Of a stretch of 47,731 bases of DNA, positions 1 to 47,731 are shown in pieces. The notes under the pieces were generated by a model. That model saw only the letters and a list, made by a program, of their open reading frames with translations, was not told the origin of the DNA and did no database searches. A program made the translations under genes and the position numbers. The DNA lies in NCBI GenBank assembly GCA_013001575.1, contig JABDMI010000019.1, forward strand, positions 1-47,731. Reading direction: 5' to 3'. Source of the DNA: Gammaproteobacteria bacterium. Lineage in GTDB: Bacteria; Pseudomonadota; Gammaproteobacteria; Steroidobacterales; JABDMI01. Positions within the stretch are counted from its first letter, which is position 1, and every line of letters starts with the position of its first letter.

Positions 1-140
1 CCACACTGGGTTTGTGGCAATAGTGCATTGATCTTTTCAACCAGCGGGTCTTCGCGCGTTGCCCAACGAACCGCAGCCAGTCCCAGGAGTGCGCCACAGA
101 TCAAGGCAATAATGACAAAGATCAGGACCGAGATAAGCAT
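1..140 (-). CDS. rnfB: Electron transport complex subunit RnfB/RsxB (N-terminal part)
   Basis: Partial gene cut by the window edge; only the first 46 codons are present, beginning MLISVLIFVIIALICGALLG. RnfB is the ferredoxin-like iron-sulfur subunit of the membrane Rnf/Rsx complex, which couples ferredoxin-NAD electron transfer to ion movement or, as Rsx, keeps SoxR reduced. Visible here are the N-terminal membrane anchor (about residues 1-24) and the start of the segment leading to the first cluster (LLPQTQCG, whose Cys is normally the first of a four-Cys set). The ATG lies 8 bp after the rnfA stop, so the two are almost certainly cotranscribed. The iron-sulfur domains lie outside the window. 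Confidence 0.93.
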   Translation of the reverse strand, partial: MLISVLIFVIIALICGALLGLAAVRWATREDPLVEKINALLPQTQC

Positions 141-148
141 ATCAATTC

Positions 149-730
149 CTAGAACCTCACCAGACCGGTAAAGCCCATAAAGGCCAATGACATCATGCCT
201 GCGGTAATAAAGGCAATCGCTGCGCCACGGAATGTGACCGGAACCTGGGCCGCTTGCAAACGTTCGCGCATTGCGGCAAACAAGATCATAACCAGAGAAA
301 AACCGAGGGCGGCACCAAAGCCGTAAAATACCGATTGCACAAAAGTGTGCGCCTCCTGTACATTCAGTAGAGCAACACCCAATACGGCACAATTGGTGGT
401 GATCAATGGCAGGTAGATGCCAAGAATTTTGTACAGCAGCGGGCTGACTTTTTTAACCGCCATTTCAGTGAATTGCACCACAATCGCAATCACCAGAATA
501 AAACTGATGGTGCGCAGAAATTCAATCCCGAATGGTTGCAAGAAGTAGGTGTTGAGTAAGTAACTGCACACCGAAGATAAAGTTAAAACAAAAGTTGTTG
601 CCAGGGCCATGCCAATCGCAGATTCGAGTTTTTGCGATACGCCCATAAACGGGCAAAGTCCAAGGAATTTGACCAAGACAAAATTATTCACTAATACCGT
701 ACTGACAATAATGAGAAAGAGTTCGGTCAT
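149..730 (-). CDS. rnfA: Electron transport complex subunit RnfA/RsxA
   Basis: A 193-residue integral membrane protein with six hydrophobic segments, starting [20 protein letters not shown] and containing [13 protein letters not shown] and TTNCAVLG. These are the RnfA signatures, including the conserved membrane Cys residues thought to carry an iron-sulfur centre together with RnfE. Length matches the family (about 193). It acts in the inner membrane as part of the Rnf/Rsx complex. It lies 37 bp after metG on the same strand and 8 bp before rnfB. No convincing promoter is seen in the short metG-rnfA gap, so it may be read through from metG. Confidence 0.96.
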
Positions 731-767
731 GGTCTATTTTTTTATCTAGCTACCTAGTTGGATTGAA

Positions 768-2819
768 TCAAGTGATACGCATACCTGGCCAGGCTTTGAC
801 GTCGGTGTCGAGTAAATAGATCTCTTCTTCGCCCGAAGAATTATTGCCTCCAGCGCATAAAACCATACCTTCTGAGACGCCAAAACGCATTTTCCTGGGC
901 TTTAAGTTTGCTACGACTACGGTCAGGCGACCTTCAATGTCAGCCGGTGAATAATTGGCCTTGATGCCGGAAAACACCACGCGTTGACGATCACCGCAAT
1001 CCAGGATTAACTTGAGAAGTTTGTTTGAATCCTTGACTATCTCGGCAGATAAAATACGGGCTACGCGCAGATCAATTTTAACAAAATCATCAAAACTGAT
1101 CTCGGGAGCCAGCGCTTCAATTTTACTTGTGCTCAAATCACTTGGGCTGACCTGTAAGTCCTCTTTACTCGCTTCTACTATCGCGTTAATACTTTTGCTG
1201 TCAACACGCGTGAGCAGTGGTTTAAATTTTTCAATACGATGATCGAGTAAGGGGGCTTGTATGGCATTCCAGCTCGGTGAAGTAATATTTAAAAAGGCTT
1301 CAGCTTTTTTAGCCAATTCGGGAATGACCGGTTTGAGGTAGTGCACCAATACGCGGAAGCAATTCAAGCCCTGGGTACAAACCCTTTGCACTGCACGCGC
1401 CATTTCAGCATCGTCCTGGATACCTTTGGCCATGATCCAGGGTTTTTTCTCGTCTATGTATCGATTGGCCACGTCGGCTAGACGCATGATCTCGCGCATG
1501 CCGCGATGATATTCAAGATCTTCGTAACTGCGGGCTATAAATTCAGATGATTCCAGCATGTCGCTATACAGCTCGGCATCATCCAATCCATCCGCCAGTT
1601 CACCATCAAAAAGCTTATGGATGAATCCGGCACAACGACTGGCGATATTCACCAATTTACCGACCAGATCCGAATTAACTTTTTGTACAAAGTCTTCCAG
1701 GTTTAAATCGATGTCATCAATACTTGCATTGAGTTTAGCCGCAAAGTAATAACGCAGATATTCCGGTGCCAGATTATCCAGATAGGTGCGGGCCTTGATA
1801 AAGGTGCCGCGAGATTTGGACATTTTTTTGCCATCCACGGTCAAAAAACCGTGTGGGAAAATTTTTGTTGGCACTTTGTAGCCGGCGCCGGCTAAAACCG
1901 CAGGCCAAAACAAAGCATGAAAATATACAATATCTTTGCCGATAAAATGATAGATCTCGTGTTCACTGTTTTTTTGCCAGGCTTGGGGGAAATCATTTTT
2001 ACCGGTGCGGTGCGATAGTTGTTTGTGACTTGCCATGTAGCCAACTGGCGCATCAAGCCACACATAAAAGTATTTATCTTCACTGCCAGGAATTTGAAAC
2101 CCGAAATAGGGCGCGTCACGGGTAATGTCCCAGTCCTGAAGTCCGGCTTCAAACCATTCATCCAGTTTACTCGCCATACTGCCGGGCACCAGACCATTGT
2201 GAACCAGGTCTTGCAGGTCTTGTGTAAAATTGGATAAAGCAAAAAAGTAATGCAGGGTTTTTTTCTGGATCGGGGTTGTGCCGCTCACCACGGAAACCGG
2301 ATCGATCAGGTCGGTCGGGTTATAGGTGGCGCCACACACTTCACAGCTGTCACCATTTTGATCCTGACTTTTGCAGGTCGGGCAAGTGCCTTTGACAAAC
2401 CGGTCAGGTAAAAACATTTTGGCTTCGGCGTCATAGGCCTGCTCGATCTTTTTTTCCTGGATATGTCCATTGCTTTTGAGTTTGGCAAAGATCTCCTCCA
2501 CAATGTCCTGGTTCTCCTGGCTGTGCGTGGAATGAAAATTGTCATAGGCAACCTGGAAATCATCGAATACACCTTGATGTTCCGTTTTCATTTTCTCGAT
2601 CAGTTCTTCCGCCGTAATGCCCTGTTTACGGGCGCTGAGCATTATCGGCGTGCCATGCGCGTCACTGGCCCACACGAATTGACAATCGTGCCCGCGTAAT
2701 TTTTGAAAACGCACCCAGATATCGGTTTGAATATACTCCAGCATGTGACCAAGATGGATAGCTCCATTGGCGTAAGGCAGGGCGGCGGTTACGATTATTT
2801 TTCTTTGTTTTTCAGTCAT
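768..2819 (-). CDS. metG: Methionine-tRNA ligase
   Basis: Class I aminoacyl-tRNA synthetase that charges tRNAMet (683 aa, usual for the long bacterial form). The HIGH-type motif is ALPYANGAIHLGHM near residues 13-26, followed by a four-Cys zinc knuckle (CPTCKSQDQNGDSCEVCG, about 146-163) and the KMSKS loop (GKKMSKSRGTF, about 331). The C-terminal part after about residue 575 (DLRVARILSAEIV...GIKANYSP) is the EMAP/Trbp111-like tRNA-binding domain found in dimeric MetG. It is followed by rnfA. Upstream on the minus strand a CATAAT -10-like element with a GC-rich stretch after it is near 2856, but no clear -35 was found. In many gammaproteobacteria metG adjoins mrp; here the pil genes lie between them. 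Confidence 0.98.
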   Translation of the reverse strand: MTEKQRKIIVTAALPYANGAIHLGHMLEYIQTDIWVRFQKLRGHDCQFVWASDAHGTPIMLSARKQGITAEELIEKMKTEHQGVFDDFQVAYDNFHSTHSQENQDIVEEIFAKLKSNGHIQEKKIEQAYDAEAKMFLPDRFVKGTCPTCKSQDQNGDSCEVCGATYNPTDLIDPVSVVSGTTPIQKKTLHYFFALSNFTQDLQDLVHNGLVPGSMASKLDEWFEAGLQDWDITRDAPYFGFQIPGSEDKYFYVWLDAPVGYMASHKQLSHRTGKNDFPQAWQKNSEHEIYHFIGKDIVYFHALFWPAVLAGAGYKVPTKIFPHGFLTVDGKKMSKSRGTFIKARTYLDNLAPEYLRYYFAAKLNASIDDIDLNLEDFVQKVNSDLVGKLVNIASRCAGFIHKLFDGELADGLDDAELYSDMLESSEFIARSYEDLEYHRGMREIMRLADVANRYIDEKKPWIMAKGIQDDAEMARAVQRVCTQGLNCFRVLVHYLKPVIPELAKKAEAFLNITSPSWNAIQAPLLDHRIEKFKPLLTRVDSKSINAIVEASKEDLQVSPSDLSTSKIEALAPEISFDDFVKIDLRVARILSAEIVKDSNKLLKLILDCGDRQRVVFSGIKANYSPADIEGRLTVVVANLKPRKMRFGVSEGMVLCAGGNNSSGEEEIYLLDTDVKAWPGMRIT

Positions 2820-2938
2820 CTAGATAATTGTTGGGTACAGAACCGAATTGCCGCTCATTATGCCACAGGCGGGCTATTGCTGCCGCGAGAATGCAGCAGT
2901 TCGCAGTTACAGAGAAATATTTTAGAATGGGTACAGGC

Positions 2939-4027
2939 TTAATCTTCGGACTGGTTTTCCGGGGCGTATTGTTCGAAACTGCTTTTGTTAAACGCATTCA
3001 TATAGGCTTGTTCGCCGGTAATGGTTTCATCGGCGACCAGAGCTTTTAGCGCGCCGTCCATACTTTGCATGCCATAGCGTTTACCACTGGTGATGGCATT
3101 GTCGATCTGCTCGGTTTTTCCCTGTCTGATCATGTTGCCAACCGCCGAATTGTTCACCAATATCTCCAGCGCTGCAACTCGGCCTTTGCCGCTCGCACGC
3201 GGCAAAAGTTGTTGCGAGATCACGCCACGCAGCGAGGTGGAGAGCATAGTGCGAATTTGATTTTGTTCACTTGATGGAAATACGTTAATAATTCGTTCGA
3301 CGGTTGAGGAAGCACTGTTGGTATGCAGGGTGCCCATCACCAAAATTCCTGTTTCAGCGGCGGTTACAGCAATACCAATAGTCTCAGCATCACGCATCTC
3401 ACCCACCAGAATAACGTCCGGGTCCTCGCGCAAGGCAGAGCGCAAGGCATCAGCAAAACTTTTGGTGTGCGCTTTGACCTCACGCTGACTGATTAGACTC
3501 TTCACCCGGACATGCCGGAATTCCACAGGATCCTCGATGGTCAGAATATGCCCTTTGGTCGTGCGGTTAAGATGATCGATCATTGCGGCCATGGTGGTTG
3601 ATTTACCCGAGCCGGTTTTTCCCGTGACCAGGACCAGGCCGTGTTTGTGCATACACAGCTTTTTGATCACCTCAGGTGTATGTAATTGTTCCAAAGTGAG
3701 AGGTTGTTCCGGAATGGTACGCATGACCGCACCCATGCCATTGAGATGCCGAAAGGCGTTAACTCGAAATCGGGCAATTCCTGGCAGGGCATAGGCAAAA
3801 TCGGCCTGATGATCGTTTTCAAACTCACTCAAGGCGCGTTGATTCATCATTTGAAATATGGCTTCTTGTACCTCTAATGGTTCAAGAATTTTTTTATCCA
3901 GAGCCATGAGTTTTCCGTAACGCCGTGTACGTGGCGGATTACGGGCCAGAAAATGCAGGTCAGATCCATCATTTTTGACCATCATTTTGAGGAATTTGTC
4001 GATATGGTTTTCTGGTGAAGTACTCAT
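2939..4027 (-). CDS. PilT/PilU-family type IV pilus retraction ATPase (PilU-like)
   Basis: Cytoplasmic secretion-superfamily ATPase of 362 residues, the kind that powers pilus disassembly and twitching. An N-terminal PAS-like half (GSDLHFLARNPP) is followed by Walker A GKTGSGKSTT (near 136-145), the Asp box EDPVEF, Walker B DVILVGEMRDAET and the His box GTLHTNSA. ARFRVNAF and the C-terminal tail resemble PilU more than PilT. The start ATG lies 11 bp after the upstream pilT-like stop, so the two are cotranscribed. PilT is generally the core motor and PilU an accessory ATPase; that division is inferred here from order and sequence only. Confidence 0.9.
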   Translation of the reverse strand: MSTSPENHIDKFLKMMVKNDGSDLHFLARNPPRTRRYGKLMALDKKILEPLEVQEAIFQMMNQRALSEFENDHQADFAYALPGIARFRVNAFRHLNGMGAVMRTIPEQPLTLEQLHTPEVIKKLCMHKHGLVLVTGKTGSGKSTTMAAMIDHLNRTTKGHILTIEDPVEFRHVRVKSLISQREVKAHTKSFADALRSALREDPDVILVGEMRDAETIGIAVTAAETGILVMGTLHTNSASSTVERIINVFPSSEQNQIRTMLSTSLRGVISQQLLPRASGKGRVAALEILVNNSAVGNMIRQGKTEQIDNAITSGKRYGMQSMDGALKALVADETITGEQAYMNAFNKSSFEQYAPENQSED

Positions 4028-4038
4028 AAGTGTTCAAA

Positions 4039-5115
4039 TTATTCCGGGGTGATCACATCAGGGCTGGCATATCGTTCAAAAGGACCTTTTTCTTGCGCGT
4101 AAATATAGGCATCGTCCGGATCGATCACTTTATTCTCGACCAGCTGCATTAAGTGCTGGTCGAGCAATTGCATGCCATCTTCTTTACCGGTTTGTAACTG
4201 TGACTTGATCATGTGAATTTTATCTTCCATGATCAATTTACTGATGGCGCGATTTGGCACCATGATCTCCAGTGCAGCTTGCCGACCACGGCCTTCTGCG
4301 GTTTTGCACAGCACTTGACTGATCACACCTTTCAAACTTGTGGCCAGAAACATTTTGGCTTGCTCGCGTTTTTCTCCGGGCAGGGCATCGATGACCCGGT
4401 CGATGGTTTTAACCGCTGTGGTGGTATGCATGGTGCCTAGTACCAGATGCCCGGTTTCCGCGGCTTCCATGGCGAGGGTAATGGTCTCCTCATCGCGCAA
4501 TTCACCAACCAGGATTACGTCCGGATCTTCACGTAAGGCGGCGCGCAGGCCATGTGAAAAACTGTTTACATGTGTCCCCACTTCGCGATGAATGACTTGA
4601 GCTTGTTTACTTGGGTGCACAAATTCGATCGGGTCTTCCAGGGTGAGGATATTGATCGCACGATTGGCATTCATGTGATCGATCATCGCCGCCAGGGTAG
4701 TTGATTTTCCCGTACCTGTTGCACCAGTGACCAAAATCATGCCTTGATGGTAATTGGTTAATTTTTGAATTATCGGCGGTAGATTGAGCTTTTCCAGTGT
4801 TGGGACTTCGGTTGGGATAAACCGGAATACCGCACCACTGCCACTGGTTTTGCGAAATACGTTGGCCCTGAAGCGTGTGCCTTGTTCGGTCACATAGGAA
4901 AAATCAACATCATTACCGTTATTGAATTCTTTTATTTGGACTTCGTTGAGGATTTCATTGATATAGCTGTCCAGTTCGGTCGACGTCAGGTTACGAAATT
5001 TAATTGGTAGCAGGTCACCACTCATGCGTAGCATGGGTGGAACGCCAACCGCGAGATGAATATCGGAACAGCCTTGGGCAAGTCCGAGTTTGAGGAAAGC
5101 ATCAATTCTGGCCAT
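4039..5115 (-). CDS. pilT: PilT-family type IV pilus retraction ATPase
   Basis: A 358-residue hexameric-motor ATPase. Motifs run in order: GCSDIHLAVGVPPMLRMSGDL in the N-domain, Walker A GATGTGKSTT, Asp box EDPIEF, Walker B DVILVGELRDEET, His box GTMHTTTA, and NRAISKLIMEDK at the place of the PilT AIRNLIRE motif, which is only loosely kept. I chose the ATG at 5115 (MARIDAFLKL), which gives the natural family N-terminus; a TTG 36 bp upstream would add 12 unlikely residues. Neither start has a good ribosome binding site. It follows the HEAT-kinase gene by 80 bp and precedes the PilU-like gene by 11 bp. No other pilus genes are in the window. Confidence 0.92.
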   Translation of the reverse strand: MARIDAFLKLGLAQGCSDIHLAVGVPPMLRMSGDLLPIKFRNLTSTELDSYINEILNEVQIKEFNNGNDVDFSYVTEQGTRFRANVFRKTSGSGAVFRFIPTEVPTLEKLNLPPIIQKLTNYHQGMILVTGATGTGKSTTLAAMIDHMNANRAINILTLEDPIEFVHPSKQAQVIHREVGTHVNSFSHGLRAALREDPDVILVGELRDEETITLAMEAAETGHLVLGTMHTTTAVKTIDRVIDALPGEKREQAKMFLATSLKGVISQVLCKTAEGRGRQAALEIMVPNRAISKLIMEDKIHMIKSQLQTGKEDGMQLLDQHLMQLVENKVIDPDDAYIYAQEKGPFERYASPDVITPE

Positions 5116-5195
5116 GCGTTGTATTATGTCGAGCGTATCAGCTCTGTGCAAGTACTAGTTTGAAAACAAGGGTGAGGTATTACTTGAAATTGAGC

Positions 5196-7613
5196 TTACT
5201 CAACAACCAAACCTTGCAAAGCCTCTTGTAATTGATGCATGGTTTGATAGCGGTCGTCGCGATTCACGGTCATTGCGGTAGTGATGATCTCACTGATCGC
5301 CATGTCTAGCTCCGGGTTGACTGAGTGTGGCGCTTCAGCACTGCCTTGCACGTGTTGATACATAACCGCCATGTGATCACCCTTGGTATAAGGTGCAACA
5401 CCGGTAAACATTTCATACAAAATGACACCCAAAGAATAAACATCCGCACGCTGGTCAACTTTTTTGCCAAGAATTTGTTCGGGCGCCATGTATTTTGGTG
5501 AGCCGATCACGAACCCGGTTTTGGTAAGTTGCGTATCGCCACTGCTTTGTGCGGCAGCCACACCAAAATCCACGACCTTGATCTCGTCATGATGATCGAT
5601 CAATACATTTGCGGGTTTGAGGTCGCGATGCACGATGCCAACTTCGTGCGCCGCTATCATGCCGTTACAAATATCGATAGCAATCTTGAGGGCCCGTTGT
5701 GAATCTATGGGTTCACCCCGGATCACATCACTGAGTTCTTTGGACGGGAAGTATTCCATGGAAATCGCAAATACGCCCTGGATATTCAAGAAATCAAAAA
5801 TTCGTATCACATTGTTGTGGGTAATTTTGCGTGAGAATTTCAATTCATGCACAAAGCGTTGCATGGTTTCCGAGTCAGCAGCAATATGTGCGTTCAGGAA
5901 TTTCAATATGATCTGTTCGCCTACGGCGGTATCTTCCATCAGAATGACTGTGCCAAAGGCGCCTTTGCCAATTCGCTTGAGATATTTATAGCGATTCTCT
6001 AGTACGTCACCCGGATTGAGTTTCCCGATATCGAGATTTGGCCGAGCCTCTTCTATGGCTTTTTTAACATCCTTTTCGTCAATCAACATGGTTGAAGCGG
6101 CAAGGGCGCCCGTAGCCTCGACCGGTGCGGTGGGTAAGGGAGGCAGATCAACCGGACTGCCATCTTCCATCAAGACATTGAAATAGGTACGGTCGAGTTG
6201 TTGAATGCCTATGCGAATGACATCCTTGGTCTCCATGTTCTCGGTTTTATTGGCCTGGTCTTTGAGCAATGCCACTACATGTTTGACGGTATCTTTTCCA
6301 GCCAGGTCGATCACGGCACGCAAAGCTTCAACTTTCACCAATTCATCGCTTTTCTCGGCATATGGCATAATTTGTGCAACATTGTTCTCATTGCCCAATT
6401 TGCCAATCGCGCGAATAATGATCGGATCAGACTTGGGGTTTTTCCCAAGAATTTTTACCAGATTGGGAATGGCGCCACCGCTGCCCATTTCTGACAATGC
6501 ATCGGCGGCTCTTTCGCGCACCCACCAGTCATCATCTTGCAAGGCTTTGATGAGTTGTTGTTCGGCGCGTGGATCTTTTGTGGTAACTAATATTTCTACC
6601 GCAATGCGACGTAAGTCTTCGTTCTCATCGTGAATTAAGCCAAGCACAGAATCGACAACTTTTGGTCCGCCGATCTTGGACATGGCATCGGCAGCACGCG
6701 AGCGTACCCACCAGTCTTCGTCGAGAATTGCCTGGAGCAATTGTTTCATATTCTCAACCGTGCCGATGTCATTCAGGACTTCAACAGCTGAACGGCGAGC
6801 GTATTCGTTTTCCGACTTCAATACATCGAGCAAGTGTTTAGCTGTATCTGGATGGTTAAGGCGCGAGATAGCTTCAACGGCTTGTTCCTGCACTCCGATG
6901 TCATTGTCTTCAAGCATGGCGCACAAGCTTTTTATGTCGGCCGCTGCTCCGAGTTTGGTCAGGCTTTCCAGTGCCGCTTTTCGCACAATGGCGTTTTTAT
7001 CATTCAGTAAACCTTCCAAAGTGCGCACAACTTTGGTGTCACGGAATTTTGCCAGTATGCGAATAATGTGAGCCCTGATCACCGGGTCTTTACCGGTGGC
7101 TCGGCCCAAAAGATCGTTAAGCTGATCTTGGGTAATAATGCGCTCAACAATTTTAAAGATCTGGTCTTTGTCAGAAATTTCCAGATCATACGCTGTACTA
7201 ATTAGACGCCCGGCGTCCAGTTCGTCTTCGCGCGTTCCCAATATCACATACAGTTTGTTATTCGGAACGGCAGGGTCTTTGAGAAATTCGAGTAAAGCAT
7301 TTGGATTTATTTTGCGAGTCTGGATCAAGGCATTGCTTACTGCATTGCTGACTTTAGGGTTGGAGTGTTCAAGCTGATGAACTATGGATTGCAAACTACT
7401 GCTATCGGTCAAGCGTGACACTACATGGGTGAGGCCATTGCGAGCTTCCTCATTGACATAATCCATGGCTTCATAAACGTATGGCAGGGCACTCTCACCC
7501 AGATTGGTAAGATTATTAATAGCTTCCTTATAGGCGTCATTGTTTGACTGGTTTACGGCTGTAACCAGTTTTTTAATGTTCCTGTCTGCTCTATGTCCTG
7601 TAAATAATGCCAT
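5196..7613 (-). CDS. HEAT-repeat protein with C-terminal Hanks-type Ser/Thr kinase
   Basis: An 805-residue soluble protein. Residues about 10-470 are a long run of HEAT/PBS-lyase-type helical repeats; DEDWWVRSRAADAMSKIGG and DDDWWVRERAADALSEMG are two clear copies. After a linker containing prolines (about 485-510) the kinase begins: Gly loop IGKGAFGTV (548-556), ATP Lys571, catalytic loop HRDLKPAN (662-669), metal-binding DFG (682-684) and APE (APEQILGKK). All catalytic residues are present, so it should be active. No transmembrane or extracellular sensor is seen, so the HEAT solenoid is the likely input or scaffold module. It heads an apparent operon with pilT and the PilU-like gene, suggesting control of pilus retraction; that link is inference. 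Confidence 0.93.
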   Translation of the reverse strand: MALFTGHRADRNIKKLVTAVNQSNNDAYKEAINNLTNLGESALPYVYEAMDYVNEEARNGLTHVVSRLTDSSSLQSIVHQLEHSNPKVSNAVSNALIQTRKINPNALLEFLKDPAVPNNKLYVILGTREDELDAGRLISTAYDLEISDKDQIFKIVERIITQDQLNDLLGRATGKDPVIRAHIIRILAKFRDTKVVRTLEGLLNDKNAIVRKAALESLTKLGAAADIKSLCAMLEDNDIGVQEQAVEAISRLNHPDTAKHLLDVLKSENEYARRSAVEVLNDIGTVENMKQLLQAILDEDWWVRSRAADAMSKIGGPKVVDSVLGLIHDENEDLRRIAVEILVTTKDPRAEQQLIKALQDDDWWVRERAADALSEMGSGGAIPNLVKILGKNPKSDPIIIRAIGKLGNENNVAQIMPYAEKSDELVKVEALRAVIDLAGKDTVKHVVALLKDQANKTENMETKDVIRIGIQQLDRTYFNVLMEDGSPVDLPPLPTAPVEATGALAASTMLIDEKDVKKAIEEARPNLDIGKLNPGDVLENRYKYLKRIGKGAFGTVILMEDTAVGEQIILKFLNAHIAADSETMQRFVHELKFSRKITHNNVIRIFDFLNIQGVFAISMEYFPSKELSDVIRGEPIDSQRALKIAIDICNGMIAAHEVGIVHRDLKPANVLIDHHDEIKVVDFGVAAAQSSGDTQLTKTGFVIGSPKYMAPEQILGKKVDQRADVYSLGVILYEMFTGVAPYTKGDHMAVMYQHVQGSAEAPHSVNPELDMAISEIITTAMTVNRDDRYQTMHQLQEALQGLVVE

Positions 7614-7860
7614 TTGTTTTTATTAGAAATGTATTCGCCCGTTCCGTTTTACTAGTTTCTTTTGACACTTTACTCTATTCTTAATCTTACACGATAACAG
7701 TCTGAATTTGCTGGATTTTTTTACCTGATGACACATCAATATAGACTGCTGCAATTGGTTTTAATGCCTGACACAAAAAAATCGTTTAAGGTACAATGCG
7801 CGCCTGATAGCTATTGGCGTACATCTGTACAACGAAAAACATCCTAACTAATTGAAAAAT
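7614..7860. other. Divergent intergenic region, kinase/pil operon versus mrp
   Basis: AT-rich 247-bp region between the minus-strand kinase gene and plus-strand mrp. It carries one good plus-strand sigma-70 promoter (7768-7797). The promoter for the kinase-pil operon must also lie here or just upstream, but I could not single out a convincing hexamer pair on the minus strand. No ORF or structured RNA is apparent. Confidence 0.6.
7768..7797 (+). promoter_or_regulatory. Sigma-70 promoter for mrp
   Basis: A -35 CTGACA (7768-7773) and a -10 TACAAT (7792-7797) are separated by 18 bp, each one mismatch from consensus. The -10 is followed directly by GCGCGCC, a GC-rich discriminator. Predicted transcription start is near 7804, giving a leader of about 57 nt before the mrp ATG at 7861. 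Confidence 0.7.
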
Positions 7861-8973
7861 ATGACGAAAAATCTTGCTAATTTTGATCTGCACGGCATCT
7901 TGAACGATGTTCATGATCCAGTCCTGGACATGAGCCTTGGCAAAGCCATAAACGCGGGTATTGTGCAGGAATTACACAATCTGGGTAATGCCGATCAGCC
8001 AGAAGTTCATCTTATCTATCCTTTTCCGATAAGTCAGCATGCAAAACGCCTGAAAAATGACATTCTGGAACGCATCAGGCAGAAATATCCGGAGCATGCT
8101 TGTCAGTTACAGATCAGCTGGAAGGTGCGATCACACGCGGTTCAACAACATCTAAAACCCTTAAGTGGTATTAAGAATATTATTGCGATTGCATCGGGTA
8201 AAGGTGGTGTCGGGAAATCGACCACTGCCGTCAATCTGGCAATCGCTTTAGCGCAAGAAGGGGCCGCAGTAGGAATTTTGGACGCCGATATTTACGGTCC
8301 AAGTATTCCCAGCATGCTTGGACTTTCCGGGACCAAACCGGAAAGCCCCGACGGGAAAAGCATCGAGCCATTGCAAGCACATGACATCAAATGTATGTCG
8401 ATCGGCTTCCTGGTGGGCGAAGATCAGCCCATGGTGTGGCGCGGTCCGATGGTGACCCAGGCACTGACACAATTGCTCATGGACACGCGTTGGGGCGAAC
8501 TTGATTATTTGATCGTGGATATGCCACCCGGAACCGGCGATACCCAATTAACCTTGTCGCAACGCGTGCCATTGAGCGGTGCCGTCATTGTTACCACGCC
8601 ACAAAATATTGCATTACTGGACGCTAAAAAAGGTTTACAAATGTTTAACAAGGTTAATGTCAGAATACTTGGAGTGCTGGAAAATATGGCGGCCTTTGTG
8701 TGCCCGCACTGCGGCGAAGAATCGGATATTTTCGGCTCTCACGGTGGCGCTGAAATGGCGCGTGATTATCAGACTCAATTACTGGCGTCGGTTCCCTTAA
8801 GCACCCGCATTCGTGAGGAGATCGGTGCCGGCAACCCAACGGTAGCCGCTGATCCAGAAAGTACCGTTGCCAAGGCTTATCGACATGCGGCCTTGCGTAT
8901 GCTGGCATCCTTGGCGCAAAGTCAAAAAGACTATTCGAGCAAGTTTCCCAATATTGTTGTGGAAAATACCTGA
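7861..8973 (+). CDS. mrp: Iron-sulfur cluster carrier protein ApbC/Mrp
   Basis: Soluble P-loop ATPase (370 aa) that binds and transfers [4Fe-4S] clusters to apo-proteins. An N-terminal MIP18/DUF59-like domain (about 1-85) precedes the deviant Walker A IASGKGGVGKSTTAVNLA, the ILDADIYGPSIPSMLG switch, VDMPPGTGDTQLTL, and the cluster-binding CxxC (FVCPHCGEES). I start at the ATG at 7861; an in-frame TTG three codons upstream has no advantage. It is driven by the promoter at 7768-7797 and lies 86 bp before dcd. The metG/mrp/dcd neighbourhood is common in gammaproteobacteria; here the kinase-pil operon separates metG from mrp. Confidence 0.96.
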   Translation: MTKNLANFDLHGILNDVHDPVLDMSLGKAINAGIVQELHNLGNADQPEVHLIYPFPISQHAKRLKNDILERIRQKYPEHACQLQISWKVRSHAVQQHLKPLSGIKNIIAIASGKGGVGKSTTAVNLAIALAQEGAAVGILDADIYGPSIPSMLGLSGTKPESPDGKSIEPLQAHDIKCMSIGFLVGEDQPMVWRGPMVTQALTQLLMDTRWGELDYLIVDMPPGTGDTQLTLSQRVPLSGAVIVTTPQNIALLDAKKGLQMFNKVNVRILGVLENMAAFVCPHCGEESDIFGSHGGAEMARDYQTQLLASVPLSTRIREEIGAGNPTVAADPESTVAKAYRHAALRMLASLAQSQKDYSSKFPNIVVENT

Positions 8974-9059
8974 ACATAGAAATCCATTACAATCACTTAC
9001 TAAACAACAACCAGGCTAAGTGCAAAAACGCATTAAACATGCATTAAAGAGAATTCATT

Positions 9060-9626
9060 ATGAGTATAAAATCGGATCGCTGGATACGTCGTATGGCAGA
9101 AGAGCAGGGCATGATCGAGCCTTTCGAGGCCGGACAAGTCCGCTACCACGATGAAGACCGTGTAGTCTCATATGGCACGTCCAGTTACGGCTATGACGTG
9201 CGTTGTGCCAATGAATTCAAGATCTTTACCAATATTAATTCCGCCATTGTTGATCCCAAGCATTTTGACGAAAACAGTTTTGTGGATGTGCAAGCCAGTG
9301 AATGCATTATCCCGCCCAATTCATTTGCCCTGGCACGTACAGTTGAGTATTTTCGTATCCCGCGTAATGTGCTGACTGTGTGCCTTGGAAAATCTACCTA
9401 CGCACGCTGCGGCATTATTGTGAATGTCACACCGCTGGAGCCGGAATGGGAAGGCCATGTGACATTGGAGTTCTCAAATACAACCCCGTTACCGGCGCGT
9501 ATTTACGCGAATGAAGGTGTGGCACAAATGTTGTTTTTTGAATCGGATGAAGTCTGCGAAACCTCGTACAAAGATCGCGGCGGTAAGTATCAGGGTCAGC
9601 AGGGCGTAACCTTACCCAAAACCTGA
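9060..9626 (+). CDS. dcd: dCTP deaminase
   Basis: Homotrimeric enzyme that deaminates dCTP to dUTP, the main source of dUMP for thymidylate synthesis in gammaproteobacteria. The 188-residue length is exact for the family. Conserved stretches include [32 protein letters not shown] with the catalytic Glu in [14 protein letters not shown], and the C-terminal [18 protein letters not shown] that closes over the nucleotide. A GAGA ribosome binding site precedes the ATG. It follows mrp on the same strand and converges on the DUF3108 gene with a 29-bp gap. Confidence 0.97.
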
Positions 9627-9655
9627 GTTAATTTGCTTAAGCGTACTGGTACCAA

Positions 9656-10516
9656 TCAGTAGTTGAGTTTTTCGCGTACGCTTTTTTTAGATTGTTCAGA
9701 GCCACCAGATTCAAGCGTTTTTACAACAAGCGGTTTGGCTTTGTACGCGGTCATGTCCAGGGTTGCCCGTAATGTCTCGCCTTTGTATTGCTGCATTTTG
9801 ACCACAGCGTAATCCAATTCAGGAGCCAACCACATCAACATATGTCGGCTTGAACCAGCGCGTTGTTGTTTGAGTTTTATTGCATTCAAAGTTTGTTGCA
9901 TTAACTCGATTTTTTCTTCACCCAGACCGGTCACTTGATAAGCTTTGACTTCATTGTCTTTGATCACTGAATAACTTGATTTCAGTTGCGCGTGTTTTGC
10001 ATCCAGCATTAACTGCATTTGCAAACTCAGTAAATCGTATTCATTGCCGCTTAGTTCCAGATTTTTAACATTACCATCGGCATTACTTTCTGCCAGCTTG
10101 GTTTTCCAGTTATAGCGAATATGTTGTTGGTCACGACTTTTGTGCACGTATTCTTGTGGGATTACTTGTACGTCTGAGGTTTGAAAAATTGTCCATTCAC
10201 GGATCTTACCCATGAGTTTGGCGATACCTTTCGGTTTGGTGACTGAATAATAGGTGTAGGTTCGGGTTTCAGGGTCAAGTTTGAGTTCGATATTGGCGCG
10301 CCCGGATATGCTGCCGAATCTGGCCTGATAGGTGGCGTGGTAGGGCATCAATGCGGGTGTAATATCAGCCGCAAAAACTGTATTCACTTCGCCGGAAATC
10401 TCCGCATCGGTATCAGCACCAAGCGCAGGTAAACTGAAGGCCATTGCGCAAGTCAACAGCAACAGACTAAGCAGTTGATGCTTGTTTTTTTCAATAGTGT
10501 TTGTCAATAAGTGCAT
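9656..10516 (-). CDS. DUF3108 exported protein
   Basis: A 286-residue protein of unknown biochemical function. An N-terminal signal peptide (LLSLLLLTCAMAFSLPALGA, cleavage near residue 33) is followed by the DUF3108 body, which starts at YHATYQARFGSISGRANIEL and has the beta-rich, outer-membrane-facing pattern seen in relatives. It lies 18 bp after purN on the same strand. DUF3108-purN-purM is a recurring gammaproteobacterial order, so the linkage supports the family call but does not by itself suggest a purine role. The C-terminus is basic and Ser-rich (SGGSEQSKKSVREK). Confidence 0.88.
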   Translation of the reverse strand: MHLLTNTIEKNKHQLLSLLLLTCAMAFSLPALGADTDAEISGEVNTVFAADITPALMPYHATYQARFGSISGRANIELKLDPETRTYTYYSVTKPKGIAKLMGKIREWTIFQTSDVQVIPQEYVHKSRDQQHIRYNWKTKLAESNADGNVKNLELSGNEYDLLSLQMQLMLDAKHAQLKSSYSVIKDNEVKAYQVTGLGEEKIELMQQTLNAIKLKQQRAGSSRHMLMWLAPELDYAVVKMQQYKGETLRATLDMTAYKAKPLVVKTLESGGSEQSKKSVREKLNY

Positions 10517-10534
10517 GTAACTTCCAAGTGATTA

Positions 10535-11176
10535 TCAGGCCTGGTTCATTAGATAGGCTTGCTCAAGCGGGGTTCCGTCAAGACACACTTGTTGATCTTT
10601 ACAACTTAAGCGCCCACGGGCAAACCAGTCTATTACTTCAGGATACAGTGTATGTTCCAGTTTCTGAACCTTGGCTGAAAGCGATTCACTATTATCGCCG
10701 CTGTTGATTTCGGTTTTCGCCTGGGCAATTACCGGTCCATCGTCTAGTTCGGCGGTTACCAGATGCACACTGCAACCGTGCTCGCGGTCTCCGGCATCCA
10801 GCGCGCGTTGGTGGGTGTGCAAGCCTTTGTATTTAGGTAACAAGGAGGGATGGATATTGATAATGCGATTGGCAAAGCGTTCGACTAATTGTGGCGTGAA
10901 AATTCGCATAAAGCCCGCCAGTACGATCAGGTCAGGCTTGAGCTTGTCCAGAATTGTCATCAAGCGTTGGTCATACTCTTCACGTGATTGCTGTTTTCTG
11001 CCTGGGATGCAGTAAGCGGGAATCGCATGTTCTTTTGCGCGTTGCAATCCAAACGCTTTGGGCTTGTTGCTGATCACGGCTTTGATGCGAGCTGGCGAGT
11101 CTGAGCTTTGCTGTGCATCAATAATGGCTTGCAAATTGCTGCCGTTTCCGGATATGAGCACCACGATCTCAAACAT
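10535..11176 (-). CDS. purN: Phosphoribosylglycinamide formyltransferase
   Basis: Folate-dependent GAR transformylase (213 aa), third step of purine synthesis: N10-formyl-THF + GAR to FGAR. Signatures are VLISGNGSNLQAIIDA at the N-terminus, LAGFMRIFTPQLVERF, the catalytic Asn/His in INIHPSLLPKYKGLHTHQRAL, and CSVHLVTAELDDGPVIAQA with the catalytic Asp. It starts 13 bp after the purM stop, the usual purMN operon. Confidence 0.97.
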   Translation of the reverse strand: MFEIVVLISGNGSNLQAIIDAQQSSDSPARIKAVISNKPKAFGLQRAKEHAIPAYCIPGRKQQSREEYDQRLMTILDKLKPDLIVLAGFMRIFTPQLVERFANRIINIHPSLLPKYKGLHTHQRALDAGDREHGCSVHLVTAELDDGPVIAQAKTEINSGDNSESLSAKVQKLEHTLYPEVIDWFARGRLSCKDQQVCLDGTPLEQAYLMNQA

Positions 11177-11189
11177 AATAATGACTTAA

Positions 11190-12233
11190 TTAGCGATATT
11201 GAACGATCTGCTTGCCCGGAGTGATTTCTCCCAAGCGAATAACTTGCTCACCGCAATCAGTCAAGGCAGCGACAATTGCGTCTGTTTGTTCAGGGCTGAC
11301 CACTAATATATAGCCAATACCGCAATTAAAGGTACGGCGCATTTCCGCGTCGGCAATCTTGCCTTGTGTTTGTAACCACTGAAAAATAGCGGGATAGGTC
11401 CAGGCCGAGGTCTCGATCACAGCATCTACGTTGTCTGGTAATACGCGTGGAATGTTTTCGGTCAGCCCGCCACCGGTAACATGCACCATGGCATTGATAC
11501 TGTGGTTTTGTAATACGTCTAAAATACTTTTTACGTAAATTCGCGTAGGGTGCATAAGATGGTCGATCAATGATTTACCATCCAGATCCGTTTCAAAATC
11601 CATACCACTGTGTTCGAGTACTTTGCGCACCAGGGAATAGCCATTGGAGTGGATCCCGGATGAGGCGAGCCCGATCAATTGGTCACCGGCCTTTACCTGG
11701 CTACCGTCAATGATCTGATCTTTTTCTGCCACACCAACACAAAAACCGGCAAGGTCGTAATCGTTTTTGGCGTACATGCCTGGCATTTCCGCGGTCTCAC
11801 CACCGATCAATGCGGCTCCAGCCAATTCACAGCCTTTGGCAATACCGCTGATCACATCACTGGCCACGTCCACGTCGAGTTTAGAGGTGGCGTAATAATC
11901 CAGAAAAAATAATGGCTCTGCACCAAGTACCAGGATGTCATTCACACACATGGCCACCAGATCGATACCAACCGTTTCATGTCGCCCGGAATCGATGGCC
12001 AATTTAAGTTTGGTGCCAACTCCGTCAGTACCTGAAACCAGAACCGGTTCCTGATATTTTTGCGTATCGAGCGAGAATAAACCGCCGAAGCCACCCAGTG
12101 AACCCATGACGCCGGGTCGATGAGTGCGCTTAATGGCGGGTTTGATGCGTTCGACCAGAGCGTTCCCGGCTTCGATGTCGACACCGGCGTCACGATAGGT
12201 CAAGCCTGAATTTTGGCTGTTTTGTGTTGTCAT
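11190..12233 (-). CDS. purM: Phosphoribosylformylglycinamidine cyclo-ligase
   Basis: AIR synthetase (347 aa): closes FGAM to AIR using ATP, fifth step of purine synthesis. Family motifs include [58 protein letters not shown] and [15 protein letters not shown] take the ATG at 12233 ([17 protein letters not shown]); an ATG 42 bp upstream would add 14 residues unlike the family. A TACAAT element lies only 8 bp upstream of this ATG, so if it is the true -10 the message would be nearly leaderless. purN and DUF3108 follow. Confidence 0.96.
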
Positions 12234-12241
12234 GGGCGCGT

Positions 12242-12247
12242 ATTGTA
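12242..12247 (-). promoter_or_regulatory. Candidate -10 element for purM operon
   Basis: On the minus strand GTGTACAATACGCGCCC has TACAAT followed by a GC-rich discriminator, the same arrangement as at mrp and prfC. No good -35 was found at 16-18 bp. The predicted start falls within a few bases of the purM ATG, so either the purM transcript is almost leaderless or this is a chance match. Confidence 0.4.
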
Positions 12248-12385
12248 CACGATGCCCAAGCTGGCCCAGACACATTCAAGGCACTTTTATTGCACGAGAT
12301 TCAGGTCTTGCTGAGAGAGCATTTCACTGACGCCCAGGGTTAAGTGTGTCAAAATATCGCCTGATTCAGTTACTTGCACATTGCC

Positions 12386-13624
12386 ATGGTTGCCCAAGAT
12401 CGCTTATACAATTTGATCGGTGTTTTTTTGATCGGTTGGTTGTTGTTCAAACTCTCGCCCATTCTTACGCCATTTATTGCCGCGGCCTTGCTGGCGTATA
12501 TTGGCGATCCATTGGTGGACAAGCTAGAGACCTATCGCATACGCCGTACCCTGGCCGTAGTGATCGTTTTTTTTGGCTTGACCATATTGCTCATTTTATT
12601 GGTCCTGATGCTGGGGCCGATGATCAAAAGCCAGATATCGGCCTTTACGCAAAAATTGCCGTCTTATATTGAAGCGCTGGAAACCGGGCTGTTGCCCAAA
12701 GTTGCCGGTTGGCTGGGCCTAAGTAGCGAAGGTGGCTTTGGTTGGAGTCAGGTGGTCAGTGAATACGGCGATAAACTGGGTGAGCTGGGCACTAAACTGG
12801 TGGGTACACTGACCAAGTCCGGTGCGAACATCATCGGTGCCGTGTTCACTATTGCCTTAACACCAATTTTAGCGTTTTACTTATTGCGTGACTGGGATCT
12901 TCTGGTCGCCAGGATCGGTGCACTCATCCCGCGTCGCTATCAAGAGAAAACTTTTTTGATCGCCAAAGAATCCGATCAGGCCCTGGGTAGCTTTTTACGC
13001 GGGCAAATGATGGTTATGATCGGCCTTGCCGTGATTTATTCAATTGGCCTGAGCATGCTCGGGCTGGATAATGCCATCGCAATCGGCGTGTTATCGGGAT
13101 TGGTGAGTTTTGTGCCATACCTGGGATTTATTGTCGGTATTTTTCTGGCAGGTATAACCGCATTTGCTCAAGGCGGAGGTCTGCTGCTGTTGGCCGGTGT
13201 TGTGCTGGTTTTCGCCGTCGGGCAGGCCATTGAAGGAACCGTGCTCACGCCGAAACTGGTCGGCGAATCTATTGGTTTACACCCGGTAGTGGTAATATTT
13301 GCCGTCATGGCTGGTGGCCAGTTGTTCGGGTTTTTTGGGGTATTGCTTGCTCTCCCGGCCGCTGCAGTTTTGTCGGTTTTTGTGCGGCACTTTTATGCAG
13401 ATTTCATTGAAGACGATTATCTGGATGACGATGACCAAAGCGATGATGTCCAAATCGATGATGCTAAAAGTGAAGATACAAGTGCAGAAGATTCTGGTGT
13501 TGAGAAGTCTGACGCACAAGACTCATTAAGCACCTATGGTGCGTCCGCTAGAGAGCAATCGATTGACGACGAGGCCTCACGCAGTTTGTACAAACATGAT
13601 CCGTTTGACGACGATTTTTTGTAA
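12386..13624 (+). CDS. AI-2E family (PerM-like) membrane transporter
   Basis: A 412-residue inner-membrane protein with about eight hydrophobic helices and the family pattern YLLRDWDLLVARIGALIPRRYQ, then GQMMVMIGLAVIYSIGL, GLVSFVPYLGFIVG and EGTVLTPKLVGESIGLHP. Members export or import small molecules (TqsA, for AI-2) or ions; the substrate here cannot be named. I use the ATG at 12386; a TTG four codons earlier is less likely. After the last helix (about residue 340) comes an acidic cytoplasmic tail of about 65 residues (DDYLDDDDQSDD...DPFDDDFL). The gene is divergent from purM and 16 bp upstream of hda, a conserved setting in Pseudomonas and relatives. Confidence 0.92.
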   Translation: MVAQDRLYNLIGVFLIGWLLFKLSPILTPFIAAALLAYIGDPLVDKLETYRIRRTLAVVIVFFGLTILLILLVLMLGPMIKSQISAFTQKLPSYIEALETGLLPKVAGWLGLSSEGGFGWSQVVSEYGDKLGELGTKLVGTLTKSGANIIGAVFTIALTPILAFYLLRDWDLLVARIGALIPRRYQEKTFLIAKESDQALGSFLRGQMMVMIGLAVIYSIGLSMLGLDNAIAIGVLSGLVSFVPYLGFIVGIFLAGITAFAQGGGLLLLAGVVLVFAVGQAIEGTVLTPKLVGESIGLHPVVVIFAVMAGGQLFGFFGVLLALPAAAVLSVFVRHFYADFIEDDYLDDDDQSDDVQIDDAKSEDTSAEDSGVEKSDAQDSLSTYGASAREQSIDDEASRSLYKHDPFDDDFL

Positions 13625-13640
13625 ATAACGAGAATTGGTC

Positions 13641-14345
13641 GTGAAACAACTCGCCCTGGCCGTAAGCCTGCCAGACCACGCAATTTTTGATACCTTTGTC
13701 GCCCACGGAAATGAAGCCCTGGTGCAGCAGTGTCGCATGCTGGCTAAGGATTCGAGTATTGGTGAAACCTTGTTTATTTCGGGATTGGAAAACTCCGGAA
13801 AAACACATTTGTTACAGGCCATGTGTCATGCCTGCCCAGCAGATGTGCAAGCCGTGTATCTGGATCTGGATAATCCCGATTTTCCTCCCGATATTTTGCA
13901 AGGCTGGGAACAGGTGCAGTTGTTGTGCCTGGATAATATTGATCGCATCCAGGGCCAGGCAGATTGGGAAGAGGCATTGTTTGACCTGTTTAATCGCCGC
14001 CTGGAACGGGCGCCGGGAAAACGCGCGAGTCTGGTTATGACAGCAGCACGACCCTTGGCAGATTTGCGATTGGATCTGGCGGATCTGCGTTCGCGCTTAA
14101 GCTCGGGATTGATCCATGCTTTAGCAGTTCTAGCGGATGAGTATTTGTCTGAAGCCTTGTTATTACACGCCCGGCAACGTGGATTGGAGATCCCAAAAGA
14201 GACTTTGGAGTTTATTTTGAAACGCCTGCCGCGGGAACTCGGCAGTCTGATGAATTGGCTGGAATTGGCGGACCAAGCCGCATTAGAAGCACAACGCAAA
14301 TTGACCGTGCCATTTGTCAGAAAATTAATTTCAGAAGTTAATTAA
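13641..14345 (+). CDS. hda: DnaA regulatory inactivator Hda
   Basis: A 234-residue AAA+ DnaA homologue lacking the DNA-binding domain. With the loaded sliding clamp, Hda stimulates DnaA-ATP hydrolysis to prevent re-initiation. The N-terminus KQLALAVSLPDHAIFDTFV fits the clamp-binding QL-x-L-x motif. A P-loop variant (ISGLENSGKTHLLQA), Walker B (VQLLCLDNIDRI) and the sensor/arginine-finger region (LRLDLADLRSRLSSGL) follow. I take the GTG at 13641, preceded by a GAGA ribosome binding site; a TTG two codons upstream is the alternative. It lies between the AI-2E gene and the convergent DUF2069 gene, as in pseudomonads. Confidence 0.92.
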   Translation: MKQLALAVSLPDHAIFDTFVAHGNEALVQQCRMLAKDSSIGETLFISGLENSGKTHLLQAMCHACPADVQAVYLDLDNPDFPPDILQGWEQVQLLCLDNIDRIQGQADWEEALFDLFNRRLERAPGKRASLVMTAARPLADLRLDLADLRSRLSSGLIHALAVLADEYLSEALLLHARQRGLEIPKETLEFILKRLPRELGSLMNWLELADQAALEAQRKLTVPFVRKLISEVN

Positions 14346-14375
14346 CGAGTTGCATAACTAAACTGGCTCTCGACT

Positions 14376-14840
14376 TCAGCCGCCTTGATTCTTTTTTGCT
14401 CTGGCTTGTTTTTTTGCCAGGCGCTTAGCCTTTTTTTCCGGATCTGCCACATAATGCCTGCCGTCCACCAGATACGGTGTACGAATGAGTTTAAGCATTA
14501 GCACCAGACACATTACCCAGAAAAACAAGGCAATTCCGGCATTGGTTTGCATGCCATTATCGATCATGCGTTCAACCAGACTCCAGCCGATGTATATAAC
14601 CAAAAGATTGGGGATCAATTGATAATAACGACGGCGTTTTCCAATGACACCGGGAATCAGTAATACCAAAGGCACACAAAGCAAGATTCCCCAAACCTGT
14701 CGACCCGAACTGTACCAACCCGAGATGAACACGCTCAATGCAATTAAATAACTGATCACCGTAAGGTAATACACAGCATTAATACTGCCAGGTATTTCAG
14801 CAGGCGCATGGACAGATTTGTTCTGAGATTGTTCAGTCAT
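14376..14840 (-). CDS. DUF2069 membrane protein
   Basis: A 154-residue inner-membrane protein with four predicted helices (YYLTVISYLIALSVFISGWY, VWGILLCVPLVLLIPGVIG, YYQLIPNLLVIYIGWSLVE, AGIALFFWVMCLVLMLKLI) and a Lys/Arg-rich cytoplasmic tail (EKKAKRLAKKQARAKKNQGG). The pattern and position, beside hda and arsC, match the DUF2069 family, whose function is unknown. I start at the ATG at 14840 (MTEQSQNKS); longer in-frame starts would run into arsC. It ends 30 bp from the convergent hda stop. Confidence 0.85.
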   Translation of the reverse strand: MTEQSQNKSVHAPAEIPGSINAVYYLTVISYLIALSVFISGWYSSGRQVWGILLCVPLVLLIPGVIGKRRRYYQLIPNLLVIYIGWSLVERMIDNGMQTNAGIALFFWVMCLVLMLKLIRTPYLVDGRHYVADPEKKAKRLAKKQARAKKNQGG

Positions 14841-14853
14841 TAAATATTTTTTA

Positions 14854-15198
14854 TTAGAACAGTTCGAGTACGGATTCGGGCGGACGTCCGATTCTTGCAT
14901 CCTCATCCGTCACCACGATCGGGCGCTCCAGTAAAATAGGATGCTTGATGATCAAATCTATCAATTCCACATCGGACTTGCTTGTAAGGTCGATATTTAA
15001 TTTATCCATGATCTTTTCTTTTTTACGCATGATCTCAAGCGGTTCTTTATTCAGTTTCTTAAGGATGTCCTTTAGTTCTGATTTGCCCGGCGGAGTTTTC
15101 AGGTACTCAATGACGCTGTGGTCAACTTGTTGTGCTTCCAGCAAGGCCAGAGTTTGTCGTGACTTGGAGCAGCGCGGGTTGTGGTAAATCTTGATCAT
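14854..15198 (-). CDS. arsC: ArsC-family (YfgD-like) glutaredoxin-dependent reductase
   Basis: A 114-residue thioredoxin-fold protein. It has the ArsC active-site segment HNPRCSKSRQTLALLEAQ (catalytic Cys9) and the C-terminal RPIVVTDEDARIGRPPESVLELF with the anion-binding Arg residues. Full length for the family. Chromosomal genes of this type beside DUF2069/wrbA are usually YfgD-like, and arsenate reductase activity in vivo is not certain; no arsB/arsR is nearby. It lies 13 bp upstream of DUF2069 and diverges from acyP. Confidence 0.88.
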   Translation of the reverse strand: MIKIYHNPRCSKSRQTLALLEAQQVDHSVIEYLKTPPGKSELKDILKKLNKEPLEIMRKKEKIMDKLNIDLTSKSDVELIDLIIKHPILLERPIVVTDEDARIGRPPESVLELF

Positions 15199-15241
15199 GG
15201 TTTTAGGTTATCTAATGATTAATTTGGGGTAGTATTATCGC

Positions 15242-15544
15242 ATGGATGAAAAACTAAACAGCAGCAATAAGCCTATTATTGTGCGACGATTTATTGTGAG
15301 CGGCAAAGTGCAAGGTGTTTTTTTTCGCACCAGCACCCGAGAGCAAGCACTCAGCCGTAATCTCTCAGGTTATGCGAAAAATCTGCACAGTGGTCAAGTG
15401 GAAGTCTTGGCGCAGGGCGATCCCGAATTAATTGAAGAATTATTTCAGTGGCTTCATCTGGGCCCGAAACTGGCGAGAGTAGACTCGGTAATCGAGGTGG
15501 GTGCAGGTTGCGAACTTGAGCTCGAAGGTTTTAAAATCTTCTAA
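15242..15544 (+). CDS. acyP: Acylphosphatase
   Basis: A 100-residue enzyme that hydrolyses carboxyl-phosphate anhydrides such as acetyl phosphate and 1,3-bisphosphoglycerate. The signature GKVQGVFFRTSTREQA carries the substrate-binding Arg, and GYAKNLHSGQVEVLAQG the catalytic Asn. The N-terminal about 13 residues are an extension of the usual 90-residue domain. It diverges from arsC with a 43-bp gap that includes a TATTAT -10-like element close to the start, and its stop abuts the convergent flavodoxin-like gene with no spacer. Confidence 0.93.
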   Translation: MDEKLNSSNKPIIVRRFIVSGKVQGVFFRTSTREQALSRNLSGYAKNLHSGQVEVLAQGDPELIEELFQWLHLGPKLARVDSVIEVGAGCELELEGFKIF

Positions 15545-16006
15545 CTAAAAAATACCGGCTTCCAAACCGGCGGCAAAATTCATGCCCAGTTCTCTGACCT
15601 CGTCTTTGAACGACTCTTTATACTCGCCATGCAAGATCAGGGTTTCTTGCACCAGTTTCCATTTGAGCCCGGTCAGTATTTTTCCGACAGCAACTTTTGT
15701 TCCCTGACCATCCAGTCCAGCGCGAATGTACAAGGCAACGGGTAGGCCTTGCTTGCTCTCCAGGCAAGGATAGTAAATGCGCTCAAAAAAATCTTTGGTT
15801 AAACCCGCCATATAACCAAAATTCTCGGTGGTGCCCAGAATGATTCCATCGGCATTTTGCACATCGTCCACGCCGGCAGAAAGATAATCGCATGAAGTTA
15901 CTGAGATATTCTGTATGTCGGGATGGGTGATGCCTTCCAGGCACGCGTCGCGTAAAGCCGCGGTATTGGGCGACGGGGTGTGACTTAAAAAAAGCAGATT
16001 GACCAT
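15545..16006 (-). CDS. Flavodoxin-family / NAD(P)H-dependent FMN oxidoreductase-like protein
   Basis: A 153-residue single-domain protein with a flavodoxin-like fold: phosphate-loop-like start FLSHTPSPNTAALRDACLEG, then ADGIILGTTENFGYMAGLTKDFFERIYYP, the flavin-binding loop pattern of WrbA/NQO-type reductases. It is shorter than WrbA (about 198). It probably carries FMN and moves electrons from NAD(P)H; the acceptor is unknown. It lies 10 bp after the lytic transglycosylase gene on the same strand and converges directly on acyP. Confidence 0.8.
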   Translation of the reverse strand: MVNLLFLSHTPSPNTAALRDACLEGITHPDIQNISVTSCDYLSAGVDDVQNADGIILGTTENFGYMAGLTKDFFERIYYPCLESKQGLPVALYIRAGLDGQGTKVAVGKILTGLKWKLVQETLILHGEYKESFKDEVRELGMNFAAGLEAGIF

Positions 16007-16016
16007 TGGGCTTGGC

Positions 16017-16673
16017 CTAGTTGACGTACCAGCGATTATTGAGTTTTTTAAACACCTTATTCGGGTATTTGGCTCTGCCTAAGCTGCCGTTATAGCGCCC
16101 GAGAGCGCGAAACAGGTTGCCTTTTTCCATATCAATATAATATTTCAAAATAGTACAACCAAAGCGTACATTGGTGTCGATGTGAAACAGGTTGTCATTT
16201 GGGCGACCGATCTCGTCCAGCCAAAAAGGCATGATTTGCATCAAGCCGCGAGCACCAACTCGCGAAATTGCAAAGCGATCAAAGGCGCTTTCCACGTCCA
16301 TAACCGCTAAAACCAGTTCTGGTTGCAAGCCAGAACGCTTTGCTTCCCTGTGAACGGCGGTCAAAATAGCAATACGCTCCTGGTGGTCTTTAACCTGTTT
16401 GCCCAGGCGATTACTCATGTCGGTCAACCACACCTGGGCTTCAAATTTATCTTCAAAGCTCGAACTCTTGTCGGCTACGTGTTTTAACAACTTTTTCAAT
16501 TCGGGGTCAAAGGCCTGACCCTGGGAATTGGTATGCGAGGCGGCAAATAATGCAGGCGTTGCCATAAAGGCCATCAATAGTATGGAGATAGCTATAGCAA
16601 CAGCAAAAGCGCTCGCATTACCTGGCGACTTTTTGATACTCAAGTTAATTGTGCTGTGATTAAAAAATCGCAT
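16017..16673 (-). CDS. Lytic transglycosylase (SLT domain), exported
   Basis: A 218-residue peptidoglycan-cleaving enzyme. An N-terminal signal sequence (AFAVAIAISILLMAFMATPALFAAS, about 21-45) leads to a short helical region. The goose-lysozyme-like SLT domain starts near 108: AVMDVESAFDRFAIS, with the catalytic Glu, RVGARGLMQIMPFW, and ALGRYNGSLGRAKYP in place of the usual AYNAGPG. Its location just after proS (3 bp from the proS stop) is a common gammaproteobacterial arrangement and implies cotranscription. It acts in the periplasm or on the outer-membrane face. Confidence 0.92.
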   Translation of the reverse strand: MRFFNHSTINLSIKKSPGNASAFAVAIAISILLMAFMATPALFAASHTNSQGQAFDPELKKLLKHVADKSSSFEDKFEAQVWLTDMSNRLGKQVKDHQERIAILTAVHREAKRSGLQPELVLAVMDVESAFDRFAISRVGARGLMQIMPFWLDEIGRPNDNLFHIDTNVRFGCTILKYYIDMEKGNLFRALGRYNGSLGRAKYPNKVFKKLNNRWYVN

Positions 16674-16676
16674 GAT

Positions 16677-18395
16677 TCAATTGGATATTTTTTCCATTAT
16701 GTTGTCAATGGCTACTTCTTCATTTTCACTTGCGGTGCGCGCACGGTATTCCAGTGTCTGATTTTTCAGACCCCGCTCACTCACTGTGATGCGATGCGGA
16801 ATTCCGATCAATTCGATATCGGCAAACTTAACCCCGGGCCGGGCTTTGCGATCATCCAAGACAACATCAAAACCGGCGGACTTGAGTTCTTCATACAATG
16901 CATCGGCCTTACTGCGCACCATGTCAGATTTCTCGTAATTCAAGGCAACGATAGCCACATGGAAAGGCGCGATGCTGTTTTGCCACACAATGCCATTGTC
17001 GTCATGGTTTTGTTCAATCGCGGCGGCAACCAGTCGGGTCACCCCTACGCCATAACACCCCATCAATGGAGTGGCGGCTTTACCATTCTTGTCGAGCACA
17101 CTGAGTTGCATGGATTTTGAATATTTGTCTCCGAGTTGGAATACATGCCCAACCTCGATTCCACGACACAATTGCAAATGTCCCTGACCGTCCGGACTCG
17201 GATCACCGGCTTGTACTTCACGCAGGTCGGCAATCTCGCTATAGCTAGCGTCACGTTCCCAATTGATGCCGAAAAAATGATGCCCGTCCTTATTGGAACC
17301 CGCGGTAAAATCCGACATTACCGCCACACTGCGGTCCACAATAACGGGCATTTCCAGATTAACCGGGCCTAATGAGCCGGCGCTGGCACCAATTGCAGAA
17401 TTGATCTCTTCATCGCTGGCAAAACACAGGGGACTGGCAACCAATGGCAGTTTTTCCGCTTTAATTGCATTCAAAGTGTGATCACCACGCACCAGTAATG
17501 CCACTAGTGGAGTGGCAGACTTTGCCTCGTCATCCCGGTGTCCATGCACGATCAGGGTTTTAAGTGTTTTGGTGATCTCAATGTCAAATTGTTCGACCAG
17601 GTCCTGAATGGTTTTTGCATTCGGGGTTACAACTTCATGCATATCAATTGTTGGTGCGGCACGTTCAGTGCTCGGTGCGAGTGCTTCGGCCAGTTCGACG
17701 TTTGCTGCAAATTCGGATGCATCGGAATACGCGATCACGTCTTCACCGCTGTCGGCTAACACGTGAAATTCGTGCGAGGCACTGCCACCAATACTGCCGG
17801 TATCGGCAGCAACCGGACGATACTCCAGCCCGATGCGCTCCATGATGCGGCAATAGGCGTCATACATGGCATCGTAGGTTTGTTGCAGGCTGTCCGCATC
17901 CATGTGAAATGAGTAGGCATCTTTCATAATGAATTCGCGCGCCCGCATCACCCCAAAACGCGGTCGAATCTCGTCACGGAATTTGGTTTGAATTTGAAAA
18001 TAGTTAATTGGCAATTGTTTGTAACTGCGTAATTCACGACGGGCGATATCAGTCATTACCTCTTCATGGGTAGGGCCGTAACAAAACTCGCGTTTGTGGC
18101 GATCATGCATGCGTAATAATTCAGGACCGTATTGATCCCAGCGTCCAGACTCCTGCCACAATTCGGCCGGTTGCACGGCGGGCATCAGTATTTCCAGGGA
18201 GCCGGCATTTTGCATTTCTTCACGAACGATCTGCTCCACTTTACGTAATACGCGCATACCCAGCGGCAACCAGGAATATAAACCCGAGGCCAGGCGGCGG
18301 ATCAATCCGGCACGCAACATAAGTTGGTGACTGATGACTTCGGCATCGGCCGGAGTTTCTTTGAGTGTGTTGAGGGGGAATTGACTTAGACGCAT
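16677..18395 (-). CDS. proS: Proline-tRNA ligase
   Basis: Class II synthetase, bacterial type, 572 aa. Motif 1 region [20 protein letters not shown]; motif 2 region [26 protein letters not shown]; the inserted YbaK-like editing domain (about residues 230-390, with [20 protein letters not shown]); motif 3 [19 protein letters not shown]; then the HGTP anticodon-binding domain at the C-terminus ([12 protein letters not shown]...[19 protein letters not shown]). Charges tRNAPro and can deacylate mischarged Ala-tRNAPro. It diverges from the KARI-like gene across a 214-bp AT-rich region. Confidence 0.98.
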
Positions 18396-18609
18396 GAAGA
18401 GGGCTTTTGGTAAAAATGATTAAAATTCAATATATTAGCTGTGTATTTTAACCTGTTTGTATATGTGTTGCATAGCTGCTTGCCGAGATTCTGACGCTTT
18501 ATGTCACAATCCATAGCGAGATGCGTATCGGTGTTAGAATGCTCGCTTGAATAAAAACAATCGGCTGGCCATCACCAGACCTGAAATACGCATTCTGAAA
18601 AATATTCCC
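18396..18609. other. Divergent intergenic region proS / KARI-like gene
   Basis: A 214-bp region with AT-rich stretches (18420-18460). On the plus strand an extended -10-like GTGTTAGAAT (18531-18540), with GCTCGC after it, could drive the KARI-like gene; no matching -35 is clear. No leader peptide rich in Ile, Val or Leu, and no attenuator hairpin of the classical ilv type, is visible. Confidence 0.45.
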
Positions 18610-19599
18610 ATGGGTACATATTACGATAAAGACATCAGCAGCGATGCTTTGGCTGAACAGCGTATTGCCATAATTGGTTTTGGGGCGCAGGGCCGCAGCC
18701 ATGCCTTGAATTTACATGACTCGGGTGCCGATGTTGTGATTGCATTGCGAGCTGACTCACCATCCATGACGGCAGCCACGTCCATGGGTTTGACTACTCT
18801 TGAGCTTGAAGAAGCAGTGCGCACTGCAGATGTAGTAATGCTTTTGAGTCCGGACAGTTCGCATCCGGCAATTTATCAGAGCGTGTTAGAACCACACCTG
18901 CGCAGTGGATCAATGCTTTTGTTTGCGCACGGCTACAGTATTCATTATGAAACGCTAAAACCAAGAAAAGATCTGGATGTTTGCATGGTTGCCCCGTTGG
19001 GAATCGGCGATCAGGTTCGCGCCATGTACGTAGCGGGGGCAGGGGTTCCCGCCTTGTTAGCCGTGCACCAGGATTTCACCGGGCAAGCCAAACGCCGGGC
19101 TCTTGCTTATGCGGCATTGAACGGGCATGGCCGGGCCGGAATCATTGAAACTACGATTAAAGACGAAACCGAAACCGATCTGTTTGCCGAACAGGCTATT
19201 TTGTGTGGCGGCATCACGCATTTGATCGAGGCAGGTTTTGAAACCTTGGTTGAAGCAGGATACCAATCGGAACTGGCTTATTTTTCCTGTTTGCATGAGC
19301 TGAAACTGATCATTGACCTGATATATTCGCGTGGCATTGCTGGAATGCGTCAATCTATTTCGGAAACAGCGGAGTTTGGTGACTACACGCGAGGGCCGCG
19401 TGTCATCAATGAGCGTACACGAGAAGAGATGCGTGCAATGTTAAAGGAAGTGCAATCAGGTGCTTTTGCACGCGAATTATCTCAAGAAATAAACAATAAT
19501 TCGCCCGTGATCCGAAAAGGTCGTGCCGCCAGCGAGGCTCACCCGATCACAGAGGTTGGCGAACGCTTGCGCGCTATGATGCCATGGATCAAGAGCTGA
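18610..19599 (+). CDS. Ketol-acid reductoisomerase-like protein lacking key catalytic residues
   Basis: A 329-residue protein, full-length for class I KARI (IlvC) and alignable without gaps to Pseudomonas-type enzymes. The NADPH-binding part is kept (IIGFGAQGRSHALNL, then ALRADS), as are His107 (FAHGYSIHY), Asp190 and Glu194 (ETDLFAEQ), Glu230 and the SIS loop. But the universal Lys130 in APKAPGHTVR is Leu (APLGIGDQVR), and metal ligand Glu226 (AYFECLHE) is Ser (AYFSCLHE). Pro132 and His134 are also changed. Acetohydroxyacid isomeroreduction is therefore doubtful. I use the ATG at 18610, whose numbering matches the P. aeruginosa enzyme; a TTG at 18547 would add 21 residues. Psd-like and pssA genes follow. 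Confidence 0.82.
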   Translation: MGTYYDKDISSDALAEQRIAIIGFGAQGRSHALNLHDSGADVVIALRADSPSMTAATSMGLTTLELEEAVRTADVVMLLSPDSSHPAIYQSVLEPHLRSGSMLLFAHGYSIHYETLKPRKDLDVCMVAPLGIGDQVRAMYVAGAGVPALLAVHQDFTGQAKRRALAYAALNGHGRAGIIETTIKDETETDLFAEQAILCGGITHLIEAGFETLVEAGYQSELAYFSCLHELKLIIDLIYSRGIAGMRQSISETAEFGDYTRGPRVINERTREEMRAMLKEVQSGAFARELSQEINNNSPVIRKGRAASEAHPITEVGERLRAMMPWIKS

Positions 19600-19654
19600 T
19601 CGCATGTTTAAAGATTTATCACGAATTAAGGCAATGAACTAGAGTCTAACGAAT

Positions 19655-20299
19655 ATGGCAGATGTAAAACATCCGATTTTAGCAAGTGACGGTTGGCCAT
19701 TTTTCCTTGGTGGTCTATTCGTGTTTCTGGTCGGTTTCAAATACGGATTGACCTGGTTGATGCTGTTGTGCCTTGTGTACTTTATTGCCGGTTTTTTGTT
19801 GTTCCGTGATCCTTATAGGACTATCCCCGCTATTCCTTATGCCGTCGTGAGTCCCGTCGATGGTCGGGTGATGGCTATATCGGTTCTGAAAGAGGGCTTA
19901 TTGGAACGACGTGCCATAAAATTAACCATCCGAATTTATAAATCAGGCGCCTACACCACACGCAGTCCGTGTGAAGGGAAGATCCTCAGTTTGAGTGATG
20001 TCGATCTGGGTTCGCGCAGGGTGGATACGCGTGGCTTGTGGATACGCACCGATGAAATGGATGACGTGGTCATGCAAATGCGTGGCGAGGGTGTTGCCAA
20101 ATGGTATCCGGCCGTATGTCATGTGCGTTTCGGTGAACGCATAGGACAGGGTGAACGTGTGGGCTTGAATCGCTTGGCATCAAATTGTGTGTTGTATCTG
20201 CCTGAGACCATCAAACTGGATATTGCGATTGGTCAGAGAGTTAAAGCGGGTAGTTCTATACTGGCGGAATTCGATCATGGTCAGTTCGAAGAAGAATAA
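19655..20299 (+). CDS. Phosphatidylserine decarboxylase-like protein with altered active site
   Basis: A 214-residue protein of the short Psd type. It has two N-terminal membrane helices (WPFFLGGLFVFLVGF, LMLLCLVYFIAGFLLF), FRDPYRTIP, and the catalytic Asp in SPVDGRV (Asp69). Against the short-Psd consensus, the catalytic His in VHVNR(A/S)P is replaced by Tyr100 (AYTTRSP), and the self-cleavage site FGSRVDVYLP reads LASNCVLYLP, so Gly-Ser becomes Ala-Ser. Autoprocessing to the pyruvoyl form and decarboxylation are thus doubtful. It sits 55 bp after the KARI-like gene and 29 bp before pssA, as in the ilvC-psd-pssA clusters of other proteobacteria. A separate active Psd would be expected elsewhere in the genome. 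Confidence 0.78.
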   Translation: MADVKHPILASDGWPFFLGGLFVFLVGFKYGLTWLMLLCLVYFIAGFLLFRDPYRTIPAIPYAVVSPVDGRVMAISVLKEGLLERRAIKLTIRIYKSGAYTTRSPCEGKILSLSDVDLGSRRVDTRGLWIRTDEMDDVVMQMRGEGVAKWYPAVCHVRFGERIGQGERVGLNRLASNCVLYLPETIKLDIAIGQRVKAGSSILAEFDHGQFEEE

Positions 20300-20328
20300 A
20301 TTCTGCCAAGCCTTGTACAATAAACCCT

Positions 20329-21207
20329 ATGAACAAAAAAATTACCCGGAAAGTAAAAAACACGGTAGCCGCCCATCGTGAAAAACGCCAATTGAATATC
20401 GAGGCTGGCGAACGGGGGCGCGGGGTTTATCTATTGCCTAATCTATTCACCACAGCCGCTTTGTTTGCGGGGTTCTATGCGGTGGTTGCCTCCATGGACG
20501 GCAATTTTGAAAAAGCCGCTTTCGCCATTTTTGTGGCCATGTTACTCGATGGTATGGATGGCCGGGTCGCGCGCATGACCAGCACCGAAACGCAATTCGG
20601 CAAAGAATACGATTCTTTATCCGACATGGTCTCATTCGGCATTGCTCCGGCGCTGGTGATGTATCAATGGGGCATTGACCACCTGGTTTCATTGAGTGGC
20701 TTCTGGAGTAAGGCCGGCTGGATCGTGGCTTTTACCTATTGCGTGTGTGCGGCATTGCGATTGGCGCGATTTAACACCAATATCGGTAAAGTGGATAAAC
20801 GCTATTTTGAGGGTTTGCCCAGCCCGTCAGCAGCCGGGGTGGTAGCGGGCCTAATTCTGTTTGATCATTCATTCGATTTCGACCCGAGCTACACCAGCTT
20901 CCCGGCGTTGATCATCACTTTTTTTGCCGGCGCTTTAATGGTCAGTAATATCAAATATCGCAGTTTTAAAGATTTAAATCTTAAAGGCAAAGTGCCATTT
21001 CACATTTTATTGCTGGTGCCTTTGATTCTTGGTCTATTGTTCATTGATCCACACAGGACTCTGTTTATCTCATTCTTTGCCTATGCCATTTCGGGACCAG
21101 TCGGACTGGTGATGCGACGCATTCGTGGTGAACAAACTGAAAATATAATTCCGGACGACATTGAAGACCCGCGCGTGGTGCCTGCCAACTATCTTGAAGA
21201 AGAATAA
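20329..21207 (+). CDS. pssA: CDP-diacylglycerol-serine O-phosphatidyltransferase
   Basis: A 292-residue integral membrane CDP-alcohol phosphatidyltransferase (subclass II PssA) that makes phosphatidylserine from CDP-DAG and serine. The complete family motif DG-x2-AR-x8-G-x3-D-x3-D is present, starting DGRVARMTST and ending GKEYDSLSD. About eight hydrophobic segments follow the basic N-terminus. The tail (GEQTENIIPDDIEDPRVVP) is polar. It follows the Psd-like gene, which has lost catalytic residues, so the product phosphatidylserine must be handled by another decarboxylase. The UDG gene begins 8 bp after its stop. Confidence 0.94.
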   Translation: MNKKITRKVKNTVAAHREKRQLNIEAGERGRGVYLLPNLFTTAALFAGFYAVVASMDGNFEKAAFAIFVAMLLDGMDGRVARMTSTETQFGKEYDSLSDMVSFGIAPALVMYQWGIDHLVSLSGFWSKAGWIVAFTYCVCAALRLARFNTNIGKVDKRYFEGLPSPSAAGVVAGLILFDHSFDFDPSYTSFPALIITFFAGALMVSNIKYRSFKDLNLKGKVPFHILLLVPLILGLLFIDPHRTLFISFFAYAISGPVGLVMRRIRGEQTENIIPDDIEDPRVVPANYLEEE

Positions 21208-21215
21208 GTTCAAAC

Positions 21216-22040
21216 ATGCCATTATCTGAAAGACAAAAACAGTATTTGGACTTGATGGGTATACCGGTCTATACAGAAAGAGCCGAAGAAGAAAAACAGG
21301 ACTTTGAGCTTCCACCGCAAGTAAAGTCAAGTCAAAAAAAATCCCCGGGTAAATCAGATGACAATCTATCGCCGGTCAATGATTCTCAAGCTCGCGAGGC
21401 GCCAACTGTTACACCAGCCGAAACTGAAACGTCGGTTTCAGTGCATGAAATTTTAAAGCGCAGTGACTTGCCCCAGGAGTGGTCAGGCTTGATCGATCAT
21501 GTCAGCAATTGTGAACGCTGCGATTTGCACAAAACCCGTACCCAAACGGTATTTGGCGTAGGTGACAGCAATGCCGACTGGATGATCATCGGGGAAGCAC
21601 CCGGTATCGAAGAAGACAAACAAGGTGAGCCATTTGTCGGTCAAGCTGGGCAACTCTTAACTGTTATTCTGGAGTCCATTGGCTTGGGGCGAGATAAGGT
21701 TTATATCGCCAACACCTTGAAATGCCGGCCGCCTGGTAATCGTGATCCAAAAAAATCCGAAGCGGCTCAGTGTCGAGCATATCTGGAACAGCAGATTGCC
21801 CTGGTTGACCCAAAGATCATTATTTGCGTGGGGCGTATTGCCAGTCAAAATGTTTTGCAAGTCGAGGATCCTATTTCCCGCATGCGGGGTAAACCGCACA
21901 GTATTCAGCATCCTGTCAAACTTGAGAAAGATATTCCGGTCATTGTGACGTACCATCCGGCCTACTTGTTAAGAAGTCCGAGTCAGAAACGCAAAGTATG
22001 GGACGATCTGAAACTTGCATTTTCAGTATTAAAAGCCTGA
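21216..22040 (+). CDS. Family 4-type uracil-DNA glycosylase (iron-sulfur)
   Basis: A 274-residue DNA repair enzyme that removes uracil from DNA. A low-complexity Ser/Pro/Glu-rich linker (about residues 25-85) joins a short N-terminal segment ([19 protein letters not shown]) to the catalytic domain. Motif 1 is [20 protein letters not shown]; cluster Cys residues are in [24 protein letters not shown] and EAAQCRAYL; motif 3 is [18 protein letters not shown]. The position directly upstream of rimI (3 bp) is common in gammaproteobacteria. The linker makes it longer than the roughly 200-residue thermophile enzymes. Confidence 0.93.
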
Positions 22041-22043
22041 TCC

Positions 22044-22490
22044 ATGCCCGTTAGCTTACGCAGGATGCAGGAAAGCGATCTCGATCAGGTGCTTGCAATT
22101 GAGACTCAAAGCTATCCGGTACCCTGGACCCGCGGCATTTTTTCCGATTGTTTGAAAGTCGGCTATCCGGCCTGGGTGCTGTTGGATGGCGAAACCATCA
22201 TCGGTTATATACTCATCTCGGTTGGCGCCAATGAAGCCCATCTTTTGAATATCTGTATCGCGCCCGCTCAGCGTCGTAAAGGTTTGGCCAGAAAGTTGTT
22301 GTCCGACATGATAAATTTATTGCAAGAAAAACATGTCGATACTTTGTTTTTAGAGGTGCGTGTTAGCAGTAAACCGGCCATTGCCTTGTATGAGGCTATG
22401 GGCTTTGAGCAAATTGGTCTAAGAAAAGATTATTACAAGACTCAAAGCGGGAAAGAAGATGCAGTGACGTATAAGATGGATTTATCTTGA
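22044..22490 (+). CDS. rimI: Ribosomal protein bS18-alanine N-acetyltransferase
   Basis: A 148-residue GNAT acetyltransferase that acetylates the N-terminal Ala of ribosomal protein S18. Features are the N-terminal LRRMQESDLDQVLAIETQSYPVPWTRGIF, the acetyl-CoA pyrophosphate loop IAPAQRRKGLARKLL, and VRVSSKPAIALYEAMGFEQIGLRKDYY near the end. It lies 3 bp after the uracil-DNA glycosylase stop and is surely cotranscribed with it. Confidence 0.95.
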   Translation: MPVSLRRMQESDLDQVLAIETQSYPVPWTRGIFSDCLKVGYPAWVLLDGETIIGYILISVGANEAHLLNICIAPAQRRKGLARKLLSDMINLLQEKHVDTLFLEVRVSSKPAIALYEAMGFEQIGLRKDYYKTQSGKEDAVTYKMDLS

Positions 22491-22505
22491 TTAGAGGAAA
22501 ATATA

Positions 22506-23075
22506 ATGAGCTATGGTGTGATGGCCTATCTTGTTGATACGGATGAATTGTTTAGTCTTTTGAGAAAAGAAAAAAAGCGCGGGTTTTTAAGTTCTGTTTT
22601 TGGTAAAAAAAGTGAACAGGAGAAGATGATAGAAGCGCTTAAGCCCGAGCTGGATGACCTGGATGAGAGTATTCAGGAATGGCTGGATGAAGACGATGAA
22701 AATTTCGACGTCCCGATTGCAAGAAAAGTAATTGATGAGTTCCTGACTGACAATATCAGTAATGCCTACGAAGGTCATGTCTATGGCTATGTTTTCAAGA
22801 ATATTTGTGAGTACAAGGGAGACTTTCTGGATAATTCTGAATGGTATCCGTGTTCAATCGACAGCTTTTATGCCATTCCATTTACTGAAATGACATTACC
22901 GGTCAAATTTCCTCACCCGGATGACTGGCCAGCACTTGGCTACATTAGTCATACTAAAATAGACTTGGAAAATGCCGAATATGAAGGCATAGATGAAATC
23001 CAGAAAGAGCGCTTGATCGACTGGTTCACGCGAGCAAAACATACTCAAAAAGATATTTATCTGTTTATGCATTAG
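22506..23075 (+). CDS. Hypothetical protein, possibly DUF7691-type
   Basis: A 189-residue acidic soluble protein that I cannot assign a function. The start (MSYGVMAYLVDTDELFSLLRKEK) is reminiscent of the DUF7691 family of small proteins with MSYG-type starts; the match is from memory and weak. It has no signal peptide, membrane segment or recognisable catalytic motif; Trp, Tyr and acidic residues are frequent. A strong ribosome binding site (AGAGGA) precedes the ATG, 15 bp after rimI. Base composition is more AT-rich than its neighbours, which may mean it was acquired. It converges on the CotH-like gene. Confidence 0.7.
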   Translation: MSYGVMAYLVDTDELFSLLRKEKKRGFLSSVFGKKSEQEKMIEALKPELDDLDESIQEWLDEDDENFDVPIARKVIDEFLTDNISNAYEGHVYGYVFKNICEYKGDFLDNSEWYPCSIDSFYAIPFTEMTLPVKFPHPDDWPALGYISHTKIDLENAEYEGIDEIQKERLIDWFTRAKHTQKDIYLFMH

Positions 23076-23102
23076 TGGGAACCACAATGCCAATGCAGAA
23101 TT

Positions 23103-24116
23103 TTATAAACAGCGTTTTTGAAAATCCGCCATCAGCTTTTGTTCATTAGCCGCCTCCTGAAAAAAACGGTTCACATATTTTTCTGTTTCCAGTCGTGCAG
23201 TGTCTGACAGACCGGGCACATCTTTAATTATTTTTACTATATTGCTTTGTGTCGATCTGATTTGGTCCAGGGCAACTTGTAGTTTATTAGAAGATTGACA
23301 GAACCCGCGATACAAGCGCTGGGTAACGCGTCTGATGCGTAAGGACTTATCCGGAAACGCATAGCGGGCATTCACTAGTCCGGAAAGGTCAAAATCATAA
23401 GGTACGTAAAAGCGTTCTTGGTTGATGTTGATTAAGGTTCCGTTGTGACAACATACGGTATCTTTTTCCGCCGACACCAATGACCAATCAGTATTGCCAA
23501 TCAGATATTGATAGATATAAATCTTTGCCATGTGCGCATCATTGAGGGAGCGCAATGACACGCCCTGTGCCGCGACCGGTTGAGCGCCTAAACGCTTGAT
23601 CATGTCGAGCCTGGGTTCAATCAAAAACGCATAGCGCACCAATGACTGAGAGTTTTTTTTGGCTAGCGTGTCTACATATGTGATACGCGCCAGACGTACC
23701 TGATAACTGACGTCGGTGATTTGGTTGAGTATTTTGTACGCCAGATATTCCTGAATGGCATTTTCCTGATACGCAGATGTGAGTTTGCAATGGGTGACGA
23801 TCTTAACCTTGTCCATTCCGGAAAATACACTACCACGTGCGTGCTGTTGATTGAATTGCAAACGGAGCGGGGGGAAGCGACAAACTCTGAGCCGGCTATT
23901 GCCTCGCGCACGCACGAGCACTTCTTGGCGGTGACCATTTACCTCTAAAACAAAACGCGACGGGGTTTTTTGTTTTTTGGCGCGTATCACACGGCTGACC
24001 GGACCTTCCAGTTTTATCTCTAATACCGAGTCGCTCTCAAATAATTGTGCGGAAACTGTTTGCATCACAATCAGTGATACAAGCAATAGCAACATTTTGG
24101 ATAATCCTAGGTTCAT
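23103..24116 (-). CDS. Exported CotH-like (kinase-fold) protein
   Basis: A 337-residue protein with a signal peptide (MNLGLSKMLLLLVSLIVMQTVSA, cleaved before Gln24). The body resembles CotH-type atypical kinases in pattern: an early VRARGNSRLRVCRFPPLRLQF (CotH-like RGNSS...KPY/RLKF), YQENAIQEYLAYKILNQITDVSY, a central GNTDWSL, then CHNG and YVPYDFDLSGLVNARYA, where the two Asp residues could bind metal-ATP as in CotH. Four or more Cys residues suggest disulfides in the periplasm. The ATG at 24116 is used; a TTG ten codons earlier would spoil the signal peptide. Function unknown; CotH phosphorylates proteins, but an exported enzyme would need an ATP source. Confidence 0.6.
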   Translation of the reverse strand: MNLGLSKMLLLLVSLIVMQTVSAQLFESDSVLEIKLEGPVSRVIRAKKQKTPSRFVLEVNGHRQEVLVRARGNSRLRVCRFPPLRLQFNQQHARGSVFSGMDKVKIVTHCKLTSAYQENAIQEYLAYKILNQITDVSYQVRLARITYVDTLAKKNSQSLVRYAFLIEPRLDMIKRLGAQPVAAQGVSLRSLNDAHMAKIYIYQYLIGNTDWSLVSAEKDTVCCHNGTLININQERFYVPYDFDLSGLVNARYAFPDKSLRIRRVTQRLYRGFCQSSNKLQVALDQIRSTQSNIVKIIKDVPGLSDTARLETEKYVNRFFQEAANEQKLMADFQKRCL

Positions 24117-24233
24117 TTTGTGGCTTTTATTGCGTCCGTTTTGCAAAGATACTAGGTATTCACATTACTTGATATAGGGGATGACCACAAATTGCCATTC
24201 AAAAACTTTCACTTTCTACTGTAAAATCAAGGC

Positions 24234-27200
24234 ATGGGCGACTATTCCACCAGCAAAATATACGATCAACATGCGGCTGAGATTCTTTCGGATCTCTACG
24301 GCATTCAGGCGCTTGCAAGTCCGGTGCACGGTGAAATTGATTTCAATTTTTGCATCGAGATAGATGGACGGGCAAAATATTTATTAAAAATTTCACGAGC
24401 CGGCGTTGATAAAGACTATCTTGATCTGCAAAATCAAATATTGCTCACACTCAGTCAAGACCCGGAATTGAACGCGTCGCAAGTAGTTAAGGATGTGAAC
24501 GGTCAAGCGATTTCAGAGTTTACCGATGAGAATGAACAAATTCGCTACGTCCGGCTGCTTACCTGGATTGAAGGTCGTTTGTGGCATACGGTCAATCCTC
24601 AACTCGATGCACTCAGGTATGAGCTCGGATACAAGTCCGGATTGATCACTAAAACCCTGTTGGATTTTGATCATCCAAAGGCGCACAGGGAACTGGATTG
24701 GGATGTGGCCCAGTCACTCTGGACAAAAGAGCATACGGATTTATTTTCCGGCGAAGAGAAGCGCATTATTGAAAGTTTCATCGGTCGGTTTGAAACGGTG
24801 CAAAAGTCCTATCAGGGCTTGCGAAAGTCTGTGGTGCACAATGATGTGAATGAGGGCAATATTGTTGTGAGTCTGGATGTCCTCAAGCCACAGGTTTTGT
24901 CAATATTTGATTTTGGCGATGCGCTGCATACCCAGGTGATTAACGATGTGGCTATCGCTTGCTCTTACGCCATTAAAGACTTTCCGGATCCACTCGCGGC
25001 TGCTTTGCCACTGCTTAAGGGCTATCATCACGCATTTGCCTTACAGGAACAAGAATTAGACTATTTATATCTGTTGATTGCCATGCGCTTGATCGTGTCG
25101 ATCACCAAGGCCGCAATCAATCGTGTGGCGGAACCCGAGAATGAGTATTTGCAGGTTAGTAAACAAACGGCAATTGATTTGCTTTTAAAGTGGGATGCGA
25201 TTGACCAGGAATTTGCGACTTACCGTTTTCGCGATGCCTGTGGATTTTCTGCTCATCCTGATCAAGCACGGTTTGTTGAATGGGCGAAACAATCAAAATT
25301 CTCTTTATCGGACCTGTATCCAACAGTGTTACGCAATCAAATACATCCCCTGGAACTCAATGTGGCCAGCACTTGGTTGGGTCACGTTACAGACTTCAAT
25401 GATCTGGAGCTGTTTGATTTCAAAATACATAAATTACAAAAACAACATCCAGACAAAATCATTGCAGGCGGTTACCTTGAGCCGCGTGCTCTATACATCG
25501 CGCCAGAATACGACAGTGTGGGTAACAGCGGGCGGCGTAGTCGTACTGTGCATCTGGGGGTGGATTATTGGTTGCCTGCTTACACATCGGTGCATGCCGT
25601 TCTGGATGGTGAAGTCGTTGCAGCGGTGGATAATTCGGGCGATAAGCAATATGGCGGATTGCTTATTCTGAAACACACGATCGAAGACCAGCATGGCGAG
25701 TTCAGTTTTTTTTCCTTGTATGGTCATCTAACAGTTTCATCCGCCACCCAGCACACGATCGGTGACCAGATCAAACAGGGCGAATGCATCGCGCGCCTGG
25801 GTTCTTATCCGGAAAATGGCAACTGGTCTCCACATCTGCATTTTCAGTTAATGTTAAGTATGCTGGACTATGTTAACGATTTTGCCGGTGTTGCTTATCC
25901 GGAGGAAGTCGGGGTCTGGGCGAGTATTTGTCCTGACCCGAATTTGCTTTTCAAATGTGACGGGCTTGAGCCAAATCAAAAAACAAATCAGGAATTGCTT
26001 GAGTTTAGACAACAACATCTGGGCAAAGGCTTGAGTCTGTCTTATAAGACGCCACTGAACATTGTACGTGGAGCTGCTCAGTATCTGATTGATGATCAGG
26101 GCCGCAAATTTCTGGATACGGTGAATAACGTTGCACACGTCGGACACGAACACCCGGATGTGGTCAAGGCCGGTCAACAACAAATGGCGGTACTCAATAC
26201 CAATTCACGTTATTTGCACCCAAACATCAATGAGCTGGCCAGTGAGTTACTTGAGACCTTACCCGATGAATTATGTGTGGTGCATTTTGTGAATTCAGGC
26301 AGCGAGGCCAATGAACTGGCCATACGGATGTTGAAAACTGCAACCGGACGTCAAGACATCCTTGTTTCAGAAGTTGGATATCACGGGAACACGAATGCCG
26401 CCATCAATATCAGTTCCTATAAGTTTGACGGAAAGGGTGGCAGTGGCGCGCCGCAATATACCCATGTATTCCCGTTGCCGGATGCGTTTCGTGGCAAGTA
26501 TCGCGGTGACAACAGCGGTTTTCGCTATGCCTATGAGGTAGAAACCTGTATTTCGCATGTGCATGCCGAGGGACGTCATGTAGCTGGCATGATAATTGAA
26601 CCGATCATCAGTTGTGGCGGTCAGATCGTGCCTCCGGAGGGCTTTTTGCAACAGGCTTTTACTTATGTACGAGAAGCGGGTGGCTATTGCGTGGCGGATG
26701 AAGTGCAAGTTGGTTGCGGTCGCGTGGGTAAACATTTCTGGGGTTTTGAGTTGCACGATGTGATCCCGGATATCGTCACCATTGGCAAGCCTTTGGGTAA
26801 TGGGCATCCGGTTGCCGCGGTTGTTTGTACCCGGGAGATAGCCGACAAGTTTGCCAATGGCATGGAATACTTTAATACTTTTGGCGGCAATCCGGTTTCA
26901 TGTGCCATCGCCAGCGAAGTCTTGCGTGTGGTCAAGCGTGAGAATTTACAAACGCACGCAAATACTATCGGCGCATTGCTTAAACAGAAGTTGCAAATCC
27001 TTTCTAAACAATTTCCAATCATTGGTGATGTGCGTGGCGAAGGACTGTTTTTAGGCTTTGAGCTGGTTGATGCAGCGTTAAAGCCCTTGCCTTTACAAAC
27101 CGATTACCTGATCAATCGCATGAAAGCCCATAGTATATTAATGAGCAGCGATGGACCGGATCATAATGTCATCAAAATTAAACCGCCACTGGTGTTCTCT

Positions 27201-27272
27201 GAAAAAGATGTTGATGAACTGCTGGATACCCTGGAAAAAGTTTTCAGTGAAGATGTTTTGCAGGTTTATTAA
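24234..27272 (+). CDS. Three-domain fusion: APH-type kinase, M23-like domain, class III aminotransferase/phospho-lyase
   Basis: A 1012-residue cytoplasmic protein. Residues about 1-340 are an APH/hydroxylysine-kinase-like kinase (HND 202-204 in VVHNDVNEGNIVV; metal Asp226 in IFDFGD). About 415-570 is an M23/LytM-like domain with the zinc ligands of active M23 peptidases in place (HLGVD 440-444; HLH 534-536). About 590-1012 is a fold-type I PLP enzyme with Lys852 in IGKPLGNGHPVA, the signature of human ETNPPL/PHYKPL phospho-lyases. Kinase plus phospho-lyase suggests phosphorylation of a hydroxy-amine and elimination of phosphate to aldehyde and ammonia. No signal peptide. This architecture recurs in bacteria. 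The substrate and the M23 role are unknown. Confidence 0.88.
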   Translation: MGDYSTSKIYDQHAAEILSDLYGIQALASPVHGEIDFNFCIEIDGRAKYLLKISRAGVDKDYLDLQNQILLTLSQDPELNASQVVKDVNGQAISEFTDENEQIRYVRLLTWIEGRLWHTVNPQLDALRYELGYKSGLITKTLLDFDHPKAHRELDWDVAQSLWTKEHTDLFSGEEKRIIESFIGRFETVQKSYQGLRKSVVHNDVNEGNIVVSLDVLKPQVLSIFDFGDALHTQVINDVAIACSYAIKDFPDPLAAALPLLKGYHHAFALQEQELDYLYLLIAMRLIVSITKAAINRVAEPENEYLQVSKQTAIDLLLKWDAIDQEFATYRFRDACGFSAHPDQARFVEWAKQSKFSLSDLYPTVLRNQIHPLELNVASTWLGHVTDFNDLELFDFKIHKLQKQHPDKIIAGGYLEPRALYIAPEYDSVGNSGRRSRTVHLGVDYWLPAYTSVHAVLDGEVVAAVDNSGDKQYGGLLILKHTIEDQHGEFSFFSLYGHLTVSSATQHTIGDQIKQGECIARLGSYPENGNWSPHLHFQLMLSMLDYVNDFAGVAYPEEVGVWASICPDPNLLFKCDGLEPNQKTNQELLEFRQQHLGKGLSLSYKTPLNIVRGAAQYLIDDQGRKFLDTVNNVAHVGHEHPDVVKAGQQQMAVLNTNSRYLHPNINELASELLETLPDELCVVHFVNSGSEANELAIRMLKTATGRQDILVSEVGYHGNTNAAINISSYKFDGKGGSGAPQYTHVFPLPDAFRGKYRGDNSGFRYAYEVETCISHVHAEGRHVAGMIIEPIISCGGQIVPPEGFLQQAFTYVREAGGYCVADEVQVGCGRVGKHFWGFELHDVIPDIVTIGKPLGNGHPVAAVVCTREIADKFANGMEYFNTFGGNPVSCAIASEVLRVVKRENLQTHANTIGALLKQKLQILSKQFPIIGDVRGEGLFLGFELVDAALKPLPLQTDYLINRMKAHSILMSSDGPDHNVIKIKPPLVFSEKDVDELLDTLEKVFSEDVLQVY

Positions 27273-27319
27273 AGAATGTTAATATACGTAAGAGTCAGCA
27301 TTATAAATTGGGGAATGCA

Positions 27320-28450
27320 GTGAGTTTAAAAATAGGTGTTGTTCGCGAGTCACAAGCCGGTGAAAATCGTGTTGCACTTGACCCTGCTTCAATCGTACGC
27401 TTTTGCAAAAAGCATTCGGCTCGGATCAATCTGCAAAAAGATGCCGGTTTGCGTTCATTCTTTCCGGATGCCCTATACAGTGACGCGACCATCATTGAGC
27501 AAACTGACGAACTTGTTAGCAGCAGTGATATTGTGGTTATGGTACAGGCGCCAGATGATGATCTGCTCGCTGCCTTAAAACCTGGCCAGATAATCATCGG
27601 TTTTATGGATCCATACCGAAATAAAGAATTGGTACTAAAGCTGCAACAGCAAGGCATTACCAGTGTTGCCATGGAACTTGTCCCGCGCATCTCCCGCGCC
27701 CAGTCCATGGATGCCTTGTCGTCACAAGCCAGTCTTGCCGGTTACAAGTGTGCTATACAAGCCGCGCAACTCACGCCCGGGTTTTTCCCCATGCTGACTA
27801 CGGCCGCCGGCACTATTCGTCCGGCCAAGGTTTTGGTGATCGGAGCTGGCGTTGCAGGCTTACAGGCCATTGCTACCGCGAAGCGTTTGGGTGCGATGGT
27901 TGAGGCCTACGACATTCGTCCGGATGCGCGTGAGCAGGTTGAGTCTCTGGGCGCCAAAATGATCGACACCGGCGTGAATGCGGTCGGTGAGGGCGGTTAT
28001 GCCCGTGCACTCACTCAAGCAGAGAAACAACAACAGTCGTCGGTGTTGGCAGAGCATCTGACACAGGTTAATGCCGTGATCACAACGGCCGCCATACCCG
28101 GACGAGAGGCGCCTAAGATTATTTCATCTGACATGGTTGCCAATATGCAAGCCGGCAGTGTGATCGTGGATATGGCCGCTGAAACGGGTGGAAATTGCGA
28201 AATGACCAAAGCGGGCGAGAACTACCAGACACCAAACGGTGTCACCATCGCCGGTCCGGTCAATATCCCGTCTACTGCACCCAAGCACGCCAGTGAAATG
28301 TACGCAAAAAATATTCTTAACCTCATCGAACTGATGCTGGTTGATGGGGAATTGCAACCAGATTGGGAAGACGAAGTATTGGCCGGGGCATGTTTAACCC
28401 GGGAAGGCCAAGTTACGCATGCCGGGGTTAAACAAGCGCAGGATTTATAA
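27320..28450 (+). CDS. pntAA: NAD(P) transhydrogenase subunit alpha part 1 (PntAA)
   Basis: The soluble NAD(H)-binding domain I of the proton-translocating transhydrogenase (376 aa). Motifs: IGVVRESQAGENRVALDPASI, MVQAPDDDLL, ALSSQASLAGYKCA, the dinucleotide loop VLVIGAGVAGLQAIATAKRLGA, YDIRPDAREQVESLGA, and VNIPSTAPKHASEMYAKN. The GTG at 27320 is chosen because GGGGA lies about 7 bp upstream; an upstream TTG would overlap that site. Alpha is split from its membrane part (pntAB), as in Rhodospirillum and many proteobacteria, unlike the fused E. coli PntA. The complex makes NADPH from NADH using proton-motive force. Confidence 0.95.
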   Translation: MSLKIGVVRESQAGENRVALDPASIVRFCKKHSARINLQKDAGLRSFFPDALYSDATIIEQTDELVSSSDIVVMVQAPDDDLLAALKPGQIIIGFMDPYRNKELVLKLQQQGITSVAMELVPRISRAQSMDALSSQASLAGYKCAIQAAQLTPGFFPMLTTAAGTIRPAKVLVIGAGVAGLQAIATAKRLGAMVEAYDIRPDAREQVESLGAKMIDTGVNAVGEGGYARALTQAEKQQQSSVLAEHLTQVNAVITTAAIPGREAPKIISSDMVANMQAGSVIVDMAAETGGNCEMTKAGENYQTPNGVTIAGPVNIPSTAPKHASEMYAKNILNLIELMLVDGELQPDWEDEVLAGACLTREGQVTHAGVKQAQDL

Positions 28451-28485
28451 ATGATTACATCACACAGAGTATTTGAGAGAAGCAT

Positions 28486-28773
28486 ATGGTGATTGAAGGC
28501 TTTACCGCGATATATATTTTTATGCTGGCAGCTATTGCCGGGTATGAGGTTATTTCCAAAGTGCCGGTAATTTTGCATACGCCACTAATGTCAGGTTCCA
28601 ATTTTATTCACGGAATTGTCGTGGTCGGAGCGATCATCGCGTTGATATCGGCGAGCAACCTGACCGAACAGATCATCGGTTTCATCGGTGTGCTCATGGC
28701 TGCCGGTAATGCCGCGGGAGGTTATGTCGCAACAGATAGAATGTTGGAAATGTTCAAGAGTTCTGACGGCTGA
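28486..28773 (+). CDS. pntAB: NAD(P) transhydrogenase subunit alpha part 2 (PntAB)
   Basis: A 95-residue membrane subunit supplying the first helices of the proton channel. The expected helices are TAIYIFMLAAIAGYEVISKVP, SNFIHGIVVVGAIIALISAS and QIIGFIGVLMAAGNAAGGYVATDRML, and the tail DRMLEMFK is typical. It starts 35 bp after pntAA. The gap to pntB is 114 bp, longer than usual. Confidence 0.95.
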   Translation: MVIEGFTAIYIFMLAAIAGYEVISKVPVILHTPLMSGSNFIHGIVVVGAIIALISASNLTEQIIGFIGVLMAAGNAAGGYVATDRMLEMFKSSDG

Positions 28774-28887
28774 AGACTTTCACTCCAGACCATTGCTAGT
28801 GACAGAGGAATTTCACCTGGTCCAGAAGCGTATCTCGGTCAGTGGTTTTTTTAGAATGATAACTAATTTAAAAATGATATAAAAATA

Positions 28888-30327
28888 ATGCTTTCGACAA
28901 CCATACAAATCGTTTATTTCATCGCGGCTATACTTTTTATTCTCGGTCTCAAAGCCATGTCGTCACCGGTCACGGCGCGCAAGGGCATGATCTGGGCCGG
29001 GGTTGGAATGCTGATTGCGACTTTTGTTACTTTTTTGCCCGATACCCTGCGCCTGATCGATCTGGAAGGTGAACGGGCATCCTTGCTGGCAACCAATATT
29101 TCTTTAGCGGTCATTGCTGTAGTTATAGGTTCCTGGATAGCCTATGTCTCGGCCAAAAAAGTGGCCATGACTGATATGCCACAAATGGTGGCCTTGTATA
29201 ACGGCCTCGGCGGTGGTGCGGCGGCCTGTATCGCTGCGATTGCTTTATTGCAGGGTCATGCAACGAATACAGTGACCCAGGTCTTGGCGGTGTTGGGTGC
29301 GCTGATCGGGGCAGTGGCATTTTCCGGTTCAATTATTGCCTTTGCCAAGTTACAAGGATTGATCTGGAAAAGCTGGCAGTTCAAGGGTGTGCAAATTATT
29401 AATCTGGTGGTATTTGTTGTTTCATTATTATTGGCCATTTATTTAAGCAGCCAGGTACACACCGATGGGTCACATGAGATCAGTGCAACTTACACCCTTG
29501 CCATTATTGCGTTTTTTGTTGTTGCCTTGATCTTTGGCATCACCATTGCCATGCCGATCGGTGGTGCAGATATGCCAGTGGTCATCTCCTTGTTCAATGC
29601 TTTAACTGGTCTGGCGGTAGGCTTGGAAGGATTCGTGTTACAAAATGCCGCCATGATGATCGCCGGGACCGTCGTTGGTTCGGCGGGTAGCCTGTTAACC
29701 AAACTGATGGCCGATGCGATGAATCGTAAGGTCGGAGCCATTTTGTTTAAAAAATTCGGTGTGGCGGATGGAGAGCCTGCGGGTGAGGTGAAAGGCAGTA
29801 TGAAGGCCACCGATGCCACGGACACCGCCATCAATATGGCCTATGCAAGCAAAGTCATTATTATCCCGGGATATGGCATGGCCGTGGCTCAAGCTCAACA
29901 CAAGGTTTGGGAACTGGCGGAATTATTACGCCAGCGAGATGTGGATGTGCGTTTTGCGATTCATCCGGTTGCAGGCCGCATGCCCGGACATATGAATGTC
30001 TTGTTGGCGGAAGCCGGGGTTCCTTATGATCTGATAGAAGACCTGGAAGACATCAATGCCGAATTCAGCACCACCGATATTGCTTTGGTGATTGGAGCGA
30101 ATGATGTGGTTAACCCGATTGCGCGTACCGACCCAAGTAGCCCGATCTTCGGTATGCCAATATTGAGTGCCGATGAAGCGCGAAATACCGTTGTGGTTAA
30201 ACGTGGCAAGGGCAAGGGATTCTCCGGGATTGAAAATCATTTGTTTTATGCGGATAACACGCGCATGCTCTATGGTGACGCCAAAGACGCCATTAATCAG
30301 GTGATACAGTCACTCAAAGAGTTGTAA
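28888..30327 (+). CDS. pntB: NAD(P) transhydrogenase subunit beta
   Basis: A 479-residue protein with about nine membrane helices followed by the NADP(H)-binding domain III (about residues 300-479). Recognisable are [48 protein letters not shown], the nucleotide loop [39 protein letters not shown], and [20 protein letters not shown] with [15 protein letters not shown]. It completes the Pnt proton pump. Confidence 0.97.
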
Positions 30328-30355
30328 TACCGGTTCTCTCAAGGGGCAATTAGGC

Positions 30356-30379
30356 TACAATACGCGCTTTTCGCGTATT
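30356..30379 (+). promoter_or_regulatory. Candidate -10 and start-site hairpin before prfC
   Basis: TACAAT (30356-30361) with a GC-rich stretch after it overlaps a perfect 8-bp inverted repeat: AATACGCG (30359-30366), loop CTTTT, CGCGTATT (30372-30379). The expected transcription start (about 30368) falls in the loop, so only part of the hairpin would be in the RNA; as DNA it could be an operator. No strong -35 is seen. There is no T-tract after it, so it is not a normal terminator for pntB. Confidence 0.4.
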
Positions 30380-30406
30380 TCCAACGGATTATTACCCGCT
30401 GATTCC

Positions 30407-31993
30407 ATGTCCGAACTTCAAAAGCAGATCAACAAACGGCGTACATTTGCGATCATCTCGCATCCGGATGCCGGTAAAACAACCCTGACAGAGAAGTTGT
30501 TATTGTTTGGTCGCGCCATACAGTTAGCTGGAACCGTAAAAGGGCGTAAAGCTGCCCGTCATGCAACTTCAGACTGGATGGCACTGGAACAGCAACGGGG
30601 TATTTCGGTGACTTCTTCAGTCATGCAGTTTCCGTACAAAAACCGGGTTGTAAATCTTCTGGATACGCCGGGTCACGAAGACTTTTCCGAAGATACCTAC
30701 CGCACCTTGACCGCAGTTGACTCTGCATTGATGGTGATCGATTGTGCTAAAGGGGTTGAGCAACGCACCATCAAGCTCATGGAAGTATGTCGTTTGCGCA
30801 CCACACCGATCATGACTTTTATTAATAAACTTGATCGTGAAGGGCGTGACCCGATCGAATTGCTGGACGAAGTTGAATCCGTTTTGGATATCAAATGCGC
30901 CCCGATCACCTGGCCGATCGGAATGGGCAAACGTCTCAAGGGAATTTATCATCGCCTGCAAGACAAGATCTATTTATATCAAGCGGAGAAAGGTGGCAAG
31001 GTCGGTAGCAATAAAATTATTGACAGCCTGCATTCCCAGGAGGCTAAAGACGCACTGGGTGATATGTACGCCGAAGTGTGTGAAGAGCTCGAGTTGATCG
31101 AAGGTGCCAGTGACGAGTTTGATCGAGAGTTGTATTTGCAAGGGCTGCAAACCCCGGTTTTTTTTGGGTCTGCGATAAATAATTTCGGGGTGGAGGAATT
31201 GCTCAGCTGTTTTGTTGACTTTGCACCAACGCCAATGCCGCGTAAAGCGGAAGAACGTGAAGTGCAAGCGAATGAAACCAAATTAACAGGCTTTGTATTC
31301 AAGGTTCAGGCCAATATGGATCCCAAGCATCATGACCGTATTGCGTTTATGCGCTTGTGTTCGGGGGAATACAGTCGAGGCATGAAAGTGAAACATGTAC
31401 GCCTGGGCAGAGATATCAAAATTCCCGACGCGGTGACTTTTTTGGCATCTGATCGAAAGAATACCGAGAACGCCTACGCCGGTGACATCATCGGAGTGCA
31501 TAATCACGGCACTATAAATATTGGTGACACCTTCACCCAAGGTGAAGAATTGCACTTTACCGGTATCCCGAATTTTGCTCCCGAGATTTTTCGTCGGGCG
31601 GTCTTGCGTGATCCGTTGCGTATGAAGGCCTTGCAAAAAGGCTTGTCACAACTCAGTCAGGAAGGTGCGACCCAGTTATTCATGCCACTTAAAAACAATG
31701 ATCTGATTTTGGGCGCTGTGGGTATATTGCAATTTGATGTGGTGGCTTACCGATTGCAACATGAATACAACGTTACCTGCACTTTTGAAGCTGTGAATGT
31801 GGCTACGGCACGCTGGGTAGAGTGCGAAGACGAAAAGATCTTTGAAAAATTTAAAACCAAAAACCATCAAAACCTGGCGCTAGATCATGGTGACGCACTG
31901 GTGTATGTGGCGCCAAGTCGAGTTAATTTGCAATTGGCTCAGGAGCGGCACCCTGAAGTTTTGTTCAGGGAAACCCGTGAATTTCAGCGTTAA
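30407..31993 (+). CDS. prfC: Peptide chain release factor 3
   Basis: Translational GTPase (528 aa) that removes RF1/RF2 from the ribosome after peptide release. G1 [15 protein letters not shown]; switch [33 protein letters not shown], the RF3-specific form; G3 [17 protein letters not shown]4 [11 protein letters not shown]. The C-terminal part ([27 protein letters not shown]) is typical of RF3. It has a start separate from pnt. Its stop is 1 bp from the convergent tgpA stop, with no recognisable terminator. Confidence 0.97.
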
Positions 31994-31994
31994 T

Positions 31995-33944
31995 TCATAG
32001 ACGCTTGAAAATTTTAAACAGGATCTTGCTTTGCGTGACTTTACTTTCGCGAGAGTAATAACGCGCGTTAATATAGGTTTGCATAAATTCCAGTATGCCA
32101 CTGCGTTGTTCGGGAAACATCGCCAGCGCTTTGTTCTGGTAAGTTAGCGGGCCGTCTGCAGTTTGTTTGTGTAAGCCTTGTTTTTCCAGTTTGCCAATGA
32201 ATTTTAAATAGATTTTTTGTAAGGGGTCGGTGACTATGCGTCGAGTTTGACGCCACATTTGCCAGCTCATGAATACGGTAAAGCCGAGAATACCGCTGAC
32301 CATTAACCACACCAAAGTACTCCAGTCCGGGTCCTCAAAGCCCAGACTTTTTAATAGGTCTTGTTGTTTTTCTTTATTGAATTCCAGTACCCAGTCAAAC
32401 CAGGCGGTATTCAAGGCATACCAGGCACTCTCCAAGCGCAGTAATAGCGGAAAACTGGAGAATGCGCCAGCCAGGTTTTCTTCGGGGAAGGTTTGTTGCA
32501 AATTTTGTTGAATGCGTTCAGGTGCGATAGCAGCGGTTGGATCCACACGCACCCACCCCCGGTCTTGTAAATAGATCTCGGTCCAGGCGTGGGCATCTGC
32601 CTGGGTTATTCGGTAATAACCGCTAAATGCGTTTTTGTCACCGCCGAGGTAACCCGTGACCACGCGCGCCGGAATGCCCGCGGAGCGCATCATCACGGCA
32701 AAGGCAGATGCATAGTGTTCGCAAAATCCTTCGCGGGTGCGAAACAAAAAATCATCAATTGAATCGGACATATCCAGGGCTTGCGGTTGCAAGGTATAGG
32801 AGAACTCTTGTTGGTTGAACATAGACAGTGCCGCTTGCACAATTTCCTGGTCAGTTGCGTATAACTGCCGCCATTGCGAGACCAGCTCTCGGGTTTTTTC
32901 AAAACCTTGAGCAGGCAATTTCAATGCCATGGATGCATAACTCGAGTGATATTTCAGTTTTTCACCGTCACCTGGTCGCGAACTGGCCGTATAAGAAATG
33001 AGTTGAGAAATTGGACTTTGGCGACCCACTTGAAAATCAGGCAACATCCAGGATTGCAGCGGTAATTCTCCGGGGTAATCCAGTATATACATCCAGCGCT
33101 GATCATGTGGTTCCAGTATTACTTTGTAACGAAAATCGTCGGGACTGCTGTGTTGGGAGTTTGCTTCGCTGGTGCGGTCGTAAAAGAAAAACCGTTTTAA
33201 CATGGTCCAGGTGCTACCGTCGAAATGGTGTAACACCGGTCCGCGCCAATATAGGTCTTTGCGTGCGGGTTCTTTGCCGTTGAATTTGACCCGGAAGGCA
33301 AGTTCATTTGACTGGACCAGATCTGTGATCATCCCGGGTGTCATGCTGTCACTCAGGCCGGTCTTGGCTTGTTCCGAGGTATTTGGCAGGCCCCATAAGG
33401 GGCCGGGAATGCGTGGAAATAATACGAATAACAGCACACTCAAAGGTAATCCATAAAGCAAAAAGCGTTTGGCATTTGGCATTAACTGCTTCCAGCTTAA
33501 TTCAGGTGCTGAAAGTTTGAGTAAGGCAAATATACAAACACTGGTGGCAAGCAGTAAATAAATCCCGCTCCAGATACTGTTGTCATCGAGCACAAAACTC
33601 ACAATAATAAAAAACGCCGAAATCAACAGTACCGCGTGATCACGTAAAGCATGCATTTCCAGGGTTTTCAGGGCAACGACACAAAGTAACAGTGCGCCGC
33701 CGGCTTGTGCGCCATTAATGGTTTTGAAGGTCGCAAGCACAGCTAACACCGCGACACCGATCAAGACTGCTTTGATCCACATTTTGGGCATGCGCAGGAA
33801 GCGTATATGTATATAGACTCGGCCTATATAAATTGCTGCTATCAGCAAAGTGATCTGTATTGGCAGTTTGAGCACATGTGGCAAAGTGCTGACGATCAAA
33901 GCGGCCAGAGTCCAGGGGACCAGTCGATACGCAGCCCCGGTCAT
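31995..33944 (-). CDS. tgpA: TgpA-like transglutaminase membrane protein (DUF3488/DUF4129)
   Basis: A 649-residue inner-membrane protein. Six or so helices occupy residues 1-195, followed by a large periplasmic domain and one more helix near 560 (TLVWLMVSGILGFTVFMSW). The transglutaminase core keeps its Cys-His-Asp triad: Cys408 (REGFCEHYASAF), His452 (DAHAWTE) and Asp468 (VRVDPTAA). The short C-terminal cytoplasmic region resembles DUF4129. In Pseudomonas aeruginosa TgpA is essential or growth-important, with unknown substrate. Its start overlaps the DUF58 stop by 4 bp (ATGA), so translation is coupled in the MoxR-DUF58-TgpA operon. Confidence 0.93.
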   Translation of the reverse strand: MTGAAYRLVPWTLAALIVSTLPHVLKLPIQITLLIAAIYIGRVYIHIRFLRMPKMWIKAVLIGVAVLAVLATFKTINGAQAGGALLLCVVALKTLEMHALRDHAVLLISAFFIIVSFVLDDNSIWSGIYLLLATSVCIFALLKLSAPELSWKQLMPNAKRFLLYGLPLSVLLFVLFPRIPGPLWGLPNTSEQAKTGLSDSMTPGMITDLVQSNELAFRVKFNGKEPARKDLYWRGPVLHHFDGSTWTMLKRFFFYDRTSEANSQHSSPDDFRYKVILEPHDQRWMYILDYPGELPLQSWMLPDFQVGRQSPISQLISYTASSRPGDGEKLKYHSSYASMALKLPAQGFEKTRELVSQWRQLYATDQEIVQAALSMFNQQEFSYTLQPQALDMSDSIDDFLFRTREGFCEHYASAFAVMMRSAGIPARVVTGYLGGDKNAFSGYYRITQADAHAWTEIYLQDRGWVRVDPTAAIAPERIQQNLQQTFPEENLAGAFSSFPLLLRLESAWYALNTAWFDWVLEFNKEKQQDLLKSLGFEDPDWSTLVWLMVSGILGFTVFMSWQMWRQTRRIVTDPLQKIYLKFIGKLEKQGLHKQTADGPLTYQNKALAMFPEQRSGILEFMQTYINARYYSRESKVTQSKILFKIFKRL

Positions 33945-34942
33945 GATCCGGCAGCCTGATCATACAAGGCCAATGCTTGCAAGCATTGATGCTTATGCTG
34001 TTCACCGTGACCTGGCGCTATGCTTAATTTTCCCAAGCGTAATCCGTAGTTCTGTTTCAGTTTATCGGCATCCAGAATCAAACGGCACAATTGCGACAGG
34101 CGTTGCTCAATGTCATTAGCGGTCAATGCGTCAAAATCAAACCACAGAGTGTGTGCAACACTTTCATGAAACAGTTTGACCAGCAATTTGTCCTGACTGG
34201 CATAACTTTTCCAGGCAATGTGTTGCGGGGAGTCTTGCCATTGATAATCTCGCAATCCGGCAAAGTCATCTTGACCGAGTCGATTTGAGCTGCGTGCGCT
34301 TTCACTATTGTTAGTCTCGCCAAAAACCTCGGGCGCACTCTCCGCCGGTGAGGGATAGACCAGACAACGTAGAGTCTGGAAGGCCACTGTCCAGGCAAAA
34401 AACAGGTTCATGGGGAAACGTGTGGAAAGGGTGAATTGATCAATCTCAATATAACCGCGTTTATGCGTAGGCAATACAATACTTGCGTATTTGTCCTGTT
34501 GCTCAACATTCACGGTTTGGCTCGTGATGTTGGCGTGTGCATTACTGACCAGTATTTCAGGATGTAATTTTTTATCACTTGAAGCCAGGCCCAATTTCAA
34601 AATTGCCGGATCACCGGCAAATACCGGTTCGGCAAATGCGGGTTCAACGCTTAGTTTGGCAAGATTGCTGTGGGTTAGATGCATGGCAATAAAACCGATG
34701 GCGGCCAAACTAAAGGTCAGGAAAAATGCCAGGGAATTGCTGTAATTCATGGCACCAAGCAGCAAAATAAATACGGCAAGTGCATAGCCCGCGCCAAACC
34801 GGGTAGGGATGATGTAAATACGTCTGGCCGAGACCTGATAGGGAATACTGTCGGACGAGCTACGTCGATTGCGCGCCCATTTTTCTGTGCGCTTTAATAT
34901 GCGCTGTGACCAACCCGATTTGGATGTTTTTTTGCCGGTCAT
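33941..34942 (-). CDS. DUF58 domain protein
   Basis: A 333-residue protein with a basic N-terminus, two adjacent helices (about 50-90: AGYALAVFILLLGAMNYSN and FFLTFSLAAIGFIAM) and a C-terminal vWA-related DUF58 domain carrying the family sequence GQDDFAGLRDYQWQDSPQHIAWKSYASQDKLLVKLF. DUF58 proteins partner MoxR ATPases; the pair is thought to act as a chaperone system for membrane or envelope complexes. It lies 18 bp after moxR and overlaps tgpA by 4 bp. Confidence 0.93.
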   Translation of the reverse strand: MTGKKTSKSGWSQRILKRTEKWARNRRSSSDSIPYQVSARRIYIIPTRFGAGYALAVFILLLGAMNYSNSLAFFLTFSLAAIGFIAMHLTHSNLAKLSVEPAFAEPVFAGDPAILKLGLASSDKKLHPEILVSNAHANITSQTVNVEQQDKYASIVLPTHKRGYIEIDQFTLSTRFPMNLFFAWTVAFQTLRCLVYPSPAESAPEVFGETNNSESARSSNRLGQDDFAGLRDYQWQDSPQHIAWKSYASQDKLLVKLFHESVAHTLWFDFDALTANDIEQRLSQLCRLILDADKLKQNYGLRLGKLSIAPGHGEQHKHQCLQALALYDQAAGS

Positions 34943-34960
34943 GCAATCATGAAATGCGAG

Positions 34961-35890
34961 TTACGGAATGGCAACATTGTGTTGCAGGTAATTGGAAGGT
35001 GAGTCTCCAGTGCGTTCTTTATGCCGCGTAATTAGACGATGATCGACAACTCCGGGCAATACGGCTTGCACATCTTCCGGTAATACCCCCTTGTGACCCG
35101 ATAAGAACGCCCAGGATTTGGCCGCGCGGATCAAGCCCAGTGCCGCACGTGGTGACAGCCCATGCTGGAATAATTCGGGTTCGCGCGTGGCTTGCACAAT
35201 GTCCTGGACATAATCGATCAAGGCTTCACTGACAACAATATCGTTCACAGCTTGACGCAGCATACTCAGATCATCAGTGTTTAGACCAGAGGTGAAACTG
35301 TGGATGTTTTTGCGTGTATCCCCTTTAGTCAGAAGTTCACGTTCCGCGGCGGCATCCGGATAACCGATCTCAATGCGCATTAAAAACCGATCGAGTTGGG
35401 ATTCAGGCAGTGGAAACGTACCAATTTGTTCACTCGGGTTTTGCGTCGCGACCACAAAGAACGGTTCAGGGAGTTTATGCGATTGACCATCGGTGGTGAC
35501 CTGGCGTTCTTCCATGGCCTCCAGTAAGGAACTCTGGGTTTTCGGGGTAGCACGATTGATCTCGTCGGCCAGAAGCAATTGTGCAAAGATCGGGCCAGGT
35601 TTGAACACGAATTCCTTGTTGTCGCGATCATAAATTGAAACGCCGGTAACATCGGCAGGTAACAGATCACTGGTGAACTGGATGCGTTGAAAGCTTAGTC
35701 CCAAAACTTTTGCCAAGCCATGGGCCAATGTGGTTTTACCAACACCGGGCACATCTTCGATCAATAAGTGACCCTCGGCTAGCAAGCAAGCCAGGGCTAA
35801 ACGAATCTGGTGAGACTTACCGAGTATGAGTTTTTCCATATTGCTGGCAATATGGTCGGCAATTTTGTGTAAGTTTGTTTGTGTATCCAA
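34961..35890 (-). CDS. MoxR-family AAA+ ATPase
   Basis: A 309-residue AAA+ ATPase. Walker A EDVPGVGKTTLAHGLAKVLG (about 43-62), the MoxR segment RIQFTSDLLPADVTGVSIYD, Walker B LLLADEINRATPKTQSSLLEAMEE, sensor 1 VVATQNPSEQIGTFPLPESQLDRFLMRI, and sensor 2 GLSPRAALGLIRAAKSWAF. MoxR proteins serve as metal-insertion or assembly chaperones. The start taken is TTG at 35890, with GGA upstream; an ATG at 35839 would remove 17 residues that relatives normally have. It follows valS by 32 bp and leads the DUF58 and tgpA genes. Confidence 0.93.
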   Translation of the reverse strand: MDTQTNLHKIADHIASNMEKLILGKSHQIRLALACLLAEGHLLIEDVPGVGKTTLAHGLAKVLGLSFQRIQFTSDLLPADVTGVSIYDRDNKEFVFKPGPIFAQLLLADEINRATPKTQSSLLEAMEERQVTTDGQSHKLPEPFFVVATQNPSEQIGTFPLPESQLDRFLMRIEIGYPDAAAERELLTKGDTRKNIHSFTSGLNTDDLSMLRQAVNDIVVSEALIDYVQDIVQATREPELFQHGLSPRAALGLIRAAKSWAFLSGHKGVLPEDVQAVLPGVVDHRLITRHKERTGDSPSNYLQHNVAIP

Positions 35891-35922
35891 AGTTTTAATC
35901 CGCGTGATTAATTATTTCAGGT

Positions 35923-38730
35923 TTAAACTAAAGCCTGCATTTTTTCAATTTGCTGCTTAAGTTGAGTGCATTCTTGTTCACTGTCTTTCAATTTATTCCG
36001 CTCCTTGGCTACAACCGCTTCGGGTGCGCTATTAACAAATTTTTCGTTAGCAAGTTTTTTGGTCAGACTTTGTTGATTGTTTTGAGCTTTGACCAGACGT
36101 TTACCCAGGCGTTCAATTTCAGCCTTGGCATCGATAAGACCGGCCAGTGGCACGTATAATTTCATTTGACCTAACAAAGCGGTCGCAGAGGGTGGAACCC
36201 CCGACTCATCAGTCAAAATTTCAATGCTTGCAATTTTAGCGATCTTGCTCAGCAGGGTACGAAATTCTTCAATTCTTTGCATATCGGATTGAGTGGCATT
36301 ACTCACTAATACCGGTAAGGCTCGCGATGGGGCTATGTCATTTTCACCCCGGATCTGACGAATGCCCAATACAAACTCTTTTATCCATTCAATGTGTTTT
36401 TCTGCCTCGTTGTTGACCAGACTTTGCTTAAATTGAGGATACGCCTGGACCATGATCGACGCTTCCGGGCTGTGTTCTGACAAAGCCAAGGGCGCCACGC
36501 TTTGCCAGATCGATTCGGTGATGAACGGAGTGATCGGATGAAGCAGGCGTAATAGAGATTCCAGAACTGTGAGCAGAGTATGTCGTGTACCTTGTTTACG
36601 CGCGGCTGAAATCTCGTCACTGTAGAGTACGGGTTTGGATAGCTCCAGGTACCAGTCACAAAACTCGTTCCAGGTGAAGTCATACAAGTCCATGGCGGCG
36701 AGATCAAAACGGTAATTGGCAAAATGTTTATGCACATTAGCCACGGTGGTGTTGAGACGCGATTGGATCCACTGGTCGGTGATTGAGTATTCCGCGCCTT
36801 GTTCACTGCAATCGTGCTCGGCGGTGTTCATGAGCACATAACGCGAGGCATTCCAGATCTTGTTACAAAAGTTTCGGTAACCTTCTACCCGGGCCAGATC
36901 GAAGTTGATGTCTCGACTGGTTGAGGCCAGGGCTGCAAACGTGAAACGCAGTGCATCGGTGCCATAGGACTGAATTCCGTCAGAGAATTGTTTGCGTGTA
37001 GCTTTTTCAACTTTTTTAGCCATTTTTGGTTGCATCATGCCACTGGTACGTTTTTCTACCAGGGTCTCAAGATCAATTCCGTCGATCAGGTCGATCGGGT
37101 CAAGGACATTGCCTTTGGACTTTGACATTTTCTGTCCATGCTCGTCCTTGATCAGGCCAGTGATGTAAATTTCTTTAAACGGAACCTTGCCGGTGAACTT
37201 GAGGCCCATCATGATCATGCGGGCAACCCAGAAAAAGATAATGTCAAAACCGGTGACCAGAACATTGGTGGGCAAATAGGTGTCCAGCTCCGGGGTTTGT
37301 TTGGGCCAGCCTAAAGTTGCAAAGGGCCACAAGGCCGATGAGAACCAGGTGTCCAGCACGTCTGCATCTCGGCGTAACACTGCATTGCCCAGATCATATT
37401 TTGCTCGCACTTCCGTTTCTGTGCGACCCACGTAAATATTATCCGACTCGTCGTACCAGGCCGGAATCTGATGTCCCCACCACAATTGTCGGGAGATGCA
37501 CCAGTCCTGTATGTTGCGCATCCAGTGGAAATAGGTATTACTCCAGTTCTCCGGTACAAACTTGATCTCACCATCTTCAACGGCCTTGATCGCCGGTTCA
37601 GCCAGCGGGCCAACTTTAACGTACCACTGGTTGGTTAGCATAGGCTCGATCACAACACCACTGCGATCGCCGTAGGGTTGGGCGATGAGTTTGTCTTCTT
37701 TGCCGCGGTATAAACCGAGTTCTTCAATTTCTGCAAGTACCATTTTACGCGCCACGTAACGGTCTTTGCCGTGATAACGATCCGGCACTTGATTCTCGGC
37801 ATTCGAGATCATGCGTGCCTGACCGTCCATGAGTTTAATTAGCGGAATATTATTGCGTTGTGCGACCTCAAAGTCATTTTGGTCATGCGCGCCGGTAATT
37901 TTCACGGCTCCTGAACCAAATTCTGGATCTGGGTATTCATCCGCAATAATCGGGATCAAACGCTCGGCAATTGGTAAGCGCACCATTTTTCCAATGAGGT
38001 TCTTGTAGCGTTCGTCACTTGGATGCACAGCAACTGCACCGTCGCCCAGCATGGTTTCAGGCCGGGTGGTGGCGATCACGATCTCGGAAATCCCGTCGAC
38101 CGGTCCTGCGTCTAAAGGATAGGCGAACTGCCACATCGAGCCTTGCACCTCGCGGGTTTCAACTTCCAGTCCGGAGATGGCGGTTTGCAAGACCGGATCC
38201 CAATTGACCAGACGCTGACCGCGATAGATCAGACCTTCTTCATGCAAACGCACGAACACTTCGGTGACCGCTTCGGATAATTCGGGACTCATGGTGAAGG
38301 CTTCACGTTGCCAGTCGCAGGAGTCACCCAGGCGGCGCATTTGTTGGCTGATCTTGCCGCCCGATTGATCTTTCCATTCCCAGACTTTTTCAACGAATTT
38401 TTCACGTCCGATGTCGTGACGCGAAACTGATTCTTTGGCAAGTAATCTTTCCACCACCATTTGTGTGGCGATCCCGGCGTGATCCGAGCCTGGTTGCCAG
38501 AGTGTATCCGCGCCCAGCATGCGTTGATAGCGAGTCAGGGCGTCCATGATGGTGTGTTGAAAAGCATGCCCCATGTGCAAACTGCCGGTGACGTTGGGCG
38601 GCGGGATCATAATGCAATACGCATTGGTATTGTCATTGGCCACGTGTTTGCCGGCAGCAAAGCGACCATCCTGTTCCCACTTTTGGTAACAGGTTTTTTC
38701 AATACTGTGCGGGTCGTAGGTTTTTTCCAT
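35923..38730 (-). CDS. valS: Valine-tRNA ligase
   Basis: Class I synthetase of 935 aa. HIGH-type motif [26 protein letters not shown] (about 43-68), the CP1 editing domain (about 190-340, with [17 protein letters not shown]), KMSKS loop ([20 protein letters not shown], near 528), anticodon-binding domain, and the C-terminal coiled-coil arm typical of ValS ([20 protein letters not shown] onward). It charges tRNAVal and edits Thr-tRNAVal. A TATAAT promoter element lies 34 bp upstream. Confidence 0.98.
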
Positions 38731-38764
38731 TGTAAGTTTCGATCAGACTTGATTGCAGTCGGGC

Positions 38765-38770
38765 ATTATA
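38765..38770 (-). promoter_or_regulatory. Perfect -10 element for valS
   Basis: On the minus strand GGTATAATGCCCG carries a consensus TATAAT followed by a GC-rich discriminator, 34 bp from the valS ATG. No good -35 is present at 16-18 bp. It resembles the discriminator pattern seen at mrp, purM and prfC. Confidence 0.5.
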
Positions 38771-38822
38771 CCGAGTGCTGCAATAATCAGGGTCACAGAA
38801 TGTCACCTGTTAACTCGATTAT

Positions 38823-39722
38823 TTACAGGTCGATAGCGAGTTCAGCCACCAGACCTCTAATCCATTTATTGGCGGAGTCGTCTTCGGTACTTTTGTGCCA
38901 GTACAAGCGCCACCCCAGCGGTTTTATCTCGTAGGGCAATTCGAGGATCTTGTTGTCTTGCCGTTCTGCCAATGATTCCGGAATGGTCAGGGCCAGATCA
39001 CTGTGTTTGACCACCAGTGGCGCAACCAGATAATGCGATATGCGCAAGGCAATGTTTCGTTTCAGGCCCAATTGTTTTAAAACTGTGTCTTCGTAGGAAA
39101 GTCCGCGACGGCGATTCGATACCACTATGTGGTTCAAGCCCAGATATTCTTTCAGGGAAATACTATTACCATGAATGCTCGAGTGGTTTTTGCTTAACAT
39201 GCAAACAAAGCGACTGCCTTCGTGTGATTGAGAGTTGAGTTGATTGCTGCCAACTGAAATGGTTGCATCCAGGGCCAGATCGAGCATGCCTTTACTCATT
39301 TCACTCTCGATATTGGCGCGCTTGACATGAAAACAGTCGAGTTCGATGCCTGGAGCGCGTTTTTGCAATTCCTGGATCAAACGGGGCAATAATTTTTCTT
39401 CAGTCAGATCGTTCATGCTAATACGAAAAATACGCCGACTGGTACTTGGATCAAATGTCTCTTTGCTGATAAGAGAAGAATTTAAAATTTGCAGAGCTTC
39501 TTGCACACGTTCAATAATACTTTCCGCAAACGGGGTAGGGACCATGCCTTTATGGGTGCGAATGAACAATTTATCATCAAAACTGTTACGCAAACGATTC
39601 AGGGCATTACTTACCGCGGGTTGGGTCACCGACAGGAGCTCGGCAGCGCGAGTTAGATTTCGCTGTTGATAGATGACAACAAAAACTTTGAATAGGTTAA
39701 GATCGGTATTGTGTTGCGACAC
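38823..39722 (-). CDS. LysR-family transcriptional regulator
   Basis: A 299-residue regulator. The winged helix-turn-helix is at the N-terminus (LNLFKVFVVIYQQRNLTRAAELLSVTQPAVSNALNRLRNSF), with the effector-binding domain after about residue 90. The start is GTG at 39722 (MSQHNTDLN). It diverges from the histidine phosphatase gene across 149 bp that contain a palindrome fitting the LysR T-N11-A rule, so it probably regulates the following acyl-CoA dehydrogenase cluster and itself. The effector is unknown; by context an acyl-CoA or hydroxy-acid is possible. Confidence 0.93.
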   Translation of the reverse strand: MSQHNTDLNLFKVFVVIYQQRNLTRAAELLSVTQPAVSNALNRLRNSFDDKLFIRTHKGMVPTPFAESIIERVQEALQILNSSLISKETFDPSTSRRIFRISMNDLTEEKLLPRLIQELQKRAPGIELDCFHVKRANIESEMSKGMLDLALDATISVGSNQLNSQSHEGSRFVCMLSKNHSSIHGNSISLKEYLGLNHIVVSNRRRGLSYEDTVLKQLGLKRNIALRISHYLVAPLVVKHSDLALTIPESLAERQDNKILELPYEIKPLGWRLYWHKSTEDDSANKWIRGLVAELAIDL

Positions 39723-39775
39723 AGTGAGTCTCCTTGGGATTGGCCCTACGCACTATAATTAACCTGAATATTAGC

Positions 39776-39792
39776 AATTTATATAATAAATT
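39776..39792. promoter_or_regulatory. Candidate LysR operator
   Basis: A perfect inverted repeat AATTTAT-ATA-ATAAATT lies between the divergent lysR and histidine phosphatase genes. T39778 and A39790 satisfy the T-N11-A spacing expected of LysR-type sites. The surrounding 60 bp is very AT-rich, so chance palindromes are easier here. Confidence 0.4.
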
Positions 39793-39871
39793 ACAAATAT
39801 AATACTCAAAGACTTACAATTAGCGTTTATTCAGATAATAATCGGGTTTTCTTCCCGTATTCCAAAAAGCT

Positions 39872-40576
39872 ATGGCTGAACTCTATCTAATCCGTCACGC
39901 GCAGGCATCCTTTGGAGCGGCCAACTACGACAAATTATCCGAACTCGGTCATCAGCAATCCCATTGGTTGGGTGAACATCTGGCCCGGCATGCTTTTGAT
40001 TTTGATACGGTGGTACTCGGGGATATGGTCAGACATCGCGAGACCTTGGAGGGATTACACAAGGGCTTGCAGTCGCACCAAAATTTCTCTGTACTCGATG
40101 ACAAGATTCAAAGTGCCACCGTGATGCCACAATTAAACGAATTTGATTTCAAGGCGGTGGCGGAAGGCTTTCTTAAACTCAATCCGGAATTAACCCCGAA
40201 AAAAAGTTCCGACAGGTCCGAGTTCTATCGGGTGTTTCGAATGGCAATTCTGGCCTGGTCGGAAGGCAAACTGGATGAACACGTACCGGAAAAATATTCC
40301 GAGTTTCGCTCACGGGTTCTCGAGTTTGTTGAAATACTGACGCAAAAGCATGTGGGGCAAAAAGTATTGGCGGTGACTTCCGGTGGTGCGATCGGAATGG
40401 CGGTGAGCCACATGCTGGGTGCTTCACAAGACAGTATGATCGAGCTCAACATCCAGATCCGCAATACCTCCATTTCACATTGTTTCTTTAATCACAAACG
40501 CGCCCGATTGCACACGTTCAACCATGTGCCGCATCTGGACAATCCAGAAAAAAAAGAATACATCACATACAGTTAA
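39872..40576 (+). CDS. Histidine phosphatase family protein
   Basis: A 234-residue phosphoglycerate-mutase-like phosphatase. The N-terminal signature LYLIRHAQASFGAANYDKLSELG has the catalytic His of RHG-type enzymes, here RHA; the second Arg is in VLGDMVRHRETLEG, and the second His pocket near VTSGGAIGMAVSHMLG. It is the first gene of the plus-strand cluster controlled by the divergent LysR. In a pathway with a phosphorylated acyl intermediate it could remove or recycle phosphate; that is inference from context. Confidence 0.9.
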   Translation: MAELYLIRHAQASFGAANYDKLSELGHQQSHWLGEHLARHAFDFDTVVLGDMVRHRETLEGLHKGLQSHQNFSVLDDKIQSATVMPQLNEFDFKAVAEGFLKLNPELTPKKSSDRSEFYRVFRMAILAWSEGKLDEHVPEKYSEFRSRVLEFVEILTQKHVGQKVLAVTSGGAIGMAVSHMLGASQDSMIELNIQIRNTSISHCFFNHKRARLHTFNHVPHLDNPEKKEYITYS

Positions 40577-40627
40577 GTTTAACCATCCAGGCATTCACAT
40601 TAAACAATACACAAAAATGGAACTATC

Positions 40628-41836
40628 ATGAATTTCGAATACAGCGATAAAGTCAACGATCTCATAGCCCAAGTACGCGGCTTTATTGATGAAAATCTCA
40701 TACCCAACAACGAACTGTATGCCCAACAGCTGGCCGCTGATAACTGGAGCACACCGGCAATTGTGAATGAAATGAAAGCCAAGGCCAAAGCACAGGGATT
40801 ATGGAATTTTTTCTTGCCCCCGGCCTATGAGGAGTCACCGGGACTGACCAATCTTGAGTACGCCCCATTGGCAGAAGAAATGGGAAAAGTATTATGGGCT
40901 TCCGAGGTTTTCAACTGTGCCGCTCCGGATACCGGCAACATGGAAGTATTAGCCAAGTACGGCAACCCGCAACAAAAGCAACGCTGGCTCGAACCGCTGT
41001 TGAATGGCGAAATACGTTCAGCCTTTGCCATGACGGAACCCAAAGTCGGATCCAGTGATGCCACCAATATCGAAACCTCGATCCTTCGCGATGGCGACGA
41101 CTACGTCATAAACGGTCACAAGTTTTATATTTCAGGCGCTTGTCGTAAACAATGCGAGGTTATGATCGTAATGGGCAAGAGTGACCCGGAAGGCGAGAAT
41201 CGTTATACCCAGCAATCCATGATCCTGATACCGATGAATACTCCGGGAGTCAATGTGATCAGACCCATGACTGTTCTGGGCTTTAATGATGCACCGGAAG
41301 GTCATGCCGAGATCAAATTTGAAAATGTTCGCGTGCCCAAAGAAAACCTGATCATGGGCGAGGGTAAAGGGTTCGAGATCGCCCAGGGGCGTTTGGGACC
41401 CGGACGTATACATCACTGCATGCGTATGATCGGGGTTGCACAAGTGGCCTTGGACATGATGTGTAAGCGCGCCAATGAACGTGTGGTGTTTGGTCGGCCA
41501 CTTATCAAGAATCAGTCGGTACGCGAAGACATCGCTTTATCCGCTTGTGAAATTGAGCAAGCGCGATTAATGACTTTAAAAGCCGCAGACCGCATGGATA
41601 AATTCGGCAACAAGATTGCCAAAGACCTGATCGCAATGATTAAGATCACTGTTCCGAATATGGCCATCCGTGTTCTGGAACGTTCCATGCAAATGCATGG
41701 CGCGGTTGGATTGAGTCAAGACACACCACTGGCACACATGTATGCCTATGCACGTACCTTGCGTCTGGCTGATGGTCCGGACCAAGTGCACATGATGCAA
41801 TTGGGGCGTAATCTGGCCGCTACCTATATGGTTTAA
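40628..41836 (+). CDS. Acyl-CoA dehydrogenase, ACAD10/11-like
   Basis: A 402-residue FAD enzyme. FAD/substrate segments are [55 protein letters not shown] and [34 protein letters not shown]. The last is the ACAD10/11 pattern, where the usual YEGTSE catalytic-Glu segment is replaced by ADGPDxVH (Asp in the base position). Next to it is an APH-fold kinase, the partner fused to the dehydrogenase domain in human ACAD10 and ACAD11. Those enzymes process 4-hydroxyacyl-CoAs by phosphorylation and elimination; the same role is a reasonable inference here. A GGAACTATC leader sits before the ATG. Confidence 0.92.
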
Positions 41837-41905
41837 TGCCTATTAGCTTGAAACTATTCCATTGATTCTATTTTATTGACCCTCTTTCTTTTGGCGAACA
41901 ATTAA

Positions 41906-42931
41906 ATGTCAGCAGTAGATACTTTGAATGAAACCGAATTGGCCCGTTATCTGGAAACCAGGATTGAGGGCTTCAAAGGTCCGTTATCGGCCACTAAGTT
42001 CAAAGGTGGCCAATCCAACCCAACTTTTCTTCTCAATGCCAAGTCGGGCCAATACGTTTTGCGTCGCCAGCCGCCAGGCAAGTTATTGCCTTCAGCTCAC
42101 GCCGTTGATCGTGAATATCGGGTGCTGGATGCATTAAAAGATACAGACGTTCCGGTTGCAAGGGTTTATCACCTGTGTGAAGACCGCGAGCTTATTGGTT
42201 CTATGTTCTATGTCATGGAATATTGTGACGGCAACATCCATTGGGACGCGGCTCTGGAAAACGTGGATCCGGATACGCGGCGCGAGATGTACCTTGAATT
42301 GAATCGGGTCCTGGCCGCACTGCATAGTGTCGATATCAATAAAGTTGGTCTGGCTGATTACGGCAAGCCCGGCAATTATTTCGCCCGCCAGGTCGGGCGC
42401 TGGTCCAGGCAATACAAGGCCAGCGAGATTCACAAAATTCCGGCTATGGACAAGCTAATGCCCTGGCTGGAAGAAAATATGCCGGAGGATGACGGAAAAG
42501 TTTCGCTGGTGCATGGCGATTATCGTCTCGATAATGTTATGTTCGATCAAAGCAATCAAAAGATCATTGCGGTTTTAGACTGGGAATTATCGACCCTCGG
42601 ACACCCCTATGCCGATCTTGCCTATCAGTGCATGGGATTACGCCTACCGGCCGGTATGGGCAGCATGTCGGGTTTGCAAGGCAGAGACAGAAAAGCGCTT
42701 AATATTCCGAGTGAACAAGAATACGTGGCCATGTATTGTGAGCGTATGGGCCTGGACGAGATTCCAAACTGGCCATTTTATTTAGCCTTTTGCTTTTTCC
42801 GTTTGGCCGCTATTGTGCAAGGGGTCGCTAAACGGGCCGCCGACGGCAATGCCTCGAGCAAACAGGCCGGACAAGTCGGAGCATTTGTCGAGCCACTCGC
42901 ACAAATGGCTTTACAAGTCATTTCTGAATAA
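41906..42931 (+). CDS. APH-fold phosphotransferase, ACAD10/11-associated kinase
   Basis: A 341-residue cytoplasmic kinase. N-lobe GGQSNPTFLLNAKSGQYVLRRQPPGKLLPSAHAVDREYRVL; the catalytic loop VSLVHGDYRLDNVMF (Brenner motif HGDYRLDN); metal site VLDWELSTLGHPYADLAY, characteristic of the subfamily that includes the kinase domain of ACAD10/11 and LvaA of the levulinic-acid pathway. All catalytic residues are present. It follows the acyl-CoA dehydrogenase gene by 69 bp. Likely substrate is a hydroxyacyl-CoA rather than an antibiotic. Confidence 0.92.
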   Translation: MSAVDTLNETELARYLETRIEGFKGPLSATKFKGGQSNPTFLLNAKSGQYVLRRQPPGKLLPSAHAVDREYRVLDALKDTDVPVARVYHLCEDRELIGSMFYVMEYCDGNIHWDAALENVDPDTRREMYLELNRVLAALHSVDINKVGLADYGKPGNYFARQVGRWSRQYKASEIHKIPAMDKLMPWLEENMPEDDGKVSLVHGDYRLDNVMFDQSNQKIIAVLDWELSTLGHPYADLAYQCMGLRLPAGMGSMSGLQGRDRKALNIPSEQEYVAMYCERMGLDEIPNWPFYLAFCFFRLAAIVQGVAKRAADGNASSKQAGQVGAFVEPLAQMALQVISE

Positions 42932-42940
42932 AATGAGCTC

Positions 42941-43417
42941 ATGCTAGAAGGCTTTATCATCGGAAGTATCGCAGGCGTGGCTGCTTTTTTCGCAGCAACA
43001 AAATGGTTCGGGCAAGATAAACAGACCAAGCCACTAGAGCGTTTGCAAGACAGCCTGGATGCAAAGGTTGCCGAAGATTTTTCCGAACTTAAAAAAGACC
43101 ATCTGATAGATCAATTAAAAAACTACGACCTGGACCCGGCTTTTTCCGAGCATTTGGACAAGGTCCACGCATATTTTAGTGAGCGTAAATTCCAACACCC
43201 AAGGGCGTATACCTTTTACTCTTTGCTTTTACCCCGTTTGCTAACCGTCAAGCAGGCAAAAAGTAATTTGCAAGCCATGGGTGAAGATGCGGTCGATACT
43301 GCGGAAATGTATGCGTCATTAAATGACTGGATGGATGAGATTCTGGAGAATAGAATTGATGCCATCGAGTCCGAAGCCGAGATCAATGCCAGAGTGATAA
43401 CCTTGTTAACCAGGTAG
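42941..43417 (+). CDS. Membrane-anchored hypothetical protein
   Basis: A 158-residue protein, function not recognised. A single N-terminal helix (MLEGFIIGSIAGVAAFFAATKWFG) anchors a mostly helical, charged domain (KPLERLQDSLDAKVAEDFSELKKDHLIDQLK...). It contains no Cys, no HxH and no nucleotide-binding motif. It lies 9 bp after the kinase gene and 37 bp before the quinone-oxidoreductase-like gene, so it is probably cotranscribed with the acyl-CoA cluster and may tether an enzyme or report membrane state. That is inference. Confidence 0.72.
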   Translation: MLEGFIIGSIAGVAAFFAATKWFGQDKQTKPLERLQDSLDAKVAEDFSELKKDHLIDQLKNYDLDPAFSEHLDKVHAYFSERKFQHPRAYTFYSLLLPRLLTVKQAKSNLQAMGEDAVDTAEMYASLNDWMDEILENRIDAIESEAEINARVITLLTR

Positions 43418-43454
43418 GCAGTGATTCAGAAATACTCCAATTCAAGAGAAATAT

Positions 43455-44429
43455 ATGAAAGCCATAGTATGTACCAAATTTGCACCCGTTGAAGAATTAC
43501 AATTCCAGGAGCTTCCCGATCCAGTTGCCCAAGCGGGTGAAGTGGTGATCGACTTAAAAGCCTGTGGAGTCAATTTCCCGGACGGTTTGTTAGTACAAGG
43601 TCTTTATCAATCCCAACCGGATTTTCCATTCATTCCGGGGACTGAAGCTGCCGGTGTGGTGTCAGAACTCGGGGAAGGTGTCACAAACCTGAAAATTGGC
43701 AATCGTGTAATTGCTGTCGCACGCTTGGGTATGTTTGCCAGCAAAGCGGTGGTTAATGCACATTTTGCCTTTCCGATCCCGGACCAGATCCCGTTTGAAG
43801 AAGCCGCCGGACTGGTCACGGCACATGCCACGGCACACCATGCTTTAAAGCAGCGTGCCAATCTGCAGCCGGGCGAAACCCTGCTGGTGACTGGAGCAGC
43901 GGGTGGCACCGGTTTAGCCGCGGTGCAAATCGGGAAAGCCATGGGGGCAAAAGTCATAGCGGTGTGCTCAACCCAGGAAAAGATCGATCTTGCTGTGGCT
44001 AATGGTGCCGATGAAAGCATTAACTATGTCGAGAATGACCTGAAATCAGAGATCAAGCGTTTGACCGATGGTCAGGGTGTGGATGTTGCCTATGAAGTGG
44101 TTGGTGGCGACGCCTTTGCTGCGGTCAGTCGTGGCATGGCCTGGAATGGCCGCTTATTGGTGATCGGTTTTGCTTCGGGAACAATTCCCAAGCTTCCGAT
44201 CAACCTTGCTTTGGTAAAGGGGTATGCATTGGTCGGAGTGTTTTGGGGCGCCTGGACCCAACGTGACCCCAAAGGATTTATGCAGAATATGCAGGAACTC
44301 GTAACCTGGTATTTGCAGGGCAAGGTCAAAGTTCACGTGGATGAGATCATTGCTTTGGAAAATACAGCAAACGCCTTGAATAAAGTGCTGAACCGGAAGA
44401 CCAAGGGTAAAGTGATTTTGCGCCCATAA
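43455..44429 (+). CDS. Medium-chain dehydrogenase/reductase, quinone-oxidoreductase-like
   Basis: A 324-residue zinc-free MDR enzyme. N-domain YQSQPDFPFIPGTEAAGVVSELGEGV; the NADP(H) loop TLLVTGAAGGTGLAAVQIGKAMGAKVIAV. No Cys-His zinc site of alcohol dehydrogenases is visible. Reductases of this type use NADPH to reduce quinones, enones or 2-enoyl thioesters. In a cluster with acyl-CoA dehydrogenase, kinase and SDR, an enoyl-CoA reductase role is possible. The ATG has an AAGAGA ribosome binding site. Confidence 0.92.
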   Translation: MKAIVCTKFAPVEELQFQELPDPVAQAGEVVIDLKACGVNFPDGLLVQGLYQSQPDFPFIPGTEAAGVVSELGEGVTNLKIGNRVIAVARLGMFASKAVVNAHFAFPIPDQIPFEEAAGLVTAHATAHHALKQRANLQPGETLLVTGAAGGTGLAAVQIGKAMGAKVIAVCSTQEKIDLAVANGADESINYVENDLKSEIKRLTDGQGVDVAYEVVGGDAFAAVSRGMAWNGRLLVIGFASGTIPKLPINLALVKGYALVGVFWGAWTQRDPKGFMQNMQELVTWYLQGKVKVHVDEIIALENTANALNKVLNRKTKGKVILRP

Positions 44430-44516
44430 CTAAATTATGCATATTAAGAGCTGAATTGATTAATCTGGCTTTTGTATGTGCTTATTCAGATAAAAACTAA
44501 CCGAGAAATTTTAATT

Positions 44517-45281
44517 ATGACTACAAACTTATTTGACCTAACTGGAAAGATCGCACTGGTAACCGGCGCGAGTCGCGGGATTGGTGAATCGGCTGCAAAA
44601 CTACTCGCTGAACAAGGCGCACACGTGATCGTTTCGAGCCGCAAAATTGAAGGCTGTCAGCGTGTGGTGGACGAGATCAAAGCCGCGGGAAATTCTGCCG
44701 AAGCTATCGCCTGTAATATTGGCAGTATGGAAGAGATCTCGAGTATTTTTAGCGAATTAAAATCCCGACATGGCAAGCTGGATATTCTAGTCAACAATGC
44801 CGCAGCGAATCCGTATTATGGGCATATACTCGATACTGACCTCGGCGCTTTTAATAAAACGGTCGATGTGAACATTCGCGGGTATTTTTTCATGAGCATC
44901 GAAGGTGGCAAAATGATGCGTGAGAACGGCGGCGGCTCGATCATCAACACCGCATCGATCAATGGCTTGCAGCCGGGTATCGGGCAAGGCATATATTCGA
45001 TAACCAAAGCAGCGGTGATCAATATGACAAAATCTTTCGCAAAAGAATGTGCCAAATTCAACATTAGAGTGAATGCATTGCTTCCGGGTCTGACCAAAAC
45101 CAAATTCGCCGGGGCATTATTCAATGACGAAAAAGTGTATAAAATGGCAATGGCCATGATTCCAATGCATCGTCATGCCGAACCGGATGAAATGGCCGGT
45201 ACCATCTTGTATCTCGCATCTAATGCAAGTTCGTACACAACAGGCGAGTGTATTGTTGTGGATGGTGGTTTTACAGTATAG
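44517..45281 (+). CDS. Short-chain dehydrogenase/reductase
   Basis: A 254-residue Rossmann enzyme. Cofactor loop ALVTGASRGIGESAAKLLAEQG, NNAAANPYYG, catalytic Ser-Tyr-Lys in IINTASINGLQPGIGQGIYSITKAAV, and C-terminal ASSYTTGECIVVDGGFTV. The ATG at 44517 is used (MTTNLFDLTGK); a TTG 45 bp upstream would add a non-family extension. The SDR is the last metabolic gene of the LysR-associated cluster and may act on a 3-hydroxyacyl-CoA or hydroxy acid. Confidence 0.93.
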   Translation: MTTNLFDLTGKIALVTGASRGIGESAAKLLAEQGAHVIVSSRKIEGCQRVVDEIKAAGNSAEAIACNIGSMEEISSIFSELKSRHGKLDILVNNAAANPYYGHILDTDLGAFNKTVDVNIRGYFFMSIEGGKMMRENGGGSIINTASINGLQPGIGQGIYSITKAAVINMTKSFAKECAKFNIRVNALLPGLTKTKFAGALFNDEKVYKMAMAMIPMHRHAEPDEMAGTILYLASNASSYTTGECIVVDGGFTV

Positions 45282-45301
45282 ATTTAAAAGTGCAATAATT
45301 T

Positions 45302-45709
45302 ATGAATATTTTGTATCCTGTATTTGCAATGGTTCTGCTAACATTTTTCGTATGGTTGCGTATGTACTATGTGCGCTTTTCTGTAATGAGGAAATTTGAT
45401 TTAACCACAGCGGACATGCAACCAACTAATCGTAATTTACCTGCAGCAATTATTTTCTCTGGTGATAATTTTCGTAATCTGTGTGAATTGCCCATATTGT
45501 TTTATACGGTTTCGCTAATAATTCTTGTACTAAAGCTCACAGATAGTGTCTTTCTGGTGTGTGCTTGGGCATTTGTGATCTTTCGAATCCTGCATAGTTG
45601 CATACACACAACTTATAATAAAGTGTCTCATCGATTCTGGATGTATGTGCTTAGTTCAGTGTTTTTGTGGACTATGTGGTTTCGTTTAATGTATAAAATT
45701 ATATTTTAA
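45302..45709 (+). CDS. MAPEG-family membrane protein
   Basis: A 135-residue inner-membrane protein with four helices: NILYPVFAMVLLTFFVWLRMYYVRF; CELPILFYTVSLIILVL, with the conserved FxNLxELPxLFY pattern as FRNLCELPILFY; VFLVCAWAFVIFRILHSCIH; and FWMYVLSSVFLWTMWFRLMY. This is the MAPEG (membrane-associated eicosanoid/glutathione) pattern; bacterial members of this short group have no assigned substrate. It lies 20 bp after the SDR. Composition is AT-rich relative to the metabolic cluster. Confidence 0.88.
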   Translation: MNILYPVFAMVLLTFFVWLRMYYVRFSVMRKFDLTTADMQPTNRNLPAAIIFSGDNFRNLCELPILFYTVSLIILVLKLTDSVFLVCAWAFVIFRILHSCIHTTYNKVSHRFWMYVLSSVFLWTMWFRLMYKIIF

Positions 45710-45737
45710 GCAAGCTACTTGAATAAAGGATGTATAA

Positions 45738-46286
45738 GTGTTGAAAATTGTTGCAAAATCAGCTGTTATTACGCTAACACTATTAGCCTTGAATGCTTGT
45801 GTGATTGCAAGCGAGAGTTTGCATACCGATCCAAGCACAACGCTAAAATATACAAAAAGACTGGCAAATGGAGAACTTGGTCAAAAAGCCACACTTAAGG
45901 ACGTTGCCTGGTTAGTGGGGTCCTGGGAAGGTGAGGCTTTCGGTTCGAAATTTGAAGAGGTCTGGAATCCGCCGTCCATGGGTTCGATGCTTGGGATGTT
46001 TAAATTGTTTAATGATAAAGGAATTATTTTTTACGAAATATTACTGCTGGTTGAGGAAAACGACAGTCTTTCCCTGAAGGTCAAACATTTCAATCCCGAC
46101 TTCAGTGCCTGGGAGGAAAAACCGGATTATGTGAATTTCCGATTGGTCAGTATTGAAAAAGACGCAATACATTTTTCCGGTATCAGTTTTTATAAAAGAT
46201 CCGATAACGAAATTGAAGGTTATATTGTTTTTCGTGATGGTGACAAGCTCACTGAAAACAAACTGGTGTATAGACGCGTAAAATAG
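45738..46286 (+). CDS. DUF6265-like putative lipoprotein
   Basis: A 182-residue exported protein of unknown function. The N-terminus MLKIVAKSAVITLTLLALNACV has a hydrophobic stretch ending in a lipobox-like LNAC (Cys21), so lipid attachment is plausible. The mature part has the DUF6265 pattern: DVAWLVGSWEGEAFGSKFEEVWNPPSMGSMLGMFKL, where the W-x-G-x-W-x-G segment begins a small lipocalin-like barrel. Start is GTG at 45738, with AAAGGA upstream. It is 28 bp after the MAPEG gene. Confidence 0.8.
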   Translation: MLKIVAKSAVITLTLLALNACVIASESLHTDPSTTLKYTKRLANGELGQKATLKDVAWLVGSWEGEAFGSKFEEVWNPPSMGSMLGMFKLFNDKGIIFYEILLLVEENDSLSLKVKHFNPDFSAWEEKPDYVNFRLVSIEKDAIHFSGISFYKRSDNEIEGYIVFRDGDKLTENKLVYRRVK

Positions 46287-46298
46287 TAGTTGAGTAAA

Positions 46299-46307
46299 TG
46301 TTATACT
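46299..46307 (+). promoter_or_regulatory. Extended -10 promoter of the small basic ORF
   Basis: TG-T-TATACT, an extended -10 with one mismatch to TATAAT, lies 12 bp after the stop of the lipoprotein gene. The transcription start is expected near 46314, giving a leader of about 20 nt containing GAGA 7 nt before the ATG at 46334. No -35 is evident, as is acceptable for extended -10 promoters. Confidence 0.6.
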
Positions 46308-46333
46308 GATTTTTTAGATGTTGAGACACAACT

Positions 46334-46558
46334 ATGCCCAAGAAAAATAAGCCAAAGAAAAACAAACGACGAAACCTCGCAGCTCTTTCGCCATTAATGC
46401 GCAAGGGCGGTGCACACATCCGAAGCGCAAGCAGTAAACGCCGAAAACAAAAAAACAAATTACGTAAAGAACTGGATCGCCTTGCAGAACAAGGCGATTT
46501 TTTTATGTCCGCTTTTATTTTTCAAATGTATAATTCCTGTTCCTTCACCAGATATTGA
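46334..46558 (+). CDS. Small basic protein with an intrinsic terminator inside its reading frame
   Basis: A 74-codon ORF. Residues 1-47 are extremely Lys/Arg-rich (MPKKNKPKKNKRRNLAALSP, then LMRKGGAHIRS and SKRRKQKNKLRKE). A perfect Rho-independent terminator (46476-46504) spans codons 48-57, and the only in-frame stop is 17 codons later (TGA at 46556). Most transcripts should therefore end at codon 56-57 with no stop codon. E. coli arfA uses the same trick: its nonstop message is cleared by tmRNA, and the truncated protein accumulates only when tmRNA fails. The NLAALSPLMRKG segment faintly recalls ArfA. Function is unproven; a ribosome-associated or rescue role is a hypothesis. Confidence 0.72.
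   Translation: MPKKNKPKKNKRRNLAALSPLMRKGGAHIRSASSKRRKQKNKLRKELDRLAEQGDFFMSAFIFQMYNSCSFTRY
46476..46504 (+). terminator. Intrinsic terminator within the small basic ORF
   Basis: Perfect 9-bp stem ATCGCCTTG (46476-46484) and CAAGGCGAT (46490-46498), 5-nt loop CAGAA, then a run of seven T (46498-46504). The T-run ends exactly at the end of codon 57 of the surrounding ORF. It separates the small ORF's promoter from the following DUF202 gene. Confidence 0.92.
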
Positions 46559-46562
46559 AATT

Positions 46563-46862
46563 ATGAGTTACTTGGCCTATACCGATAATGAAATGACCCT
46601 GCGTGACAAGCTCGCCTTTGACCGCACGGTTTTGGCCAATGAGCGAACTTTGCTGGCATATTTGCGTACAGCATTGGCCTTATTGGCGGGTGGTGTAACT
46701 CTGCTGAAGTTCTTCCCTGAAGATCAGTTTTTGCAAATAGTTGGCGCAGTACTTTTCGTGGCCGGCGTCCTGGTCGTAATTATGGGTTTGGTGCGATTCT
46801 TCCGCTTTCGTAAAATTCTTCGCGTCGTTAGACCGAAAAAACACTCAGAGACCCATAATTGA
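46563..46862 (+). CDS. DUF202 (YidH-like) membrane protein
   Basis: A 99-residue protein with the DUF202 signature DKLAFDRTVLANERTLLAYLRTALALLAGGVTLL, followed by a second helix pair (FLQIVGAVLFVAGVLVVIMGLVRFF) and a basic tail. Function unknown. I start at the ATG at 46563; an in-frame extension upstream would translate across the terminator in another frame and is not family-like. Its transcription depends on read-through of the terminator at 46476-46504 or on an unseen promoter. Confidence 0.9.
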   Translation: MSYLAYTDNEMTLRDKLAFDRTVLANERTLLAYLRTALALLAGGVTLLKFFPEDQFLQIVGAVLFVAGVLVVIMGLVRFFRFRKILRVVRPKKHSETHN

Positions 46863-47081
46863 CAGCTATAACCAATAAAAACAATTGCTTACGTTGAATA
46901 TTTGACCTATTTTCCGTATCTGGAACAGGTCTAATCTAAAATTCAAATTATAAATTCCTGATAAAAATTCCAATCTTGATTCAATCATTTCGCTTTACAA
47001 AACTTTGCATGCTCTAGGGGGGCAGAATCGTATACAATCACGGCACACAAATTTTAATCAATCACAACGGAGAACGCTGTA
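46863..47081. other. Intergenic region upstream of DUF2853 gene
   Basis: A 219-bp AT-rich stretch. Near its end GTATACAATC (about 47030-47039) offers a -10 element for the DUF2853 gene, but no suitable -35 is seen. A run of six G (47020-47025) precedes it. No ORF or hairpin of note. Confidence 0.4.
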
Positions 47082-47423
47082 ATGGGTAAAAGAGACGACT
47101 TGATCGCGAAATACGCCGCCGATATTAAAGACAAATTTGGCGAAAGTGCCAATATGGATCTTCTGAAAAAAGTAACCATTGGCTGTGGCCCGGCTATTTA
47201 TAATAAAGACGCTGCCACAGTATCCGGTTCCGACAAGGCTGAGATTGCCACCGTTAAAAATAACTACCTGATCAAAAAACTTGGCCTGAAAGACAGCAGC
47301 AACCTGGACGATGCGATTGCCACTGTTATGGAAAAATATGGCAAATCTAACCGCAACAAATACCGTGCAGTGATCTATTACATGCTCTGCAAGCATTTCA
47401 AAAAAGCATCTGTCTATAAATAA
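47082..47423 (+). CDS. DUF2853 protein
   Basis: A 113-residue small soluble helical protein of the DUF2853 family: MGKRDDLIAKYAADIKDKFG, LLKKVTIGCGPAIYNKDAATVSGSD, ELATVKNNYL-like middle (EIATVKNNYLIKKLGL), and YGKSNRNKYRAVIYYMLCKHF. Function unknown; relatives are widespread in proteobacteria. It has a strong GGAG ribosome binding site and is followed by an intrinsic terminator, so it is likely monocistronic and well expressed. Confidence 0.9.
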   Translation: MGKRDDLIAKYAADIKDKFGESANMDLLKKVTIGCGPAIYNKDAATVSGSDKAEIATVKNNYLIKKLGLKDSSNLDDAIATVMEKYGKSNRNKYRAVIYYMLCKHFKKASVYK

Positions 47424-47447
47424 GACCTTGTTTGATATGCAATTATT

Positions 47448-47473
47448 AAAGCCGGCAATTTGTCGGCTTTTTT
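47448..47473 (+). terminator. Intrinsic terminator after DUF2853 gene
   Basis: Stem AAAGCCG (47448-47454) pairs with CGGCTTT (47464-47470), extendable by two inner pairs including a G-U, with a small loop and a T-run of six (47468-47473). It lies 25 bp after the stop codon. Confidence 0.88.
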
Positions 47474-47531
47474 ATTTCCTGATAGTCGGTAATAATTTGC
47501 TAATATTGTTTCTCACACAACAGGAATTGCT

Positions 47532-47731
47532 ATGAAAGCGTTTATTCAAAGTTATATTCTATTAATTACAGTGAGTGCCTGTGCAATCTGTGCCTTTGCT
47601 GCACAACCCAAACTCGAGCACTCGGAAGTAAACAAGTTATATCAACTGGAAAAAGAAGCCATGCAGGCGTATCGCGCGGGCGATTATGCGAAAGCGTTTG
47701 AAAAGCTGAGTATCACCGCACCTCAGGGGCT
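47532..47731 (+). CDS. Exported Sel1/TPR-like protein (N-terminal part)
   Basis: Partial gene running off the window end; 66 codons are visible. A signal peptide (MKAFIQSYILLITVSACAIC AFAA, cleaved near residue 24) is followed by a helical segment with AMQAYRAGDYAKAFEKLSITAPQG, which has the A-x(2)-Y-x-x-G-D-Y-x-x-A-F pattern of Sel1-like or tetratricopeptide repeats. It probably belongs to the Sel1 group of periplasmic protein-interaction modules. Nothing more can be said without the rest. Confidence 0.75.
   Translation, partial: MKAFIQSYILLITVSACAICAFAAQPKLEHSEVNKLYQLEKEAMQAYRAGDYAKAFEKLSITAPQG

Follow-up and report, generated by a model that had tools for sequence, protein, structure and literature searches.

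Between ilvC and pssA in the window, that is, the whole 47,731-nt stretch of DNA analysed here, lies a gene for a protein that resembles a phosphatidylserine decarboxylase (Psd) with replaced catalytic residues, which raises the question of what such a protein does. The gene, named psdL here (positions 19655–20299, forward strand), starts with ATG and encodes a degenerate homologue of the short-type Psds of 214 aa. PsdL matched PF02666 with an E-value of 3.7e-12 and 46.8 bits, above the Pfam cut-off of 22, so that family-level searches flag such genes as Psd. Its top NCBIfam model was NF003680 (short Psd; E 1e-31), and the curated models nearest to it were those of the short-type Psds of the PRK05305 group. 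However, PsdL scored far below all Psd equivalog cut-offs, the best being 109.9 vs. 262 bits for NF003680, a cut-off that was passed by the canonical short Psds of loci L149 and L185 with 318.2 and 324.8 bits, respectively. A PADLOC search gave no match.

PsdL shares with the short-type Psds (PRK05305/NF003680) its homology, the ilvC-psd-pssA slot, the N-terminal helices and the FRDP and SPxDG motifs. As the initial annotation had described, Asp69 (19859–19861), the equivalent of the triad Asp, and the FRDP motif common to canonical short Psds (residues 50–53, 19802–19813) are kept, and so are the membrane helices, the AlphaFold2 model and hydropathy placing the first at residues 11–29 (19685–19741) and the second at residues 33–49 (19751–19801). 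In contrast to the short-type Psds, the catalytic His is replaced by Tyr100 (19952–19954) and the former Gly-Ser cleavage site reads Ala175-Ser176 (20177–20182), both as described, while the corresponding columns are H, G, and S in all 44 distinct canonical short Psds, comprising 20 from the class and 25 from a phylum draw with one gene shared.

Of 59 genomes from the same order, 16, counting the window's own, gave matches to PsdL. Because Tyr100 does not vary among the 16 sequences aligned from this order (window included, one partial second match, L019, left out), chance can be excluded for this residue as judged from the alignment, and its conservation in close relatives, which the initial annotation had proposed to check, is borne out. 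A scan of genome contigs with the single PsdL protein gave no relative, and an alignment query gave 171. From these the best 80 were retained; the named relatives among these best 80 of 171 were all Gammaproteobacteria, including Woeseiaceae and Ectothiorhodospiraceae. In a class survey of 369 genomes of Gammaproteobacteria, for which an alignment of same-order Y-form sequences served as the query, matches occurred in 124 genomes, and the 125 scored loci comprised 100 degenerate ones, 22 with the canonical His and Gly-Ser, and 3 partial ones. Counted by genome, a degenerate copy was present in 100 and a canonical short Psd in 20 of the 369, a two-by-two table that excludes the 3 partial loci and 2 canonical-motif second paralogues (G208 and G413). 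By their group codes, the carriers of the degenerate form fall into 70 genera and 52 families.

The origin of the degenerate form was examined in a tree of 144 sequences from which the catalytic columns had been removed, obtained by a quick search with long branches and no bootstrap. Its 100 degenerate rows differ from the 100 survey loci, as L136, L139, L220 and rows shorter than 150 residues were taken out and the window protein and six same-order relatives were added, and the canonical row G378 stands in it twice, from the class and the phylum draw. All 100 degenerate rows formed one clade (SH-aLRT 100), requiring one change vs. a shuffled mean of 37.6, and this clade nested among the canonical short Psds. 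Because the degenerate rows form one clade in that position, catalysis was probably lost once, in the ancestor of a large gammaproteobacterial clade, and the pseudoenzyme-family test found a single origin within the canonical short Psd family. In a Fitch parsimony reconstruction, the clade's root node carried Asp at position 69 and Tyr at position 100, with Ser176 unsettled there; on the whole tree, the H100 state changed 3 times and the S176 state 13 times. Taken together, the substitutions first noticed in one protein are confirmed and appear to define an ancient clade rather than a single odd protein.

Within this clade, the catalytic His was almost entirely missing, being H in 20/20 canonical but only 2/100 degenerate rows, and its replacements were mostly aromatic (Tyr 60 and Phe 26 of 100). 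The Gly-Ser site was likewise not conserved, as GS was read in 12 of 100 degenerate rows of the tree, none of which has the His, and a KASxxNE loop found in 19/19 canonical class tree rows and, with the same pattern, in 16/25 phylum rows was gone from all 100 degenerate rows. Ser176 was correctly described as present in the window protein, but it is not a conserved survivor: position 176 was Ala in 25, Gly in 25, Arg in 23 and Ser in only 17 of the 100 degenerate loci, and Asp in the two same-genus relatives. Ser176 in the window protein is thus incidental and not selected for.

When canonical short Psds were aligned by HMM with the type I Psd encoded in the window's genome, FNVH paired with FNYH and GS with GS, the template for the His position being a single own-genome type I Psd sequence. 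By this pairing, Tyr100 could therefore be tied to the His144 position of E. coli Psd, where the corresponding E. coli motif lies. His144 is reported to be essential in the E. coli enzyme, as H144A and H144N abolish the decarboxylase activity, while slow self-cleavage persists in H144A/N and in G253A, at about 70% for the latter (PMC7952604). The initial annotation had suggested that PsdL neither cleaves itself nor decarboxylates. The essential His144 and a type I Psd encoded elsewhere in the genome support the second half of this suggestion, and PsdL very probably has no decarboxylase activity; the first half was too strong, because the E. coli H144A/N and G253A proteins still cleave slowly and the two substitutions alone therefore do not prove non-cleavage.

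That a canonical psd should be sought elsewhere in the genome had also been proposed, and a type I Psd was indeed found on contig C29 (223.3 bits vs. the cut-off of 111.75). The type I Psds (TIGR00163; E. coli structures PDB 6L06 and 7CNW–7CNZ) belong to the PF02666 superfamily as PsdL does, but they carry the full Asp-His-Ser triad and the Gly-Ser site and make phosphatidylethanolamine (PE), whereas PsdL is without the His and Gly-Ser. TIGR00163 matched 319 of the 369 class genomes, and a type I Psd was present in 95/100 degenerate genomes vs. 0/20 short-canonical genomes, the absences being partly inferred; the Fisher p of 1.8e-18 for this co-occurrence is descriptive, as it treats genomes as independent while the degenerate form arose once. 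The decarboxylase role thus appears to fall to the unlinked type I Psd, with which PsdL coexists. Outside the class both kinds can coexist as well, since G537 and G549 each gave a short match together with a weaker, longer one. The type I Psd genomes of the class are mostly without a detected psdL, and the psdL function therefore appears dispensable.

For five degenerate genomes (G144, G247, G273, G297, and G371), no match to a type I Psd was obtained at E ≤ 10, and such a replacement leaves them unexplained; G267, a congener of one of the five, likewise gave none at this threshold. These five, and the slow cleavage that the E. coli mutants retain, would be compatible with a PsdL that still works as a decarboxylase using substitute residues. 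That reading is nevertheless very improbable, as His144 is essential for decarboxylation in E. coli, the Ser nucleophile is missing in 83 of the 100 degenerate sequences, a type I Psd accompanies most degenerate copies including that of the window, and three of these five genomes have lost Asp69 as well, with Arg in its place in G144 and Gln in both G273 and G371. Two genera were without a type I Psd match in both sampled members.

The neighbourhood was found to be common to active and degenerate copies. In the window, ilvC (ketol-acid reductoisomerase, 18547–19599) precedes psdL with a gap of 55 bp; pssA (type II CDP-diacylglycerol-serine O-phosphatidyltransferase, 20329–21207) follows it after 29 bp and is the sole PssA found in its own genome at E 1e-15; a gene of the uracil-DNA glycosylase superfamily (UDG, 21216–22040) comes 8 bp after pssA, and an open reading frame (22044–22490) that we take to encode a RimI-like acetyltransferase 3 bp after the UDG gene, all on the forward strand. 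Among the degenerate loci, ilvC lay upstream on the same strand in 96/100 and pssA downstream in 96/100, and at the short-canonical loci in 18/20 and 16/20, respectively; degenerate and canonical copies occupy the same slot, ilvC-psd-pssA. On the evidence of the sequences, PsdL descends from the housekeeping short Psd of ilvC-psd-pssA. Among the named contigs, again the best 80 of 171, 38 showed an adjoining pssA, some contigs ending early. Since a promoter/terminator scan found fewer sites than in shuffles, it is the spacing of the genes from which transcription as one operon is inferred.

Apparent IlvC-PsdL fusions at L152, L175, and L176 (open frames of 568–577 aa) were rejected, as ilvC read in the wrong frame makes up their N-terminal part, which gave no IlvC match by blastp. 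At L222 (G208) and L223 (G413), the second Psd-like paralogue carries the His and an LLGS site, and no match to ilvC or pssA was found in the stretches around these two paralogues.

At the Woeseia locus L088 (3989–5846), psdL-udg-rimI is kept beside proS, while ilvC and pssA are gone from the cluster. Adjacency to pssA is not needed for the retention of psdL, and the gene is therefore retained for its own sake. Across 12 distinct degenerate pairs, dN/dS ranged over 0.04–0.23, and the canonical pair L204/L207 gave 0.13 (the list has 14 rows, L004/L005 being a duplicate of L020/L021); the degenerate family is under purifying selection after the loss of its active site. A decaying relic that is retained through operon linkage could account for the fast evolution of PsdL (mean distance 1.3, vs. 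0.57 for PssA and 0.32 for IlvC) and for the one in-frame TAG flagged among 17 relative matches, in that of G022, but hardly for the low dN/dS, the spread over so many families and genera, the near-invariant residues described below, or the persistence of psdL in Woeseia after both flanking genes had left, and we consider it the least probable of all the explanations. Judged from selection, synteny and the new near-invariant residues, PsdL probably has a selected role other than Psd catalysis.

A link with the preceding biosynthetic step was sought by mirror-tree comparison. In 90 loci, the partial correlation of PsdL with PssA given IlvC was 0.44 (0/500 permutations; phylogeny uncorrected), and that of PsdL with IlvC given PssA was 0.04. 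UDG, examined as partial segments longer than 110 residues, made a fair control because its mean divergence was similar to that of PssA in that set of 69 loci, where the PsdL-PssA value was 0.46 vs. 0.13 for PsdL-UDG with shared ancestry not removed. TIGR00473 (PssA) matched in 363/369 genomes, so that the presence of PssA is non-discriminating. Synteny and the mirror-tree signal thus support a putative coupling of PsdL to PssA, and the usual position of psdL beside the gene whose product acts one step earlier points to a possible non-catalytic function in the synthesis of membrane lipids. It is on balance probable that PsdL is a pseudoenzyme recruited to a non-catalytic accessory role in PS/PE synthesis, near the PS synthase; that PssA itself is its partner is a narrower proposal, for which the case is somewhat short of even.

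The AlphaFold2 model of PsdL (mean pLDDT 88.5, pTM 0.84) combines the two N-terminal helices with a domain rich in beta strands, and an N-terminal hydrophobic stretch (17-residue hydropathy >1.6) occurred in 99/99 degenerate tree rows that have an N-terminus. The top solved neighbours of the model were IIAGlc structures (VIA-align Z 12.4–12.5, rmsd 3.1–4.3 over 125–141 residues), followed by LytM domains (Z ~8–9), with E. coli Psd lower (Z 7.2–8.0; the beta chain 6l06_A gave Z 7.2 and rmsd 2.4 over 115 residues). A single-sequence PDB search with PsdL found nothing, and a PDB profile search gave weak matches only, which ended before the His position. The Psd alignments ended at model residue 174, beside the former cleavage site, which agrees with an uncut single chain in the predicted model and says nothing on function.

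IIAGlc and the degenerate LytM factors (EnvC) are non-catalytic regulators with other partners. Their modelled barrel fold is similar to that of PsdL, while their sequence relationship to it amounts to weak profile matches at most. PsdL might accordingly be imagined as an envelope regulator of the same fold that is unrelated to PS, a role that would suit both the ranking of the structural neighbours above Psd and the retention of psdL in Woeseia without adjoining ilvC and pssA. We regard this as improbable, as a common fold shows no function, the Psd scores are lowered because the solved Psd chains are cleaved, and the PsdL-PssA signal exceeds the PsdL-UDG signal.

The degenerate family also has near-invariant residues of its own, which are much less frequent in the canonical one. 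Glu107 (19973–19975) was found in 99/100 degenerate vs. 3/20 canonical sequences; in the DExDD hairpin (residues 133–137, 20051–20065), D133 was in 100/100 vs. 10/20, E134 in 100/100 vs. 6/20 and D136 in 97/100 vs. 4/20; in GERxGQG (residues 160–166, 20132–20152), R162 was in 100/100 vs. 8/20, with G164 in 98 and Q165 in 93 of the degenerate sequences; and His208 (20276–20278) was in 85/100 vs. 2/20. The degenerate set was gathered with a Y-form profile, so these invariance figures are somewhat overstated. If PsdL had kept its fold but come to catalyse or sense something else, with the hairpin together with E107, R162, and H208 forming a new active or ligand site, this could explain why four of these residues are universal or nearly so, and D69 (89/100) and R103 (82/100) are largely kept as well. 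Such a site is unlikely, though less so than the envelope role, because parts of the acidic motif already occur in a few canonical relatives, e.g., TDEKDD in L149, so that the residues may be clade signatures, and because the Y-form collection inflates their invariance.

The accessory role in PS synthesis could come about as follows. With the catalytic His lost about once, the Ser nucleophile not conserved and decarboxylation covered by the type I Psd, PsdL would most likely persist as an unprocessed single-chain Psd fold in the inner membrane that binds phosphatidylserine and/or PssA, and, so placed, it may adjust the output of PssA or hand PS to the distant type I Psd. In its most specific form, a dead Psd would, on a single occasion, have been turned into a regulator devoted to PS synthesis, in which a conserved acidic/arginine site newly formed by E107, D133-E134-D136, R162, and H208 reads PS or contacts PssA; this we offer tentatively, as one possibility that is rather doubtful in its detail. 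The initial annotation had suggested that PsdL may bind membranes or phosphatidylserine without cleaving; membrane binding is plausible, and for lipid binding there is a precedent by analogy, as the uncleavable S308A proenzyme of Plasmodium knowlesi PSD is reported to bind PS and PG liposomes with Kd values of 80.4 and 66.4 nM, respectively (PMC10172927). That unprocessed protein was made by mutating an active enzyme, whereas PsdL, a putative unprocessed Psd chain, represents a natural family.

The open-access literature gave no description of a pseudoenzyme in the Psd family. Pseudoenzymes themselves are known, and what is described here is a pseudoenzyme clade within a well-known enzyme family. 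PE ranks among the main lipids of bacteria, and to our knowledge the balance between the PssA and Psd steps is not settled; a non-catalytic Psd relative beside pssA offers a concrete, deletable candidate for the control of that balance. If PsdL does regulate PS synthesis, it would constitute an unrecognised layer of control on phosphatidylethanolamine production in about a quarter (100/369) of the sampled class genomes.

Several further genes lie downstream in the window. A DUF7691 protein is encoded directly after the RimI-like gene (22506–23075, forward strand), followed by an open reading frame of ~346 aa on the reverse strand (23103–24146) that gave no Pfam match at 1e-5. Next, a 1012-aa protein (24234–27272, forward strand) combines APH-type kinase, M23 (LytM) and class III aminotransferase domains; it resembles a fusion of ethanolamine kinase with phosphoethanolamine phospho-lyase and may carry out PE-breakdown chemistry, and this candidate PE-breakdown fusion gene lies ~3 kb from pssA.

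Follow-up and report, generated by a model that had tools for sequence, protein, structure and literature searches.

The window gene and its in-frame terminator

The window, a stretch of 47,731 nucleotides from a gammaproteobacterial contig (JABDMI010000019.1), carries on its + strand a 74-codon open reading frame that begins with ATG (46334–46558). It is preceded by an extended −10 promoter-like element, TGTTATACT (46299–46307), for which a consensus scan found no −35 partner, and by a GAGA that is a possible ribosome-binding site (46323–46326), 7 nt 5′ of the ATG. Inside the frame lies an intrinsic terminator (46476–46504), identified by sequence, scan, folding and codon shuffling, which consists of the stem arms ATCGCCTTG (46476–46484) and CAAGGCGAT (46490–46498), a 5-nt loop, CAGAA, and a run of seven T (46498–46504). 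The stem has 9 perfect pairs, or 11 with two G-U pairs, and the T-run ends at codon 57 of 74. These elements had been described in an earlier note made from the DNA letters, and both sequence and scan agree with that description.

The site is the strongest terminator-like one within 45000–47731, and of the four on the + strand that a stricter scan finds in the whole window it is the only one inside the small gene. The hairpin folds with −14.9 kcal/mol compared to a mean of −4.9 for shuffled sequences (z −4.6, with 0 of 200 shuffles as good), and shuffling of the codons that separate KGGxH from the stop yields a hairpin of such strength in only about 0.2% of cases (p = 0.002). Termination here would leave an mRNA without a stop codon, and the earlier proposal of a transcript that ends before its stop is thus borne out by the terminator, its folding and the codon shuffle; we consider this nonstop design of the window gene very probable. 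Codons 58–74 and the stop codon TGA (46505–46558, the stop at 46556–46558) probably lie outside most transcripts. They are not conserved in homologues, among which the sequence past the hairpin differs in length and frame. The suggestion that they encode a hydrophobic, destabilising tail like that of ArfA fails, as tails past the hairpin show no in-frame excess of hydrophobicity (KD 0.29 in frame, 0.55 in the other two frames, p 0.87).

A mechanically found open reading frame for a DUF202 protein (46410–46862) begins within the small gene in another frame, and the terminator falls inside it too. Its true start is likely the ATG at 46563, 4 nt past the stop of the small gene; with a working terminator at 46476–46504 the DUF202 gene would need its own promoter.

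A family of small basic proteins

The predicted nonstop product, delimited from the list of reading frames, its composition and an AlphaFold2 model, comprises codons 1–57 (46334–46504), with 20 K/R compared to 4 D/E. The model of the window protein contains a confident helix at residues 32–53 and little else (mean pLDDT 78.8, pTM 0.41). Such a basic helix at the C-terminus is reminiscent of the tails that SmpB and ArfB carry. The window protein, which has no match to the RF-1 Pfam model, also lacks GGQ and would therefore depend on RF1 or RF2 for any release activity.

Residues 13–46 (46370–46471; RN..A.SPLMRKGGAH..S.SSKR) form a conserved domain, seen in family alignments and homologues, that belongs to a family of Beta- and Gammaproteobacteria with the motif RNPxARSPLLRKGGxHxxSxxxxR and the consensus MxKxxxxxxRNPVAxxPLLRKGGAHxxSxxxxRxxxKxxL. 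A single-sequence search with residues 1–57 among 97 relatives finds homologues in other genera, with E-values down to 2.2e-9; against the family profile, built from an alignment that includes it, the window protein scores E 2.5e-18. A profile search of 369 genomes drawn over the class gives about 27 convincing carriers, leaving aside weak matches near the threshold. When about 85,000 genomes of bacteria and archaea were scanned with one short pattern, which sees only the RNPVARSPLL form, 48 loci appeared, all labelled Proteobacteria or below, among them Thiorhodococcus, Thiocystis, Imhoffiella, Arenicella, Thiotrichales, Nitrosomonas, Burkholderiales, Moraxellaceae and others; one comes from a metagenome bin labelled Rhodospirillaceae. 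In one genome (G006) the gene occurs twice, on separate contigs (L007 and L139); the copies have diverged hairpins and lie near contig or locus ends, which may reflect duplication or an effect of assembly.

Searches of Pfam (with 30 members) and NCBIfam gave no match to the family. There were likewise no viral, plasmid or PHROG relatives, no significant PDB relatives by profile, and no Rfam match. We found no description of the family or its motif strings in the literature searched, most subscription papers lying outside that search.

Hairpins before the stop codon

Inspection of 3′ ends reveals strong hairpins of unrelated sequence 5′ of the stop in members from many families. Some have a T-run (L019, L020, L022, L027, L032), others a long stem (L007, L008, L010, L014), and further hairpins precede the stop in L013, L015, L021, L023, L024, L028, L030 and L052. 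A search restricted to loops of at most 8 nt and perfect stems missed several of the long hairpins, and a broader test was used. By codon shuffling, 12 of 70 family loci reach p≤0.01 (11 of the 34 with GC below 0.56), compared to 7 of 387 flanking ORF 3′ ends (1 of 70 at low GC), where the controls were mechanically found ORFs with a fixed 138-nt region and 300 shuffles, and the family loci had variable regions and 1000 shuffles. At p≤0.005 the counts are 11/70 and 2/387 (Fisher p 3e-8), or at low GC 10/34 and 0/70 (Fisher p 5e-6); family loci share descent, and the number of hairpins is not a number of independent events. Loci at p≤0.013 span 12 GTDB families, which answers the question posed earlier of whether the in-frame hairpin recurs in homologues, and 4 of 5 known ArfA loci reach p≤0.03 in the same test. 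As the hairpin sequences are unrelated, we argue that they have been repeatedly renewed.

Nonstop control is not universal, for many homologues end in an ordinary stop with no special hairpin, a group that takes in most of the high-GC and betaproteobacterial members. Homologues with a normal stop before the terminator had been named in advance as evidence against the design; an ordinary stop is present in L026, L047, L048, L059, L079 and L085, the first four with a terminator past it, so that this objection holds in part. That the nonstop design holds for part of the family is well supported by these comparisons of sequence.

The clearest view of selection on the hairpin comes from one genus (that of genome G443), where the gene is present in 10 of 20 species. 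An in-frame stem of 21 bp lies directly 3′ of the domain, right after LRK, and is kept in all 10 gene-bearing species; 98.6% of its cells are paired, and changes on both sides occur in 8 cells and at four pairs. The covariation of 0.253, compared to 0.193 for shuffled alignments, is reached by 0 of 500 shuffles and exceeds all slid controls; the number of pairs changed on both sides, taken alone, is reached by 34 of 500. Past the stem nothing is kept, and the distance to the stop ranges from 0 to 102 nt. In one species an indel shifts the frame past the loop (L145) and in another a TGA falls within the loop (L151), and in both the stem is kept. The hairpins of this genus have a long stem with an internal mismatch and no T-run, and resemble RNase III sites; in E. 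coli, arfA has an RNase III site in a comparable hairpin (PMC3989581).

The domain in this genus is under purifying selection (pN/pS 0.12), which bears on the proposal that the locus holds no protein gene at all and the hairpin is instead part of a small RNA or a 3′ UTR element. The sequence is indeed short, A-rich and without database annotation. However, the protein motif is kept across two classes and nothing in Rfam matches, and this reading, largely refuted by conservation at the protein level, strikes us as barely credible. It is also conceivable that an ordinary small gene has a terminator, or an attenuator, overlapping its 3′ end by accident, with the next stop downstream by chance. 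The four homologues with a terminator past a normal stop fit this, as does the start of the DUF202 gene so close to the stop of the window gene. Against it, in-frame hairpins of unrelated sequence occur in many families and are much less common at the ends of other genes, those of the G443 genus covary and are RNase III-like without a T-run, and even an accidental terminator leaves the transcript without a stop. We thus regard an ordinary gene as quite improbable. Since the domain belongs to a family and hairpins recur at the same place, the in-frame terminator of the window gene is not readily attributed to chance.

Genomic context

Of 70 loci, 28 have rtcB (PF01139), a linked gene for a 315-aa protein or arfB next to the gene, always on the same strand; this linkage with rtcB and arfB was not in the earlier note. 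The neighbouring RtcB matches PF01139 with 434 bits, and the gap to rtcB is often about 110 nt or less. In five loci from purple sulfur bacteria rtcB lies downstream of the gene instead. Directly upstream in L027 (= L089) and L028 (= L091) are short C-terminal remnants of rtcB, as if the gene had been lost, and just before the remnant in L028/L091 is the one case of arfB as a neighbour. The conserved protein of about 315 aa lies between rtcB and the new gene (L102:536–1480, L054:1471–2406, L015:1745–2614, and others); it has no match in Pfam or NCBIfam and no significant fold match in the PDB, where only weak GNAT-like matches appear.

The neighbourhood examined around the window copy contains neither rtcB, the 315-aa gene nor arfB. 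Conserved synteny within the genus of the window was considered and rejected, as two genomes of the same genus (73% and 89% complete) lack the gene 5′ of DUF202 and no member of the family was found in them.

This context also suggests a different role, in which the product would be a nonstop-controlled, RNA- or ribosome-binding partner of RtcB, acting in RNA repair, hibernation or rRNA protection when tmRNA is overwhelmed, and not in peptidyl-tRNA rescue. The frequency of the linkage, the missing GGQ motif and the lack of sequence similarity to ArfA all agree with such a role. However, the described small basic proteins encoded by nonstop mRNAs, ArfA and BrfA, are rescue factors, and the neighbour in L091 is arfB itself; we consider a purely RtcB-related function unlikely.

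Rescue factors in carrier genomes

The genome from which the window comes has a tmRNA gene and two PF00472 proteins of RF1/RF2 size. It has no profile match to ArfA (PF03889), and no protein passes the cut-off as ArfB, the model giving matches at the RF level only. The absence of arfA and arfB had been raised as a question by the earlier note, and neither is detectable; as the genome is 96% complete, their absence is probable rather than certain. Mutual exclusion with ArfB was looked for and not seen, with ArfB in 10 of 27 carriers and 184 of 369 genomes overall. No genome has both ArfA and the new family (6 and 27 of 369, respectively), numbers too small for significance. Within one genus (g93; G146 and G388 versus G284) species have either ArfA or the new family, a pattern hinting that one backup has been replaced by the other.

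Comparison with known systems

Two known rescue factors, ArfA and BrfA, arise by translation of nonstop mRNA (PMC8012679, PMC6881298). E. coli ArfA (YhdL, PF03889) is like the new family in being small and basic and in having an in-frame hairpin before its stop, as a terminator or RNase III site, and by analogy one would expect tmRNA repression here. Homology to ArfA was rejected: none of the 30 members searched match PF03889, hhalign gives a probability of 0.4%, and the KGKGS(Y) motif that ArfA has in its C-terminal half is absent from the window protein and the family alignment. This upholds the earlier view that the body of the protein is not ArfA. The new family further differs from ArfA in its predicted long C-terminal helix, its patchy linkage to rtcB and the normal stops of some members.

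BrfA (YqkK) of Bacillus subtilis shares with the window gene an in-frame intrinsic terminator, with about 62 of its 71 codons transcribed (PMC6881298). It is a tmRNA-repressed backup that recruits RF2 and is published as restricted to Bacillaceae (PMC6881298), and by this description the new family is set apart from it. ArfT of Francisella (FTA_0865) is also a small basic rescue factor, and its published KKGGSTNKK is, by eye, faintly like RKGGxHxxS. However, it is 40 aa long without an in-frame terminator (PMC6299226), and the new family, whose members match no Pfam family, is distinguished from it by description.

RtcB2-PrfH is an established repair-plus-rescue operon (PMC9223846, PMC1586002), and in the new loci, too, an RNA ligase gene of the RtcB type adjoins a gene for ribosome rescue, here a putative one. 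The partner here differs in being small and basic and in lacking an RF domain, and the RtcB lies below the cut-off of the PrfH-linked TIGR03073 (141 vs 272 bits). Charged helical proteins of unknown kind have been noted beside RFH-RtcB (Burroughs and Aravind, PMC6514570). The family and its link to rtcB appear to be new, while the kind, a nonstop-controlled rescue factor, is already known.

Proposed mechanism and significance

The possibility, raised earlier, of a new tmRNA-responsive rescue factor is supported as such. On balance we favour the view that the family is a new, independently evolved, tmRNA-repressed backup for ribosome rescue, the third after ArfA and BrfA, and often coupled to RNA repair. 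The product would be a small, very basic ribosome ligand made by design from a nonstop mRNA. Transcription would end at the in-frame terminator (46476–46504), and ribosomes would then stall at the 3′ end of the mRNA, at codon 55–57. With trans-translation working, tmRNA would tag the product, leading to its destruction; with trans-translation failing or overloaded, the product would accumulate. In other species a long RNase III-type hairpin probably leads to the same outcome.

Repression by tmRNA is quite likely, given that it follows from the nonstop design. The rescue function itself, for which we argue by analogy with ArfA and BrfA and from the linkage to rtcB and arfB, seems reasonably probable. 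The transcript 3′ ends, tmRNA tagging, ribosome binding and release-factor recruitment in this scheme are inferred. The frequent position of the gene beside rtcB would link rescue to RNA damage and repair. More tentatively, and with somewhat less than even confidence, this third nonstop-regulated rescue family may have had an ancestral role coupled to repair by RtcB, as an adapter, induced by saturation of trans-translation, that frees ribosomes stalled on cleaved or damaged RNA.

In the literature consulted, ArfA and BrfA are the only two families described as backups controlled by tmRNA through nonstop mRNAs, and an unrelated third, if true, here in a genome where neither ArfA nor ArfB was detected, would be evidence that this circuit has arisen repeatedly. 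The approach also suggests a rule for finding others, by searching for small genes with an in-frame hairpin 5′ of the stop. If our reading is correct, the family would help to show how Proteobacteria lacking any known Arf factor might withstand the loss of trans-translation, and its link to rtcB would connect ribosome rescue with the repair of RNA.
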